This document shows, piece after piece, positions 1 through 43,661 of a stretch of 43,661 nucleotides of DNA. This DNA is from a virus: the IMG/VR virus record IMGVR_UViG_3300047408_000046, positions 1-43,661 of that record; one strand, written 5' to 3'. The notes beneath the pieces were generated by a model. It was not told the DNA's origin and did not search any database. It saw only the letters and a program-made list of their open reading frames with translations. Positions within the stretch are counted from its first letter, which is position 1; every line of letters begins with the position of its first letter. The position numbers were made by a program, and so were the translations under genes.

Positions 1-127
1 AAGCTAATAGTCGCCAGCGTCAACCAAGCCGACAAACTGGCCGAGGCGTTGAGCCGGTTCACTGAAGCCTATCGCATGCAAAGCGACCATGACCTTGAGT
101 GCGCCGAGGCTGAAGCGAGCAAAGCCC
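1..127. repeat. Terminal direct repeat, left copy (circular contig end)
   Basis: The first 127 bases are identical to bases 43535-43661. An exact overlap of 127 is the largest odd k-mer commonly used by SPAdes-type assemblers, so this is most likely the seam of a circular assembly graph and not a packaged repeat. The phage map is therefore 43,534 bp. A circular map fits a headful-packaging podovirus with permuted ends or a circular replicative form. Confidence 0.95.
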
Positions 128-153
128 TGGCCGAATACGAGGCCGCACAATGA
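1..153 (+). CDS. 3' part of junction-spanning zinc-motif protein (starts at 43178)
   Basis: This is the C-terminal part of a gene that starts at ATG 43178 and continues across the contig ends. Frame 1 is open from base 1 to TGA at 151-153 and joins in frame with the right end once the 127-bp overlap is collapsed. The complete protein is about 169 residues. The piece here is the helical, Glu/Ala-rich tail, while the Cys/His motifs lie in the part at 43178-43661. The stop overlaps the next start by 4 nt, so the two are probably translationally coupled. Function unknown. Confidence 0.8.
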   Translation, partial: KLIVASVNQADKLAEALSRFTEAYRMQSDHDLECAEAEASKALAEYEAAQ

Positions 154-329
154 GCGAGTACACATTCAGCGTCATTATGACATCGCGTCAATACGGTGAG
201 GAAACGTTCAAAGGCTACGAATCACTCGGCGAAGCCTACGAAGCCTTATCGCGAATTGCGAAATCATGCGCGGATCAGAAAGACGGCGTTCATCGCCAAT
301 TCAACGTAGTAATGGAGACAAGCTTGTGA
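150..329 (+). CDS. Hypothetical protein, 59 aa
   Basis: The ATG overlaps the upstream stop (ATGA), and the TGA at 327-329 overlaps the next GTG, so the gene sits in a coupled chain of four. The protein starts MSEYTFSVIMTSRQYGEETF and is small and soluble, with no motif that I recognise. It has no Cys cluster and no membrane segment. Being flanked by overlapping genes on both sides is the main support for it being real. Confidence 0.6.
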   Translation: MSEYTFSVIMTSRQYGEETFKGYESLGEAYEALSRIAKSCADQKDGVHRQFNVVMETSL

Positions 330-421
330 GTGATCCAATCGGAATAGCGACATTCGTACTGCTGGCAATCTGGTTTTGCCGTGATCAGTGGCCGCACATA
401 TTCAAGCGGAGGGCAAAATGA
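326..421 (+). CDS. Single-pass membrane microprotein, 31 aa
   Basis: The GTG start overlaps the preceding stop (GTGA) and the TGA overlaps the next ATG (ATGA). Residues 5-18 (IGIATFVLLAIWFC) form a hydrophobic segment, followed by a basic tail HIFKRRAK. This is the architecture of a small inner-membrane protein with a positive cytoplasmic end. There is no homology that I can name. It lies between two other accessory genes, directly before a secreted protein, so both may act at the host envelope. Confidence 0.55.
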   Translation: MSDPIGIATFVLLAIWFCRDQWPHIFKRRAK

Positions 422-699
422 GAGCAATACTACCAGCAATAATCGTATCTTTGGGGCTGATTGCCTCAGCACTGTGCGTCCATGCGGATACACAAGAGGC
501 GGACGTTGAGTACTATAATCCAAGCACGGGATATTCTGCGTCCTATACGTTAGACGTCGATGTTGAAGACGGCGTTGTAGAGAGAATAGACTTTCCAAAT
601 GGTGGCTACATTTACGTCTATGCTGACATCGAGGATGGAGTTGCTACTGCTGAACACAACGGATGCGAATATGTGATTCATGTCGAAAGCGACGACTAA
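418..699 (+). CDS. Small secreted protein with signal peptide, 93 aa
   Basis: I chose ATG 418 because it overlaps the preceding TGA (ATGA) and begins directly with a signal peptide. MRAILPAIIVSLGLIASALC is followed by VHA and a likely signal peptidase I site before Asp-24. The mature part is about 70 residues, very acidic (repeated Asp-Val, Glu-Asp) and rich in Tyr, with a Cys near the end (NGCEY). It looks like a small periplasmic or exported beta-rich protein. I do not recognise a family. It is the last gene of the rightward accessory operon, just before a strong terminator. A lysogen-expressed surface or exclusion protein is possible but is inference only. Confidence 0.6.
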   Translation: MRAILPAIIVSLGLIASALCVHADTQEADVEYYNPSTGYSASYTLDVDVEDGVVERIDFPNGGYIYVYADIEDGVATAEHNGCEYVIHVESDD

Positions 700-720
700 T
701 GAGCTAAATTGCAGGAAATC

Positions 721-753
721 AACGCGCTACATTCGCTTGTAGCGCGTTTTTCT
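721..753 (+). terminator. Rho-independent terminator of the rightward accessory operon
   Basis: A perfect 11-bp stem (721-731 pairs with 738-748) with a 6-nt loop TTCGCT is followed by a T-run at 747-751. It lies 21 bp after the secreted-protein stop and 23 bp before the end of the converging early operon. On the minus strand the hairpin lacks a T tract, so it probably stops only rightward transcription. Confidence 0.85.
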
Positions 754-775
754 TGTACTGCCCGCTATCTTGACA

Positions 776-1210
776 CTACCTGATTTGGGACCACTGGCCG
801 TCTTTTGAACGCTGGTGCATTTGCCATTCAGCCCAGGGATTCTGCTCCTTTGCGACCTTAAACTTGACGATGGAATCCTCCCATATATGCCGGCCTTTGA
901 TCTCGACAAAGCGCAATCGCAGGATCATGGACGATACGACAACAAAGAAGTCCGGGCAGTACCGACAACCATCAGCGAGCTTCAACGTCACGCCCTCGTA
1001 TTTGTAGGACTCGATTTCGTGATCGCGCTTCATTCTTTCTAAAATCATGGCGTATTCTAGTTCAGCATTCGACATGGAACGGCCTTTAACGGGCATCTGC
1101 GGGGTCTGTACAGCGTTTTGGTCCTTGAGTAGCGTCATGATAGCGGCATTTTGATTTAAGAACGATTGGCTCGCCCTGGGGAATTTCTGGCGAAGTTCGG
1201 CTTCAGTCAT
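776..1210 (-). CDS. PD-(D/E)XK nuclease, DUF1064-like
   Basis: Probable small endonuclease of phage recombination or replication. The C-terminal half carries the nuclease signature: Glu-50/52 in a helix, PD at 86-87 (YCPDFFVV) and ExK at 103-105 (FVEIKGR), followed by a Lys-rich helix (IVKFKVAKEQ). This layout is typical of the DUF1064 family of phage endonucleases, related in fold to Holliday-junction resolvases. The N-terminal 45 residues look like a linker. It is the last gene of the leftward early operon and starts 4 nt inside its upstream neighbour. Family assignment is by motif only. Confidence 0.65.
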   Translation of the reverse strand: MTEAELRQKFPRASQSFLNQNAAIMTLLKDQNAVQTPQMPVKGRSMSNAELEYAMILERMKRDHEIESYKYEGVTLKLADGCRYCPDFFVVVSSMILRLRFVEIKGRHIWEDSIVKFKVAKEQNPWAEWQMHQRSKDGQWSQIR

Positions 1211-1419
1211 AGCGAGAACGCCTCATATTGTGTAACGGCGCTCCTCAGACGGGCACGCAAGGCCAGCAGATATTCGTGGTCACAGTTTGGATCGGCTTCG
1301 TGCATTTCAACCAGCGCCCGGAGAGTCTGAATCTTCTGCCATTTTGCGATCACCTTCTCGCGGTGGGCTTTGTCGTGCTCGAGCGAGTCCCAGTGAACGG
1401 ATTGTGGTTGCCGCCTCAT
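1207..1419 (-). CDS. Hypothetical protein, 70 aa
   Basis: Small, charged, mostly helical protein (MRRQPQSVHWDSLEHDKAHR at the start) with no recognised domain. It overlaps both neighbours by 4 nt (ATGA junctions), which supports it as a real member of the early operon. Its place between the replisome-organiser-like gene and the nuclease gene suggests a role in phage DNA metabolism, but nothing in the sequence shows it. Confidence 0.6.
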   Translation of the reverse strand: MRRQPQSVHWDSLEHDKAHREKVIAKWQKIQTLRALVEMHEADPNCDHEYLLALRARLRSAVTQYEAFSL

Positions 1420-2153
1420 GGCATCTTGAATTTTTCTCTAAGTTTCTCCACCTCTTCGCTGGCAATCCGTTTTGCGTTAGCGATTTCTTCGTCCGTAGGT
1501 TGGCGTGATACTCCCGGCTTCGGATACGACGGTGCCTTCTCCTTTGACCTGACAAACTCGGGAGGCGCGTTTCGGGATTGCTGCCTTTGACTTGGTAAAA
1601 ACTTTCCTTTTTGCCAGCTCCGGAGTGTGGCTTTCCAGTCAAGAATCGGCTTTCCGCCATTGGTCCAGCCGTTAGCCCGGCCTTTCCAATAAAACCAGTC
1701 AGCGTCAGCCTCAGAAATTCCTACCGATCTTGCAAACTCCCTAACTCTTTCCAGACCACTGTCAGTACCATTGTCAATGTCAGGGGTTTGCTCTCGCTTT
1801 GCTTGCGCTGTTGCTCCTCCTTTGCTACCAGCTTCCACCCGCTTTCGCCTGACGTCCTCCTCCCTAACCATACGTCGGTTTACTAAAGTGCCTGTTGCAT
1901 CTCTGCTTGCTACTCCTGATGCTATCAATACGTCGATAGCATCTTTAGCCTCCCCTTCAGTCATTCCGAGTAAACGGGCCAAACCTGAGTTTGACATAGG
2001 CCGACCATTTAAGGTGAGCCTGCCGCGTTGCTCAGAACAATGCATGAGGAGTAGTAACTCAAACCAGACACCTCTGTGATGATAAGAAAGTGATTGGATC
2101 GCCATGTCCTTGCGCCAATCGCCCACATAAAACTGGATATGCGGCAACGTCAC
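1416..2153 (-). CDS. Replisome organiser-like protein (DUF1376/DnaD-type)
   Basis: Probable phage replication initiation protein. The N-terminus has the DUF1376/YdaU pattern: HIQFYVGDWRKDM, then LSYHHRGVWFELLLLMH, then a winged-helix region with LARLLGMTEGEAKDAIDVL (about residues 58-76). A charged linker follows (GSKGGATAQAKREQ), then a second conserved block near 155-185 with WFYWKGRANGWTNGGKPI and DWKATLRSW, seen at the C-terminus of many phage O/DnaD-like proteins. Such proteins bind the origin and load helicase. No helicase gene is visible, so the host enzyme is presumably recruited. Confidence 0.7.
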   Translation of the reverse strand: MTLPHIQFYVGDWRKDMAIQSLSYHHRGVWFELLLLMHCSEQRGRLTLNGRPMSNSGLARLLGMTEGEAKDAIDVLIASGVASRDATGTLVNRRMVREEDVRRKRVEAGSKGGATAQAKREQTPDIDNGTDSGLERVREFARSVGISEADADWFYWKGRANGWTNGGKPILDWKATLRSWQKGKFLPSQRQQSRNAPPEFVRSKEKAPSYPKPGVSRQPTDEEIANAKRIASEEVEKLREKFKMP

Positions 2154-2545
2154 AGTTCATCCCGCCACGTTGGAAATTCCTTAAGTTTCTTGGTCAACCT
2201 GCTCTCTGGAATCCCATTGGCATCCTTGAGAATTTCAACAACAGTTTCCGGATTAAACTCTCGCTCTGAAATCAAGACCAATTCCAGTGTTCTTTCCCAT
2301 GGCGCCGGCCCAAGAGTCTCGAAATCCGAACTGAAATCATGTTGGATTTTGTGACATTCGTCACATAGGACATCCGTTGTTTCAGGCAGATATTCCCACG
2401 GTTTGCGGCCAGAAATGTAGAAGCGGTGATGAACGTGCAACGTGGATTCCTTGTCGCAACAAACGTCACACCTCCACTTTGCCAGTTCTAGGCGTTGGAG
2501 TCTGAATTTCTGCCAACGTGGATCAAGGTAGTCTGATTTGCTCAT
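2150..2545 (-). CDS. HNH endonuclease, 131 aa
   Basis: The HNH fold is clear: Cys26-x2-Cys29, His39-His40-Arg (HVHHRFYISGRKPWEY), then Cys61-x2-Cys64-His65 and His69. The two CxxC pairs would bind a structural zinc and the HH pair lies in the beta-beta-alpha metal finger. The protein is short, with an acidic and helical tail (residues 75-131) of unknown role. It sits inside the early operon and overlaps both neighbours by 4 nt. It could be a DNA-processing HNH or a degenerate homing enzyme; the operon position favours the former. Confidence 0.75.
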   Translation of the reverse strand: MSKSDYLDPRWQKFRLQRLELAKWRCDVCCDKESTLHVHHRFYISGRKPWEYLPETTDVLCDECHKIQHDFSSDFETLGPAPWERTLELVLISEREFNPETVVEILKDANGIPESRLTKKLKEFPTWRDEL

Positions 2546-2724
2546 CGGTCTTTTGTGGCATTGACTCTTACTTCCTTCTCAAGTTCGTCAGCGCACTGCT
2601 TGCAGGCCCGGGCATTGTACGACCACCTGAACCCGCTAATGGTGACGACCTGGGTTGCGGGCTGGCCGCAGATTTCCTTGCCGTCCGACGTCGGGAACTC
2701 GCAACGTCCGATTACTTCGTCCAT
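2542..2724 (-). CDS. Small zinc-binding protein, 60 aa
   Basis: The protein has Cys8 and Cys19 in RCEFPTSDGKEICGQPA and a second pair ACKQC near residues 40-43, with a basic helical tail. Two Cys pairs about 25 residues apart suggest a zinc ribbon or treble-clef. No enzyme motif is present. It overlaps the HNH gene by 4 nt and the HTH gene by 13 nt. Function unknown; many early phage operons carry such proteins. Confidence 0.6.
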   Translation of the reverse strand: MDEVIGRCEFPTSDGKEICGQPATQVVTISGFRWSYNARACKQCADELEKEVRVNATKDR

Positions 2725-2903
2725 AAACCGTTTTCCATAAACGCATCCAAATCCTTGCGCCGAATCCGCACGAATTTCTTGGTGGGTTTACACGAGCGAA
2801 TGTGTCCGGCGGTGATATGACGTTCGAGGAAGCGCGTTGTACATTGCAGATATTCTGCGGCTTGCTTTTTGGTCAGAAGTTCGCGGTCTGTTAATGTATC
2901 CAT
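2712..2903 (-). CDS. Helix-turn-helix protein, excisionase/MerR-like (HTH_17)
   Basis: A 63-residue winged HTH of the excisionase (HTH_17) type. LLTKKQAAEYLQCTTRFLER is the first helix and turn, RHITAGHIRSCKP the second and wing, then RIRRKDLDAFMENG, the usual end of this family. Proteins like this act as phage excisionases (Xis) or small regulators. As the genome has a tyrosine integrase and no other Xis, this is a good excisionase candidate, although it lies far from the integrase. The start is an ATG inside the 3' end of the upstream microprotein gene. Confidence 0.7.
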   Translation of the reverse strand: MDTLTDRELLTKKQAAEYLQCTTRFLERHITAGHIRSCKPTKKFVRIRRKDLDAFMENGLWTK

Positions 2904-3037
2904 AAATAAATCAGGATTGTGACGCAGACGGCTAGGCCGGACAGCAACCAGAAGGCGCGTTTCTTCTCAGCGCGAGTTAGCATCTCGACCTTATTGCGCT
3001 GCACCTCGTAAAAGTAACGGCTAATGAAGTGGATCAT
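2891..3037 (-). CDS. Single-pass membrane microprotein, 48 aa
   Basis: The ATG at 3037 overlaps the upstream TGA (ATGA), and the 3' end overlaps the HTH gene start by 13 nt. The N-terminal 27 residues are charged and helical (MIHFISRYFYEVQRNKVEML then TRAEKKR), followed by a hydrophobic segment WLLSGLAVCVTILIYLWI that runs to the C-terminus. This is the topology of a tail-anchored membrane protein. No family is recognised. Confidence 0.55.
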   Translation of the reverse strand: MIHFISRYFYEVQRNKVEMLTRAEKKRAFWLLSGLAVCVTILIYLWIH

Positions 3038-3207
3038 GCGGCTATGTCTGCCTCCAGATGTTTGATCTTTGCCAAGCGCCGGCGTGGCCGCGCAAGGAGT
3101 CCCGCTTCCTGCAAGATGTATTCTAGTTGTGCGCGGGCTGTGACGCTTGGGTCAAACCAGCGTTTTGTTATCTGCCGCTTTAGTTCTGCTTTTTCCTCTG
3201 TTGTCAT
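3034..3207 (-). CDS. Hypothetical basic protein, 57 aa
   Basis: The ATG at 3207 overlaps the stop of the zinc-ribbon gene (ATGA) and the stop overlaps the next start (ATGA). It is a basic helical protein (TTEEKAELKRQITKRW near the start, RPRRRLAKIKHLEADIAA at the end). It may bind nucleic acid but has no named motif. Support comes mainly from the seamless coupling on both sides. Confidence 0.55.
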   Translation of the reverse strand: MTTEEKAELKRQITKRWFDPSVTARAQLEYILQEAGLLARPRRRLAKIKHLEADIAA

Positions 3208-3413
3208 GTTGCTGCCAGTGTTTTTACTACGCTCAGTGTCGTACGATCGTGCCAGTGACCGTCCTCGAAATCCGCATCCGGGTGTATCTCAAGCTTTGTA
3301 TGGCAAGACGGGCATGTCGCGTACTTCGACAGCGGTAACGCAACCGGAACATCCTCGCCACAGTCATCGACAGGGCACGGATAGTAGTTGTGCCAAGGAT
3401 CGCTGTTAGTCAT
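3204..3413 (-). CDS. Zinc-ribbon protein, 69 aa
   Basis: I chose ATG 3413 over longer starts because it overlaps the stop of the RecE-like gene (ATGA). The protein has two Cys pairs, CPVDDCG (about residues 13-18) and CPSCHTK (about 34-40), forming a zinc ribbon, and then an acidic and His-rich tail (HPDADFEDGHWHD). It probably binds zinc and possibly a protein or nucleic-acid partner of the neighbouring recombination proteins. No catalytic motif is visible. Confidence 0.6.
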   Translation of the reverse strand: MTNSDPWHNYYPCPVDDCGEDVPVALPLSKYATCPSCHTKLEIHPDADFEDGHWHDRTTLSVVKTLAAT

Positions 3414-4288
3414 GCCATCATAGCCTGTTTTAACTCCCACGGTGGCAGCGCCACTTCGTCGTAAGATTCTGACCACCCCGGCCACTTCCCGCTTTCAAGA
3501 CAGTTGCGGTAAATCTGGATGTCGCGCTGGTATAGCCTGCGTCCGTAGTTAATGACATCGGCGTTCATAAGAAGGCAGCGCACCAGGTAGGGCGGCGTTT
3601 TCTCTACGCAGATAAAAAAGAAGTTTTCTTTCTCGATCCCGGCCAGTTTACAGTTGTCGATGTAGTACGCGGCCTGAACGTGGTATCGGTAGCGCGAGAC
3701 GTTGCGCTCAAACTGGTCGAGGGCTGCGGACTCGGTTGTTTTCAGATCCGGGATCACGTTGCCTTTCGTGAGCGCGTCTAGGCGGCTTTTACGCAGAGTG
3801 CCGCTGTCGTCTTCAACGAAAATGGATTGTTCCGGTGTGCCACCGGCCAGCAGTTTTTTAGCGAATGGATGGCAGTGAACGGCTGAAACCATCGCGTCGA
3901 TCTGGTCGGATTCCGTTTGGCTGATGATGGGAAGTTGTTTGTGTTGTTCCTGCCATGCCATGCCGTCTTTGGTGGTAAAGCGAAGTCCTTCCGGCTTTAC
4001 GTGGAATGCGGCTGTGTAGGTGTCTGGTTCGAGCAGCGCCCGGTGAACGATTGCACCGAAACGCATGGCGGGTGTTTCTTCTTTGGTAAGGCCGTACATG
4101 TATGCGGCCAGGTGCGCGGGGGTCTGATTGGCGAGAAAGTCCAACATGGTTTTACTGCACCCGTTTGCGGCGTGGTAGCGTTCAGCGGGAACGGAGTAGA
4201 TTCCTGGCTTAAAGCGATTTTCGCTTACAGCCGACTCGTTGAGCAAACTGTTGAGGTCTTCTGAGAGTTCGAGGGTTTCCTGTGTCAT
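3410..4288 (-). CDS. RecE-like exonuclease (PD-(D/E)XK, DUF3799)
   Basis: Probable 5'-3' double-strand DNA exonuclease that makes 3' tails for the single-strand annealing protein encoded just upstream. The PDDEXK core of the RecE C-terminal/DUF3799 family is visible: FGAIVHRALLEPDTY (His82), RLDAL (Asp171), PDLKTT (Asp181, Lys183) and YRYHVQAAYYID (Gln205). At 292 residues it is the catalytic domain alone, without the long N-terminus of E. coli RecE. It overlaps the RecT-like gene by 4 nt, the usual order for a phage recombination pair. Confidence 0.85.
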   Translation of the reverse strand: MTQETLELSEDLNSLLNESAVSENRFKPGIYSVPAERYHAANGCSKTMLDFLANQTPAHLAAYMYGLTKEETPAMRFGAIVHRALLEPDTYTAAFHVKPEGLRFTTKDGMAWQEQHKQLPIISQTESDQIDAMVSAVHCHPFAKKLLAGGTPEQSIFVEDDSGTLRKSRLDALTKGNVIPDLKTTESAALDQFERNVSRYRYHVQAAYYIDNCKLAGIEKENFFFICVEKTPPYLVRCLLMNADVINYGRRLYQRDIQIYRNCLESGKWPGWSESYDEVALPPWELKQAMMA

Positions 4289-4959
4289 AGATCGACTTCA
4301 TCTGGCAGCACGATGGCAGGTTTGACGGTTGAAACCTTCTCATCCGGGGCAGATCCTACGGAGGTGTCTTCGACTACGGATAAGCCGCGCAACGCATCGG
4401 CAAAGGCATCACGACAGGCCCAGCTTCGTGCCCGCATCTGCAACATTCGTTTCGGGTAAGCGTTGTGAACGTTTTTCCCGTGTAACCCTGCGCGTTTTGC
4501 GTCGTTTACGCTAAATGTGCGTTTAACAGGCAGACGCCCGCGCCGATGGACTTCACAGATGGCGGTAAGCTCGTCACCAGTTCCTGCGAAGGTCTCGATG
4601 ACATCCTGGCAATCGGGATGTTGTAGAACGAGGCCAAGGAGCGCGTCACCCCAGACGCTAGGGCGCCCGTTTGTGACCATGATATTAGTAAGCGACCAGA
4701 TCGGGGTAAGACCGAGTTCGAGACCGGCCTGTAACCGGATCAAAGCGACTTCTGGCGTGTTAATGTCTTTGAAGGTGCCGCTGTTGACTACGGCCATGCA
4801 GAAGCGCCACATACTTTCCATGTCGGAAAAGGTGAGGCCACGGTTGCCAGCCTGGACGATAGCTTTCTTCGGCTTCCTGACGCGAAGGGCTTTGTTATTA
4901 GCGTGTTCCTGCGCCGGTGCTTCTTCGTTCATTACTGCTAGTTGGTTTTCTTCGGTCAT
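4285..4959 (-). CDS. recT: RecT-family single-strand annealing protein
   Basis: A RecT-like recombinase that coats single-stranded DNA and anneals complementary strands. Family features: TPEVALIRLQAGLELGLTPI (residues 68-87), then NIMVTNGRPSVWGDALLGLV (92-111), and near the end KRMLQMRARSWACRDAF and ADALRGL. At 224 residues it is slightly short for RecT (about 270), with a shortened basic N-terminus. It is coupled to the RecE-like exonuclease. The pair would support replication, circularisation of packaged ends and genetic exchange. Confidence 0.85.
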   Translation of the reverse strand: MTEENQLAVMNEEAPAQEHANNKALRVRKPKKAIVQAGNRGLTFSDMESMWRFCMAVVNSGTFKDINTPEVALIRLQAGLELGLTPIWSLTNIMVTNGRPSVWGDALLGLVLQHPDCQDVIETFAGTGDELTAICEVHRRGRLPVKRTFSVNDAKRAGLHGKNVHNAYPKRMLQMRARSWACRDAFADALRGLSVVEDTSVGSAPDEKVSTVKPAIVLPDEVDL

Positions 4960-5813
4960 AATAGTTTTCTGATTTCGCGTAATAGTTCGTAGGCAACCTG
5001 GCTTTGAATGCTGTTACCAAGTGCCTTCAGACGCGATACGCGATCTTTCACGCCCTTGCTCACTCTTGGGACTCCTTCCCATTCGTCGGGGTATTGCCAA
5101 TAGCCGTGTAGTCCTTCGGGTAGCCGATGAGCCACTCCACGAACTGCGGGTTCAGGGAGCCAAGTTGCCACTCCTCCTTCGTGGTTCCGCGAATCCTTGT
5201 ATCGTTGCCCAGCATCGCCTGCATATTCCCATTCGGAGTTCCCGCTGCGTCCTCGTTTGCTGATGGACTTGGCAACAATCCACAATCTGTCTCGTCTGTG
5301 TCTGGCATCGACGGCACAAGCCGGAATAACAAACGACCTTGTGGCGTAGCCGATTCCTTCCAGGTCAGAAAGCACGTTGTCGAGTTCCATCGAGATGAAG
5401 CCAGCAACCTCCTCGATAACAGTCCAAGTGGGTCGTGCTTCGCCAATAACGCGGAACATCTCAGGCCAGAGCGCACGGTCATCTGCCGAGCCTCGTCGTT
5501 TCCCGGCAACGCTGTAGGGCTGACAAGGAGGACTCCCTGTGATGAGGTCAACTCCCCGGAAATTGGTTCCGTCGAAGTCGAAGATGTCGGAGTGGATGGG
5601 AACTCCTGGGAAGTGCTTTGCAAGCACTCGCTGTGCGTATCGCTCAATCTCAACAAATCCAAGTGTGCGGAACCCGCTCCATTGGGCGGCAAGTCCCCAA
5701 CCGGCAATTCCAGAGAAGATGTCGAGGTGCGTCGGTTGACTTCCTGTTCCAGTGTCGGGCGAAAGTTGGGGCTGCTGTAGCCCCCGATCTTGTTCGCTCT
5801 TGGTGTCGGCCAC
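4956..5813 (-). CDS. dcm: DNA (cytosine-5-)-methyltransferase
   Basis: Motif I is DIFSGIAGWG (residues 31-40), motif IV GSPPCQPYS with the catalytic Cys, motif VI IEEVAGF, motif VIII DARHRRDRLWIVA and motif X LKALGNSIQSQVAYEL near the C-terminus. Motif VI reads EEV instead of the usual ENV. The target-recognition region between VIII and X is short. The start is GTG 5813, with GGAG six nt upstream. It probably methylates phage DNA against host restriction. A second open frame (5060-5818, same strand) covers 88% of this gene. Confidence 0.88.
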   Translation of the reverse strand: MADTKSEQDRGLQQPQLSPDTGTGSQPTHLDIFSGIAGWGLAAQWSGFRTLGFVEIERYAQRVLAKHFPGVPIHSDIFDFDGTNFRGVDLITGSPPCQPYSVAGKRRGSADDRALWPEMFRVIGEARPTWTVIEEVAGFISMELDNVLSDLEGIGYATRSFVIPACAVDARHRRDRLWIVAKSISKRGRSGNSEWEYAGDAGQRYKDSRNHEGGVATWLPEPAVRGVAHRLPEGLHGYWQYPDEWEGVPRVSKGVKDRVSRLKALGNSIQSQVAYELLREIRKLL

Positions 5814-5818
5814 ATCAT
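5060..5818 (-). CDS. Overlapping-frame protein resembling phage methylase-associated proteins, 252 aa
   Basis: A 252-codon frame on the same strand as the methyltransferase, in another phase and almost fully nested in it. Its first ATG overlaps the upstream stop (ATGA), as at most junctions in this operon. It starts MMWPTPRANK and ends with GSLNPQFVEWLIGYPKDYTA. It also holds CFLTWKESATPQGRLLFRLV. I recall the WPTP...LNPxWVEWLMGFP pattern from stand-alone phage proteins annotated as cytosine methylases. The start ATGs lie 1 and 4 nt after GGAG, closer than ideal. It could be a translated overprinted gene, a frameshift partner or a fortuitous frame. Confidence 0.45.
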   Translation of the reverse strand: MMWPTPRANKIGGYSSPNFRPTLEQEVNRRTSTSSLELPVGDLPPNGAGSAHLDLLRLSDTHSECLQSTSQEFPSTPTSSTSTEPISGELTSSQGVLLVSPTALPGNDEARQMTVRSGLRCSALLAKHDPLGLLSRRLLASSRWNSTTCFLTWKESATPQGRLLFRLVPSMPDTDETDCGLLPSPSANEDAAGTPNGNMQAMLGNDTRIRGTTKEEWQLGSLNPQFVEWLIGYPKDYTAIGNTPTNGKESQE

Positions 5819-6045
5819 ACTCCGTTCATTGGCTTGATGGTGCGCTTTGCGAGAAACGATTCGATGTCGCAGGCGCGTACGGTGTGAGTCTTAGCCGATA
5901 AGATGATGATTGGCAGATTGCTGCGAATCCATTCCGGCGACTTATGAAGTAGCTTCGCGGCGGAAGGCACAGGAATGGTTTCAAGTTTGCGTAACCGCTC
6001 CAAGATTTGCGATGCCTCGCGTTCTAATTGACTAAGGGCAGTCAT
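5815..6045 (-). CDS. Small HTH-like DNA-binding protein, 76 aa
   Basis: The N-terminal 25 residues are a charged helix (LEREASQILERLRKLE). Then IPVPSAAKLLHKSPEWIRSN has the helix-turn-helix spacing of excisionase-like domains, followed by DIESFLAKR, the usual end of HTH_17 folds. It is likely a DNA-binding accessory protein. Its stop TGA overlaps the ATG of the frame nested in the methyltransferase gene. Moderate confidence in the fold, none in a specific target. Confidence 0.6.
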   Translation of the reverse strand: MTALSQLEREASQILERLRKLETIPVPSAAKLLHKSPEWIRSNLPIIILSAKTHTVRACDIESFLAKRTIKPMNGV

Positions 6046-6371
6046 GTGGCCCTCCAGACGATGCAGGTTCGGTTCGTCGGCCCTTCACGACGTTTGCCGC
6101 TGTCGAACACAAGCCCCTTGCGAACCAGCGGCGCTATCCTTGGCGTAATCGTGTTCCAGTCTATGCCTGTTACCCTTACCAACCCGTGATTGGTCAACCC
6201 GTTGGGATGCTCGCGTAACGCTGATAACACGACAGCTTCAAGCCGGTTTGCCAGTTCCTTGCGCACGAATGCCGCTGACAGATGCGAGGTATCAGGATCA
6301 GTGGCACGCGCATACGCGAATAACTCGCCATAACTGGCGTGTTCGTTTGCGGCGTAGTGAAGGTGCTTCAC
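6042..6371 (-). CDS. Winged-helix protein, 109 aa
   Basis: After an N-terminal segment with YARATDPDTSHLSA (a motif I have seen in phage MarR/GntR-like small proteins) comes a winged helix: LEAVVLSALREHPNGLTNHG, then WNTITPRIAPLVRKGLVFD and a wing ending SGKRREGPTNRTCIVW. It may regulate the early operon or act in replication. ATGA overlaps at both ends place it firmly in the operon. Confidence 0.65.
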   Translation of the reverse strand: MKHLHYAANEHASYGELFAYARATDPDTSHLSAAFVRKELANRLEAVVLSALREHPNGLTNHGLVRVTGIDWNTITPRIAPLVRKGLVFDSGKRREGPTNRTCIVWRAT

Positions 6372-6559
6372 GCTGGCAGTTTCGCTTTTTGCTTCAGATC
6401 GCGTTCGATCTTTTCGTCCGCTGCGATCAAGACCTCGATGTAATTTGAAAAACTACGGCGTGCCTCTCGCGCTCGTTGTTCCCCTTGTGCGAGCAAATCC
6501 GACGACAAACTAATCGTCGTACGTTTTTTATCACATGCTGAGCTTGTGCGCGTTTTCAT
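6368..6559 (-). CDS. Ribbon-helix-helix repressor-like protein, 63 aa
   Basis: I chose ATG 6559 because the RHH fold starts soon after it and a promoter lies just upstream; longer starts would run through the promoter. KKRTTISLSSDLLAQGEQRA is the beta strand and first helix, followed by RSFSNYIEVLIAADE as the second helix. This is the Arc/MetJ class, which binds short direct or inverted repeats as dimers. As the first gene of the leftward early operon, next to GTATG/CATAC repeats, it is a candidate autoregulator. Confidence 0.65.
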   Translation of the reverse strand: MKTRTSSACDKKRTTISLSSDLLAQGEQRAREARRSFSNYIEVLIAADEKIERDLKQKAKLPA

Positions 6560-6575
6560 ATTTAGTATGATGTGA

Positions 6576-6603
6576 GTAATACGAAGTGTGCCGTATGCGT
6601 CAA
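6576..6603 (-). promoter_or_regulatory. Leftward early promoter
   Basis: TTGACG (6603-6598) is separated by 16 bp from TATTAC (6581-6576), reading on the minus strand. Transcription would start near 6569, about 10 nt before the RHH gene ATG, leaving almost no leader and no clear Shine-Dalgarno. It would drive the whole operon down to 776. Confidence 0.55.
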
Positions 6604-6625
6604 GCATTAGTTTGGAAAATAAATG

Positions 6626-6653
6626 TTGATTGAATGTGAAAGCGTCATACGAT
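6626..6653 (+). promoter_or_regulatory. Rightward promoter of the RHH-integrase operon
   Basis: TTGATT (6626-6631), a 16-bp spacer, then TACGAT (6648-6653). The expected start is near 6660, which rules out the ATGs at 6623 and 6656 as starts and supports ATG 6677 for the first gene. The -10 sits inside the CATAC-gat-GTATG inverted repeat, so a bound repressor would block it. Confidence 0.5.
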
Positions 6654-6676
6654 GTATGCACTTTATGAAGGCGAAG

Positions 6677-6835
6677 ATGATGAAACGACGGCACGAAATG
6701 GCCGTGCGCACGACGATCAGTATGCCGCCAGTGATCTATGATGCTGGCCGCGAACGAGCACGGCTCCGCGCCTTCGGCTCTTTTTCCGATTACATCCAGG
6801 CGTTGATTCGAGCAGATCGAGAAACTGCTAAATGA
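6677..6835 (+). CDS. Ribbon-helix-helix protein, 52 aa
   Basis: I chose ATG 6677 because GAAGG lies 5 nt upstream and the promoter lies further 5'. VRTTISMPPVIYDAGRERAR is the strand and first helix, FGSFSDYIQALIRADRE the second helix, an Arc/MetJ fold. It is the first of three consecutive plus-strand genes with RHH domains, and its stop overlaps the next ATG (ATGA). It may control the divergent promoters alone or as a heterodimer with its neighbours. Confidence 0.65.
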   Translation: MMKRRHEMAVRTTISMPPVIYDAGRERARLRAFGSFSDYIQALIRADRETAK

Positions 6836-7041
6836 GCACCAGCAGGGCGACCATTAGTATCGATGCAGACCTTTTCGAGAAGGCACAAAGGCGTGCAAAA
6901 GCCCTGAACTACCGAGGCGGCTTTTCGGAATACGTTGCGTTTTTGATAAGCAGGGACGTAACCGAGCGACCAAAGCACGTCGTGGTGAGGGAAGAAGTTT
7001 CACCGAAATACCGAACAAAGAAAAGAAAACCAATTAAATGA
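6832..7041 (+). CDS. Ribbon-helix-helix protein with basic tail, 69 aa
   Basis: The second RHH protein in the cluster. [20 protein letters not shown] and [15 protein letters not shown] give the strand and two helices in residues 5-43. A C-terminal tail of about 25 residues is strongly basic ([11 protein letters not shown]). ATGA overlaps at both ends. It is related in fold to the genes on either side but not a close duplicate. Likely a DNA-binding regulator. Confidence 0.6.
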
Positions 7042-7433
7042 AAAAGGCGAGTGATTGGGTTCAGCGCGGATACAGCAAAGTGCGGCAAGCCAGACGACGC
7101 GGCTTATTGATTCCGCAACCTTGCGAACGCTGCGGAAACTCAAAAGTTGAGGCGCATCACGACGATTATTTCAAGCCATTAGATGTTAAATGGCTATGCC
7201 GTAAACACCATCTTATGCGTCATAAAGAAGAAATTGGTTGGCGATTACCGCGCCCGATTGTTCAGCCTGTTAAGGTAAGAGGAGAGGCAAAAGTCAGCAC
7301 GACGTTCAGAGTCACCAGCAAGATGAACTCCGAAGTCGAAGCACTCGCCAATCAGCGCAGCCAAACGGTGAGTTTAATAGTTCGCGAAGCCATTGGCGAA
7401 TACCTGGAAAAACGAAAGAAAAAGCCGAAATAA
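7038..7433 (+). CDS. HNH-like zinc finger fused to ribbon-helix-helix domain
   Basis: Two-domain protein. Residues 29-62 carry a treble-clef HNH-like motif: Cys29-x2-Cys32, His40-His41 ([17 protein letters not shown]), Cys54 and His57-His58. This short zinc module is common in phages and often lacks clear nuclease residues. Residues 85-125 form an RHH domain ([17 protein letters not shown], then [17 protein letters not shown]). The fusion suggests site-directed DNA binding through the RHH part, with the zinc part acting as a nuclease or a structural element. It overlaps the previous RHH gene by 4 nt. Confidence 0.6.
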
Positions 7434-7469
7434 TCTTTACAGCTAAAACGATTACGTTACGTTACTCAC

Positions 7470-7628
7470 ATGGAAGAACCGAAAAATCCAAATGCTGTTG
7501 CGCTGGGAAAAATGGGTCGCGGCGTACCTAAAACCATGTCTGCGGCAGCAATGAAAGCACGCAAACGCGCCGCCAAGTTCCCACGGCCAAGTCGCAGGAA
7601 GGAAAATAAGCCAAGTGAACCAAACTGA
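7470..7628 (+). CDS. Small basic protein with NPNAVALGKMG motif, 52 aa
   Basis: MEEPKNPNAVALGKMGRGVP is followed by a Lys/Arg-rich helix. The NPxAVALGxxGG-type start recurs in short proteins of soil bacteria and their phages, which I recognise as a pattern without a known function. The basic tail suggests nucleic-acid contact. The next gene begins with GTG 14 nt before this stop. Confidence 0.5.
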   Translation: MEEPKNPNAVALGKMGRGVPKTMSAAAMKARKRAAKFPRPSRRKENKPSEPN

Positions 7629-7821
7629 ACTACAGCCACTCCTACAACGCGAACCATTCAGACCGTTTGGCATCCGGCTGACCAACGGCGAGGAATACCA
7701 ATTCCTAGAATCGCGTGACCTTGGCGCACCGCGCAAAGTCAATCACACCATCTATTACTTCGGCGGTGAACACGCGGTCTTGATCGACGTTGCCCACATA
7801 ACGGAGATTTTCCATCTGTGA
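7615..7821 (+). CDS. Conserved small protein (FRPFxIRLxNG type), 68 aa
   Basis: The start is GTG 7615. REPFRPFGIRLTNGEEYQFL and HAVLIDVAHITEIFHL match a short protein family widespread in Acidobacteria, Planctomycetes and Verrucomicrobia (FxPFxIxLxDGRxF ... VxIDxxxIxxI), as I recall it. The function is unknown. Its presence on a phage is a mild hint to host phylum. The stop overlaps the next GTG by 4 nt. Confidence 0.55.
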   Translation: MNQTELQPLLQREPFRPFGIRLTNGEEYQFLESRDLGAPRKVNHTIYYFGGEHAVLIDVAHITEIFHL

Positions 7822-8366
7822 ACACAGAACCCAAACCCGCGACAGGGGAAGAACAAGACGACATAGATATGGGCAGGGTTCCTCCTGATCTTGGTTGCGA
7901 ACCCGCGACAGGAAAATGGACGGTGGAAACCATTAGGGGATGGTCGCATCACAGCATTTGCGAAGCGCACAACGCCGCACTCGCCGCAGAGCGTTACGAG
8001 AGATTGTGCGGGCAGAAAAACCATAATCGAGAACTCGCTGGCGAATGGACGGAAGGCAAGGTATTCGCCTATTTCGAGAGCGAAGATTTTGCCGGACTAG
8101 CCAAAGCAATCAACGCCGCGCTCGACGCCGAGAGGGATGTATCCCGTGCAGAGCGGAACAATGCAGTCAAGCAGTTGACTATTGCGAGGCAACTCCGCGC
8201 AGAACTGGCGGATGCCGCAGGCGAATGGACGTCAGACGGCGACGATCTGGTGATTGGGGATAGCTTGAGAATCCGGTTACACTCCGCAACAGCCAAAGCC
8301 ATATCCGACGCGCACAACGCCGCACTAGCCGTTAGACGTAATTTGGCTCTGCGCCCTGCACCATAA
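7818..8366 (+). CDS. Hypothetical protein with three internal repeats, 182 aa
   Basis: The GTG start overlaps the previous stop (GTGA). The sequence holds three degenerate repeats, each starting with a Gly-x-Trp turn and ending in a helix: GKWTVETIRG to AHNAALAAER, GEWTEGKVFA to AINAALDAER, and GEWTSDGDDL to AHNAALAVRR. The last ends ten residues before the C-terminus. A Cys-poor helical linker lies between copies two and three. I do not recognise a function. It directly precedes the integrase and is probably cotranscribed with it. Confidence 0.6.
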   Translation: MNTEPKPATGEEQDDIDMGRVPPDLGCEPATGKWTVETIRGWSHHSICEAHNAALAAERYERLCGQKNHNRELAGEWTEGKVFAYFESEDFAGLAKAINAALDAERDVSRAERNNAVKQLTIARQLRAELADAAGEWTSDGDDLVIGDSLRIRLHSATAKAISDAHNAALAVRRNLALRPAP

Positions 8367-8381
8367 ACAGGAACACAAGAG

Positions 8382-9467
8382 ATGCGCTTAGGAAAGATTC
8401 ATGTTCGGCAGTATTCGGACGGCAGGTGGGGTTATGACAGCTACTCGGGCGGCAAGCGCAAGATGGTGCGATGCAAGACCAAGGAAAAAGCGTTGTCCCG
8501 CGCAATGGATGTGAACGTCCTCATGGCCAACGGGCGCGTCGATCTGCTTCAGGGAACACCCGCTGAATGGGAAGAATTCAAGAAGTGGAAATCCGCCTGC
8601 CGGAACAGTTCAACCCTTGGCGATGCGTGCAAAGAGTTCGTCGCACTTAAAAAGGCGAAAAGCACCGCGTACTACCGGAAGTTGAAAAACGACCTGACCC
8701 TTTTCGAGCAGTTCATCGGGTCCACGCAACTCATCGGGGAAATCAAGGCGCTGGACATTCAACGCTTCATTCACTCGCGCAATGTCGGGCTGCGCCGGCA
8801 ACTCAACCTGCGCATGTCGGTAATCGGGCTGTTCCTGTGGGCGAAACGCATGTCGTACGTTGACCCTGACCGCATGACTGAAGCGGAGAAGGTTGAACCA
8901 ATCGAGAAAGTGCCGGGTCAACCCAACGTCCTGACCCCGGATCAGATGCGCACACTACTTGATAACGTGCGTGAGGAATATCTGCCGTGGCTGTGCGTGG
9001 CTGGATTTGCCGGTGTGCGCAGTGAAGAGATAGCGCCCGAACACGATTCCAAAAAATCGCGGTTAAAGTGGGAAGACTTCGACTGGGACAACCAGGTCAT
9101 CATCGTCCGGGCGCAAACGGCCAAGACCCGTGAAGAACGCGAAGTGCCAATTTCGCAGAATCTCGCGCAATGGCTCGAGCCGTATCGCCACGCAAAGGGG
9201 CCAATCTGCGCCCTGCGGCCCTCCAACTACGAAACCGCACGTCTGGGCGCATTCATCGGCGGCTGGAAGCACAACGCGCTCAGGGACTCGTTCTGCAGCT
9301 ATCGGGCACGCATCACGCAAAATGTTCCACAAGTTTCGTACGAAATGGGAAACTCGGTTTCGATGGTGAAGAGATCCTACCACCGGCGCCAACCGATCCA
9401 GACCGCGCAGCAGTGGTTCGACATCAGACCTCTTGAAGATGTGAACGTGGTAGCTTTTTCACAATAA
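8382..9467 (+). CDS. int: Tyrosine integrase
   Basis: A 361-residue tyrosine recombinase that would integrate and excise the phage. The N-terminal 130 residues hold an arm-binding-like region and a SAM-like core-binding domain (residues 78-165). The catalytic set is complete: Arg213 (GVRSEEI), Lys248 (TAKTREER), His297 and Arg301 (HNALRDSFCSY), and nucleophile Tyr333 (KRSYHRR). The usual second His is replaced by Asn324 in MGNS, which I recall as normal for the related bacterial subgroup. A tRNA-3'-end-like attP lies about 95 bp downstream, the classic arrangement. Confidence 0.9.
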   Translation: MRLGKIHVRQYSDGRWGYDSYSGGKRKMVRCKTKEKALSRAMDVNVLMANGRVDLLQGTPAEWEEFKKWKSACRNSSTLGDACKEFVALKKAKSTAYYRKLKNDLTLFEQFIGSTQLIGEIKALDIQRFIHSRNVGLRRQLNLRMSVIGLFLWAKRMSYVDPDRMTEAEKVEPIEKVPGQPNVLTPDQMRTLLDNVREEYLPWLCVAGFAGVRSEEIAPEHDSKKSRLKWEDFDWDNQVIIVRAQTAKTREEREVPISQNLAQWLEPYRHAKGPICALRPSNYETARLGAFIGGWKHNALRDSFCSYRARITQNVPQVSYEMGNSVSMVKRSYHRRQPIQTAQQWFDIRPLEDVNVVAFSQ

Positions 9468-9560
9468 AAAAAGTAACCGATTTAAACGAAAATGACACGT
9501 TACCTGATGCCGATTCGGACTTTAATCGCCGCTGTATGCTAGGTGAGTGAATTTTAGCTA

Positions 9561-9594
9561 GGGGTCACAAGGGGTTCAAGTCCCCCCCCGAGCA
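9561..9594 (+). other. Putative attP core: 3' end of a tRNA
   Basis: Bases 9571-9585 form a tRNA T-arm, GGGG-TTCAAGT-CCCC, with the canonical 7-nt loop. They are followed by a plausible acceptor strand CCCGAGC and A at the discriminator position (9587-9594). No matching 5' tRNA half is present, so this is not a tRNA gene. Phages carry such fragments because integration into a host tRNA must restore its 3' end. Confidence 0.7.
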
Positions 9595-9635
9595 CGACTG
9601 AACCACCACCAAATAGTATCAAATCGTATCACTTT

Positions 9636-9830
9636 ATGAGCAACGTTCAGGACCAAATCGGCAAGATGCTGGGTGCCATGCTTGAAAAAGATGACGTGGG
9701 AGGTGGGTATAACGCCACGATCAGAGGCAAGAAATACTGGTTCCCGAGCTTGACTCATGCGTTTGACGCAGCCCGACACGGGATCGGGGAATACGAGGTT
9801 AAGCCGGTGAAAGATCCGGATCTTTCGTGA
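9636..9830 (+). CDS. Hypothetical protein, 64 aa
   Basis: Begins MSNVQDQIGKMLGAMLEKDD and has a compact middle (YNATIRGKKYWFPSLTHAFD) resembling small single-domain phage proteins, with no named family. It is convergent with the next gene and overlaps it by 32 bp. The overlap contains an 18-bp perfect palindrome, so both proteins end with the same KDPDLS peptide. Confidence 0.5.
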   Translation: MSNVQDQIGKMLGAMLEKDDVGGGYNATIRGKKYWFPSLTHAFDAARHGIGEYEVKPVKDPDLS

Positions 9831-10029
9831 CCTTCTCGATGGCGCCCTGGTCGAAATTCCGCATGTGATAGACATTCCCGGCGTCGAACCAGACGCAAAT
9901 GATCCGGCTGCTGCTGGCGTTGTCCACGACCATCTGCGGACCACTGATGCCCTTGAGTCGGACGACATCGCCGGGGGCGAAGTCTTCAAACTCGTGCCAT
10001 TCTTTCGTAATCGTCTTTTCGAGTTCCAT
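9799..10029 (-). CDS. DUF2158-like small protein, 76 aa
   Basis: Residues 17-60 fit the DUF2158 pattern: FAPGDVVRLKGISGPQMVVD, then IICVWFDAGNVYHMRNFDQG. Members are small beta-barrel-like proteins of unknown function, common in phages and bacteria. It is a lone minus-strand gene between the integrase locus and a plus-strand RNA-like region. The start is ATG 10029. Confidence 0.65.
   Translation of the reverse strand: MELEKTITKEWHEFEDFAPGDVVRLKGISGPQMVVDNASSSRIICVWFDAGNVYHMRNFDQGAIEKVTKDPDLSPA
9809..9826. repeat. 18-bp perfect palindrome between convergent genes
   Basis: GAAAGATCCGGATCTTTC reads the same on both strands and spans the overlapping 3' ends of two convergent genes. As RNA it could fold into a tight hairpin, but no T tract follows on either side. 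It may be a weak bidirectional terminator or a protein-binding site. Confidence 0.6.
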
Positions 10030-10095
10030 AATTTTGTGTTTTACCTATGAGAAACGTCGTCTTGACAATGGCTTTACGCAAAACAAATTGTATGC

Positions 10096-10516
10096 GTGAC
10101 GCAAGTGGAACTGATCAAATATTCAGCGACAGTTGCGTCACAACAACCGAGCGAATTGGAGGGCCGAAGTAATAAACTGCTTCGGCTCTCGTCTTTTACG
10201 GAACTACAAAGGCGCTTTTCGCCCCACGTTCCCATCTCACCTGCCCCTGAAACTAACATGCAAGGCAGGATACCCGTAACGCTAAACGGGGAAAACCACG
10301 CGAGGGGTAAGAGTTTGAGGACTCTACTCGGCGAGGCAGGATCACGACAAAGACCGTCTAACAGGGTGGTGACCGAGAGCGGAGTGATTTTGTCTGGACT
10401 ATTGGTTAATCAGTAGTTCCAGATGTCGGCTCCGAGGTCCAAATCCTCGGCACAATGCTAGAAACAGTGTGAAAGGCCGGACACTCGCCCTTGATGGGCG
10501 AGGTGTCTGACTTTTC
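10096..10516 (+). ncRNA. Candidate structured RNA in a gene-free stretch
   Basis: The stretch 10030-10563 holds no convincing gene. The open frame 10096-10416 has no recognisable protein features. It is instead dense in hairpins: an inverted repeat GTGACGCAA/TTGCGTCAC (10096-10104, 10133-10141), GCCGAAG/CTTCGGC (10163-10186), CCCGT/ACGGG near 10269-10287, a long stem around AGAGT-TTGAGG-ACTCT, and a T-arm-like CCGAGG-TCCAAAT-CCTCGG (10432-10450). A terminator-like hairpin ends the block. The 7 nt after the T-arm (10450-10456) can pair at 6 of 7 positions with 10387-10393, a tRNA-sized span, but no anticodon arm fits. I cannot assign an RNA family. Confidence 0.35.
10479..10516 (+). terminator. 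Terminator-like hairpin
   Basis: An 11-bp stem with one bulged G (10480-10490 pairs with 10496-10507) and the loop TTGAT is followed by GACTTTTC. The T-run is short and 4 nt from the stem, so efficiency may be modest. It lies 48 bp before the RNase H-like gene and would end any transcript coming from the structured-RNA region. Confidence 0.5.
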
Positions 10517-10563
10517 ACGTAGCTAGGAGTACAGAAGAGGCAGAGAAGAAAAAGCAGAAAAGA

Positions 10564-10974
10564 ATGGAGAAAATCAAATTCGCCCGAATTGAGTTTGACG
10601 GTGGAACAAGTTGCAATGTCCCGGCAATAGGATTTGGCAACGGCTACGGCTCATACCAGATCGACAATGACCCGATTGTGAAACTTTCTTTCGAGTGTCC
10701 GATGAGCGCCAATGCCGCAGAAGTTTTGACCGTTTTCTTCGCTATCTGCGATGCCAAAAAGCAGGGCGCTACATCGCTACTGGTAGTGGGCGATTCACAG
10801 ATCGCTCTTAAATGGGTGAACGTCGCCACTGGTCAAAGAAAACCGACAAAGATCAGAAAGACGAGTCAAGGGTTTCAGCAGGCGATCAACTTTCTCTTAC
10901 GGGCCGCACGCGGACTGGACATCAACACGCAGTGGCAACCCCGTGAAATCTCAGTCGCCACTTTCGGGCATTGA
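10564..10974 (+). CDS. RNase H-like protein, 136 aa
   Basis: An RNase HI-fold protein. RIEFDGGTS supplies the first Asp (12), SANAAEVLTVFFAI the Glu (53) and VVGDSQIALKWV the second Asp (77). The C-terminal block WQPREISVATFGH aligns with WxPRExNxxADxLA, but the fourth catalytic Asp position is Thr133. RNase H removes RNA from RNA-DNA hybrids during replication. The missing fourth acid may reduce activity or reflect a two-metal variant. It is an isolated plus-strand gene behind a purine-rich leader. Confidence 0.7.
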   Translation: MEKIKFARIEFDGGTSCNVPAIGFGNGYGSYQIDNDPIVKLSFECPMSANAAEVLTVFFAICDAKKQGATSLLVVGDSQIALKWVNVATGQRKPTKIRKTSQGFQQAINFLLRAARGLDINTQWQPREISVATFGH

Positions 10975-11045
10975 TTCCGCACGCGAGCTAATCATTTTTC
11001 AAAAAGGTTGCGTATTCCCTTTTGTTAGTGTAATTGGGGCGCGAA

Positions 11046-11273
11046 ATGAGAGACGTTCTTTGGATTCTACTGATCCCGGTGTGTTTGATAATTGGCCCTT
11101 GGATCTCCGCGTTGCTATGGTGCCTATTCATTGGGTGGCCGTTCCAACTCATTTGTTTCCTCGCACGAAAATCATGGCAACTTATTGCCGAGGCGGTGGC
11201 AAGTAGTTCTGTTCAAACTTCTGTTGCGCCTGCGGCACCACGTACGGTTTACCGCGTTCCTGTTGCGGATTGA
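11046..11273 (+). CDS. Small membrane protein, 75 aa
   Basis: I chose ATG 11046. Residues 4-45 hold two closely spaced hydrophobic segments (VLWILLIPVCLIIGPWISAL, then LWCLFIGWPFQLICFL) followed by a polar, Ala/Ser-rich tail. Such a hairpin of two membrane helices fits a holin-like or envelope protein. The last 92 bp overlap the 3' end of the leftward late operon in the antisense direction, which lowers confidence. No family is recognised. Confidence 0.4.
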   Translation: MRDVLWILLIPVCLIIGPWISALLWCLFIGWPFQLICFLARKSWQLIAEAVASSSVQTSVAPAAPRTVYRVPVAD

Positions 11274-12888
11274 TCCCAAGGAACTCCGCACCGCCCTCAA
11301 ACGCAGTTTTACCCAATATCGCTGGATGTTGTTGAATCCCTCGGAATATCGCGTTGATGTCAGTCGGATTTATGCCCGACTCCCGCAAGCCTTCGTAAAA
11401 TGCCTGAACGCCGTGTCCGATAAAGATCGGAAAATGCTGTCCCCAGTATTCAGGACTTGCTATCCCTCGCAGCAAACGATTTTGTCCAGTATATAGACTT
11501 GAGTACCTAGGGGCGTATTTTGTCCCAGGATCGGTGCTCCAAGGAACAGGCCGTCCAAACACGTCCCTCCCAGTTGTCAGTTCCTTTCCCAGGCTGATCG
11601 ACGGAGTGGCCTTGTATTCAGTATAACGCCCAAAAACTTCCTCAGACGTCCTCTGTCCGAATTTCTGTTTTTGATACGGGCTTGCAGCGGCAAAAGTGCG
11701 TGCCAGCATCTGCAAGACTTCCATCGAGCCGCGAGTCTTGATGTAGTAGTCCCCCAGCCCCGGTATTTTCACCCGGAAGGCCCAATAATCGGAGCGACCA
11801 GGATCGGTGAAATTCACCCGCGATTTTGACCCCAGCCATCTGTTAAGCTGATCATTCAAGACCAGTGCGCTTGCGATACCGCCCATCCATTTACCTGCCG
11901 ACCACATCCGGTTACTGGCTGCAATCCGTGCTTCTGGTGTAGGTGGAGGCCTGCGCAAACTGACGCCTCTAATATCGGTATCCGGCAACAGTTTACTCGC
12001 GGTGTGGATCGCAGCCTGAGAGTACGTGCCAATCGTTTTAATCGGATCAACGGTGGTTTTCCACCACCGCGAGAAATTCAATTGCGCCGCAAGTGACGCC
12101 GCGTTTACGAGATCAGTAAAGGGACCGTAACCCATTTGTCCTTTGGCCGGCGCACCCACGGAATTTGCCGCTTGTTGTGCTATGTCTTTCAAGACCGTCT
12201 TATTATCGCGCCATTCGGGCGGCGCGTTATTGCGAAGGTCTTCCGCCTTCTCGTACATCAAGGGTTTCAGTGCCGCCTCCATCGCCCGTCCACTCCAACT
12301 TCCCAGTTTAAACCCAAGCACGTCGTCAGTCGGCCCGATGGGGAGTCCAACGTCCTGCCACGCCTGGTAGCGGTCTTTCCCTGCAAGATCGGCCATGATC
12401 GCGTCCATCTGTGTACGCGAAAGCGCCCCGATCCCTCTGGCGTACATCCTCACGTATTTTCCTTGTTCGCCTACTGTGAACAGGTAATCCACAGGATGAA
12501 TCGCAGCGATCACCGGCCCGTGTATTGCAAGCGTTGTCCCGCGCACAATGTTACTCGCCAGTCCAGCAAGTTTAGCCAGATCAGTCTTACTCGCCTCGTT
12601 GAGATACCTGCGGTTATCTGCAAGGAAACGCGCCCGATCCTTTTGCAGTTTCGCCACGTCAGCAGCCACTACGCGCACCGCTTTCGGTTTGTTCAGGATA
12701 TAGGACAACTGCCGCTGCGAGATTTTCATCTCGTCCGACATCTGCTTAATCGCGTCAGGGAACCCGATGCCCTTATTGATGAAGTTTTCCTTGGCGTAGC
12801 TGTACAGATCGGAAATCAGTTCAGGCGTAATCTCGCGGTCTAGATCGGCGTTACTCGCCCCTTCGATAAAACATGGTTCTACGGGCAT
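11182..12888 (-). CDS. Large internal virion / ejection protein, 568 aa
   Basis: The last gene of the late operon. It has an N-terminal region with helical, HTH-like character (ITPELISDLYSYAKENFINK, QRQLSYILNKPKAVR), a long helical middle with GTTLAIHGPVIAAIHPVDYL, and a C-terminal region rich in Gly, Pro and Tyr. By position, after the nozzle and the GNAT-like protein, it should be one of the proteins ejected into the host to build the DNA channel, as in T7 or P22. It overlaps the previous gene by 10 nt. The assignment rests on synteny and size. Confidence 0.55.
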   Translation of the reverse strand: MPVEPCFIEGASNADLDREITPELISDLYSYAKENFINKGIGFPDAIKQMSDEMKISQRQLSYILNKPKAVRVVAADVAKLQKDRARFLADNRRYLNEASKTDLAKLAGLASNIVRGTTLAIHGPVIAAIHPVDYLFTVGEQGKYVRMYARGIGALSRTQMDAIMADLAGKDRYQAWQDVGLPIGPTDDVLGFKLGSWSGRAMEAALKPLMYEKAEDLRNNAPPEWRDNKTVLKDIAQQAANSVGAPAKGQMGYGPFTDLVNAASLAAQLNFSRWWKTTVDPIKTIGTYSQAAIHTASKLLPDTDIRGVSLRRPPPTPEARIAASNRMWSAGKWMGGIASALVLNDQLNRWLGSKSRVNFTDPGRSDYWAFRVKIPGLGDYYIKTRGSMEVLQMLARTFAAASPYQKQKFGQRTSEEVFGRYTEYKATPSISLGKELTTGRDVFGRPVPWSTDPGTKYAPRYSSLYTGQNRLLRGIASPEYWGQHFPIFIGHGVQAFYEGLRESGINPTDINAIFRGIQQHPAILGKTAFEGGAEFLGINPQQERGKPYVVPQAQQKFEQNYLPPPRQ

Positions 12889-14417
12889 GGCGCCACCTTT
12901 CTCTTAAAATCTTCCATTCTTGACGCCATCTGTTCCTTAGTCGGCACAGGACGTTTTGGCAGGTTCTTGTCCATCGCTTGCTGCAACTTATCCACGGCAG
13001 CTTTTTCGGCCTGCGCTGCCTTCTGAGCTTTCTGCGCACGTCGGTATAAATTGCTCCTGATTTCCGGTGGAACAGGGCGCCCTTCGTTGAGTTGCGTCAT
13101 CTCCTTGTACATTCCAGCGTACGTGGATAGGTCGGGCGGATACGCCCCTTGAAATCCGACCATGATTCTCTGCGCTAATCCGCCGGCAAGCGGTTTAACG
13201 TCCTGCAAGAACTGTACGTGCGCGTTCTCAGCCGCGTCAGCAGCAGCTTTTAACGTCGGGTCACCGGGATTGGCAAACGATGCTTGTCGTGCTTGCGCAG
13301 CACCTTCGGCAAGCTGGTCATTGTAAGCGTGCAAAATGGCAGTATCTCCACCCTGCACTGATCCATTACGAATCCGGCGTGCCGCTTGAAACGCTAAGTT
13401 TGGATCTTGTGCAAGACGTGCCCGTGCTTCCTCCGCTGCTGCCCGTGCGGTGGTTCCGGTGCCCGTAGCCATAGCTTCGGGTGGCAGTTCGCCACGGTAA
13501 ATCTGTTCCTCCACGTACCGGTTGGCGATTCCGGGCGGATTGCCTTCAGGACTTGCAACTTGCGGAGTCACGCCCGCGTAGCGTTCATCTCCGGGCGGAA
13601 TAGATACTGGTGGCGGAACTTGTGATGCACTTGCCGCATCCGCTGCCGGTGTGCTGCCGTTCGGTCCAACTAACGGCGTTCCTTTCAGTGGCGTCCCTGG
13701 TGGCGGTGTCGGGAATAAAGGTTGCGCATTGGGGCTTTGTGCCATGTCCGTCTGGAGTGGCATCTGGAAGTCCGGTGCTTGCGGTTGCGGTCCAAGTTCA
13801 GGGTTGAACGGCAACGGTTGCCCGATGTTCCCTAGCGTCTGTTCAATCGGCGGTGCTGGCGCTAATTGCGGTGGTGGTTCTGGTGGCGTGTCCTGCATTG
13901 TGAACCGTCGTTCTGCATACTCCGGTGGGATTGGCGGTGGTTGCGCTGCCTGCGCCTGGGCAAGATTGATCTGATCGACTAACGAAATATCTGCCGGCGT
14001 AGGCCGTAACGGACTCTCTGAAAACGGAAGGTGCAACAATGGCAATCCGGCCATCGCTGTCCCTGTAACTGATCGTGCCTGCGCTTCTGGTCCGTATTCA
14101 CCGCGCCATTCAGCCCCCAACTGGTTCTCTCTCTCAACATCAATAGGTTCCGCACGCGGCAGGATAGCCATGTGTACAAGATCGGATAAAGACTGCGGCA
14201 CTACGGCTTCCGTCGCGCCCACGATATACGGCGCCATTCCCGACGCTGGTGCTTCAGGGAACTCTCGTCCCGGAGGCAACCCTGCTTTCATCCGTTGCAA
14301 ATCCAACCCGCCGCCTTCCGATGGAGTTACGACTTGTGTCGGTAGGACAGGAACTTGCGCGTCCGGCAGATCAGCGAATGCTCCGGCCACTCCCGGAAGA
14401 TCATCGAACGCGCCCAT
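12879..14417 (-). CDS. Internal virion / ejection protein, 512 aa
   Basis: Starts MGAFDDLPGVAGAFADLPDA, then a long Pro/Gly/Gln-rich region (to about residue 290), then a helical Ala-rich part that ends in a Lys/Arg-rich coiled coil (KAQKAAQAEKAAVDKLQQAM). Low-complexity proline-rich segments with a helical end are typical of podovirus ejection proteins, which must unfold through the portal. No enzyme motif is seen. It is grouped with three similar neighbours. Confidence 0.5.
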   Translation of the reverse strand: MGAFDDLPGVAGAFADLPDAQVPVLPTQVVTPSEGGGLDLQRMKAGLPPGREFPEAPASGMAPYIVGATEAVVPQSLSDLVHMAILPRAEPIDVERENQLGAEWRGEYGPEAQARSVTGTAMAGLPLLHLPFSESPLRPTPADISLVDQINLAQAQAAQPPPIPPEYAERRFTMQDTPPEPPPQLAPAPPIEQTLGNIGQPLPFNPELGPQPQAPDFQMPLQTDMAQSPNAQPLFPTPPPGTPLKGTPLVGPNGSTPAADAASASQVPPPVSIPPGDERYAGVTPQVASPEGNPPGIANRYVEEQIYRGELPPEAMATGTGTTARAAAEEARARLAQDPNLAFQAARRIRNGSVQGGDTAILHAYNDQLAEGAAQARQASFANPGDPTLKAAADAAENAHVQFLQDVKPLAGGLAQRIMVGFQGAYPPDLSTYAGMYKEMTQLNEGRPVPPEIRSNLYRRAQKAQKAAQAEKAAVDKLQQAMDKNLPKRPVPTKEQMASRMEDFKRKVAPCP

Positions 14418-14420
14418 GCC

Positions 14421-15539
14421 TTACAATTGTCCGCCAGTTAATTCGTGGAACCTTTGCTTTACCGCCTCTGGATCTTTCCCATTCGCAATAGCGTCCTGTG
14501 CCTGCTGCCTGAGTTGAAGCACCGTTGGTTGCGTCCCTTGGGGTGGCGTTGGCGTTGGAATACTCTGACTGTACGGCGGCGGTGTCGCTGTAGGAGTCGC
14601 TGTTGAAGCTGGTGGCGGAGCACTCGGACCGGGTTGTAATCCCTGCGCCTGTGCCGCCTGATCGACATCATTCGGTGACACACTGCGTTGCGGCCTGTAA
14701 CTGCGTCCCTGTAACGCCCGACGTAGTTGTTCCAGTGTGTCCCGTTGCACAATCACTGGTTGATACGGTTGCTGTGTCTTTGGATCAGTCCCCGTAGGAC
14801 TCACCTTGATGTCAGTCGGCTCGTCTCCGGGACTGACTGGAAGATAATTGGTTGGATTTCCTTGCTGATCCACTGGTCCTGTTTGGCCTTTTGCCCATCC
14901 GGGATCGCCACCGGGCACATAACCCATCCCTTGATGTTGCGCCGTGTCGGTAATGGATTGCGGTGGCAAATTCATCTTCGCGGCAATGGCAGAGGCTACG
15001 CTGGCGGAAGGTGGCGTAGTGATGTTCCCCTGATCCGCTACGATCTGTTGCCCGAGTCTGGAACCCGCAGGCACCTGAACGGGGTTGCCGTCTGCGCCAA
15101 GCACCGGATCTCCGTTCTCGTCCGTCACCGTAACCATGCTGCCTCCTCTGGCACCACCACGATAACTGCCGCGTCCACCAAGATCAGCACCGGCGTTGTA
15201 ATACCGCGCCATCGCCTGATGCAGCGCATCAACATCCGTGTCCGGCGTCTGATCCTGAATCCGTTGCGCAAGATCACTCGCGGCTTTCTCCGACATTCCT
15301 GAGTAATCACCCTGCGGCAGCACCCCGGCGTTTTGTGCCGCCTGTATGTATGCCGCGCTGCTATTCCTGTCCTGTTGCGCCTTGATTGCCGCAGTCAACG
15401 CTTCCTGCGTCTGTTGCTGCTGCAGGCGTCGGTTGTTTAAGATCGCCGCCAGCGTTGACCCAATATCCGGTGCGTGAAGTTGCTGCGGTGGTCCCCACCC
15501 TGCCGTTAATGGTTTCGCGTCTTGTTCGAGAAAGGCCAT
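14421..15539 (-). CDS. Internal virion protein, 372 aa
   Basis: The N-terminal 110 residues are helical and Gln/Ala-rich (NNRRLQQQQTQEALTAAIKA, DLAQRIQDQT). The centre is a Gly/Pro-rich linker, and the C-terminus has a proline tract (PTPTPPQGTQP) before a helix with EAVKQRFHELTGG. The ATG touches the previous stop. The same composition appears in the neighbouring genes, which I group as the ejection apparatus. No named family. Confidence 0.5.
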   Translation of the reverse strand: MAFLEQDAKPLTAGWGPPQQLHAPDIGSTLAAILNNRRLQQQQTQEALTAAIKAQQDRNSSAAYIQAAQNAGVLPQGDYSGMSEKAASDLAQRIQDQTPDTDVDALHQAMARYYNAGADLGGRGSYRGGARGGSMVTVTDENGDPVLGADGNPVQVPAGSRLGQQIVADQGNITTPPSASVASAIAAKMNLPPQSITDTAQHQGMGYVPGGDPGWAKGQTGPVDQQGNPTNYLPVSPGDEPTDIKVSPTGTDPKTQQPYQPVIVQRDTLEQLRRALQGRSYRPQRSVSPNDVDQAAQAQGLQPGPSAPPPASTATPTATPPPYSQSIPTPTPPQGTQPTVLQLRQQAQDAIANGKDPEAVKQRFHELTGGQL

Positions 15540-16612
15540 TATGTGATCTCCTTTAGCTCAATGCCGATACGACTGTAGAAGACGCCCAGCTTGCCATTTC
15601 CGTAATGGTAAACCGCGTCAGGTCTTACCTTCTGCACCTGTTGAGCAATCGCACCGCGCCAGCGTTTACCCTGGTAGTCGTATTCAACGACCTCAACCCC
15701 GTCAGGTGTCTCGATTCCCGTGCGCGTAACATTTATTTTTCCACTTTGATCGCTGTACTGCGGGTATCCAAACGCACCTGCCGCTCCACCCACGAGTGCA
15801 CCTCCTGCGGCACCGTAGACTCCACCTATTGAACCGTATTGTGCGCCTGTGGCGGCACCTGACAGAGCAGTCTGCCAAGGGTTGCCGCCGCCCTGATTGT
15901 TAGCCGCCAACTGGTTTTGGAAGTTGTTTAGGCCGAACTGAAGTGCCTGTGATGGCGCGTTGGGATTCACATACTGCATGGCACTTGGCGCCGTTACTCC
16001 CTGTATCTGGTTGATCGCCCCAGTCACGGAATTACTGGGCTGGATATACGTGCCGGCCAGTCCATACGTCTGCATCTCAGGCGTCTGCTGCGACAGGAAC
16101 TGGTTCGTCGCCTGTTGCCGTTGTTGCTGTAACTGCTGCCCACGCTGCCCCGTGTACACCGCCGCCGCCATGTCCTGCGCTTCCCCGTAACTCAGTGAAG
16201 GCGAACGCGAGAGAATTGCCTGTGTCGTCTGATGCAGCATCTCGGGACTCATTGTCTGTCCCCGCAAGGTATCCCCTGTCACCTGTTTCCCGAGTGCCTG
16301 ATACGCGGCGTTCTGCGTCGGATCGATGTAGCCCCTGCTCAGTGCCTGCTGCACCTTGTCGCCCAACCCCTGATGTAACGCCAACCATTGCGGATCACGA
16401 CGTTGCAACGCCGACAACTGCTCGTTCGCTAACGAAGGATCAAACTGATGCTGTAAACCTAGTGCCTGCTGCGTGAACTGCGGGCTGTATTGCTGCCTGT
16501 ATCCCAGTTCCGCTGCCAGTTGCTTAGGAAGAAATTCAAGATTGGTTTTTATGCCTTCCTTGTACAGCTTCCCGTAATCCGGCGCTTTAGTTGTTGGTTG
16601 CTGCTGTGCCAT
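15539..16612 (-). CDS. Internal virion protein with S74-like C-terminus, 357 aa
   Basis: The first 250 residues are Gln-rich and helical, followed by a glycine-rich membrane-active-looking stretch (GGVYGAAGGALVGGAAGAFG). The last 65 residues resemble the Peptidase_S74 intramolecular chaperone: VEYDYQGKRWRGAIAQQVQK, PDAVYHYGNGKLGVFYSRIG. S74 domains help trimers assemble and may self-cleave; the catalytic Ser-Asp pair is not obvious here. The gene overlaps the GNAT-like gene by 26 nt. Confidence 0.55.
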   Translation of the reverse strand: MAQQQPTTKAPDYGKLYKEGIKTNLEFLPKQLAAELGYRQQYSPQFTQQALGLQHQFDPSLANEQLSALQRRDPQWLALHQGLGDKVQQALSRGYIDPTQNAAYQALGKQVTGDTLRGQTMSPEMLHQTTQAILSRSPSLSYGEAQDMAAAVYTGQRGQQLQQQRQQATNQFLSQQTPEMQTYGLAGTYIQPSNSVTGAINQIQGVTAPSAMQYVNPNAPSQALQFGLNNFQNQLAANNQGGGNPWQTALSGAATGAQYGSIGGVYGAAGGALVGGAAGAFGYPQYSDQSGKINVTRTGIETPDGVEVVEYDYQGKRWRGAIAQQVQKVRPDAVYHYGNGKLGVFYSRIGIELKEIT

Positions 16613-17063
16613 ATAGTTTCTCCTTCTTCATTCTTTTAGCGCCCCTGATCTTTTCAAAGCTCCGCCAAAACTTCGCAATGGGGTAAACGTGAAGTTTTCC
16701 CTCGTAATGCCTGAACATCGTTACCGTCTTGCACTGCGGGAATAACGCCTGACATATCCCGCGTAACGCCAAGCACGCACGCTCGTCGCCAGATTTGTCT
16801 ATCAGTAAATCAATATGTAAGCACGTACCTCCCGCGTTGAAGTAGTAGGGCAAACACCCCATGCCAGGACGATCCACTGGTCGTCCTGAACCTAATGCCA
16901 CAATCTCGCCAGACTCGTCCACCACCACCGCAGCGAACCCGTGCCCGATATACCACGCCATCATCCCCAGCAGATCCGGCCACTGATTCGCGTCCTTGTA
17001 GTTCTTAGCTACGAACTCAGCGAAGCGCATGGCATCTCGACGTAAAGCGAATGGCATATTCAA
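16587..17063 (-). CDS. GNAT-like internal virion protein, 158 aa
   Basis: The layout recalls the GNAT-fold internal protein of T7-like phages (gp13): GHGFAAVVVDESGEIVALGS, a beta strand pair with RPVDRPG, then LHIDLLIDKSGDERACLALR, then FPQCKTVTMFRHYEGKLHVY and a basic helical end. The acetyl-CoA loop (Q/RxxGxG/A) is not clear, so it may be a structural descendant. TTG 17063 overlaps the nozzle stop (TTGA) and ATG 17057 lies two codons inside; either could be the start. Confidence 0.55.
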   Translation of the reverse strand: MNMPFALRRDAMRFAEFVAKNYKDANQWPDLLGMMAWYIGHGFAAVVVDESGEIVALGSGRPVDRPGMGCLPYYFNAGGTCLHIDLLIDKSGDERACLALRGICQALFPQCKTVTMFRHYEGKLHVYPIAKFWRSFEKIRGAKRMKKEKLYGTAATNN

Positions 17064-19477
17064 GGGAAAGTTGGTAAATCCGTTGGCGGTTCTATGACAC
17101 CGATGTTTGGGATGCTTTGGAGACGTAGAGTGTCCATGAAATAGGTGATCCGGATACTGCGTATCGCCAGTTTATCCGATAGCGTGGTGATCGAGAATTG
17201 CAGTTCCCGCCACGTCCCGTAACGCTGCAAATCAAAGGCCCGCCGCAAGAGTCCCGGCGAGTTCGACAACTTGGGGAAAGTGTTCCCGCTAGTACTTGGC
17301 CCCAACGTGAATGGCAACCGTAACCGTGGTTCGCTCAAGCTGGAGAACGGCGGCGCTATCGTGTCGCTTCCCGTGATGGGATCGCGCATCGTCACCATGT
17401 CGATGATCACTTTGATTATCACCTGTTGCGCCACTGATTCGTCAAACTCGAACTCGACGTTCAACCCCGTCTTGTAAGAGTACAGATCCCCGCCAGTAAA
17501 CGCCCGCGTCACAATCTGTGTCGTCAGCGGAACGCCGCGTCCTGACTGCGGAACAAGATCGTCGTAGCTAGTGTCCGTCTCCTGATCCAAGCTGATGTCG
17601 TCCTGCCATTGCAACACACGCCCGTGCCCTCCGCGCCAGTCGCCAAGAATCAGTTTTGAATAAGACCCGAGATCGGTGCGCCTGGAAAAGCAGGTCGGTG
17701 CCCAACTCCATACCCCGCACCAACTGTTCGTCAGCATGTTGTAAGCCACTGTCGCATTCGGCAGCAACCCCCCGTCCACCCCGCGCGTACTCGGGTACGC
17801 CAGAATGTAATGCTCGTTGTGATACATGGCGCAGCAGGTGTCGATGTGCTGGATGTTGATCTGATCCAAAACATCCTGAATCGGCAGACTCATCGCCTGC
17901 CCCACTTCTTGCTGCGTCTCGGCGGCAAGCACCCTACGAATGCTGTGAACCTTCTTGTCCCCGTCCACGAAGAACACGTCGCTGCCCGGTGTCGTAGAGC
18001 CACCTCCCACCTGTATTGCGCTCCTCGGCGCCGGACACCCGATTAGCTTATGCAACTGCCGCACCGCGAAACTCGCCACGAGCAGCGTCGGATCGGTAGG
18101 ATCAGGGTTCTGCGTCGGATCGCAGTTGATCAGGTAACAACTGTTCTTTTTGAAGATGATGGCGTTAAGATCCGTCCATGCGAGGATTCCCGTGATGGGA
18201 TCACTCTCGCCCCCGCCTATCCGCGTCTTTTGGTAATCCGCATCCCAACTCGTCCCGTCAAAGAAGTCACTGAAATACACCGCGTCAGGCTCGCTTGAGA
18301 TGCCAGAAGCGATTAACCGGTTCTGGAACCAGAGAAGCACACTCACGTTCTGTGGTGGTGTTGTCCGTGTCGTGTGAAAGGTTCCGTTGAACGAGTCCAG
18401 AATCGAATAGCTACCAATCTTCATCAGTGTCCCCGGCCCCGTCGTTGAACTCGTAGGAACCCCGCCAGTCCAAGCGTAAATCGGCCCTACCCCGTCAGTA
18501 AAGAACAGCGAATCGTTGCCCTGCGCGAATGTCACGAAGGCGTTCACACCACCTGCTCCTACCCAGTCGGGTTGCATTGCCCCCGTAAACGTAATCTGTG
18601 TCGTTGGCGCAGTGCCAACGTGTGACGAAATCGTGTGCGTGATGTTCTCGCTTTTAATCACGAACTTTTCGGTGTTGAACACTTCCCCGTTGTATCCGCT
18701 AATTCCGATAGTAAGCGTGCTTGCAGGATACCGATTCCCCGGTGTCGGATTATGAACCGTGGCAGGCCGCAACACCGTGAACGCCCAGTTATCCTTCACG
18801 TCGAACACCAACCCGGGATCTTCCAACGTGATCGTGTTCGTCCCCGGCGTCCACGTCTTGATCGTGTACTCGAAGTAATCCGTGCGCAGATTGTTGGTGA
18901 AATACAGCTTCTCACCCGCCGCCAGTAATGGCGCCGCCACCGCAGGCAACCCGTCCACCACAATGTCTGTCGTCCCTGCCGGGTATCCAGGTGGCACTAC
19001 AGGTGGCCCCGCTGAACCCGGTTGGTTGATCGCCCCCGTTCGAGCGATCACGATGGCTTCACCGTCCGCCGTCCCGCCTAACCCGATCTGAGTCCATGTA
19101 TCCGCAGTTTCGTTCCATGCCCACAGTTTCGCGTTATTCGCGGCGACAACGTAGTTCGCCGTGGCAGTCTGATAACTCGTTAAACCCTGGATAATTGTGT
19201 TCGCCACGTTGGACGGAGAAGGCGAAGTCCCCAACCCGGGGTTATACATCATCACTGTCCCGCGACGTGTCCGGGTTTTCCCCAACTTATCGACATCACA
19301 GTTTCCCAGCACCTTGCTCTGGTTCGCCGCCAACAGGTTCGCCCGCAGATTACTGAACATACCGCCGTCCCACGCCGGCACCTGATCCTGCATCAGCGTG
19401 TCATCCGTTGAATCAAGGAAGAAGTTTACCTTCCCGTACCCAAGATTGATGTCGCTGCCGTAAAGTTCAGTTGCCAT
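17060..19477 (-). CDS. Tail nozzle / hub protein (P22 gp10-like), 805 aa
   Basis: A large beta-rich protein with the features of podovirus nozzle proteins: an N-terminal strand-rich region with GKTRTRRGTVMMYNP, a repeated beta-propeller-like core (LFFTDGVGPIYAWTGG; VLLWFQNRLIASG; VYFSDFFDGTSWD) and a C-terminal sandwich. It closes the tail tube below the head-tail adaptor and holds DNA in place. At 805 residues it is larger than P22 gp10 (about 470) and closer to T7 gp12 (about 790). It lies between the membrane-protein pair and the ejection genes. Confidence 0.7.
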   Translation of the reverse strand: MATELYGSDINLGYGKVNFFLDSTDDTLMQDQVPAWDGGMFSNLRANLLAANQSKVLGNCDVDKLGKTRTRRGTVMMYNPGLGTSPSPSNVANTIIQGLTSYQTATANYVVAANNAKLWAWNETADTWTQIGLGGTADGEAIVIARTGAINQPGSAGPPVVPPGYPAGTTDIVVDGLPAVAAPLLAAGEKLYFTNNLRTDYFEYTIKTWTPGTNTITLEDPGLVFDVKDNWAFTVLRPATVHNPTPGNRYPASTLTIGISGYNGEVFNTEKFVIKSENITHTISSHVGTAPTTQITFTGAMQPDWVGAGGVNAFVTFAQGNDSLFFTDGVGPIYAWTGGVPTSSTTGPGTLMKIGSYSILDSFNGTFHTTRTTPPQNVSVLLWFQNRLIASGISSEPDAVYFSDFFDGTSWDADYQKTRIGGGESDPITGILAWTDLNAIIFKKNSCYLINCDPTQNPDPTDPTLLVASFAVRQLHKLIGCPAPRSAIQVGGGSTTPGSDVFFVDGDKKVHSIRRVLAAETQQEVGQAMSLPIQDVLDQINIQHIDTCCAMYHNEHYILAYPSTRGVDGGLLPNATVAYNMLTNSWCGVWSWAPTCFSRRTDLGSYSKLILGDWRGGHGRVLQWQDDISLDQETDTSYDDLVPQSGRGVPLTTQIVTRAFTGGDLYSYKTGLNVEFEFDESVAQQVIIKVIIDMVTMRDPITGSDTIAPPFSSLSEPRLRLPFTLGPSTSGNTFPKLSNSPGLLRRAFDLQRYGTWRELQFSITTLSDKLAIRSIRITYFMDTLRLQSIPNIGVIEPPTDLPTFP

Positions 19478-19767
19478 CAGCGTTGCCCATCCCGTTCCAA
19501 GTCTCTCAGTCGTTTATCGAACTCTTCTAGCTTACGTTCCTGCCGTGCCTGCGTCCGTTCGTATTCCTTGTGGAACAAATCGAATGAGAGCGTGCCTGTT
19601 GTGTCCATCCGTTTTATGATCGGTGCCGTTTCACTCTTCCACGTAACCAGGTCGTTGATCTTCGCCTCGCGCCCACCGAAGAAGAAGATGACCGCTCCCG
19701 CCGCGATGATCCCGGACACAATCGTTCTAGCAGCCCCCAGCCATAAGCGTTTGGTATCTTCAGGCAT
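19477..19767 (-). CDS. Membrane-anchored coiled-coil protein, 96 aa (spanin/holin-like)
   Basis: One hydrophobic segment near the N-terminus (TIVSGIIAAGAVIFFFGG) is followed by a charged coiled coil (EYERTQARQERKLEEFDKRL). The N-in anchor plus periplasmic coil is the topology of an inner-membrane spanin (Rz-like), but similar proteins serve as holins or tail-associated membrane proteins. It follows a 28-residue membrane microprotein by 5 nt. I cannot choose between these roles from the sequence. Confidence 0.55.
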   Translation of the reverse strand: MPEDTKRLWLGAARTIVSGIIAAGAVIFFFGGREAKINDLVTWKSETAPIIKRMDTTGTLSFDLFHKEYERTQARQERKLEEFDKRLRDLERDGQR

Positions 19768-19772
19768 TTCAT

Positions 19773-19859
19773 CTAATCAACACCCAGTAACCACCACAGC
19801 GTTAAGATGACTGCAGCAATCGTTATCAGGCCGATGATAATTCTGGTTGTGAGGATCAT
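19773..19859 (-). CDS. Membrane microprotein, 28 aa
   Basis: The ATG at 19859 overlaps the fibre stop (ATGA), followed by 28 codons: an Arg near the N-terminus, then a continuous hydrophobic segment IIIGLITIAAVILTLWWLLG. It is probably a single-pass inner-membrane peptide, perhaps a pinholin-like or regulatory partner of the next gene. It is short, so the call rests on the coupled start and the composition. Confidence 0.5.
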   Translation of the reverse strand: MILTTRIIIGLITIAAVILTLWWLLGVD

Positions 19860-21427
19860 TGTTGGAGTTGCGATTGGACCATCGTCGCAGTGCCCGCGAA
19901 AGCTGTTGAGCCATTGAAAGATAAACCGATCACGGTCGCGGTGTTACTGGCAAATCCGCTGGAAGGCGATGGCGACCCGATCACGATAAATCCTCCAGCG
20001 TTGTTGAATAAGCCTGTGGTCGCTAGATTGTGTGTCCCACGACAGATGCCCTGCATCACCGCCGAAGTACCGCTGCCCACGGTGCGCCATGTTGCGATCA
20101 CTTCAAAGATGCCGGTATCAGCAACCGCAGTGCCTGCGCCAAAGGTAAACGTCTGGATCGCAGCGTCCCCCGTCGTCCCGAGAGTGCCTACCCGTAACGT
20201 AATCACAATGGCGCCTGTCCCGGCACTCTTGGTCATGTCGAACACGCACTTGTATTGCCCCCCGGCCTTGAAGTCTCCTGCTGTAACCGTGATGTTGGAA
20301 CCGGCAACGTAAATGTCACTGGTTGAAAAGGTGGCCTGACTCGTCGTGGAGGAATTAACCAGCTGCGCAGGATAAGACGCGAAATTAGTGGCGTCACTGC
20401 GGATCGTGTACCCCACAGCCCCGGCAGCGTTGGGATACGTCGGGGTCGTAAGCACGTAGTTTGAACCATTACCGGCAAGGAGTTTACCAGCCCCCGGCGC
20501 ACCGGTAGGGAAAGTCGCCGTTGAAGTCGTGTAAACCGTGCCGTTGCCCATCAACACCTTGCCCGACGCTGCCGCCGCGCCAACCGTGATTCCAGTGGTA
20601 AAGTCCGGTGAAGTCGCTCCGCTGAACAGCAACGCCCCTGTCCCGTTTTCGTCAGTCATTAACGTCCGCAGATTCGCGCTGCTGGGAGTTGCCACGAAAG
20701 CATCAAACCCGGATGCGCGGGTAATTGCCGCCCATGTGTCCAGATCAGTGTCCCACGCTTCCACGTTGGTCCCGATGGTGAGCGAGAGATCGGTTTTAAG
20801 TTGCGCGGCTGTCTTGGCGGAAACGACATTCGTCGCGCTGATCTCCGGGAACGTGATCGCGGAAGGATTTGCCAGGGTGAAGAAGCTCTGCCCTACGGTC
20901 GAGCCACCCAAACTGGTGAGGCCCGTTGCAGCAACCAGCCCGGTTGATCCACCATCCCATTGCCGGGTCTGGGTAAACGCCGTGTTCCAGTTGGTGGAAT
21001 TATCAGTAATTGTCGTCAGCGCACCTGTGGTGGTTGTGCTTTTCAGCAGTCCCGTTGATAACGTGCTCAACGCAAGTTCGGCTGATAAAGTGCCGTCAGG
21101 CGTTTGGGTGACGTATGTCGCTGTCGTCGGCGCACCGCCGCTTCCAAAGCCCGTGACGGTAGATCCAGCCGCCGCCGTAATGGAGCCACCGCTATTAATC
21201 GTGAGACTCGCCCCGCTCGGCACCACATTGCTTCCCGGCATAGTGTGCGTCTGCGCGTTGGCAATCACCGCCCACGCAAATAGGATCACAATCACAACCC
21301 CGATGATCACGATTGCCGGAGTAAGAAAGTCTCGGCGCGGCGGTCGCGCTGGCGGTCTTTGAACAGGACGAATATCGCACCTTTCGTCCATTGGATTATT
21401 GCATCCGTGTATTAAGGGTTCGTCCAT
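19856..21427 (-). CDS. Tail fibre with N-terminal membrane/signal segment, 523 aa
   Basis: I chose ATG 21427, which overlaps the upstream spike stop by 16 nt; ATG 21391 is an alternative. After a basic, Pro/Arg-rich N-terminus comes FLTPAIVIIGVVIVILFAWA and an AxA-type cleavage site (ANAQT), so the protein starts like an exported one. The rest is fibre-like: SGASLTINSGGSITAAAGST, repeated GxxLxGNGxxY (KVLMGNGTVYTT; KLLAGNGSNYVLT) and a C-terminal beta domain. It is probably a receptor-binding fibre. A signal or anchor on a virion fibre is odd. Confidence 0.6.
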   Translation of the reverse strand: MDEPLIHGCNNPMDERCDIRPVQRPPARPPRRDFLTPAIVIIGVVIVILFAWAVIANAQTHTMPGSNVVPSGASLTINSGGSITAAAGSTVTGFGSGGAPTTATYVTQTPDGTLSAELALSTLSTGLLKSTTTTGALTTITDNSTNWNTAFTQTRQWDGGSTGLVAATGLTSLGGSTVGQSFFTLANPSAITFPEISATNVVSAKTAAQLKTDLSLTIGTNVEAWDTDLDTWAAITRASGFDAFVATPSSANLRTLMTDENGTGALLFSGATSPDFTTGITVGAAAASGKVLMGNGTVYTTSTATFPTGAPGAGKLLAGNGSNYVLTTPTYPNAAGAVGYTIRSDATNFASYPAQLVNSSTTSQATFSTSDIYVAGSNITVTAGDFKAGGQYKCVFDMTKSAGTGAIVITLRVGTLGTTGDAAIQTFTFGAGTAVADTGIFEVIATWRTVGSGTSAVMQGICRGTHNLATTGLFNNAGGFIVIGSPSPSSGFASNTATVIGLSFNGSTAFAGTATMVQSQLQQ

Positions 21428-22638
21428 TGGTCTACGTCCGCCCATACGCCCGTGCTCGTGTTTCGGGCTTGCAGTTTCCCGCCGCCGGCTAAAGCTACCC
21501 ATCGCAGGTCGCTTCCCTGCACTGTGCCTATCTGCCGTGCCTGCACGTTCGCCCCGCCGTTTATGGTGAAATCGCTTGTGCCACCAACGAATGCGACAAC
21601 CGTGCGCCACGTTATATCGGCAGTAGCGTAATTGGATGGGTCATTAACGTCGTTGACCCGCGTATACCACAGAGATGCAGGCGCACGTTCCACATCATAT
21701 TGCCGCACTTGGAACGGGCACGCGCCGGTCATGTTAATGCCGTTCTTACAATGCCAGTCCACGATCCGGTCTATTAGGATCATGTGATAGGCAGCACCAA
21801 ATTCCAGCGCGTAAACGCACAGCGCACACGTCATATTGATGATGTGGCTTAGTTCGCCCATCCGCACACCAGTGTAGAAATTCCAGACGTTAAGGGTGTC
21901 GGCCTGTTGCAGAATCCCGTAATTGTTCGGCGGCAAAATCAACCCGTAACTTGTGCTGGTCGTAGGCTGCACAGAATCGTTTTCGCCCACACCAGTTCCC
22001 GCCATTATCAGAATATCGCCCCGCAGTTCCACGACACTAAAGTGGCTCAAGTTTACGCACGTAATCTGCGGGTTTTGAACCGTCTGGAAGATCATGTTCT
22101 CGAAACAAATATCCAGGTAACTCAAGTCCAGCCCCGCAGTGCCCACTGTGCCCGGTGGCCCTTTGCCGCCGATGAACGATGGTTGCGTGCCACTGCCGCT
22201 GGCAAGCGTGCTTCTGAAGATCGGCCCCCTCGGACCGGGCAAAGTGACAATGGGCCACGGGGTATAGGAAATCGGATGATACCCTTTGATCGTAAGCGAG
22301 TAGCCATGATCAGTGATGGAAACAGAAGGAAGAATGATCTGCGCGTTGCAGTAGGAAGTGTCCTGTAACGGGCCACTGAAAATGTAAACGCCATCGGGCA
22401 CGAGCAGCGTCGTATTCACTTTCGCCGCTGCGACCGAGTTTAGCCATGTCTGAAACGCCGTGGTGTTATCCGTCGCGCCGTCGCCAATTAAACCAATGGA
22501 CGCAGCGGTAACGGTGTTCGCGTCCAGTCCGCTGCTGCCGCCTCCAGTAGGAGGCCAACCCGTGAGATTCACCGGATTAAAACCGGCAAAATCCAGATCG
22601 CTTTGTAAAAGACCGCGATAGATTGGTTCGTTAATCAT
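21412..22638 (-). CDS. Tail spike, pectate-lyase-like beta-helix, 408 aa
   Basis: After a short virion-binding N-terminus (SDLDFAGFNPVNLTGWPP) the protein shows the start of a Pectate_lyase_3 type right-handed beta-helix: IGLIGDGATDNTTAFQTWLN, then LLVPDGVYIFSGPL. Repeating short strands follow, then a C-terminal domain with ARNTSTGVWADVDQW. Such spikes bind and often cut host surface polysaccharide; catalytic acids cannot be assigned. It lies among two other receptor-type proteins. Confidence 0.65.
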   Translation of the reverse strand: MINEPIYRGLLQSDLDFAGFNPVNLTGWPPTGGGSSGLDANTVTAASIGLIGDGATDNTTAFQTWLNSVAAAKVNTTLLVPDGVYIFSGPLQDTSYCNAQIILPSVSITDHGYSLTIKGYHPISYTPWPIVTLPGPRGPIFRSTLASGSGTQPSFIGGKGPPGTVGTAGLDLSYLDICFENMIFQTVQNPQITCVNLSHFSVVELRGDILIMAGTGVGENDSVQPTTSTSYGLILPPNNYGILQQADTLNVWNFYTGVRMGELSHIINMTCALCVYALEFGAAYHMILIDRIVDWHCKNGINMTGACPFQVRQYDVERAPASLWYTRVNDVNDPSNYATADITWRTVVAFVGGTSDFTINGGANVQARQIGTVQGSDLRWVALAGGGKLQARNTSTGVWADVDQWTNP

Positions 22639-24221
22639 GTGGTAAACGATGAGTAAGGCAGTCCCGTGCCAGCGTTGTAGAGGGCCGTAATTTCCAGCGA
22701 GGTGAGTTTCCGTTTCCAGAAACCTACCTCGTCAATAACACAATTTGAATAATTCGCGGGGTTTCCGGTAGATCCAATGGTGAACTGTGACGTAGTTTGG
22801 GCCAGTGGAAGAGATCCCGTGCTTTGTGCTGTAGCCGAATCGTTGACCCTTCCGTAAACCTGGCCTGTGCCCGAATCATACCAAATCACGAGATGCGACC
22901 AAACCCCATTGGCCGTTACACCGGCAACGTGAGCAACCTGTGCGTCAACGCTCAAGGGACCACTCAGAAAGAAATAGAAACCGGCAGTCGTATCGTAGTT
23001 TAAGGAATAGTCCTCCAAACCGGTGCCGGCATCCTTCGCTAAAATGGTGGAGTTTATTTGCGTCGTCAGTTTCACCCACAGGGAAAACGTGAAATCAGAC
23101 GTGACTTGAAGGCTGGAATTGCTGGCTCTACTCAAATACTGACTGCTGGCTGCCACAAACTGCGCCCCGTTATTGATTTTACCTGTAGCGCCGGCAGGTG
23201 CGTTATTCGCAGTGAGATGATTGGTGCCCTGGCTATCGTTGCGCGTCCCGCTGGCTTCGTCCAGTTTCCAGTAGGAAATCAGCGTGTTCAACAGATGCGG
23301 CGTGAGGGCTGCCGTGTAAGTCAGATTAGCCGGGTTAATCAATCCTCGGTTATTGGTCGCACTGATGGTTTTAACCCCCACTGATGCTGGCGTATACGTA
23401 AAGGTGGCAGACGGCGCACCAGTAGTCAGCCCAACGGTCGCCGGAATAAACGTGCCCCCGTCACCGCCATCGTTCGGCGTCACTGTTATCGTGCCCGTCA
23501 CTAAACCACCCAAGGGCAGTGCCACTGTAAAATTACTCGAAGCCACCAAGGGATCTCCCGAACTCGGACCCGTCAACGTGTAGGTGCTCACGACAGACGT
23601 AAAAACGATATTGGCTGGATCAACCAGGATTCCGCTATTGGCTACCCCAAGGGTTATGGCACCGTATAACGCCGGGGTATACGTAAACGTGGCAGACGCA
23701 TCAGAGGAACTAATTGTCACGCTGACAGGACTGAAAACGCCACCCGCACCGCCGTCATTCGGGGTGACGGTCAGAATCCCAGATACGGTTGTGCTGGGAC
23801 TCAAACGCACGGTAAACGTGCTGGGAACACCAAACCCGCCCACGATAGGACCAGTGAACAGATAAGTGGTAGCCGGTGAAGGGGGCACGTTGACACCACT
23901 CACCGCCCAACGCAGATAATAGTTCCCGGTATTCGGCATCCCGTTCAGTTGCAACCGAAATCCTGCCACCGTCTTGTCAGTGATTATCCCCGGCCAGATG
24001 TTGAGTGGTTCAAAGTCAACCGTGTTCTCCACTTCGCACGCCACCAAAACCCAGTCCTCGCTGGTCTGCACCGCCCCGAACACGATGTCTATGTACGCCT
24101 GTCCCTGTACCAGTTGCGTTACGTCAGCCTGCGAATAAACAGGCGGATTGGATACCGGCCCTATCGGTGTGCCGCCACCTGGTTGCCATATTAAGATCGG
24201 CGGACTGGTTGTCGTAGGCAT
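22635..24221 (-). CDS. Adhesin with two Ig-like repeats and a LamG domain, 528 aa
   Basis: Residues about 120-305 hold two copies of an Ig-like repeat of about 90 residues, each with VTPNDGG(A/D)GG, ATFTYTP and a Val/Leu-xPAN end. From about 315 a concanavalin/LamG domain follows (LISYWKLDEASGTRNDSQGT, FTFSLWVKLTT, IDEVGFWKRKLTSLEITALY), a sugar-binding jelly roll. The N-terminal 100 residues have a fibronectin-like look and may dock to the tail. It is probably a host-surface binding protein. Confidence 0.7.
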   Translation of the reverse strand: MPTTTSPPILIWQPGGGTPIGPVSNPPVYSQADVTQLVQGQAYIDIVFGAVQTSEDWVLVACEVENTVDFEPLNIWPGIITDKTVAGFRLQLNGMPNTGNYYLRWAVSGVNVPPSPATTYLFTGPIVGGFGVPSTFTVRLSPSTTVSGILTVTPNDGGAGGVFSPVSVTISSSDASATFTYTPALYGAITLGVANSGILVDPANIVFTSVVSTYTLTGPSSGDPLVASSNFTVALPLGGLVTGTITVTPNDGGDGGTFIPATVGLTTGAPSATFTYTPASVGVKTISATNNRGLINPANLTYTAALTPHLLNTLISYWKLDEASGTRNDSQGTNHLTANNAPAGATGKINNGAQFVAASSQYLSRASNSSLQVTSDFTFSLWVKLTTQINSTILAKDAGTGLEDYSLNYDTTAGFYFFLSGPLSVDAQVAHVAGVTANGVWSHLVIWYDSGTGQVYGRVNDSATAQSTGSLPLAQTTSQFTIGSTGNPANYSNCVIDEVGFWKRKLTSLEITALYNAGTGLPYSSFTT

Positions 24222-24225
24222 GGCA

Positions 24226-25896
24226 TCACCATTTCCCGCAAGATGTCTCGAAGTAGTACGGATGCGGCTCGATGGCCGGGACGAATCTCGGGGAACTCGC
24301 CGCCTGATCCGTGTTCTTCGCCTTCAAGACTTCCGTGGACGCACTCGCCTTCTGCTGCTGCACCGTTGCCAATTCAGGCTTCTCTAACTTCTGAAACAAA
24401 TCCGCTGCCGCTGCCGCTATCAGCACCTGTTGCGCACCCGTAATGATCGGCGTGTCCTGATCAGTCAGAAGTGGTCTAATCGCCCGTTTACCGAGCACGA
24501 GTGCGGTGAACGTGCTACTCCCGCCGCCGCCAGCAGACGATAACCCGCTGTTGTCTGGAGGTGGCAAGAACCAGAACCGCTGATGTTTCAGTTCCCTTAC
24601 GTAAGACGGAAGGACTTGAAGTGAAGTGAAAGCTGGAATGTTCAGATTTACCGACACATCCCCGAACGTAATCTCCTTGGCGAGAGTCAACGGAATATCA
24701 TAAGAATACCGCGTATTAACCTGACTGGTTCCGTTCAGAATCACCTGTTCCTCCAGTTCTTGCCCAGTCGAAAGAATCTCTCCGCGTACCGCAATCTTCG
24801 TTCTGTCCGAGTTATTGGTGCTTTGGAAAATCAGTTGCGCCGTAACTGACGGCATCGTGTACACCGCGACAGGCGTCAATGTCGTGTAACTCATTGGCGT
24901 CCCAATCGCCTCAAACGCCCACGGCGTAATGTCCAGTATCAACCCCGCGTCCGCAGGGAACATCCGAATGTCATTCGTCCCGCGTATCCCAAGCACCTTG
25001 TCGATATACGCCGGCATGATCACCTGCTCAGTGGTATAAGGCACCCGAACCACTATCAGGCTCTCCGGCCACAGAAATACGTCATATAACGCCTGGTAAT
25101 TTCGCCGCAGGAACTCGCGGATAATCAACCGGTATTCCGGTGTCCATTGACCACAGATCGTGCATACCGCGTCCGTCATCTCCCCCAGACTGTTCCCCGC
25201 TACAGTGGTAGCCTTTGTCCGGCGCGGCTGGTTCGCCTGCTGTTTCTCCAGATTCCACGCGCTCGTCTCCAGATCCAACGCTTCCTTGCGCTTTATGTCA
25301 GCTTTCCCGTATTGCCGGATGCGTTGAAGCATGTCGGCATACGCATAAGCAATCAGCGCGGGATCAATGTTCCGAATCGCCGCCACATCGGTGCTCGCCA
25401 CCAGTCCGGGGCATAGCATCTTGCCAAAGAACAACAGGGTAACACCCCAATCTGGTATCGGATACAGCCGGATCTGTCGTTGTTGCCTGTTCCCGATGTC
25501 CTCGAAATACTTAACGTACCCGCGATCTTCAAAGATTCCCGGTTCGCTTTCGATCAGGAAAGTCGAATCCACGGGGTCAAGAAACCTGGAATCGAACCCG
25601 GGACTTGGTTCTATTTGTGTCGGATCATCAGGTGCGTCAGGGGCATCAGGAGGACTCGACATTGACCCTGTAGTTGCCCGAAGCGTAATGATCCTGTCCA
25701 TGCCGTCCGGGTAATTCACAGTGGGCGTTCCAGCATCCACCTGAACCGTTCCGTAGCCGTTGGTGTCGCTCCAAGCGTACTTGTCCCACATCTGAGTGTA
25801 CGCCTTGGAAAGGAAACTTTTGCAGAGCGCAATCGACGTGTCGTCGTACAACCCCAATTCTGTTGTTACCAGAGTCGCCATGTCCCCGAGGTTCAT
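24226..25896 (-). CDS. Head-tail adaptor-like protein with internal duplication, 556 aa
   Basis: Residues 1-50 (GDMATLVTTELGLYDDTSIA, SKAYTQMWDKYAW) and about 235-285 (LGEMTDAVCTICGQWTPEYR, RRNYQALYDVFLW) are two copies of the helical start found in P22 gp4-type adaptor proteins. The helical starts are followed by beta-rich parts. The duplicated protein probably forms the ring between portal and nozzle. Family members usually carry one copy, so this is a tandem fusion. The C-terminus is an Ala/Gln-rich helix (ADLFQKLEKPELATVQQQK). Confidence 0.6.
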   Translation of the reverse strand: MNLGDMATLVTTELGLYDDTSIALCKSFLSKAYTQMWDKYAWSDTNGYGTVQVDAGTPTVNYPDGMDRIITLRATTGSMSSPPDAPDAPDDPTQIEPSPGFDSRFLDPVDSTFLIESEPGIFEDRGYVKYFEDIGNRQQRQIRLYPIPDWGVTLLFFGKMLCPGLVASTDVAAIRNIDPALIAYAYADMLQRIRQYGKADIKRKEALDLETSAWNLEKQQANQPRRTKATTVAGNSLGEMTDAVCTICGQWTPEYRLIIREFLRRNYQALYDVFLWPESLIVVRVPYTTEQVIMPAYIDKVLGIRGTNDIRMFPADAGLILDITPWAFEAIGTPMSYTTLTPVAVYTMPSVTAQLIFQSTNNSDRTKIAVRGEILSTGQELEEQVILNGTSQVNTRYSYDIPLTLAKEITFGDVSVNLNIPAFTSLQVLPSYVRELKHQRFWFLPPPDNSGLSSAGGGGSSTFTALVLGKRAIRPLLTDQDTPIITGAQQVLIAAAAADLFQKLEKPELATVQQQKASASTEVLKAKNTDQAASSPRFVPAIEPHPYYFETSCGKW

Positions 25897-25897
25897 T

Positions 25898-26602
25898 TTA
25901 GAAGTAATCCTTGTCCGAATGTCCGAGAACCGTAACGCCTTCAGCGGTGAAGGTGTAAACGTCCGTGTGATTGATAGTAGTCGTCAGTGCCGGGGCTGCG
26001 CCGCCCTTCCATAGAAGCGTCCCGTACGACCATGCCGCTGTGGCCCCTCCGGGTTGGAACAGTATCACCTTGATCGTTTGCCCCGGAGCAACGTTCGTGA
26101 ATGAAAATGTTCTCGGCACGCCAACTCCAGGGTTTTGAAAGAACGTGTTGCCCAAACTCCAGTCAATAGTGTTAAGGGCAATCGTTTGAGTTCCAGTCGT
26201 CAGATCAGCAGGTAACAACGTCCGAAATGCAGGTGCTGAACTCCCACTGGTAGGGCCGGCTAGAACCTTGTGTGCTGTTTGAATGTCGAGACTGAGCGTG
26301 ATGCTGCCAGACGCCGTAACCGGGGAGCCAGTCACACCGAAAACCGATGTCGGATTCGCTATGAGTCCAACGCTCGTCACCGTCCCGGCGCCCGGTAACG
26401 TGGAAATCAACGCTTTCTTTAGGTTCCCCGAATCACTGGCGTCACTGATAATGATCGAGTCCGCCACATCAGCCGTTACAGCCGGTTGACTGCTGACCAG
26501 CGGCCCCAGCGCCGTAGCCAGATCCACCAGATTGTTCAGATCATCGGGATCAACCACTTCGCCCGGAACGAAGACATGACCCTTAGAAAATTGGTTGGCG
26601 AT
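25898..26602 (-). CDS. Tail fibre-like protein, AUC start, 234 aa
   Basis: The protein clearly begins ANQFSKGHVFVPGEVVDPDD, a usual N-terminus of phage fibre proteins, but the codon at that place (26602-26600) is ATC. The only other in-frame upstream codons back to the previous stop are not starts. GTG 26557 would cut off this conserved part. AAAGGA lies 10 nt upstream. The middle has the fibre motif TVTSVGLIANPTSVFGVTGS, VLAGPTSGSSAPAFRTLLP, then a C-terminal beta domain. The same leader precedes an AUU-start gene at 29141. Confidence 0.6.
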   Translation of the reverse strand: MANQFSKGHVFVPGEVVDPDDLNNLVDLATALGPLVSSQPAVTADVADSIIISDASDSGNLKKALISTLPGAGTVTSVGLIANPTSVFGVTGSPVTASGSITLSLDIQTAHKVLAGPTSGSSAPAFRTLLPADLTTGTQTIALNTIDWSLGNTFFQNPGVGVPRTFSFTNVAPGQTIKVILFQPGGATAAWSYGTLLWKGGAAPALTTTINHTDVYTFTAEGVTVLGHSDKDYF

Positions 26603-26620
26603 ATTGCTTGTATCCTTTCT

Positions 26621-27187
26621 TTAAGCTGGTTGCAGGTGATAAGTCTTTCCATCCACCACCGCCGGCACTCCCGGCCATAATTCGTAAAAGTAAATTTGCT
26701 TGTCGTCCCCGATGTTGTGCCCGACGTTCGGGTTCACGATCTTGGCAAGGCAATAGGCAGCTTCACCTGTTTTGCTGGACGGCCCGATGTCTCCAGTTAC
26801 CGCTGCGCTTGAAGCGTCAGTCTCGAGATTGGTCAGTTTCGCCTGGCACCCCATCACCACACTGGGAACCATCTGGCGAATCTGCGGCGGGATCACCATA
26901 TACCTGTCGGTATCCGCGTTCAGGTATTTCCCACCGTTGTAGTAGGCAGTTTGCGCCTGATGATGCGGATCTCCGTGCGCTGGGCCAGTTCCATCATTGC
27001 AAACATCGAGATTGGACTTGAAGCAGACGTAACTTCCGTCCTCGTTCGTATAGATGTTTACCCCGCTGATCTGCAATAGCACACGCAAGTCTTCCACCGG
27101 TTCGGGCGTAATCGGTGGCGGCGGTTCTCTGCTGACCGCGTAAACGATTAGCGAGTCGCCTTCCATTAACTCGATGTGTTTTTGCAT
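26621..27187 (-). CDS. Putative endolysin, GH75 chitosanase-like, 188 aa
   Basis: The C-terminal 130 residues fit the GH75 chitosanase pattern: GDPHHQAQTAYYNGGKYLNA, YMVIPP, then VTGDIGPSSKTGEAAYCLAK with Asp133 and Glu142 nine residues apart, the spacing I recall for the catalytic pair of fungal GH75 enzymes, and YELWPG near the end. In a phage the substrate is more likely peptidoglycan. It follows two membrane microproteins, a plausible lysis cassette. No signal peptide. ATG 27187 was chosen; TTG 27199 overlapping the previous stop is possible. Confidence 0.6.
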   Translation of the reverse strand: MQKHIELMEGDSLIVYAVSREPPPPITPEPVEDLRVLLQISGVNIYTNEDGSYVCFKSNLDVCNDGTGPAHGDPHHQAQTAYYNGGKYLNADTDRYMVIPPQIRQMVPSVVMGCQAKLTNLETDASSAAVTGDIGPSSKTGEAAYCLAKIVNPNVGHNIGDDKQIYFYELWPGVPAVVDGKTYHLQPA

Positions 27188-27195
27188 CGTGTTAC

Positions 27196-27291
27196 TCAAT
27201 CAAAATCATCGTCGTTGCGCTTCTTGTACATCCACCACCCAGCGCAACCTGAGATGACGGATATGCACAGAATCACGATGACAATCTTCAC
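27196..27291 (-). CDS. Membrane microprotein or tiny lipoprotein, 31 aa
   Basis: GTG 27291 overlaps the upstream TGA (GTGA). The first 17 residues are hydrophobic (KIVIVILCISVISGC) and end in ISGC, which satisfies a lipobox, followed by AGWWMYKKRNDDDFD. It could be an outer-membrane spanin-like lipoprotein or simply a single-pass peptide. Its place between the two-helix membrane protein and the hydrolase suggests a part in lysis. Confidence 0.5.
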   Translation of the reverse strand: MKIVIVILCISVISGCAGWWMYKKRNDDDFD

Positions 27292-27446
27292 CAGGTTGGT
27301 TTCAGGATTTTGATTCCAATTATGATGAACAGAATCAGGAGCAGGATCGCGTTAGCGTAAGACCATTGCGGCCATGAGCCTGCTGAAAATGCTCCGATCA
27401 CCCAGAGGAGCAACAAGATCCAGTAGAAGATTACGAGTAGTGACAT
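27288..27446 (-). CDS. Holin-like protein with two membrane segments, 52 aa
   Basis: I chose ATG 27446, just after the previous stop (TAATATG). The protein is nearly all hydrophobic: SLLVIFYWILLLLWVIGAFS, a short polar turn (GSWPQWSY), then ANAILLLILFIIIGIKIL and a basic end. Two helices with a short loop match class II holins. The hydrolase gene lies two genes downstream. Similar small proteins also occur outside phages, so holin is a positional inference. Confidence 0.55.
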   Translation of the reverse strand: MSLLVIFYWILLLLWVIGAFSAGSWPQWSYANAILLLILFIIIGIKILKPTW

Positions 27447-27447
27447 A

Positions 27448-27789
27448 TTAGTGGTTCCATTTTGCTGCGTTTCTAGCAAAGTTGGCCTGCCTGCGAGTAG
27501 CCGCTGATGCGCGGCTCCCCTCGGACAGAACTTTGCTTGCGTATCCCTGCACGCCCATCCCCGCTGATTTCGCCTTGGCGGTGAAGAGCCCCTTGTGTGA
27601 CGGTTTTATATGAATGCTGCTGCTGCCTTTCTGTATCCCCAACGGCGTCTGAACCGACTCGTCCAGTTGCGCCGCGTTAGGCAAGCGTGCCCGTGACGGA
27701 TGCGGCACCAGCAACTTGGGACGCACCCCTTTGATCTTTCCCATGAACAGTTTCATCCCCGGATTGTTGCCTGTAGTTTGCATACTCAT
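27448..27789 (-). CDS. Conserved phage protein (RxANFARNAAKW end), 113 aa
   Basis: A basic protein whose last 50 residues follow a pattern seen in many phages: IHIKPSHKGLFTAKAKSAGM, then GVQGYASKVLSEG and RRQANFARNAAKWNH. I recall this block from small proteins in podovirus and Bacteroides-phage structural modules; its role is unknown. The N-terminus is Pro/Arg-rich. It overlaps the previous gene by 4 nt. Confidence 0.6.
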   Translation of the reverse strand: MSMQTTGNNPGMKLFMGKIKGVRPKLLVPHPSRARLPNAAQLDESVQTPLGIQKGSSSIHIKPSHKGLFTAKAKSAGMGVQGYASKVLSEGSRASAATRRQANFARNAAKWNH

Positions 27790-28007
27790 AGATTGTCCTT
27801 TCGCGCCATAGCACCTTCTAACACGCGTTTCGTTACCGACTTTGGATAAGCACTGCGGTAGCGACTCCCATCACGGCATTCGAGCATGTAATGCGTTCGC
27901 AAAAGGTTTTCGTGAAACGGAACAGGCCGTGCCTCACCTGTATGGCGCGTTCTATGGACTATATCTCGCACGACCTGCCCGTTAATTTCACGATACCGAA
28001 TTATCAT
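27786..28007 (-). CDS. Hypothetical protein, 73 aa
   Basis: Basic protein beginning MIIRYREINGQVVRDIVHRT, with THYMLECRDGSRYRSAYPKS in the middle, suggesting a small beta-rich fold. No family is recognised. ATGA overlaps at both ends keep it in the late operon between capsid-associated and lysis genes. Confidence 0.55.
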   Translation of the reverse strand: MIIRYREINGQVVRDIVHRTRHTGEARPVPFHENLLRTHYMLECRDGSRYRSAYPKSVTKRVLEGAMARKDNL

Positions 28008-28327
28008 CCGTATCCCCCGCCCATGTTCGCCTGATCAGCTTGCGCCGTCATTCGCTGCATCATGGCATCCTCGTCGTCCTCACTCTGTTGCGTGTCCGCC
28101 ACGATCTCGTTGATGTCGGTGTCGTTTATCGCGTCCGCTTGCACGTAGGCGTAATCGTTCTCGATCTTCTTTACAGTGGCGTCCACCTTCACCGTCACCG
28201 AATCGCCAACGCTGGGACGTGTCCCGTCCGCCTCCAGGCTGTCTAGACGCACCGCAATCTCGGTTTCAGGCGTTAGCTGCTCGTCCGACTCCTCCGCAGG
28301 ATCGGCCTGCATACTTTCATCGGCCAT
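28004..28327 (-). CDS. Acidic hypothetical protein, 107 aa
   Basis: Strongly acidic protein. The central strand-rich part SVGDSVTVKVDATVKKIEND resembles a small OB or SH3-like barrel, and the tail is DDEDAMMQRM and Gly-rich. It may be a head or scaffold accessory protein. Confidence in function is low, but it is well placed in the operon. Confidence 0.55.
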   Translation of the reverse strand: MADESMQADPAEESDEQLTPETEIAVRLDSLEADGTRPSVGDSVTVKVDATVKKIENDYAYVQADAINDTDINEIVADTQQSEDDEDAMMQRMTAQADQANMGGGYG

Positions 28328-28329
28328 GT

Positions 28330-28833
28330 CTATGCCTCGGCTTTCTCAAGTTTCGCTGCCGCCGCGTATCTCCGTTCCTCCGCTGCCATCAGCGCAGCGT
28401 GCTTATCTTTTTCCGTGGTCTGAATCACACCGGCGTCCTCTACGGCCTGTTTGCGGCGTTTCTCGTCGTGCTCATCCTGCTTTTTCTTGATCTCCTCGTA
28501 CTTCTTGTCCCACTCCGCTTTCGGCGTAACACCGTCTCCCCCCAACTCCTGCCCCCCATGCGTCTCGCCTGCGGGTGATTTCACTACGACCGGTTTGTCG
28601 TCTGCTTTCTGCTTTCCGTTTTCTGCTTTCTTTTCGTGTTGATGTTGTTCTGCCATTTTCTGTTCCTCTTCGTTGCGAACCGCCCAGATGACGTCATGTG
28701 TATGCGTCACCACAGTCGGTTCATGTTTCACTTCTCTTTTCTCCTTCTTCTTCCTACTTTTCTTCGTGTAACAGGCCGCACACAACCCCTTGGCGTAGTG
28801 CTTCCTGTTGGGATGACACTGCGGTTTCCTCAC
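28330..28833 (-). CDS. Zinc-finger and coiled-coil protein, 167 aa
   Basis: The GTG start overlaps the previous stop (GTGA). The N-terminus is a short zinc finger, CHPNRKHYAKGLCAACYTKK, of a kind frequent in phage HNH-like proteins. It is followed by a very Lys/Glu-rich region of low complexity (EKKAENGKQKADDKP) and an Ala-rich coil (ALMAAEERRYAAAAKLEKAE). An internal ATG near residue 60 with the HQHEKK region could begin a separate protein. Role unknown. Confidence 0.5.
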   Translation of the reverse strand: MRKPQCHPNRKHYAKGLCAACYTKKSRKKKEKREVKHEPTVVTHTHDVIWAVRNEEEQKMAEQHQHEKKAENGKQKADDKPVVVKSPAGETHGGQELGGDGVTPKAEWDKKYEEIKKKQDEHDEKRRKQAVEDAGVIQTTEKDKHAALMAAEERRYAAAAKLEKAEA

Positions 28834-29141
28834 TGCAATACGAAACCGATCTTCAGTATCCCGTTTAACGCCGCTGATGCGTGCGCGTTTGTCACCACGA
28901 TGTCGAAACTCGTTCCGGCAACGCAGTTATTAACGCGGCAAATCGGTGTCCCCGTTGTGCCGCTGTAATTGGTGATACAGACGAAGATCGCGGAATCAGC
29001 GTCCGTTGCGGTGTTATTCACCGTGAATGTGACTGGCGTTGCTGCTGCCAATACCGATGTGAAGCATGTGATAAGCCCTACCTCACCATTCGCGGTGACA
29101 GCGGTGCTCGTTGATGTCTGCTGGGTTACTGCTACGTCAAT
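28830..29141 (-). CDS. Capsid decoration-like protein, copy 2, AUU start, 103 aa
   Basis: Paralogue of the next gene upstream (29175-29486), with the same length of 103 residues and alignment from the first residue: IDVAVTQQTSTSTAVTANGE versus MDVAVTQTGSGVTAVTANGQ. The first codon is ATT; codons between it and the preceding in-frame stop are not starts, and GTG/ATG codons further in would lose the conserved N-terminus. The end is NYSGTTGTPICRVNNC and ALNGILKIGF. It is a small beta protein likely to decorate or cement the capsid. Confidence 0.65.
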   Translation of the reverse strand: MDVAVTQQTSTSTAVTANGEVGLITCFTSVLAAATPVTFTVNNTATDADSAIFVCITNYSGTTGTPICRVNNCVAGTSFDIVVTNAHASAALNGILKIGFVLQ

Positions 29142-29174
29142 AGTGCTTGTATCCTTTCGTTTGGTTGTTGTTTA

Positions 29175-29486
29175 CTACATTAGTTGAAATGCGATTTTCA
29201 GAATCCCGTTCAGTGCGTTGGTCGCGTGCAAATTCCACACCACGATGTCGAACGATGTGCCCGCGATACAGTTGTTGACACGCACCACCGGAATACCGGT
29301 TGTCCCGCTGTAGTTGGTGATATTGGCTATCACCACCGAATCCGCGTCCGTGCCGGTATTGTTGACCGTAAACGTGCCGGCGTTCGCTGCCGCCAGCACT
29401 AAACTGACTGTCGTGATCAGGCCGGTCTGCCCGTTGGCTGTCACCGCCGTCACGCCTGATCCTGTCTGAGTTACTGCAACATCCAT
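29175..29486 (-). CDS. Capsid decoration-like protein, copy 1, 103 aa
   Basis: Small all-beta protein two genes after the capsid gene: TFTVNNTGTDADSVVIANIT, then NYSGTTGIPVVRVNNCIAGT and ALNGILKIAF. The start is ATG 29486 with AGGAG upstream. I take it as a head decoration or head fibre subunit by position and composition. Copy 2 follows after 33 nt and differs most in the middle, so the two may occupy different sites or be made at different levels. Confidence 0.6.
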   Translation of the reverse strand: MDVAVTQTGSGVTAVTANGQTGLITTVSLVLAAANAGTFTVNNTGTDADSVVIANITNYSGTTGIPVVRVNNCIAGTSFDIVVWNLHATNALNGILKIAFQLM

Positions 29487-29487
29487 T

Positions 29488-29787
29488 TTAGGTTTCTCCT
29501 GTCGTTGATTGTTCTGCTGTCACTGAATTTGTTGGCCTGCGCTTGGCTCTGGCGATAGCCATGCGTGCCCGCATCGCTTCAATCTGCTCTGCCGTCCAAG
29601 ATCGTTTAACCTTCTTTACACGCGCTTTAGGCGCTTCCCGTGGCGGCGGGACTGGCTGCGGCTTTGACTCGCCCCAGTAATTGTCGCCCTCCTTCATCGG
29701 TTGTCCGCACCAGTTGATGTGTCGCACCGGTTTCGGGTTCGCCGTATCTGCGTTCAGTCCAAGTTTGTCGGTCGTTATAATTGGCAT
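29488..29787 (-). CDS. Hypothetical basic protein, 99 aa
   Basis: The N-terminus PIITTDKLGLNADTANPKPV is polar, followed by a Pro-rich segment and a basic helix KRSWTAEQIEAMRARMAIAR. It may contact DNA or the capsid interior. It lies directly downstream of the capsid gene and its hairpin, with a good Shine-Dalgarno (AAGGAG) before ATG 29787. Family not recognised. Confidence 0.55.
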   Translation of the reverse strand: MPIITTDKLGLNADTANPKPVRHINWCGQPMKEGDNYWGESKPQPVPPPREAPKARVKKVKRSWTAEQIEAMRARMAIARAKRRPTNSVTAEQSTTGET

Positions 29788-29816
29788 GGTGTTTTTGCTC
29801 CTTTTGTCATCTGACT

Positions 29817-29850
29817 ATTCCCCACCCCGATGTTTTTCGAGATGGGGAAT
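29817..29850 (-). promoter_or_regulatory. Hairpin after the capsid gene
   Basis: An 8-bp perfect outer stem (ATTCCCCA with TGGGGAAT, 29817-29824 and 29843-29850) encloses an 18-nt partly paired loop. It lies about 32 nt after the spliced capsid stop. No T-run follows on the minus strand, so I read it as an RNA-processing or stability element and not a full terminator. Confidence 0.45.
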
Positions 29851-29881
29851 GTGTCATAGGACTATTTGTAGGTTATTTAGT

Positions 29882-31112
29882 TTAACCCGCATAAGCCGAT
29901 TTTGACGAAACACTCACGATCCAGGTCGCGTTGAGCACGACGCTGCACCAGTAAGTTTTCAAACCTGCTGTAATAAACCGATTGGTTGGCGACCTTGTTA
30001 CTACTTGCATAGCAAGCGGCCACTCGATTTCTCAGTGGCTCTCTGGTTTCATTTATAGCCAGAGGTCGGACTGTATCTTCACTTTCGTGGTTGCGTGCAG
30101 TCTCTACGGGGTCAATTACGACTTCCCTCGGTATTGTCCCTTTCGGGAGTTTCACCGATACAGCAACATTTTTCATCCCGGCTATTCCTAACCGGGAAGG
30201 CGACCCAAGTTGATCGCTTTTATCGGGTTTATCACAGATCATCATCTGCGGGTTAAACGGTGACAGGCCACCCATTTGCGGGATGCCGAAACCGTCAGTG
30301 CCCATGGCGAAGCTGCGATAGATGGCGTTAGCCGCTGTCGGCGCAGCCACGTAGGTGCCTTCAGCGCCTGATCCGTCTTCGATGAACGGGTTCGTGTGTT
30401 TCACGATCCGCACACCGTACCAGCGACCGATTTCGCCGGTCATCAGGCTTTTGCTGGTGCCGTATTGACCGGCCAACAGAACCTTTGGATCAGCAAGGAT
30501 GTCCCTGGCGACCTGCGGCCCTACCACGAACACGTATTCCCCGTTAAGCATGGGAGCGCGTGTGAGCGTGAGTCGGGTCATGGCGTCAAGGATGTCGTTG
30601 AGCACCAGTGCTCCTGTCGCTCCGGGCACACCGCCCGTTAGCGCCTGCAAACCAGCGAAGGTTTGCGTGGTGCCGGTGTAACGCTTGTTGCCGGCGCCAG
30701 TCACACCCGCGACAAGTGAATCGCGGATTTTACTGTCGGCGTGAAGCGCCACATCTTCGCCCATGACACCCGTCATGTTTTTCAAGGTGTCGAACAGGTT
30801 AGTCCAACTCAGCACATCAGAGATTTTGGCTGCAAGCTCATACTCGACGAGCGTTGCATCGATAAAGGTATACGTGTAGTCCCTGAACGTTGTCGTCGGG
30901 ATACCCTCACCGCCTGCCAAAACGTTTGCTGCTGAAGCTGTGTCTCCCCTAGTGAACCGAATTGTGACCGCTCCTTGTTCTCTAGGAAACGGTACTTTTT
31001 GCCCAAATTGGGCGAGCACTAATAACTGAACTGCATGTGGAAGTAACTTCTTCGAAAAATAACGTTGGTATTGACCGGTGATTCCCGAAGAAGTCGACGT
31101 GAGTAAGGGCAT
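29882..31112 (-). CDS. Major capsid protein (N4gp56-type), split by a group I intron
   Basis: Coding is join(31112..30191, 29967..29882): 922 + 86 nt, giving 335 residues. Exon 1 has family features: YFSKKLLPHAVQLLVLAQFG, EYVFVVGPQVARDILADPKV, YGVRIVKHTNPF and DKPDKSDQLGSPSR. The uninterrupted frame continues through the intron to 29877 and would give 411 residues with an unrelated, charged tail. Joining R307 to exon 2 gives SRSGLKTYWCSVVLNATWIV, the expected capsid end (compare GWK...VVLN...WxV). It forms the icosahedral shell on the scaffold encoded two genes upstream. Confidence 0.88.
29968..30190 (-). ncRNA. Group I self-splicing intron, 223 nt, no internal ORF
   Basis: Minus strand. P1: exon TCCCGGT (30197-30191) pairs with GCCGGGA (30182-30176), with a U-G pair at the splice site. 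P3: GTTGC 30167-30163 with GCAAC 30094-30090. P4: TCGGT 30158-30154 with ACCGA 30132-30128. P5: TCCC-GAAA-GGGA. P6: GTC with GAC. P7: GACTG 30102-30098 with CAGTC 30073-30069. P8: CAC-GAAA-GTG. J8/7 is AAGATA. P9: CTCTGG/CCAGAG. P9.1: GCCACT/AGTGGC. P9.2: CTTGC/GCAAG. The intron ends in G at 29968. The fit of the exons' protein frame confirms both splice sites. Confidence 0.92.
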
Positions 31113-31137
31113 AATTGATTCCTTTCATTTGTGTTGT

Positions 31138-31797
31138 TTATGCCTCCTTCTTTTGTTCGTTTGCGGCTCTTGGGAATGTCGATTCTGAGGTCGCCTCGCG
31201 TTCACCTCGTCCTCGGATATTTTTCTTTGGTTGCGCACCATCGCGAGCGAAATTGAGTTCATCGGGCATCTTGGCAGCCTTCAGTATGTTGCACATACGA
31301 TGCACGATTGAGAGATTCCAAATGTCACCAGTTCCGCCTTTGGATAACGGAATTACATGGTCAATCGTCCTGTCAGACTTGGGCATGTTCTTGTCGCATA
31401 TCGCGCACTTCAAACGTGCTGAGGATGACACTAATTGAGAAAGAATGTTGATAGCCGATTTATCCAACGTTGTCCTAACGCGTTCCCTGCGACGATGGTC
31501 TTTAATCCTAACCTTCACGGGATTTTTGTGTCGCCATTGTCGCGCCCTTACAATGTTTTTCTGATACAACGCTTTCGCCTTATCTGGATTGTTTTGCCAC
31601 CACTGTCTCTGTTTTTGCAAAATAACCTCAGTGTTTTTCAGATAATGCGCTCTCCGCTGCTCATTCATTTTTTGACGATTCTTTTCGCGCCACTTCCGCA
31701 TGTAAACCGTCCTTTCCTCGCGATGGCTCCTAGCGTACTCACGACCTTTCACGCGCAGATACTCGCGGTGTTCGACGTGCCATTGGGAGGTTGCCAT
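31138..31797 (-). CDS. Free-standing HNH homing endonuclease, 219 aa
   Basis: The C-terminal half has a complete HNH site: Cys131-x2-Cys134, Asp146-His147 (TIDHVIPLSKGGTG), Asn161 and His166-x2-Cys169-Asn170. The N-terminal 100 residues are repeats of YxxxNxEKxxxxxRxWxxxN type (MRKWREKNRQKMNEQRR, RQWWQNNPDKAKALYQKN), a DNA-binding arm common in phage homing endonucleases. It is wedged between scaffold and capsid genes, 25 bp from the capsid start, and is not part of the morphogenetic set. It could mobilise the nearby capsid intron. Confidence 0.8.
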   Translation of the reverse strand: MATSQWHVEHREYLRVKGREYARSHREERTVYMRKWREKNRQKMNEQRRAHYLKNTEVILQKQRQWWQNNPDKAKALYQKNIVRARQWRHKNPVKVRIKDHRRRERVRTTLDKSAINILSQLVSSSARLKCAICDKNMPKSDRTIDHVIPLSKGGTGDIWNLSIVHRMCNILKAAKMPDELNFARDGAQPKKNIRGRGEREATSESTFPRAANEQKKEA

Positions 31798-31801
31798 AAA
31801 C

Positions 31802-32764
31802 TTAGCGATAATTGTCTGCTTCTGCAGTTATACCACGAAGGTGCGCTTCCATCTCATCCAAACTTAAATCGTCAAAGTCTTTCTCACCCGTCCGTGGTGC
31901 TGCGTAACCACCCCTAGCCGGTTGGCCTTTGCGCCTGCCCTTTTCCAGTTCGGCTTTGAGTGACACAATCTCGTCTTCCAGTTCCTTCATGTGGCTCTCG
32001 CGGGTAACGTAATACGCAGCTTCAGCCGCGAGTTTGAATCCGTTGGGCAGATTGTAGATACCGGGATTCTGTTCGATGATGCGTGCAAGTGTCTGGTGCA
32101 TGGGATCGTTGGCATCCCAAATTTGGGGTGCCACCTTGCCGACTTCCTGCATCTGCTGGCGCCACTGATATTCCTTGTTAGCCTGCTCGAACTGCTGGTA
32201 ATTCTGCTGTTCGGCACGGCCCATCTCGGACGCTACCTTGTAGGCTTTCAGCGCGTTTTCGTGGTCGCCGTCGCGTTCAAATACCTTCGCGCCGTCGTAG
32301 TACTGCTGCGCGGTGAGACCGTCTTTCTTGAGGGGCTGATACTGCTGGGTTTGCGCTTGCAGTTGCGCTAGGCGTTGTTGTTCCTCCCATTGCGCCTGTT
32401 GCTGGCGGAATTGTTCCTTCTCAGCTTGGAGTGCCGACCACGACCTGTCCTGACGTGCTTTTTCTTTTACCGCTCTGGAATAGTCGGTATCGGTGCGTTC
32501 ACGTTTCTGGAATTGTCCGTTCTTGTCGCGTGGCGGCTGTTCCGGTTCCTGCTTGGCAGCGACATCCTCTGTGTCCGGCGCTTCGTCGGTGGAAGGTACT
32601 TCTGTTTCAGTCGGTGTAGGCGTTTCATCGGGTTCAGGACGTGCAGACGTCATCTCCTGCTGCGAGGCTTCAACCTCTCTGCCTTGCGCTTGATCGGTTT
32701 GAATGCCCAGCTCGCGCATTGACGCTTCTTCGGCGTCCGGTGCTGTTATACTTTCAGTTTCCAT
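31802..32764 (-). CDS. Scaffolding protein, 320 aa
   Basis: Typical podovirus scaffold: very acidic disordered N-terminus (residues 1-95, rich in Glu, Pro and Thr), a Gln-rich coiled coil (EKEQFRQQQAQWEEQQRLAQ), helices with YYDGAKVFERDGDHENALKA, and a basic patch near the C-terminus (LEKGRRKGQPARGG) that would bind capsid protein. Scaffold guides shell assembly and leaves before or during packaging. It lies between the portal group and the capsid gene, the conserved order. Confidence 0.75.
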   Translation of the reverse strand: METESITAPDAEEASMRELGIQTDQAQGREVEASQQEMTSARPEPDETPTPTETEVPSTDEAPDTEDVAAKQEPEQPPRDKNGQFQKRERTDTDYSRAVKEKARQDRSWSALQAEKEQFRQQQAQWEEQQRLAQLQAQTQQYQPLKKDGLTAQQYYDGAKVFERDGDHENALKAYKVASEMGRAEQQNYQQFEQANKEYQWRQQMQEVGKVAPQIWDANDPMHQTLARIIEQNPGIYNLPNGFKLAAEAAYYVTRESHMKELEDEIVSLKAELEKGRRKGQPARGGYAAPRTGEKDFDDLSLDEMEAHLRGITAEADNYR

Positions 32765-32834
32765 AGTTCTTTAGCGTGCTATCATCCGTCGAATGCCGTG
32801 CCTGTGCTGGCCGAGTCGTAGCGACGATCACAAG

Positions 32835-32891
32835 TTAGAGCGGCGAAGCGTGAGAAAGCATATCGGGGAAATCCACTGAGACACGCTCTAA
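32835..32891 (-). promoter_or_regulatory. Inverted repeat in the leader of the scaffold-capsid genes
   Basis: The 160-bp gap before the scaffold gene holds TTAGAGCG (32835-32842) and its exact complement CGCTCTAA (32884-32891), with a shorter nested pair GCGTG/CACGC. The RNA would form a large hairpin with a 41-nt loop or an alternative inner stem. No T tract follows. It may be a processing site or translational control element for the highly expressed head genes. No small gene is seen in the gap. Confidence 0.4.
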
Positions 32892-32924
32892 AAGCGCCTC
32901 GGATTCTCGCGGCGGCATTCGTTT

Positions 32925-33569
32925 TCATACGCAACAATTCATCATGTGCGTGGGCGGATAGCCTCTCGCCACCATTGCCGTTCCTCGGTTGTGCTGCTGT
33001 ATCGGTTGTTTTTGAGAGACGTATTCAGGTGGCAATAAATACTCTGGAAAATCTGTTCCCGTTGCGGTGTTCATTCGCATTACGGATTTAGCCACCTCAT
33101 GCGGCACATCGACGTAATACGTCTGATATCCCTCTGCTCCATGTCCGTATTCCTCCTTGGGTGATTCGGAGAAACCACGACCTCGTTCGTTCAAAAACTG
33201 CTGGTACCGTTCCGGCGGCATGTGTTTCTGTAACCATGCACCGGAATCACCGAAATCTGTCGGTTCAACGCGGTAAAGCCGTGTCATTCCTTCGCGGGGA
33301 CTACCTTCTCCACCACTCAACAATGTTCCTGCCGATAGTGCCGCCCCTGCCATAGCTGCTATCGAACGCAATGACGTAGGATCACTCTTAATCTGCTCCA
33401 AATCCTCATCCGGCAGTATCCCCTGACGCACCTGATCTATAAGACTGCGCACAGGCGCACTTTGGTATGCTTCAGGTGGTTCGGGCGGCGTAGGCAAGTC
33501 GCTAGGCACGGCTTCAGTACCACCCTGATACCGTTGCTTCCGCTTGAAAAGTGTCAGTCCCATGTTCAC
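32925..33569 (-). CDS. Virion-associated protein with possible ADP-ribosyltransferase-like domain, 214 aa
   Basis: GTG start overlapping the previous stop. Residues 10-75 (YQGGTEAVPSDLPTPPE, LIDQVRQGILPDEDLEQIKS) resemble the N-terminus of the 565-residue protein at 38682-40379. The rest has TRLYRVEPTDF, RGRGFSESPKEEYGH, YYVDVPHEVAKSVM and FPEYLLPPEYV, an order (Arg, Ser-x-Ser, late Glu) seen in ADP-ribosyltransferase folds. Catalytic identity is not proven. It is possibly ejected with DNA. Confidence 0.45.
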   Translation of the reverse strand: MNMGLTLFKRKQRYQGGTEAVPSDLPTPPEPPEAYQSAPVRSLIDQVRQGILPDEDLEQIKSDPTSLRSIAAMAGAALSAGTLLSGGEGSPREGMTRLYRVEPTDFGDSGAWLQKHMPPERYQQFLNERGRGFSESPKEEYGHGAEGYQTYYVDVPHEVAKSVMRMNTATGTDFPEYLLPPEYVSQKQPIQQHNRGTAMVARGYPPTHMMNCCV

Positions 33570-33904
33570 CTGTTCACACTCCTGAACGCCGCGTCCTCTT
33601 CTGCCAGTTCCGGTTGCGGTAACTCTACTTTGAGCAAGCTGTCTTCTTCAGCGACCATCGCACGTACGCCATAGGCAACACCGCACTTGAACGTGGAATC
33701 CTGCCTGTCGCTGATCGCCTGTTGCGCGGTAAGGAATACTCGGTGCCAACGGAGATGCCGTAGCTTCGTGCCGGTATCGCTTGTCAGGAAAAGACTCCAC
33801 GCTTTTGCGTCGGCATCGGTCCAGTAATCCGATGGGATCACAACGACAGGAAACGTACGCCACATGCTGAAGGCGGCTTTTAGGCGGCGAAGGAAGTTAC
33901 TCAT
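33566..33904 (-). CDS. Hypothetical protein, 112 aa
   Basis: Starts MSNFLRRLKAAFSMWRTFPV and has VVIPSDYWTDADAKAWSLFL, resembling a short helical-strand domain seen after portal genes in podoviruses. The centre has a TGTKLRHLRWHRVFLTAQQA helix and the end is acidic. No named family. It is a late-operon member by overlap with both neighbours. Confidence 0.5.
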   Translation of the reverse strand: MSNFLRRLKAAFSMWRTFPVVVIPSDYWTDADAKAWSLFLTSDTGTKLRHLRWHRVFLTAQQAISDRQDSTFKCGVAYGVRAMVAEEDSLLKVELPQPELAEEDAAFRSVNR

Positions 33905-34094
33905 CTGGTTCGCCCTCTTTTATCTCGTAACCAAGTGCCGTCAGTGCCGTGACAATGTTGTGCGGCGTAGGCGGACATTTATTGTCTTCACACCACTTCG
34001 CCGCACGTTTCGCAATTTCATGTCTCCGTGAAAAGATGAGTGTAGGACGACACGCTTTCAGTTGTGCTTCTAGTTCTGTTTCCACTTCCGTCAT
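33897..34094 (-). CDS. Hypothetical protein, 65 aa
   Basis: Acidic ends with a basic, helical centre (RRHEIAKRAAKWCEDNKCPP). It may be a small HTH-like or head accessory protein. ATGA overlap with the portal gene stop supports it. No family is recognised. Confidence 0.5.
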   Translation of the reverse strand: MTEVETELEAQLKACRPTLIFSRRHEIAKRAAKWCEDNKCPPTPHNIVTALTALGYEIKEGEPDE

Positions 34095-36244
34095 TGCATT
34101 GCCTCCTGCGGTTGTGGCTGAATATTGACCGGCTCTGGTTTAATCGGTTCGGGAATTGGTGTGCCCGCTTGCAACGGTGGTAGTCCCGCTGCCGCCAAAG
34201 CCGTGTTGACCTCCGCATCGGTCACTGGAACTCCACTCTTTTTAAGCGCGGCGAGTGCATTCATAACCGAGGTCGCGTCTTTGATCGGATCTTGGTTGCT
34301 GCCCTGGGCGGGTTGGCTACCCGACGGTGACAGACTTGCACCGCCTGCGCCACCTGGCCCAGGGACAACATTGCTCGGTAGTTGCCCCTGCGCGTCAGAT
34401 TGGGCTACCTGCGAGAGAAACTGGATTAACGGTTGCATGGATTGGCGAACCGCGTTGATCTGCTTGTCGCCCTTCTGCGCCAAAGCGTTGTCGTGATCGG
34501 CGCCGTGTTGCAACATCAACCGTGCGAACTCAGGCGTAATCGGTTCCTGCGCCTGCACCCTGCGTTGCACGAAGCCTTCCATGCTTTGAATGTGCGCCTT
34601 GTCGTCGTCGCCGGGTTCAACCTGCGCCGGGAATCCGAGTAGCATGATCGAGATTTCCTGCGCTTGCACTTCCATCTGTTCTTTCAGCGTTGTCCCAGGA
34701 TCGGTGAACGCACGCTTGATCATGCGCGGATCGTCCAGTTCCATGACCGACTTTTCCAGTTCGTCCTGCCGCCAGTAGGGACTTCCACGGAACATCTGCA
34801 ACCGTGCTATCGCCTTCTGGAGTTGCTGCGGTTTATTCCAGCTTTCCGCGCTCCCGTTGGGGTTGATCTCGTATTCGCCCTGCAACGCGTCGGGCGGCAG
34901 TTGCCCAACCGTGTCATACAGTACATAGGTCAGCGATTTGGAATCGTACTGCTTGTAGAGGGACCAGCACATTCGGAACAGGTCGCCAAGATCCAAGCGG
35001 AATACGCGGCTACGCATGTCGTCCGTTAGTTGGCTTTGCCCCACAATCGCGTTGACCTGCGTTGCCGTTACGTCGCCGCGGCCGCTGGGATGCCCCTGTA
35101 AATGTGCAGTCGCGCCGAGGTCGGGGACATTGATTCGGTACTCGGCCAGGGCGCGGGTGGTCTGCATCTCTTGGTCGAATGACAACGGAGGTGCTTTGGA
35201 ATCCACCGGTTCTACACCGTCTGGTAGCGTAGAACCCGGCAGGAACTTGGTGTTAGAGGTGTTCTGTCCGCTACTCAGACTGCCCGGAGTCCGCTTGAAC
35301 AACGGGCGATTGAAGAAATCCATCCAGTCATGCTTGAAATTCCATTGCCGGCACAGCGAATCCTCGAACGACGCCACGATCTCGGCCACGCCACGCGGAC
35401 TGTACCAGCCTTCGTCTTTGATTTCGGACCTGAATGAAATGAACGGGAACTTTTTGTGGTCGTATGGCAAATACTGGCGTTCGCGCACGGCATCGCTCTC
35501 GTCCATGCACTTCGGACTGTAGGTGTCGTAGTACACACTTCCGTCGTCCTCTTTGCAGTATATCTCGTACAACAGAATCGTCGTGTCGTCGGGCGGCACC
35601 GTGATCCCTTCCCGCATCCGAATGGTCTGAAACATCTGGTTACTCCCTGCGATCCCGTAGTCGCCCACCTCTTTGCCCTTGATCTTCGCAATGAAATCCT
35701 TTTCCTGCCGGAAATTCTTGTTCCGCTTGTAGGTGGCTTCCGACATCGACATGATGTGAACGCACCATGTTGCGTCAGCGTGCAAGTCGTCCACGTTCGG
35801 ATCGACTACGAAGTAGTACGGCGCCACCGAATAGAAACAGATGGCCGATTTATCGAAGTCCCAAATGACTTTTATCTGCGAGCGGCCAGCCATGCACATC
35901 GCGTCAATGACACCGAGAAGTTTTCGCTCAAGGTTCGTCTTTTGCTTTAGGCGATAGTCGAACCACGCTGCGACAGCGGAAGTGGTATCGGCGGGTTGTG
36001 TTTTGAGGGACGTGAACGCACCGAACTGGTCGCCGCCATAAAGCTGAGAATAATAGAAGGGCTTTAGGCGCTCAACGATGGAGTCGATCAACGGAAAATG
36101 CAGGTCTGCAGCGCCGGGATATGGCGCAGAGATCCTGCGAAGGCCCGTGTGACGCATACGGTAGAATACGAGATTTCTCTGGTACCAATCTTCCCTGTTT
36201 CTCAGAGAATCCGCGATGTCATCGGCTAATTCGTAACGTGCCAT
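34091..36244 (-). CDS. Portal protein (P22-type), 717 aa
   Basis: Length and layout match P22 gp1 (725 residues). N-terminal wing: SLRNREDWYQRNLVFYRMRH and SAPYPGAADLHFPLIDSIVE. The core has QIKVIWDFDKSAICFYSVAP, the stem helices near 440-475, and a Gln/Pro-rich barrel-like C-terminus (from about 590) that ends PQPQEAMQ. The dodecameric ring forms one vertex, binds terminase during packaging and then the adaptor. Placed directly after TerL. Confidence 0.85.
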   Translation of the reverse strand: MARYELADDIADSLRNREDWYQRNLVFYRMRHTGLRRISAPYPGAADLHFPLIDSIVERLKPFYYSQLYGGDQFGAFTSLKTQPADTTSAVAAWFDYRLKQKTNLERKLLGVIDAMCMAGRSQIKVIWDFDKSAICFYSVAPYYFVVDPNVDDLHADATWCVHIMSMSEATYKRNKNFRQEKDFIAKIKGKEVGDYGIAGSNQMFQTIRMREGITVPPDDTTILLYEIYCKEDDGSVYYDTYSPKCMDESDAVRERQYLPYDHKKFPFISFRSEIKDEGWYSPRGVAEIVASFEDSLCRQWNFKHDWMDFFNRPLFKRTPGSLSSGQNTSNTKFLPGSTLPDGVEPVDSKAPPLSFDQEMQTTRALAEYRINVPDLGATAHLQGHPSGRGDVTATQVNAIVGQSQLTDDMRSRVFRLDLGDLFRMCWSLYKQYDSKSLTYVLYDTVGQLPPDALQGEYEINPNGSAESWNKPQQLQKAIARLQMFRGSPYWRQDELEKSVMELDDPRMIKRAFTDPGTTLKEQMEVQAQEISIMLLGFPAQVEPGDDDKAHIQSMEGFVQRRVQAQEPITPEFARLMLQHGADHDNALAQKGDKQINAVRQSMQPLIQFLSQVAQSDAQGQLPSNVVPGPGGAGGASLSPSGSQPAQGSNQDPIKDATSVMNALAALKKSGVPVTDAEVNTALAAAGLPPLQAGTPIPEPIKPEPVNIQPQPQEAMQ

Positions 36245-36247
36245 GTT

Positions 36248-37711
36248 TTATCCCCAACCAGCACTGCTGCCAATTTTCTCCAAGACACTTCTGTCACCCT
36301 GACTCTGTGCCGCTTGGGACCAACCATTCCACGGCCCTTGCACGACTTCTGTCATCTGCGCGTAGTCCTGAACGGCCATGCTGCCAAGAACCGCATCAGC
36401 ACGGTTAGGACTGGGAACCCCGCGCTTCCGCATGTTATATTTTTCTTCGGCCTGCCACTTGCCGCGAACGTTGAGAGACTTCTGGCGAGTCGTCAGTTCC
36501 GCAAAAAGAGTGTCATCCCGCGGCAGTATCCATTCGCAGCGGCTGATCTCCGCTGCCCCCTCCATCCACGCCATTGCGCTCCATGATGTGTAAACGCCGT
36601 TCTGAGGAAGGGACATGCCGAAATTCTGCCGGCGCACAGGCCATCCACCGCGCTCGCACAAGTCCCATAGTTCCTTGTCGGCGGCGTCCACGATCACCTG
36701 TTCGGGTTTCACTTTTTGCTGTACCCATTCACGAATGAAGCGTCCCGCTGCCGCTTCCTTGTTGGCTTCGCGCCACCCGCACACTATTTCGATCTTGTTG
36801 CCTTCGCGCCGCACGATCACGTTTTCATCGTGCCCGCCGCCCGAGTCGCAGAAAAGGACGACCAACCCCGGTTTGAACTCAGGCGGGTTCGTCAGACAGC
36901 GTTGCAAATCGGCATCGCTAAGAATGTAACGATTAACCTCGTCTTGGTCCATGAAGTGCCCGTAGATCGAGGACTGAGTAAACGGATGCTCTTCACCGTA
37001 GGTAGCGATGATTCTGTCCACCTTGTCACGGGAAATGTGCGGGCAATCATTCAAGCCAGCTTGAACCGTCACGTATTGCGCCTTGTCTTTAGTGAAGGCA
37101 TCGAAAAATACTCCGCGCTTGAGGCCGGGACTGGAGGAAAGAAGTTTTGCGTTGTAGGAACAACGGTCAACGCCAGTGAAGATCTCCTGTTTGACATTTT
37201 TCGCCTCGTCTATGATCCACAGAAGCGGGGATTCAATATCATTTCCCTTGTGAAGTCCTTCGACGCGGCCAGCGTCATCGGTAGTGAAAGCAATCAGGCG
37301 ACCTCCGGTTGGCGTCATTAGGCGGTAGTACGGTGACTGCACGCTGTGCCACCCGACCATCTTTTGCTTGTTGATCTCGAGTGCCGGCAGGATTTGTTCG
37401 TTGAGTTGCTTCTGATCCGCGGTCGTTATCCCTACTTTCCCGCGTACGTGCAGCGCCAGCCACCAAGTGGCTATTCCTGACACGAGAAGGGAACTTCTTC
37501 CGCCTTCGTTGGGAGACATCACCGCGACCTGCACCAGTTTCGCGTTCGGCCCTGAGGCCTGCAGGAACGGTTGCATCACCTGCGCCTGCCATGGGTAGAG
37601 AGACGGGTAGCCAAGAAGCAGTTCGCAAAAACCAACCGGCGTAGCCGAGATGTCGCCCTTTGGCTTATTGGGCTTGCGCTTCTTCTTTGGCGGTGGCTCG
37701 GCTGTTGTCAT
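36248..37711 (-). CDS. terL: Terminase large subunit, 487 aa
   Basis: Packaging ATPase and headful nuclease. The N-terminal ATPase has a divergent Walker A (SPNEGGRSS, residues 66-74, without the usual GKT) and Walker B LLWIIDEAK with Asp168-Glu169. The C-terminal RNase H-like nuclease has Asp289 (VVLFCDSGGG), Asp342 (VIVDAADKE) and Asp438 (NRADAVLGSM). An N-terminal basic tail of 19 residues precedes the fold. The gene is separated from TerS by five genes. Confidence 0.88.
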   Translation of the reverse strand: MTTAEPPPKKKRKPNKPKGDISATPVGFCELLLGYPSLYPWQAQVMQPFLQASGPNAKLVQVAVMSPNEGGRSSLLVSGIATWWLALHVRGKVGITTADQKQLNEQILPALEINKQKMVGWHSVQSPYYRLMTPTGGRLIAFTTDDAGRVEGLHKGNDIESPLLWIIDEAKNVKQEIFTGVDRCSYNAKLLSSSPGLKRGVFFDAFTKDKAQYVTVQAGLNDCPHISRDKVDRIIATYGEEHPFTQSSIYGHFMDQDEVNRYILSDADLQRCLTNPPEFKPGLVVLFCDSGGGHDENVIVRREGNKIEIVCGWREANKEAAAGRFIREWVQQKVKPEQVIVDAADKELWDLCERGGWPVRRQNFGMSLPQNGVYTSWSAMAWMEGAAEISRCEWILPRDDTLFAELTTRQKSLNVRGKWQAEEKYNMRKRGVPSPNRADAVLGSMAVQDYAQMTEVVQGPWNGWSQAAQSQGDRSVLEKIGSSAGWG

Positions 37712-38628
37712 CTTGAACTCGTCATCGGACGTCCAGCACCGCTGAGATTCGCCCCGCTCGGGTTGCCACCGGCAAGACTGAACCCGGTCTGCTGCATGAA
37801 ATCACCAATACTCTTATAGCCCTGGTTCTGCGCCCAACTCTGCATCGGCGCACTGTGCAGATACAAATTCGCCATCCCCGGTGCCAATCCGCCGCCACTC
37901 GCACCAAGATTGCTCCAACTGCCAGCCAAATTCATGTTCGGATTCATCGTGCCACCGAAGATGCTGCCGCCAGGACTCCACGACGGCCCGGTGAATCCCG
38001 GCCCTTCAAATGTCGGCGCACCGCCCCCGAACCTGTTGCCCTCGGTAAATCCTTCCGGCAACCCGCCGAAGAAGCCCCCGAATTTGCTGCCGCCACCTGG
38101 CGCGTTGCCAGTCGTATCATCCAAACCGCCCACACTCACGTCGGCGCCGCCGCCTTGCTGAAATTGTTTAATCGCGTTCTGTACCGCTTGCTTCCCGGCA
38201 CCGTTCTGAATCATCTGCGTGATCTTCGACGCCGCCGCGCCGGTCAGGAATCCCAACCCCGGAAACGCCATGTTCCCGAGGAAACTACCAATCGTCCCTA
38301 TCGCCTTCTGCGTCGGTCTCCCGCTGCCGAACCCACTCGTCATATCGTTGCGCGGATCGCCAGGATCGAACCCCAGCTTGTCGATCATCTGCTGATCAGT
38401 CATCGTCGGCGCCCCGCCACCGGAATCAGAAGGCATCTGTGGCGCAGACGTAATACCAGATGGCGCCATTGTTGAAGGATAATAATTGCCCGTGAATCCC
38501 GGTATGTCGCCCGATGTAGGTGTCGGATTCTGCCCGCCGCTCGCCGTCGTGCTCGGGTTCCCGTAAGACGGATCAGGCAACGCATCGGGTTCAAAGTTCG
38601 GATTGTTCGGGTTCCACTGCTGATACAC
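37708..38628 (-). CDS. Gly/Pro-rich virion protein, 306 aa
   Basis: GTG 38628 is the only possible start after the last in-frame stop. The protein is low-complexity, rich in Gly, Pro, Asn and Ser (SGGGAPTMTDQQMIDKLGFD), with one hydrophobic, glycine-zipper-like segment (GTIGSFLGNMAFPGLGFLTG). The C-terminus repeats GxFxGG and ends GDFMQQTGFSLAGGNP. Such proteins are usually internal or ejected virion components. It lies between the 565-residue protein and TerL. Confidence 0.5.
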   Translation of the reverse strand: MYQQWNPNNPNFEPDALPDPSYGNPSTTASGGQNPTPTSGDIPGFTGNYYPSTMAPSGITSAPQMPSDSGGGAPTMTDQQMIDKLGFDPGDPRNDMTSGFGSGRPTQKAIGTIGSFLGNMAFPGLGFLTGAAASKITQMIQNGAGKQAVQNAIKQFQQGGGADVSVGGLDDTTGNAPGGGSKFGGFFGGLPEGFTEGNRFGGGAPTFEGPGFTGPSWSPGGSIFGGTMNPNMNLAGSWSNLGASGGGLAPGMANLYLHSAPMQSWAQNQGYKSIGDFMQQTGFSLAGGNPSGANLSGAGRPMTSSR

Positions 38629-38681
38629 GCCTTCGTTGCCGCCCTGAAAATGCTGTACGGGTGTTTTGGGACGCCCCCGTC

Positions 38682-40379
38682 CTAACGAAAAGGCACGCTA
38701 GAAATCCCGCCCGCGTAGCGTTGAATCATAAACGACGGATCATACGGCCCAAGCCAGCCGCCCCTGTTCCCATCGTAATTCGCACTCGGCGCCACAAACG
38801 GCGGATACCCGATGTCGCTTATCCCGCCCTGATAACCGGCCCCGGCATCCGAGAACATGGAAGCCGCATCCGGTGTGCCGCCGCCACCAATACTATTATA
38901 TGCTTGTTGCCCGCCCTGGAACGCTTTCATCAACCCGGCAAGCTGCCCCTGCGACAACCCAGCCTGCTTCGCCGCCGCCATGATCTGCGGCGCACTCAAC
39001 TGCACCGGTGGTCCGAACGCCTGCTCCCCTTGCGGCGGCGTCCCTATCGGACCCTGCGCCACTTCCGCGCTGCCACCCGCGTACGCCGGAAGCGGCATCG
39101 GACGCACAGCAGGCATCGGCGCAGGCGCCGGTCGGCCGCCGCCCCCAATACTATTGTACATAGGCGGCATCGCAGCCGGTGGCATTCCGCCTTGCGGACG
39201 AGGTTGCGGACTCGGTGGCATCTGCGGCACAGGACTTGGTCGTCCGCCACCACTTGTACTGTATGGCGGCGTTTGCGACGGCACGCCGCCAATTCCCTGC
39301 TCATACCCAGCGGGTTGCTTGGGCATCAGCTTCTGAAACGCCTGCACATACGGTGATCCAGACGACGCTGGTTTACTCGATTTCGGTTTTGATTTCATAT
39401 TTTCAGCTTTCAACTTTCCGATTTCCGCTTTTCCCGCTGCCAGATCCACACCTTTCCGCGCCAACTGATTCCCCTCCGCGTTCAACGCCTCGATCTTCCC
39501 CCGCCCTGCCAACTCCGCAGCGTTCCGATTCAACACCGCTTCCCTCGGCGTCAGCATCGCCGGCACCGTGTCCGTGTTCACTTGCGTCAGGTCTTCGCCC
39601 TCTTTCGAGTTCTCTGCGTGCGCTGGACCAAAGCCTTTCGCCACTCCAACACGCTTCGCTCCCTTGCCATAACGCGATGCATTCGGTTCAACCGGCGGTT
39701 CCTCCTCAGGCGGTTTTGATGTCTTTGGCTCTTCCAACGGCGGCTCTTTCAACGCATCAAGCGCGTCCTGTACCGCCTGTGGCCCCTGATTGAGTAACCC
39801 CGCGTCATCCAACTTCTTCAAATACGCGTCCATCCAATTCTGCCCCTTCAAATGCGAGATGTCGTCATTCGGTTGTGAGTTCATCTGCTCAGATTGAATC
39901 TCCCCGCCAGTATTCTCAATCCCTTTCTCGTCGAGCGGTGGTTCCTGATATTGCCCCTGACCTTTCCCAACCTGCTCCTGCCACTTGTTGATGTCATACG
40001 GCTTCTGCGGCTCTTCCTTCGGATATAGCTCTATCCCGTACTTCTTCTCGAACGCCATTGCCCCAGGGTCCAATGGCCTCGTCGGCTTCTCCCCGCCAAA
40101 CTCCGGCATCAACATGATCCCAGCCTGCGCGTAACTCGCCAACGCCTTCGCACCAAGAGGATTTCGCCTGATCTCAGCCACCTGCTCAGGACTCATCCCA
40201 ATCCCCTCACGCGCCTGACGAATTATTTCCCGCATCGCCAACGTCGCCCGATCCGGCGCAACCTCTGGCACCGATGGCAACTCCGACGGCACCGCCTCAC
40301 TCCCCTCCTGCGCATTAAAAGCATGCCTCGGCCCATATCCCTTCTCTGCCTTCACGCGCACGGAACGTTTCTTTTTCAT
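38682..40379 (-). CDS. Large virion-associated protein, 565 aa
   Basis: Residues 20-105 (AQEGSEAVPSELPSVPE; MREIIRQAREGIGMSPEQVA) form a domain shared with the 214-residue protein at 32925-33569. Around 265-315 lies DTVPAMLTPREAVLNRNAAE, LNAEGNQLARKG, a block I know from phage structural proteins. From about 350 the chain is Pro/Gly-rich, with three copies of a Y-x-x-x-GGGG-x-P element. The C-terminus is Gly/Tyr-rich. Probably an internal or tail-associated protein. Confidence 0.5.
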   Translation of the reverse strand: MKKKRSVRVKAEKGYGPRHAFNAQEGSEAVPSELPSVPEVAPDRATLAMREIIRQAREGIGMSPEQVAEIRRNPLGAKALASYAQAGIMLMPEFGGEKPTRPLDPGAMAFEKKYGIELYPKEEPQKPYDINKWQEQVGKGQGQYQEPPLDEKGIENTGGEIQSEQMNSQPNDDISHLKGQNWMDAYLKKLDDAGLLNQGPQAVQDALDALKEPPLEEPKTSKPPEEEPPVEPNASRYGKGAKRVGVAKGFGPAHAENSKEGEDLTQVNTDTVPAMLTPREAVLNRNAAELAGRGKIEALNAEGNQLARKGVDLAAGKAEIGKLKAENMKSKPKSSKPASSGSPYVQAFQKLMPKQPAGYEQGIGGVPSQTPPYSTSGGGRPSPVPQMPPSPQPRPQGGMPPAAMPPMYNSIGGGGRPAPAPMPAVRPMPLPAYAGGSAEVAQGPIGTPPQGEQAFGPPVQLSAPQIMAAAKQAGLSQGQLAGLMKAFQGGQQAYNSIGGGGTPDAASMFSDAGAGYQGGISDIGYPPFVAPSANYDGNRGGWLGPYDPSFMIQRYAGGISSVPFR

Positions 40380-40430
40380 ATCGCTAACGCCATCTCCTTA
40401 AGCATGTTAATACGACTTTTAGCTTTTAAG

Positions 40431-40511
40431 TTATACGCTTATTTTCTCATTAACCGCCCCATCCGAGTAATACGGCTTCATCAGTTGCTCGAACTCCCGC
40501 GTTGACTCCAT
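40431..40511 (-). CDS. Possible 26-aa peptide
   Basis: A 26-codon frame starts at ATG 40511 with GGAG 5 nt upstream and encodes MESTREFEQLMKPYYSDGAV plus six residues. It overlaps the end of the zinc-ribbon gene by 31 nt. It is short and has no recognised motif, so it may be a chance frame. The good ribosome site is the only support. Confidence 0.3.
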   Translation of the reverse strand: MESTREFEQLMKPYYSDGAVNEKISV

Positions 40512-40681
40512 TTGCTCCTGTACGCACTTCGCTTCACGCGCCCGTGGGCTATTTTTTCTACAGCACCACCATCCTGCCACGCCCAGTAACACGGCTCACA
40601 CAAATGGCTCATCGGTGCACTCGGATCACAGTAAACAAATTCCACCCTGCACTTTCCACACAGCGGTCGCACCCTACTCAT
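40481..40681 (-). CDS. Zinc-ribbon protein, 66 aa
   Basis: ATG 40681 overlaps the preceding stop (ATGAGTAG). Two Cys pairs, CGKC (residues 9-12) and CEPC (28-31) around VEFVYCDPSAPMSHL, form a zinc ribbon. The tail is basic (HGRVKRSAYRSKWSQRG) and may touch nucleic acid. It sits behind the lambda-O-like gene, so a replication link is possible. Confidence 0.55.
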   Translation of the reverse strand: MSRVRPLCGKCRVEFVYCDPSAPMSHLCEPCYWAWQDGGAVEKIAHGRVKRSAYRSKWSQRGSSSN

Positions 40682-41000
40682 ATTCAGCTTCCTCCCGCTC
40701 ACGCATGTTTAACGTCATGTTTAACGAATACGTAAAACTCCGCTTCCTCGGCCAACGCAGCAGTAATCCATACCCCTCCAACTGCCGTATCGCCCCTATC
40801 ACCGCCGGTTTCCTCATCCCAGTCTTCCGCATCAACGTGCTCAAACTCATCACCATGCTCCGCCTCCGGTGAAACCCGAACGTCTGCCGACATACCACCA
40901 GCAACACCAACAAACACGGCCCCTTGATCTTCGGTATTTCATCGAAAATCCAGTTCGGCACCTGCGTGTAATTGGGCGGTGCTATGTGTTTCCGTTTCAT
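40674..41000 (-). CDS. Replication O-like winged-helix protein, 108 aa
   Basis: Matches the N-terminal origin-binding domain of phage O proteins: NYTQVPNWIFDEIPKIKGPC, VVCRQTFGFHRRRSMVMSLS, TLMRKTGMRKPAVIGAIRQL. Only this domain is present, with no helicase-loading C-terminus. Three palindromic iterons start 9 bp upstream of the ATG, so it could bind them to start replication or to regulate itself. Its place inside the late operon, far from the early replication genes, is unusual. Confidence 0.7.
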   Translation of the reverse strand: MKRKHIAPPNYTQVPNWIFDEIPKIKGPCLLVLLVVCRQTFGFHRRRSMVMSLSTLMRKTGMRKPAVIGAIRQLEGYGLLLRWPRKRSFTYSLNMTLNMREREEAEYE

Positions 41001-41008
41001 AGGTAAGT

Positions 41009-41072
41009 TGGTAATCCTAAATTACCATCATCGGTAATCCCCGATTACCATCTATGTGTAATCCCCGATTAC
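41009..41072. repeat. Three palindromic iterons upstream of the O-like gene
   Basis: Copy 1 (41009-41027) is TGGTAAT-CCTAA-ATTACCA. Copy 2 (41033-41049) is GGTAATC-CCC-GATTACC. Copy 3 (41058-41072) is GTAATC-CCC-GATTAC. The centres are 23 and 24 bp apart, so they face the same side of the helix every two turns or so. Candidate origin iterons or operator for the winged-helix protein; the following 80 bp are AT-rich. Confidence 0.75.
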
Positions 41073-41156
41073 TCATTGGCATAGGTGGCTAAAGAAATAC
41101 TTCTTGAAAGAAAGCAAAGAAATTAAGAAGACCCGCACGCGAGGCTTATTCATTTT

Positions 41157-41438
41157 TCACATGCCTTCCCTCACGCACGGAGTAATTCCGTGAGAGAACG
41201 GGAGGCGAGTCGTCGCCGTAGCGGGGCGGTGGTGGGTGCCGGCGTGGTGGGGCCGGGCAGGCCCAAACGAGGGCCAGCCAGGCTCATGCAATACGAGATC
41301 CGAAGCCTTGGGGGTTTGACACCCCCCACGGATAACACGCACTACGCTACGTGTACGTGATACGGAACCTGCGATTAGTATCGGAATTGTATCAGATTGC
41401 GCTGCTGGTCGCAGTGCTTGATCCGGATCGATACTCAT
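41157..41438 (-). CDS. Doubtful hypothetical protein, 93 aa
   Basis: The ATG overlaps the TerS stop (ATGA), the usual operon junction, but the protein is unlike its neighbours: Pro/His/Arg-rich with no fold-like pattern, and the DNA is full of GC-rich short inverted repeats (GGGCC-GGGCA-GGCCC, GGGGG-TTTGACA-CCCCC, CACGGA-GTAAT-TCCGTG). The stretch may instead be a structured or packaging (pac) region next to TerS. I keep the frame only as a possibility. Confidence 0.3.
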   Translation of the reverse strand: MSIDPDQALRPAAQSDTIPILIAGSVSRTRSVVRVIRGGCQTPKASDLVLHEPGWPSFGPARPHHAGTHHRPATATTRLPFSHGITPCVREGM

Positions 41439-42085
41439 GTTTTGCGCTCCGGTTTGCGTTGCACTGCATTAGATTCACCTAGCTGCAAGCATGGCGCAGG
41501 CGACACGTTCTCAGGCGTTGACGAGTGTTTTTTCCCATTACCGGAGGAGAAAACGGTGCGAGTGGAATCGAGTTTAAGTCGTAGGTCGTTCAAGCGTTCC
41601 GGCGAGACGTTGATACCGACATTTACGGTCGTTTGAGACGGTGCTGAAGGTGGCCTGTCGCCGTAGTCGGCGGGATTAAACTTGGCAGCGAGCCACTTTA
41701 GGATGTCAAATTTGACGCGAACGACGTGGGCAGTTTTAGGGTCTGCGGAATTGTAGAGGTCGAGACATTTCTGGACGAGGAAATGGGTTTGTTTGATGCG
41801 AGCCTGCTTCCAAAGCTCGTTGAACCAAGGGACGCGCTGTTGCCAATTGAAGAGAGTTTTGAAAGGCGGGAGGTCGGGATTATCGAAGAGGATTTGAGGG
41901 ACTGATTTATCGGATTCGCTGATTAAGGTGCAGAATCGTTCAGCGAGGGCTTTGGTTAGCTTTGCTTCACGATTGCCCTTTGGGACGTTGCGCGGTTTAG
42001 GAGGGAAGGTGCGAAGACGAGCAATCGTAGGCGAAAGCGTGGAATCCACGTTTGAGGAGCTATAGGCGCAAACTATAGCTGTCAA
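41435..42085 (-). CDS. terS: Terminase small subunit (Sf6/P22-like), 216 aa
   Basis: The core fits Sf6-type small terminases: a helical HTH start (LAERFCTLISESDKSVPQIL), DLPPFKTLFNWQQRVPWFNE, then WKQARIKQTHFLVQKCLD and VKFDILKWLAAKFNPADYGD near residue 139. The C-terminal 60 residues are polar. TTG 42085 is the longest start, but it coincides with a -35-like TTGACA, so GTG 42049 is a likely alternative. TerS recognises the packaging site and starts headful packaging with TerL. Confidence 0.75.
   Translation of the reverse strand: MTAIVCAYSSSNVDSTLSPTIARLRTFPPKPRNVPKGNREAKLTKALAERFCTLISESDKSVPQILFDNPDLPPFKTLFNWQQRVPWFNELWKQARIKQTHFLVQKCLDLYNSADPKTAHVVRVKFDILKWLAAKFNPADYGDRPPSAPSQTTVNVGINVSPERLNDLRLKLDSTRTVFSSGNGKKHSSTPENVSPAPCLQLGESNAVQRKPERKT
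42058..42085 (-). promoter_or_regulatory. Late promoter with overlapping operator-like inverted repeat
   Basis: On the minus strand TTGACA (42085-42080) is followed after 15 bp by TATAGC (42064-42059). A perfect inverted repeat AGCTATAG-gcgcaaa-CTATAGCT (42058-42080) covers the spacer and the -10. A dimeric repressor bound there would silence the late operon in a lysogen. Confidence 0.55.
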
Positions 42086-42164
42086 GCTTTAATATAGGAA
42101 GAAAGTCTAGCTTTTCTTTGGTTATGGACTTGCGTAAGGGTTTTAGTTAGGCTTAATTGCTCAC

Positions 42165-42563
42165 ATGAACGAGACAAATGAAAACAAAAAAAATGAAGTG
42201 CATCAAGTCAAAGGTGCGCAGGCGTTTGAGGAATTGAGTCAAGTTAAAGCTAGTGCCAAAACCGTGATAAACGACATCGTTACGATCTCCAATCTACTGG
42301 CATCGGCAGCCAGCAACGGACTCGACGTGAAGGTTACAATAGAGGAGGGAACGGAGCACACACGCGCACGCAGCGTAGTAGTGACCGCCAGAGATGGATA
42401 TTGCGTTATATTCTACGCACATGTGTCGATGTTCGCGCGGACCGCTTTCAAGGTGCGCGGTTCAGTCACTTACGGTCACGGCGGACGTTTCAGTAACTTT
42501 TCGACAGTCAGCGAAGCAATAACCAAACTGCGAGGAATTGTGGAAACCAATCGGTTGAAATAG
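42165..42563 (+). CDS. Hypothetical protein, 132 aa
   Basis: First gene of the rightward accessory operon. A Lys/Asn/Glu-rich tail (ETNENKKNEVHQVKG) precedes an alpha/beta part (AKTVINDIVTISNLLASAAS; VVVTARDGYCVIFYAHVSMF). A promoter-like TTGCGT-17-TTAATT lies just upstream. No known family. Codon use looks slightly more A-rich than the late genes, as in many accessory loci. Confidence 0.55.
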   Translation: MNETNENKKNEVHQVKGAQAFEELSQVKASAKTVINDIVTISNLLASAASNGLDVKVTIEEGTEHTRARSVVVTARDGYCVIFYAHVSMFARTAFKVRGSVTYGHGGRFSNFSTVSEAITKLRGIVETNRLK

Positions 42564-42605
42564 TATTTCGCTTCAACACTGCGCATTGAGGTGCGCAGAC
42601 TTGAG

Positions 42606-42890
42606 ATGAAAAACAACACAGACAAAACAACGAATAATGCCAGCGCAACGGCAGAAGTTACGCGAAAATTCAGAGATGTAGCAATCGGTCAACGTTTCAA
42701 TTTTAAATCGACGTTTATCGTTCCTACGGACTATTCAACCGCAACGTGGGAAAAAACGGGCAATCGCACCTATCGACATGCAGACGGCTCAGACGAAACA
42801 CGCGGTCGCGAATTGGCTCGGATCTACGGATACAAATACTCCAGGCGCGATCACCGGGTAGGAACAATCAATGTTGAAGTAAACCCCTAA
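42606..42890 (+). CDS. Hypothetical protein, 94 aa
   Basis: I chose ATG 42606; GTG 42591 in frame would add five residues. A polar N-terminus (NNTDKTTNNASATAEVTRK) is followed by FRDVAIGQRFNFKSTFIVPT and HADGSDETRGRELARIYGYK, like a small beta-barrel with a helical end. The GQRF pattern recurs in phage proteins of unknown role. Spaced regularly after the preceding gene in the accessory operon. Confidence 0.5.
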   Translation: MKNNTDKTTNNASATAEVTRKFRDVAIGQRFNFKSTFIVPTDYSTATWEKTGNRTYRHADGSDETRGRELARIYGYKYSRRDHRVGTINVEVNP

Positions 42891-42909
42891 AAGCGAGGAG
42901 CACAGACAA

Positions 42910-43113
42910 ATGACAACTACAGACAAATTACCAGCATATCGCGTATATCTAGCGAATGGGACGAGCTACGTCACGAGTATGGCGCGAAACGTGACGCTAG
43001 AGAATGCGCGTGCTTACTTTGTAGGCGCGTCGATTGACGTAACTCTTGGCGACGGTCCAGAGACATTTAGCCGATGCACAGACGTTCAACCAGTTGAATT
43101 TGCGGGGCGGTAG
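42910..43113 (+). CDS. Hypothetical protein, 67 aa
   Basis: ATG 42910 has GGAG about 9 nt upstream. The short protein reads PAYRVYLANGTSYVTSMARN, then LENARAYFVGASIDVTLGDG, an alpha/beta arrangement without a name. A strong hairpin follows the stop, and the junction-spanning zinc gene comes next. Confidence 0.5.
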   Translation: MTTTDKLPAYRVYLANGTSYVTSMARNVTLENARAYFVGASIDVTLGDGPETFSRCTDVQPVEFAGR

Positions 43114-43128
43114 TCTGTGCTGTCCTGC

Positions 43129-43155
43129 ACGCGCTGCCGCCTTTGGGCAGCGCGT
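43129..43155 (+). promoter_or_regulatory. Strong hairpin between accessory genes
   Basis: A perfect 10-bp GC-rich stem (43129-43138 with 43146-43155) has a 7-nt loop GCCTTTG. No T-run follows, so it is not a typical terminator. It lies 22 bp before the next ATG and could hide or present that ribosome site, or mark an RNA-processing point. Confidence 0.5.
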
Positions 43156-43177
43156 CAAGGAAAGTACGACTTAGAAT

Positions 43178-43661
43178 ATGCAACCAAACACAGACAAAGA
43201 AAAGGCAACGGTGCGCCAGAAAGCGCCGGATAACCCAAACATGAAAACAGACACACAGGCAGACACGCAGCGACTCGCCAAAGCAATCTATGGCGAGGAC
43301 AGCCCCGAATATAAAAGCACAAAGGCAAGCGCACCGGAAACGCGCATGTGCACCCATCCAGAGGATGACATTTGCTCAATGTGCTTGCCAAGAACGCGAG
43401 CGCACTCATCCGCGTTACCGTGGTTTACCGTGGCAAGCCCGAAACCGGATGAATTGCACCCAATGGTTTCGATCTGGAGCGGCACAGAGACACGCGAAAG
43501 CATAGTGTGTAATTCATGCACCCCGGCAGATGCGAAGCTAATAGTCGCCAGCGTCAACCAAGCCGACAAACTGGCCGAGGCGTTGAGCCGGTTCACTGAA
43601 GCCTATCGCATGCAAAGCGACCATGACCTTGAGTGCGCCGAGGCTGAAGCGAGCAAAGCCC
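43178..43661 (+). CDS. 5' part of junction-spanning zinc-motif protein (ends at 153)
   Basis: The ATG at 43178 opens a frame that runs off the right end and continues in phase at base 128 of the window (after the shared 127 bp), ending at 153; the full protein is about 169 residues. It holds a metal-binding cluster: Cys58-x-His60 and Cys66-x2-Cys69 (CTHPEDDICSMC), then CNSC near 112-115. The last 45 residues are helical and acidic. The zinc cluster suggests nucleic-acid or protein binding. It heads the coupled chain that ends in the secreted protein. Confidence 0.75.
   Translation, partial: MQPNTDKEKATVRQKAPDNPNMKTDTQADTQRLAKAIYGEDSPEYKSTKASAPETRMCTHPEDDICSMCLPRTRAHSSALPWFTVASPKPDELHPMVSIWSGTETRESIVCNSCTPADAKLIVASVNQADKLAEALSRFTEAYRMQSDHDLECAEAEASKA
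43535..43661. repeat. Terminal direct repeat, right copy
   Basis: Identical over 127 bases to 1-127. Collapsing the two copies restores an uninterrupted reading frame across the seam, which independently supports circularity. Confidence 0.95.

Follow-up and report, generated by a model that had tools for sequence, protein, structure and literature searches.

The small gene of the two-polypeptide methyltransferase M.EcoHK31I reportedly lies inside the large gene, in another reading frame. The genes of M.AquI overlap by a few codons only. In M.EcoHK31I, the large polypeptide carries motifs I-VIII and X, and motif IX is found only in the small one; M.AquI is a C5 methyltransferase split after motif VIII into alpha (motifs I-VIII) and beta (the recognition part and motifs IX-X) (PMC3404938). 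The locus described here belongs to a virus and was analysed in the IMG/VR record IMGVR_UViG_3300047408_000046, positions 1 to 43,661; this whole stretch of 43,661 nt is referred to as the window. With a probability of about 0.78, we propose that a single orphan phage C5-cytosine methyltransferase is made of two polypeptides, both encoded at this locus in overlapping frames, in the manner of M.EcoHK31I.

Compared by motif layout, the locus shares with M.EcoHK31I (E. coli, YGGCCR) the two polypeptides, the nested ORF and a motif IX confined to the small polypeptide. Unlike M.EcoHK31I, which is part of a restriction-modification system and whose recognition domain is assigned to the large subunit, the window enzyme would be an orphan phage enzyme, and recognition is placed in the small polypeptide because no folded recognition domain is predicted for the large frame. 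The motif distribution of M.AquI (CYCGRG) is that of three relatives of the locus (L208, L334 and L337), but the window gene is almost wholly double-coding and its motif X remains in the large frame. In the PHROG collection, the two reading frames of the window, and likewise those of phage K1H, match two separate families, phrog_363 for the large frame (dcm; 4e-73 in the window) and phrog_1008 for the small one (alt; 2e-24), both labelled 'DNA methyltransferase', whereas here they turn out to be one locus read in two frames. Genes in the alt frame within dcm are also annotated in phage Lily (LILY_63, 'g62 internal gene'), K1H (gp33) and fKuEco01 (KE1_033, 'Mte8-like'), for which no evidence or function is reported in the records or literature searched.

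The features of the locus are listed in Table 1. By the ORF coordinates, alt is nested in dcm apart from its first 5 nt. Each alt codon is made of positions 2 and 3 of one dcm codon and position 1 of the next, so the dcm wobble base is always the second position of an alt codon. The TGA of an upstream ORF (5815-6045) overlaps the alt ATG as ATGA, and the GGAG listed in the table probably serves the starts of both alt and dcm in the window; no good internal alt start is evident in the window sequence. The N-terminal extension of alt is 54% identical to one relative (L072) and 37.5% identical to an internal repeat of another (L049). On the opposite strand, an antisense ORF of 217 aa (5127-5780, plus) has a weak match to phrog_38519 (7e-4), a family whose members may themselves be ORFs antisense to dcm genes.

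Table 1. Features of the overlapping dcm and alt genes, in window positions
Feature	Position	Strand	Remarks
dcm (alpha)	4956-5813	minus	285 aa, GTG start, C5-cytosine methyltransferase
alt (beta)	5060-5818	minus	252 aa, ATG start, +1 frame relative to dcm
Shine-Dalgarno-like GGAG	5820-5823	minus	nearest one 5' of the alt ATG (5818 or 5815) and the dcm GTG (5813)
alt N-terminal extension, MMWPTPRANKIGGYSSPNFRPTLEQEVN	5735-5818	minus	resembles the WPTPRA repeat preceding LNPxWVEW inside alt proteins of relatives
alt N-terminal half, PGNDEARQMTVRSG...CFLTWKESATPQGRLLFRLVPSMP	5291-5512	minus	conserved; consensus over 89 distinct loci; overlies dcm motifs IV-VIII
alt motif IX-like element, LNPQFVEWLIGYP	5117-5155	minus	same bases encode EPAVRGVAHRLP in dcm
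dcm residues 196-263, position of recognition domain and motif IX	5025-5228	minus	AF2 pLDDT below 50
dcm motif X, RLKALGNSIQSQVAYELL	4977-5033	minus	AF2 helix 271-284, pLDDT about 95; synonymous constraint stops here

The dcm product contains C5-methyltransferase motifs I-VIII and X, among them GSPPCQPYS, HRRDR and LGNS, and matches PF00145 at 2e-32 over residues 30-183 only. Judged by the PF00145 motifs, alpha is the predicted catalytic chain of a C5-cytosine DNA methyltransferase. Motif VI of the window gene (5400-5417, minus) reads EEV in place of the usual ENV; the asparagine is kept in 70 of 71 relatives. The AF2 model of the catalytic domain has a pLDDT above 90, and its best Foldseek match is M.HhaI. 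Alignment of the dcm profile to M.HhaI covers motifs I-VIII only, and hhalign to relatives that carry all motifs in one frame likewise aligns motifs I-VIII (E 7e-58, residues 24-187 only). A recognition domain and motif IX were not found in the dcm chain: the profile matches end after motif VIII, and AF2 predicts disorder at the place where they would be expected, with no helix or strand from residue 196 up to residue 258.

No family matching alt was found in Pfam and NCBIfam searches. The best conserved portion of its C-terminus is an LNPxFVEWLMGYP element (the bases at about 5155-5117 are read as NPQFVEWLIGYP in alt), at which hhalign aligns the alt family with the one-frame methyltransferases (probability 96.6, E 6.9e-10). 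Since hhalign sets alt on motif IX and dcm on motifs I-VIII, alt would supply what alpha lacks; by these alignments, beta has a match to motif IX and alpha has none. In the one-frame actinophage relatives (e.g. L119, L331 and WillSterrel, L107), the dcm frame reads ...L.P.F.EWMMG.P.GWV...LGN.VVPQ. This segment lands on M.HhaI 274-307, from motif IX to X, in a position collinear with the catalytic match, and is weak on its own; for one such relative the element is placed on M.HhaI 282-307, where the direct alignment is collinear with an own score below zero. The identification as motif IX comes by way of the one-frame relatives and not from direct homology to M.HhaI. On this basis, the preferred reading of the alt element is the ancestral C5-methyltransferase motif IX, moved into the other frame. 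A motif IX fold in alt lacks structural support, because AF2 models alt by itself poorly (pLDDT 60) and the model finds no match among solved structures, with weak hits only to other phage proteins labelled as methyltransferases. In the N-terminal half of alt, a beta hairpin is predicted at residues 149-170 with modest confidence. It looks as if this half is the only part of alt that is truly overprinted on the catalytic domain.

The actinophages carry the same elements in different combinations. In most mycobacteriophage loci (24 of 30 in the actinophage set), the recognition-IX-X module stands in the dcm frame, together with an alt N-terminal half over motifs IV-VIII. In L334, L337, L338 and L341, dcm ends by motif VIII and the module is attached to the alt N-terminal half; these mycobacteriophages thus have on the alt frame what L313-L331 have on the dcm frame. 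L208 is split in the same way as these four, and a single ORF of it runs from alt into the C-terminus of dcm. The frame differences among mycobacteriophages could include sequencing errors, and they recur in separately sequenced phages. Read from these gene layouts, the recognition-IX-X module moves naturally between the overlapping frames. The alt proteins of L316, L335 and L339, which have no motif IX, end in a common C-terminus, PSLEQAIEIA.G.LPRE....LP.SW.P.

Since 24 of 30 actinophage loci keep the alt N-terminal half with motif IX already in dcm, the role of this half must exceed the supply of motif IX. Its persistence there would suit a real overlapping protein with a job of its own, such as a methyltransferase inhibitor or regulator or an anti-restriction protein, rather than a catalytic subunit, and so would the fact that neither sequence nor structure reveals the function of this half. 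However, alpha has neither motif IX nor a small domain that folds, conservation of the alt C-terminus is strongest at precisely the motif IX-like element, and the module is swapped between the frames. We thus consider a separate job for alt unlikely.

Less probable still, and in our view quite improbable, is programmed ribosomal frameshifting to a one-chain enzyme that would take motifs I-VIII from dcm, recognition and motif IX from alt and motif X again from dcm, with alt not being an independent product. The resulting motif order would be the canonical one, and the joined ORF of L208 would fit, but two shifts would be required, and the strong selection that is seen on the alt N-terminal half over motifs IV-VIII would be unnecessary if the ribosome simply shifted after motif VIII. 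Many relatives, moreover, have an alt ATG that precedes the alt core by about 31-34 codons and is itself preceded, at 7-8 bases, by a Shine-Dalgarno-like sequence. Such a sequence is present at 127 of 136 candidate alt starts, compared with 50 of 117 in the third frame, a difference to which dcm motifs could contribute.

Selection on both frames was assessed in 71 non-redundant dcm genes that had been retrieved by dcm alone. Synonymous codon entropy at conserved amino acids was compared with synonymous permutation within each gene. Before the alt core (dcm codons 28-86), the ratio of observed to expected entropy is 0.998 (mean z -0.2), and across the core (codons 87-185) it falls to 0.67 (mean z -8). 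Several dcm codons are nearly fixed, namely Ala165 GCT (69/71), Leu144 CTC (61/62), Ser149 TCT (33/33), Asp260 GAC (49/49) and Pro256 CCC (54/56), and most synonymous sites regain their freedom at codon 265, shortly ahead of the motif X GN. The K1H-like set gives the same profile, with ratios of 0.9-1.0 before, 0.27-0.8 inside and 0.9 after the overlap. The permutation ignores relatedness among the genes, but relatedness would be expected to depress the entropy of the flanks as well, where no such drop is seen. The actinophage genes do show lowered flanks, and this set was therefore left out of the constraint argument.

Stop codons give the same picture. In the 71 relatives, the overlap contains 26 alt-frame stops where 375 are expected, and 59 genes have none, compared with 1.2 expected. 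There is no depletion in the other same-strand frame (878 stops, 910 expected) or in the alt frame across the dcm N-terminus (164 stops, 132 expected). That the alt frame is open by accident, or because the dcm protein is conserved, is refuted by the codon permutation and the unconstrained flanking dcm codons. In favour of such an origin, conservation of one frame can itself produce tblastn similarity in a shifted frame, and the window alone, with no stop seen where 4.6 are expected after synonymous codon permutation of its dcm, gives a small but non-zero P of 0.0009. Both frames are under purifying selection, and alt is a real gene.

These results also bear on an earlier note on this DNA, which had pointed out a 252-codon frame sharing the dcm locus and starting at an ATGA overlap. 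This frame is confirmed, and all peptides quoted in the note are present in the window. Its suggestion of an overprinted gene is strongly supported by the synonymous constraint, the stop depletion and the constant frame in dcm-retrieved viral relatives; the comparison of synonymous sites across homologues, which it had named as a check, found dcm codons constrained in the overlap only. The frameshift product that it had also considered is not needed, as alt has a conserved N-terminal half of its own and, in many relatives, its own candidate start signals.

A tblastn search with alt matched 77 phage records, and in the first six (C72C1, Lily, Lc-Nu, R23.9, a Porphyromonas phage and HB10c2) alt is open within dcm in the same relative frame. 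Scanning IMG/VR with the alt alignment yielded 504 relatives; of those inspected, 101 had an alt ORF, and in all 101 this ORF overlaps dcm in the one +1 frame, at GC contents of 36-64%. A second IMG/VR scan used dcm only and thus did not select for alt, which was nevertheless found in the same relative frame in all 80 viral loci retrieved. The same is true of 80 out of 80 loci resembling E. coli K1 phages (K1H-like), and 75 of 80 named bacterial genomes retrieved with dcm have alt in the +1 frame, complete with the motif IX-like end. As the locus sets consist of best matches to the query, these frequencies apply to this clade and not to all C5 methyltransferases. The double-coded arrangement is common to hundreds of related phages and prophages. 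In E. coli genomes, where the search was aimed at M.EcoHK31I, the inspected neighbourhoods of K1H-like matches are prophages. Double-coded pairs are also seen in apparent prophages of Paracoccus aminovorans (L492, 3857-5048) and Dyadobacter (L448, 3998-5068), and the former adjoins a second DNA methyltransferase-like gene.

The earlier note had further supposed that stand-alone phage cytosine methylases might have arisen from the alternate frame of dcm, and had proposed to look for the motifs where the two genes do not overlap. As stated, this idea is unsupported, since the 'stand-alone' records that were inspected overlap dcm. In Pseudomonas phage PMG1 (gp57, L104) and Xanthomonas phage FoX4 (gp11, L106) alt alone is annotated, and dcm is open over the same bases; in the K1H, fKuEco01 and Lily records both frames are annotated. 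An unbiased DNA pattern search with VEW[LMI]MG[FY]P gave 121 sites, of which 115 are overlapped by dcm in the +1 frame, three share their frame with dcm sequence, and three have disrupted or displaced frames. No independent alt family without dcm was found with the alt profile, the DNA pattern or tblastn against phages and plasmids, a search that was not exhaustive. Within the range of this search, we reject a stand-alone family; the inspected records overlap dcm, are fused with it or have disrupted frames.

For the two-polypeptide enzyme, the following mode of action is proposed. Alpha would provide the catalytic domain with motifs I-VIII and X, and beta would provide the missing small domain in trans, that is motif IX and probably the target-recognition region, to which its N-terminal half, read over the catalytic motifs, would be joined. 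Alpha and beta would come together on the DNA to methylate it, and this methylation would probably shield the phage from host restriction. That both proteins are made, bind each other and are both needed for activity, as well as their biological role, we infer. Somewhat more tentatively, at slightly less than even odds, the locus may represent an ancient, large clade of phage and prophage C5 methyltransferases with both subunits double-coded, in which the beta N-terminal half was overprinted on the catalytic domain and the ancestral recognition-motif IX module was captured, reversibly, by the second frame. Beta might then have an additional role in specificity or control, which is possible because its N-terminal half is retained even where alpha already has motif IX.

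Two-polypeptide enzymes of this kind are known; in the literature searched, no account was found of how widespread they are, how far the double coding extends or how the module is exchanged between frames. Nor was any description of a phage-wide overlap found there, few subscription papers being among those searched. The M.EcoHK31I-like design in phages seems to have been largely overlooked. Annotation pipelines usually retain one frame, and one enzyme subunit is therefore absent from many phage and prophage annotations; past tests of an 'orphan Dcm' by itself may have used only one half of the enzyme. Among long same-strand overlaps of double-stranded DNA phages, this locus ranks with the clearest, with both frames conserved and testable, and the natural swaps of modules between its frames let the history of an overprint be traced.

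What the first reader, a model, noticed from the sequence alone, without database searches (positions are those of the whole stretch)
29882..31112. Major capsid gene is interrupted by a 223-nt group I intron
The capsid frame looks intact for 411 codons, but its last 100 residues are not capsid-like. Within it lies a complete group I core on the minus strand (P1 with a U-G pair, P3, P4-P6 with a GAAA-capped P5, P7 GACTG/CAGTC, P8, J8/7 AAGATA, P9-P9.2). Splicing 30191 to 29967 restores frame and gives SRSGLKTYWCSVVLNATWIV, the expected family ending. The intron happens to be open in the capsid frame, so standard gene callers would miss it and report a wrong C-terminus. Group I introns in phage capsid genes are uncommon.
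Basis: partly seen in the sequence, partly recalled or inferred. Interest (0 to 1): 0.93.

Follow-up and report, generated by a model that had tools for sequence, protein, structure and literature searches.

The report
Group I intron in phage capsid gene
The main shell-protein gene of this unnamed phage is interrupted by a small RNA insert of a kind known to cut itself out of messages; the insert is almost certainly real, but its ends lie 22 bases from where they were first placed.

Summary
[quoted passage not shown] Six intron-free relatives (72-87% identical) end ...DKSDPTN(R/K)FIT(A/V)G...; the 30213/29989 junction gives DKSD|PTNRFITAGLKTYW, the best of 28,205 junctions tried (one tie lacks the splice-site U and G). 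A covariance model built without the window finds it at 138 bits, and also finds two mycobacteriophage introns (BAKA tail, LittleE capsid) that others showed to splice. So it is a new member of a known kind, in a kind of gene where such introns are already known. Less ordinary: in a gene-blind scan, 13 of 18 stretches with related introns lie in capsid genes of the same broad family (with near-duplicates among them), and one capsid gene is cut by five. A free-standing HNH gene beside the capsid gene, absent there in the intron-free relatives, makes linked homing possible but unproven. Splicing itself was not observed.

The parts
30213..31112 (-). exon 1 of the major capsid gene (codons 1-300, ends ...AAAAGCGAT)
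   Evidence: phrog_1357 match; 72-87% identity to L001-L006
29990..30212 (-). group I intron, 223 nt, CAACTTGGG...AAGGTCG (terminal G at 29990), no ORF of its own recognised
29882..29989 (-). exon 2 (PTNRFITAGLKTYWCSVVLNATWIVSVSSKSAYAG, stop TAA 29884-29882)
   Evidence: aligns without gaps to the ends of L001-L006
30200..30217 (-). P1: exon GCGAU (30217-30213) with intron GUCGC (30204-30200), U.G at the splice site; UUGG (30208-30205) pairs with exon-2 CCAA (29989-29986) as P10
   Evidence: two-sided change in L016 (GCCAU/GUGGC), whose own ends I placed by the same rules and its reading frame
30177..30196 (-).
   Evidence: L016 has UUGGUUA/UAGCUAA
29996..30166 (-). catalytic core and 3' domain: P3 (30166-30163 with 30094-30091), P4 (30158-30153 with 30133-30128), P5 with GAAA loop (30148-30137), P6, P7 (30102-30098 with 30073-30069), P8 (30089-30080), J8/7 AAGAUA (30079-30074), P9, P9.1, P9.2
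   Evidence: (31 pairs of P3, P4, P7, P9, P9.1, P9.2 counted, 98.2% of cells paired, 16 pairs with two-sided changes); P5, P6, P8 and J8/7 are read from the sequence
31138..31797 (-). free-standing HNH endonuclease gene between scaffold-like gene (31802-32764) and capsid gene; candidate partner in homing
   Evidence: PF14279 2e-10, PF01844 1.7e-8; no gene between scaffold-like and capsid genes in L001-L003; no tblastn match in L001-L009

Best explanation
The capsid gene carries a small ORF-less group I intron at 30212-29990. In the transcript the RNA folds into P1-P9.2, the internal guide UUGG-GUCGC holds the end of exon 1 (GCGAU) in P1 and the start of exon 2 (CCAA) in P10, exogenous guanosine cuts after U30213, and the freed exon 1 attacks after the terminal G29990, joining codon 300 (D) to P301 and giving a 335-residue capsid protein like those of the intron-free relatives. 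Shown here: the interruption, the exact junction by comparison, the conserved fold with covariation, and kinship to introns whose splicing others demonstrated. Inferred: that this copy splices, and the two chemical steps, from general knowledge of group I introns.
For: Six of six full-length relatives lack the 223 nt and read straight through the junction. P1 5/5, P2 8/8, P10 4/4, P9.0 2/2 in the window, and 5/5, 7/7, 7/7, 2/2 in L016, with a two-sided change in P1; 7 of 100,000 letter shuffles of the 13-nt intron start gave both P1 and P10. 31 core pairs on 13 sequences: 98.2% of cells paired, 16 pairs with two-sided changes, 0 of 500 shuffles as high on each of five measures. Model R1, built from 12 introns without the window: 138.2 bits, E 1.7e-48, the only match in the window; 0 of 9 records of the near relatives. 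The same model finds the BAKA (133.0 bits) and LittleE (111.1) introns, neither used to build it, spliced according to PMC3706429 (passages).
Against: No RNA data. The Rfam score is below its gathering threshold. R1's 12 sequences were fetched with patterns taken from the window, so its match to the window is not wholly independent, and its E-values are rough. P10 and P9.0 are short. L016's splice sites were placed by me with the same rules, without an intron-free relative. The unspliced frame runs 111 codons past codon 300, so a read-through protein is possible. Only one contig carries this copy; three other near relatives (L007-L009) end before the site.
Confidence: 0.95

Rival explanations
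1. Group I intron, but spliced at 30191/29967.
For: Also frame-restoring, with U before and G at the end, and a strong hairpin at the proposed P1.
Against: Gives QLGSPSRS where six of six relatives have PTN(R/K)FIT(A/V); identity 36 and 35 of 51 against 44 and 43; the stretch it discards before 29967 is itself the missing exon (CCAACCAATCGGTTTATTACAG); its terminal G would lie 28 nt after GUAACA, against 5 in BAKA.
Confidence: 0.02
2. The 223 nt is ordinary coding sequence and the 411-aa protein is the capsid protein.
For: The frame is open throughout.
Against: None of six full-length relatives has the stretch; the capsid ending is encoded downstream in another frame; the RNA fold covaries.
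Confidence: 0.01
3. A degenerate intron that no longer splices, leaving a C-terminally altered capsid protein.
For: The unspliced frame is open to 29877, so such a protein could be made.
Against: P1, P3, P4, P7, P9-P9.2, J8/7 and the terminal G look intact and the score is close to that of BAKA's intron; exon 2 keeps its reading frame and family sequence, unlikely if it were not translated.
Confidence: 0.02
4. An addition to the best explanation: intron plus neighbouring HNH gene form a collaborative-homing pair; the HNH protein cuts intron-free capsid genes at the GCGAT/CCAAC site and both are copied in together.
For: The HNH gene 31138-31797 sits just upstream of the capsid gene; L001-L003 have no gene there and the HNH has no tblastn match in L001-L009; the empty site is similar in the relatives; L016, the closest intron, has a small HNH-like ORF in the corresponding place. 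The arrangement is described for T3, a cyanophage and ICP1 (PMC10448857 passages).
Against: The L016 ORF matches HNH families only weakly (best E 0.24; no Pfam match) and is not similar to the window's HNH. The scaffold-capsid gap holds other genes in L007 and L009. One intron-bearing against six intron-free genomes is too few for a test. PF01844 matches 1 of 21 related records, some 27 kb from that record's intron. No relative of the HNH protein was found in viral contigs.
Confidence: 0.3

Closest known systems
BAKA/Optimus minor-tail-gene group I intron (mycobacteriophage cluster J)
   Same: Found by covariance model R1 (BAKA 133.0 bits); ORF-less, 265 bp, U before and G at the end; splicing shown by RT-PCR (PMC3706429 passages)
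   Different: In a tail gene, not a capsid gene; longer insert between the two P7 strands
LittleE major-capsid-gene group I intron
   Same: Found by R1 (111.1 bits); same kind of host gene; spliced in infected cells by RT-PCR, with N-terminal sequencing shown (passages)
   Different: Carries an endonuclease gene; in-frame stop 30 bp into it (PMC11855218 passages), whereas the window's intron is open
L016 intron (IMGVR_UViG_3300047471_000466)
   Same: Closest sequence found: 220 nt, aligned along its whole core, P1/P2/P10 with compensating changes
   Different: Host protein has no PHROG, Pfam or named-phage match; capsid only by gene order
Rfam RF00028 Intron_gpI
   Same: Full-length match
   Different: Below the gathering score (28.5 against 50); seven related introns (L012-L016, L018, L019) also stayed below it
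Small group I introns of Jug phages
   Same: Small phage introns (about 206 nt on average), many endonucleases free-standing, some splicing seen in metatranscriptomes (PMC12363816 passages)
   Different: Passages seen name terL, nrdD and DNA polymerase genes; sequence kinship not tested

Membership tests
Group I intron | P3-P8 core with P7 and J8/7, P4-P6 | tested here: met
   (P5, P6, P8 and J8/7 read from the sequence and the Rfam alignment)
Group I intron | P1 with U.G at the 5' splice site | tested here: met
   GCGAU/GUCGC; L016 GCCAU/GUGGC
Group I intron | P10 and terminal guanosine at the 3' splice site | tested here: met
   CCAA/UUGG, G29990
Group I intron | interrupts a gene that is continuous in relatives | tested here: met
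   six of six full-length relatives
Group I intron | self-splicing with exogenous G | not testable with these tools
   needs RNA work
Rfam RF00028 as curated | score at or above the gathering cut-off of 50 bits | tested here: not met
   28.5 bits; relatives also below
BAKA/LittleE intron lineage | found by one model built from related phage introns, window and mycobacteriophage introns left out | tested here: met
   window 138.2, BAKA 133.0, LittleE 111.1 bits; the model's rows were fetched with window-derived patterns
Collaborative-homing pair | ORF-less intron with a nearby free-standing endonuclease gene | tested here: met
Collaborative-homing pair | endonuclease cuts the intron's empty target site | not testable with these tools
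   needs protein
Collaborative-homing pair | pair recurs in related intron-bearing genomes | tested here: inconclusive
   HNH-like ORF beside L016, weak and not similar; nothing seen beside the others

The most novel reading that the evidence does not exclude
This intron belongs to a lineage of small group I introns that is specialised on phage head genes, above all the phrog_1357-type major capsid gene, which it has entered at several different sites, up to five in one gene, in part with the help of free-standing endonucleases encoded next to the capsid gene.
Probability: 0.35. Interest if true: 0.65.

Novelty: new member of a known kind. Interest (0 to 1): 0.42.

Why it matters
Read without splicing, the capsid protein of this phage gets the wrong last 111 residues, and a default Rfam scan misses the intron. 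More widely, related introns sit so often in capsid genes of uncultured phages that capsid marker-gene surveys may be truncating or losing them; and a capsid gene in six exons asks how a phage makes its most abundant protein through several splicing steps.

Tried and rejected
Splicing at 30191/29967: rejected on the relatives. A homologue of the HNH protein in viral contigs: four pattern matches, none a relative. DNA relatives of the window intron in named phages: four Lactococcus phage records with one 37-base piece each, E 0.02, not used; none for the L014 intron; 27 Mycobacterium phage records with one 44-base piece for the L027 intron, which led to BAKA. The L016 and L023 host proteins have no match in named phages; the L014 one matches 64 records, the eight listed including annotated Streptomyces phage capsid proteins. 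The pattern GGGAAGTCGTARTTGACCC gave 12 stretches in viral contigs and 27 in genome contigs, mostly candidate-phylum bacterial and DPANN archaeal MAGs; read by eye most look like other group I introns and at least one (L063) lacks the rest of the core; not followed. RNAalifold paired P3 with P7 strands, as it cannot draw a pseudoknot, so I counted my own structure, drawn on the window. A crude HNH motif scan around 11 other introns found none; that expression was not validated. In one search the junction scan was indexed one residue off; one search replaces it. Paper searches for this intron or for a capsid gene with many introns: (one search was on collaborative homing). I saw listings, and passages of six papers; nothing on this phage or on a many-intron capsid gene in what I saw, but the library is partial and only 25 of 64 papers were listed.

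Full report
What was claimed. The frame is there. Its first 300 residues match major head proteins (phrog_1357, E 1.2e-23) and, at under 60% identity, 27 named phage records, many annotated as capsid or head protein. A default Rfam scan of the window finds nothing; with a lax threshold Intron_gpI matches 30200-30049 minus over the full model at 28.5 bits, below the curated cut-off of 50.

Relatives. A scan of IMG/VR with residues 1-301 gave nine relatives. Six are long enough to show the end of the gene (L001-L006, 72-87% identical); six of six are uninterrupted and end DKSDPTN(R/K)FIT(A/V)G(L/M)K(T/M)(Y/F)W. Three (L007-L009) end before the site and say nothing. With the alignment as query, 26 loci came back, nine of them the same contigs and 17 more distant; in these 26 the intron model has two weak matches only (9 bits, E 0.12, L045 and L046).

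The junction. In the window exon 1 follows the relatives up to AAAAGCGAT (30213), and they are followed again from C29989 (CCAACCAATCGGTTTATTACAGCAGG, PTNRFITAG). Joining the two gives a 335-residue protein, the length of L001. I tried 28,205 pairs of ends: this one is best, tied only with the pair one base over, which lacks the U and the G of group I splice sites. Both removals are 223 nt because both ends are off by the same 22 nt.

The fold. With these ends the classical parts fall into place: P1 GCGAU/GUCGC with U.G at the cleavage site, P10 CCAA/UUGG, P9.0 GA/UC beside the terminal G; the hairpin taken for P1 is P2. In the closest intron found, L016, P1 is GCCAU/GUGGC and P10 is seven pairs, two of them G-U; L016's ends were placed by me with the same rules and its reading frame, so it is support rather than proof. 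P1 and P10 arose together in 7 of 100,000 letter shuffles of the 13-nt intron start. On 13 related cores 31 pairs were counted: 98.2% of cells paired, 16 pairs with changes on both sides, 0 of 500 shuffles as high on each of five measures, slid versions 27-40% paired. The structure was drawn on the window, so the slid control favours it somewhat; P7 never varies and says nothing.

Kinship. A covariance model from 12 introns without the window finds the window at 138.2 bits and nothing else in it, and nothing in the nine records of L001-L009. The 12 were fetched with patterns taken from the window, so part of the score is built in. The same model finds the BAKA tail intron (133.0 bits) and the LittleE capsid intron (111.1 bits), neither used to build it; I came to them through a 44-base match of the L027 intron to Mycobacterium phages and the paper. 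PMC3706429 reports that both are spliced (passages seen). A default Rfam scan of L011-L021 reports none of the seven related introns among them, so this lineage is easily overlooked.

Host genes of the lineage. The gene-blind pattern CCGTAGAGACTGCACGC gave 18 stretches of 17 records in viral contigs. Of ten flanking exons scanned, eight match phrog_1357, the window's own capsid family (those of L016 and L024 did not). L024 is capsid by tblastn. Four more (L018, L019, L030, L032) were not scanned; their cores or printed flanks are identical or nearly so to L014, L012, L028 and L027. That makes 13 of 18 in capsid genes, with near-duplicates among them; one (L029, same record as L022) precedes a portal-protein frame; four (L016, L023, L025, L031) have no family match. 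I have no background rate for introns in other genes, so this is a tendency, not a test. Insertion points differ: by profile position about 50-87 (L028, L027, L013), 238 (L022), 291 (L026) and 324-326 (L012, L014, L015). In L024 five model matches lie between the pieces of one capsid gene, which gives six exons; two weaker pieces (41-45% identical) run into one of the cores. L106 (record of L022) has three in the capsid gene and two upstream.

The neighbour. Between the scaffold-like gene and the capsid gene lies an HNH gene (31138-31797). L001-L003 have no gene there; in L004-L006 and L008 the scaffold match ends within about 135 bases of the capsid start; the HNH protein has no tblastn match in L001-L009. 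L007 and L009 carry other genes there, so the gap is a general insertion site. L016 has a small ORF with an HNH-like look in the corresponding place, weakly matched and not similar to the window's. PF01844 was found in 1 of 21 related records, about 27 kb from its intron. Collaborative homing, an ORF-less intron moved by a nearby free-standing endonuclease, is known in phages (PMC10448857 and PMC3984707 passages). Here it is a fair guess, no more.

Open frame. In the window's capsid frame, 11 of 13 related cores have at least one stop and two (the window and L029) have none. I see no need for selection on it, but did not test it.

Verdict. The recurring capsid location of its lineage is the more interesting lead.

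Noticed in passing
L024 (IMGVR_UViG_3300043752_000086) 1601-4178, minus strand: A phrog_1357-like capsid gene interrupted by five related group I introns, six exons in 2.6 kb.
   Followed up: partly
L106 (record of L022) 813-5508; L107 (record of L031) 1169-6454: Clusters of five and six introns found by the same model: three in the capsid gene and two upstream in L106; in L107 in and around an unassigned gene similar to that of L025.
   Followed up: partly
window 4956-5818, minus strand: Two long frames overlap on the same strand: a C5 DNA methylase (285 aa, PF00145 2e-32) and a 252-aa frame matching phrog_1008 (2.4e-24, also labelled DNA methyltransferase; no Pfam match). Possible dual coding, or a family built on an out-of-frame reading.
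   Followed up: partly
window 31112-31800; L007 1531-2978; L009 1845-2973: The gap between scaffold-like and capsid genes holds different genes in near relatives, a variable insertion site.
   Followed up: partly
window 2150-2545 and 7038-7433: Two more HNH/endonuclease-like genes; an integrase at 8382-9467 suggests a temperate phage.
   Followed up: no
L023 4416-6712; L025 1400-1888: Related introns followed by long frames that look endonuclease-like by eye, in an unassigned gene.
   Followed up: no
L068-L094 (genome contigs): The motif GGGAAGTCGTA(A/G)TTGACCC, in the P6 region of the window's intron, occurs in what look like group I introns of many candidate-phylum bacterial and DPANN archaeal contigs.
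   Followed up: no
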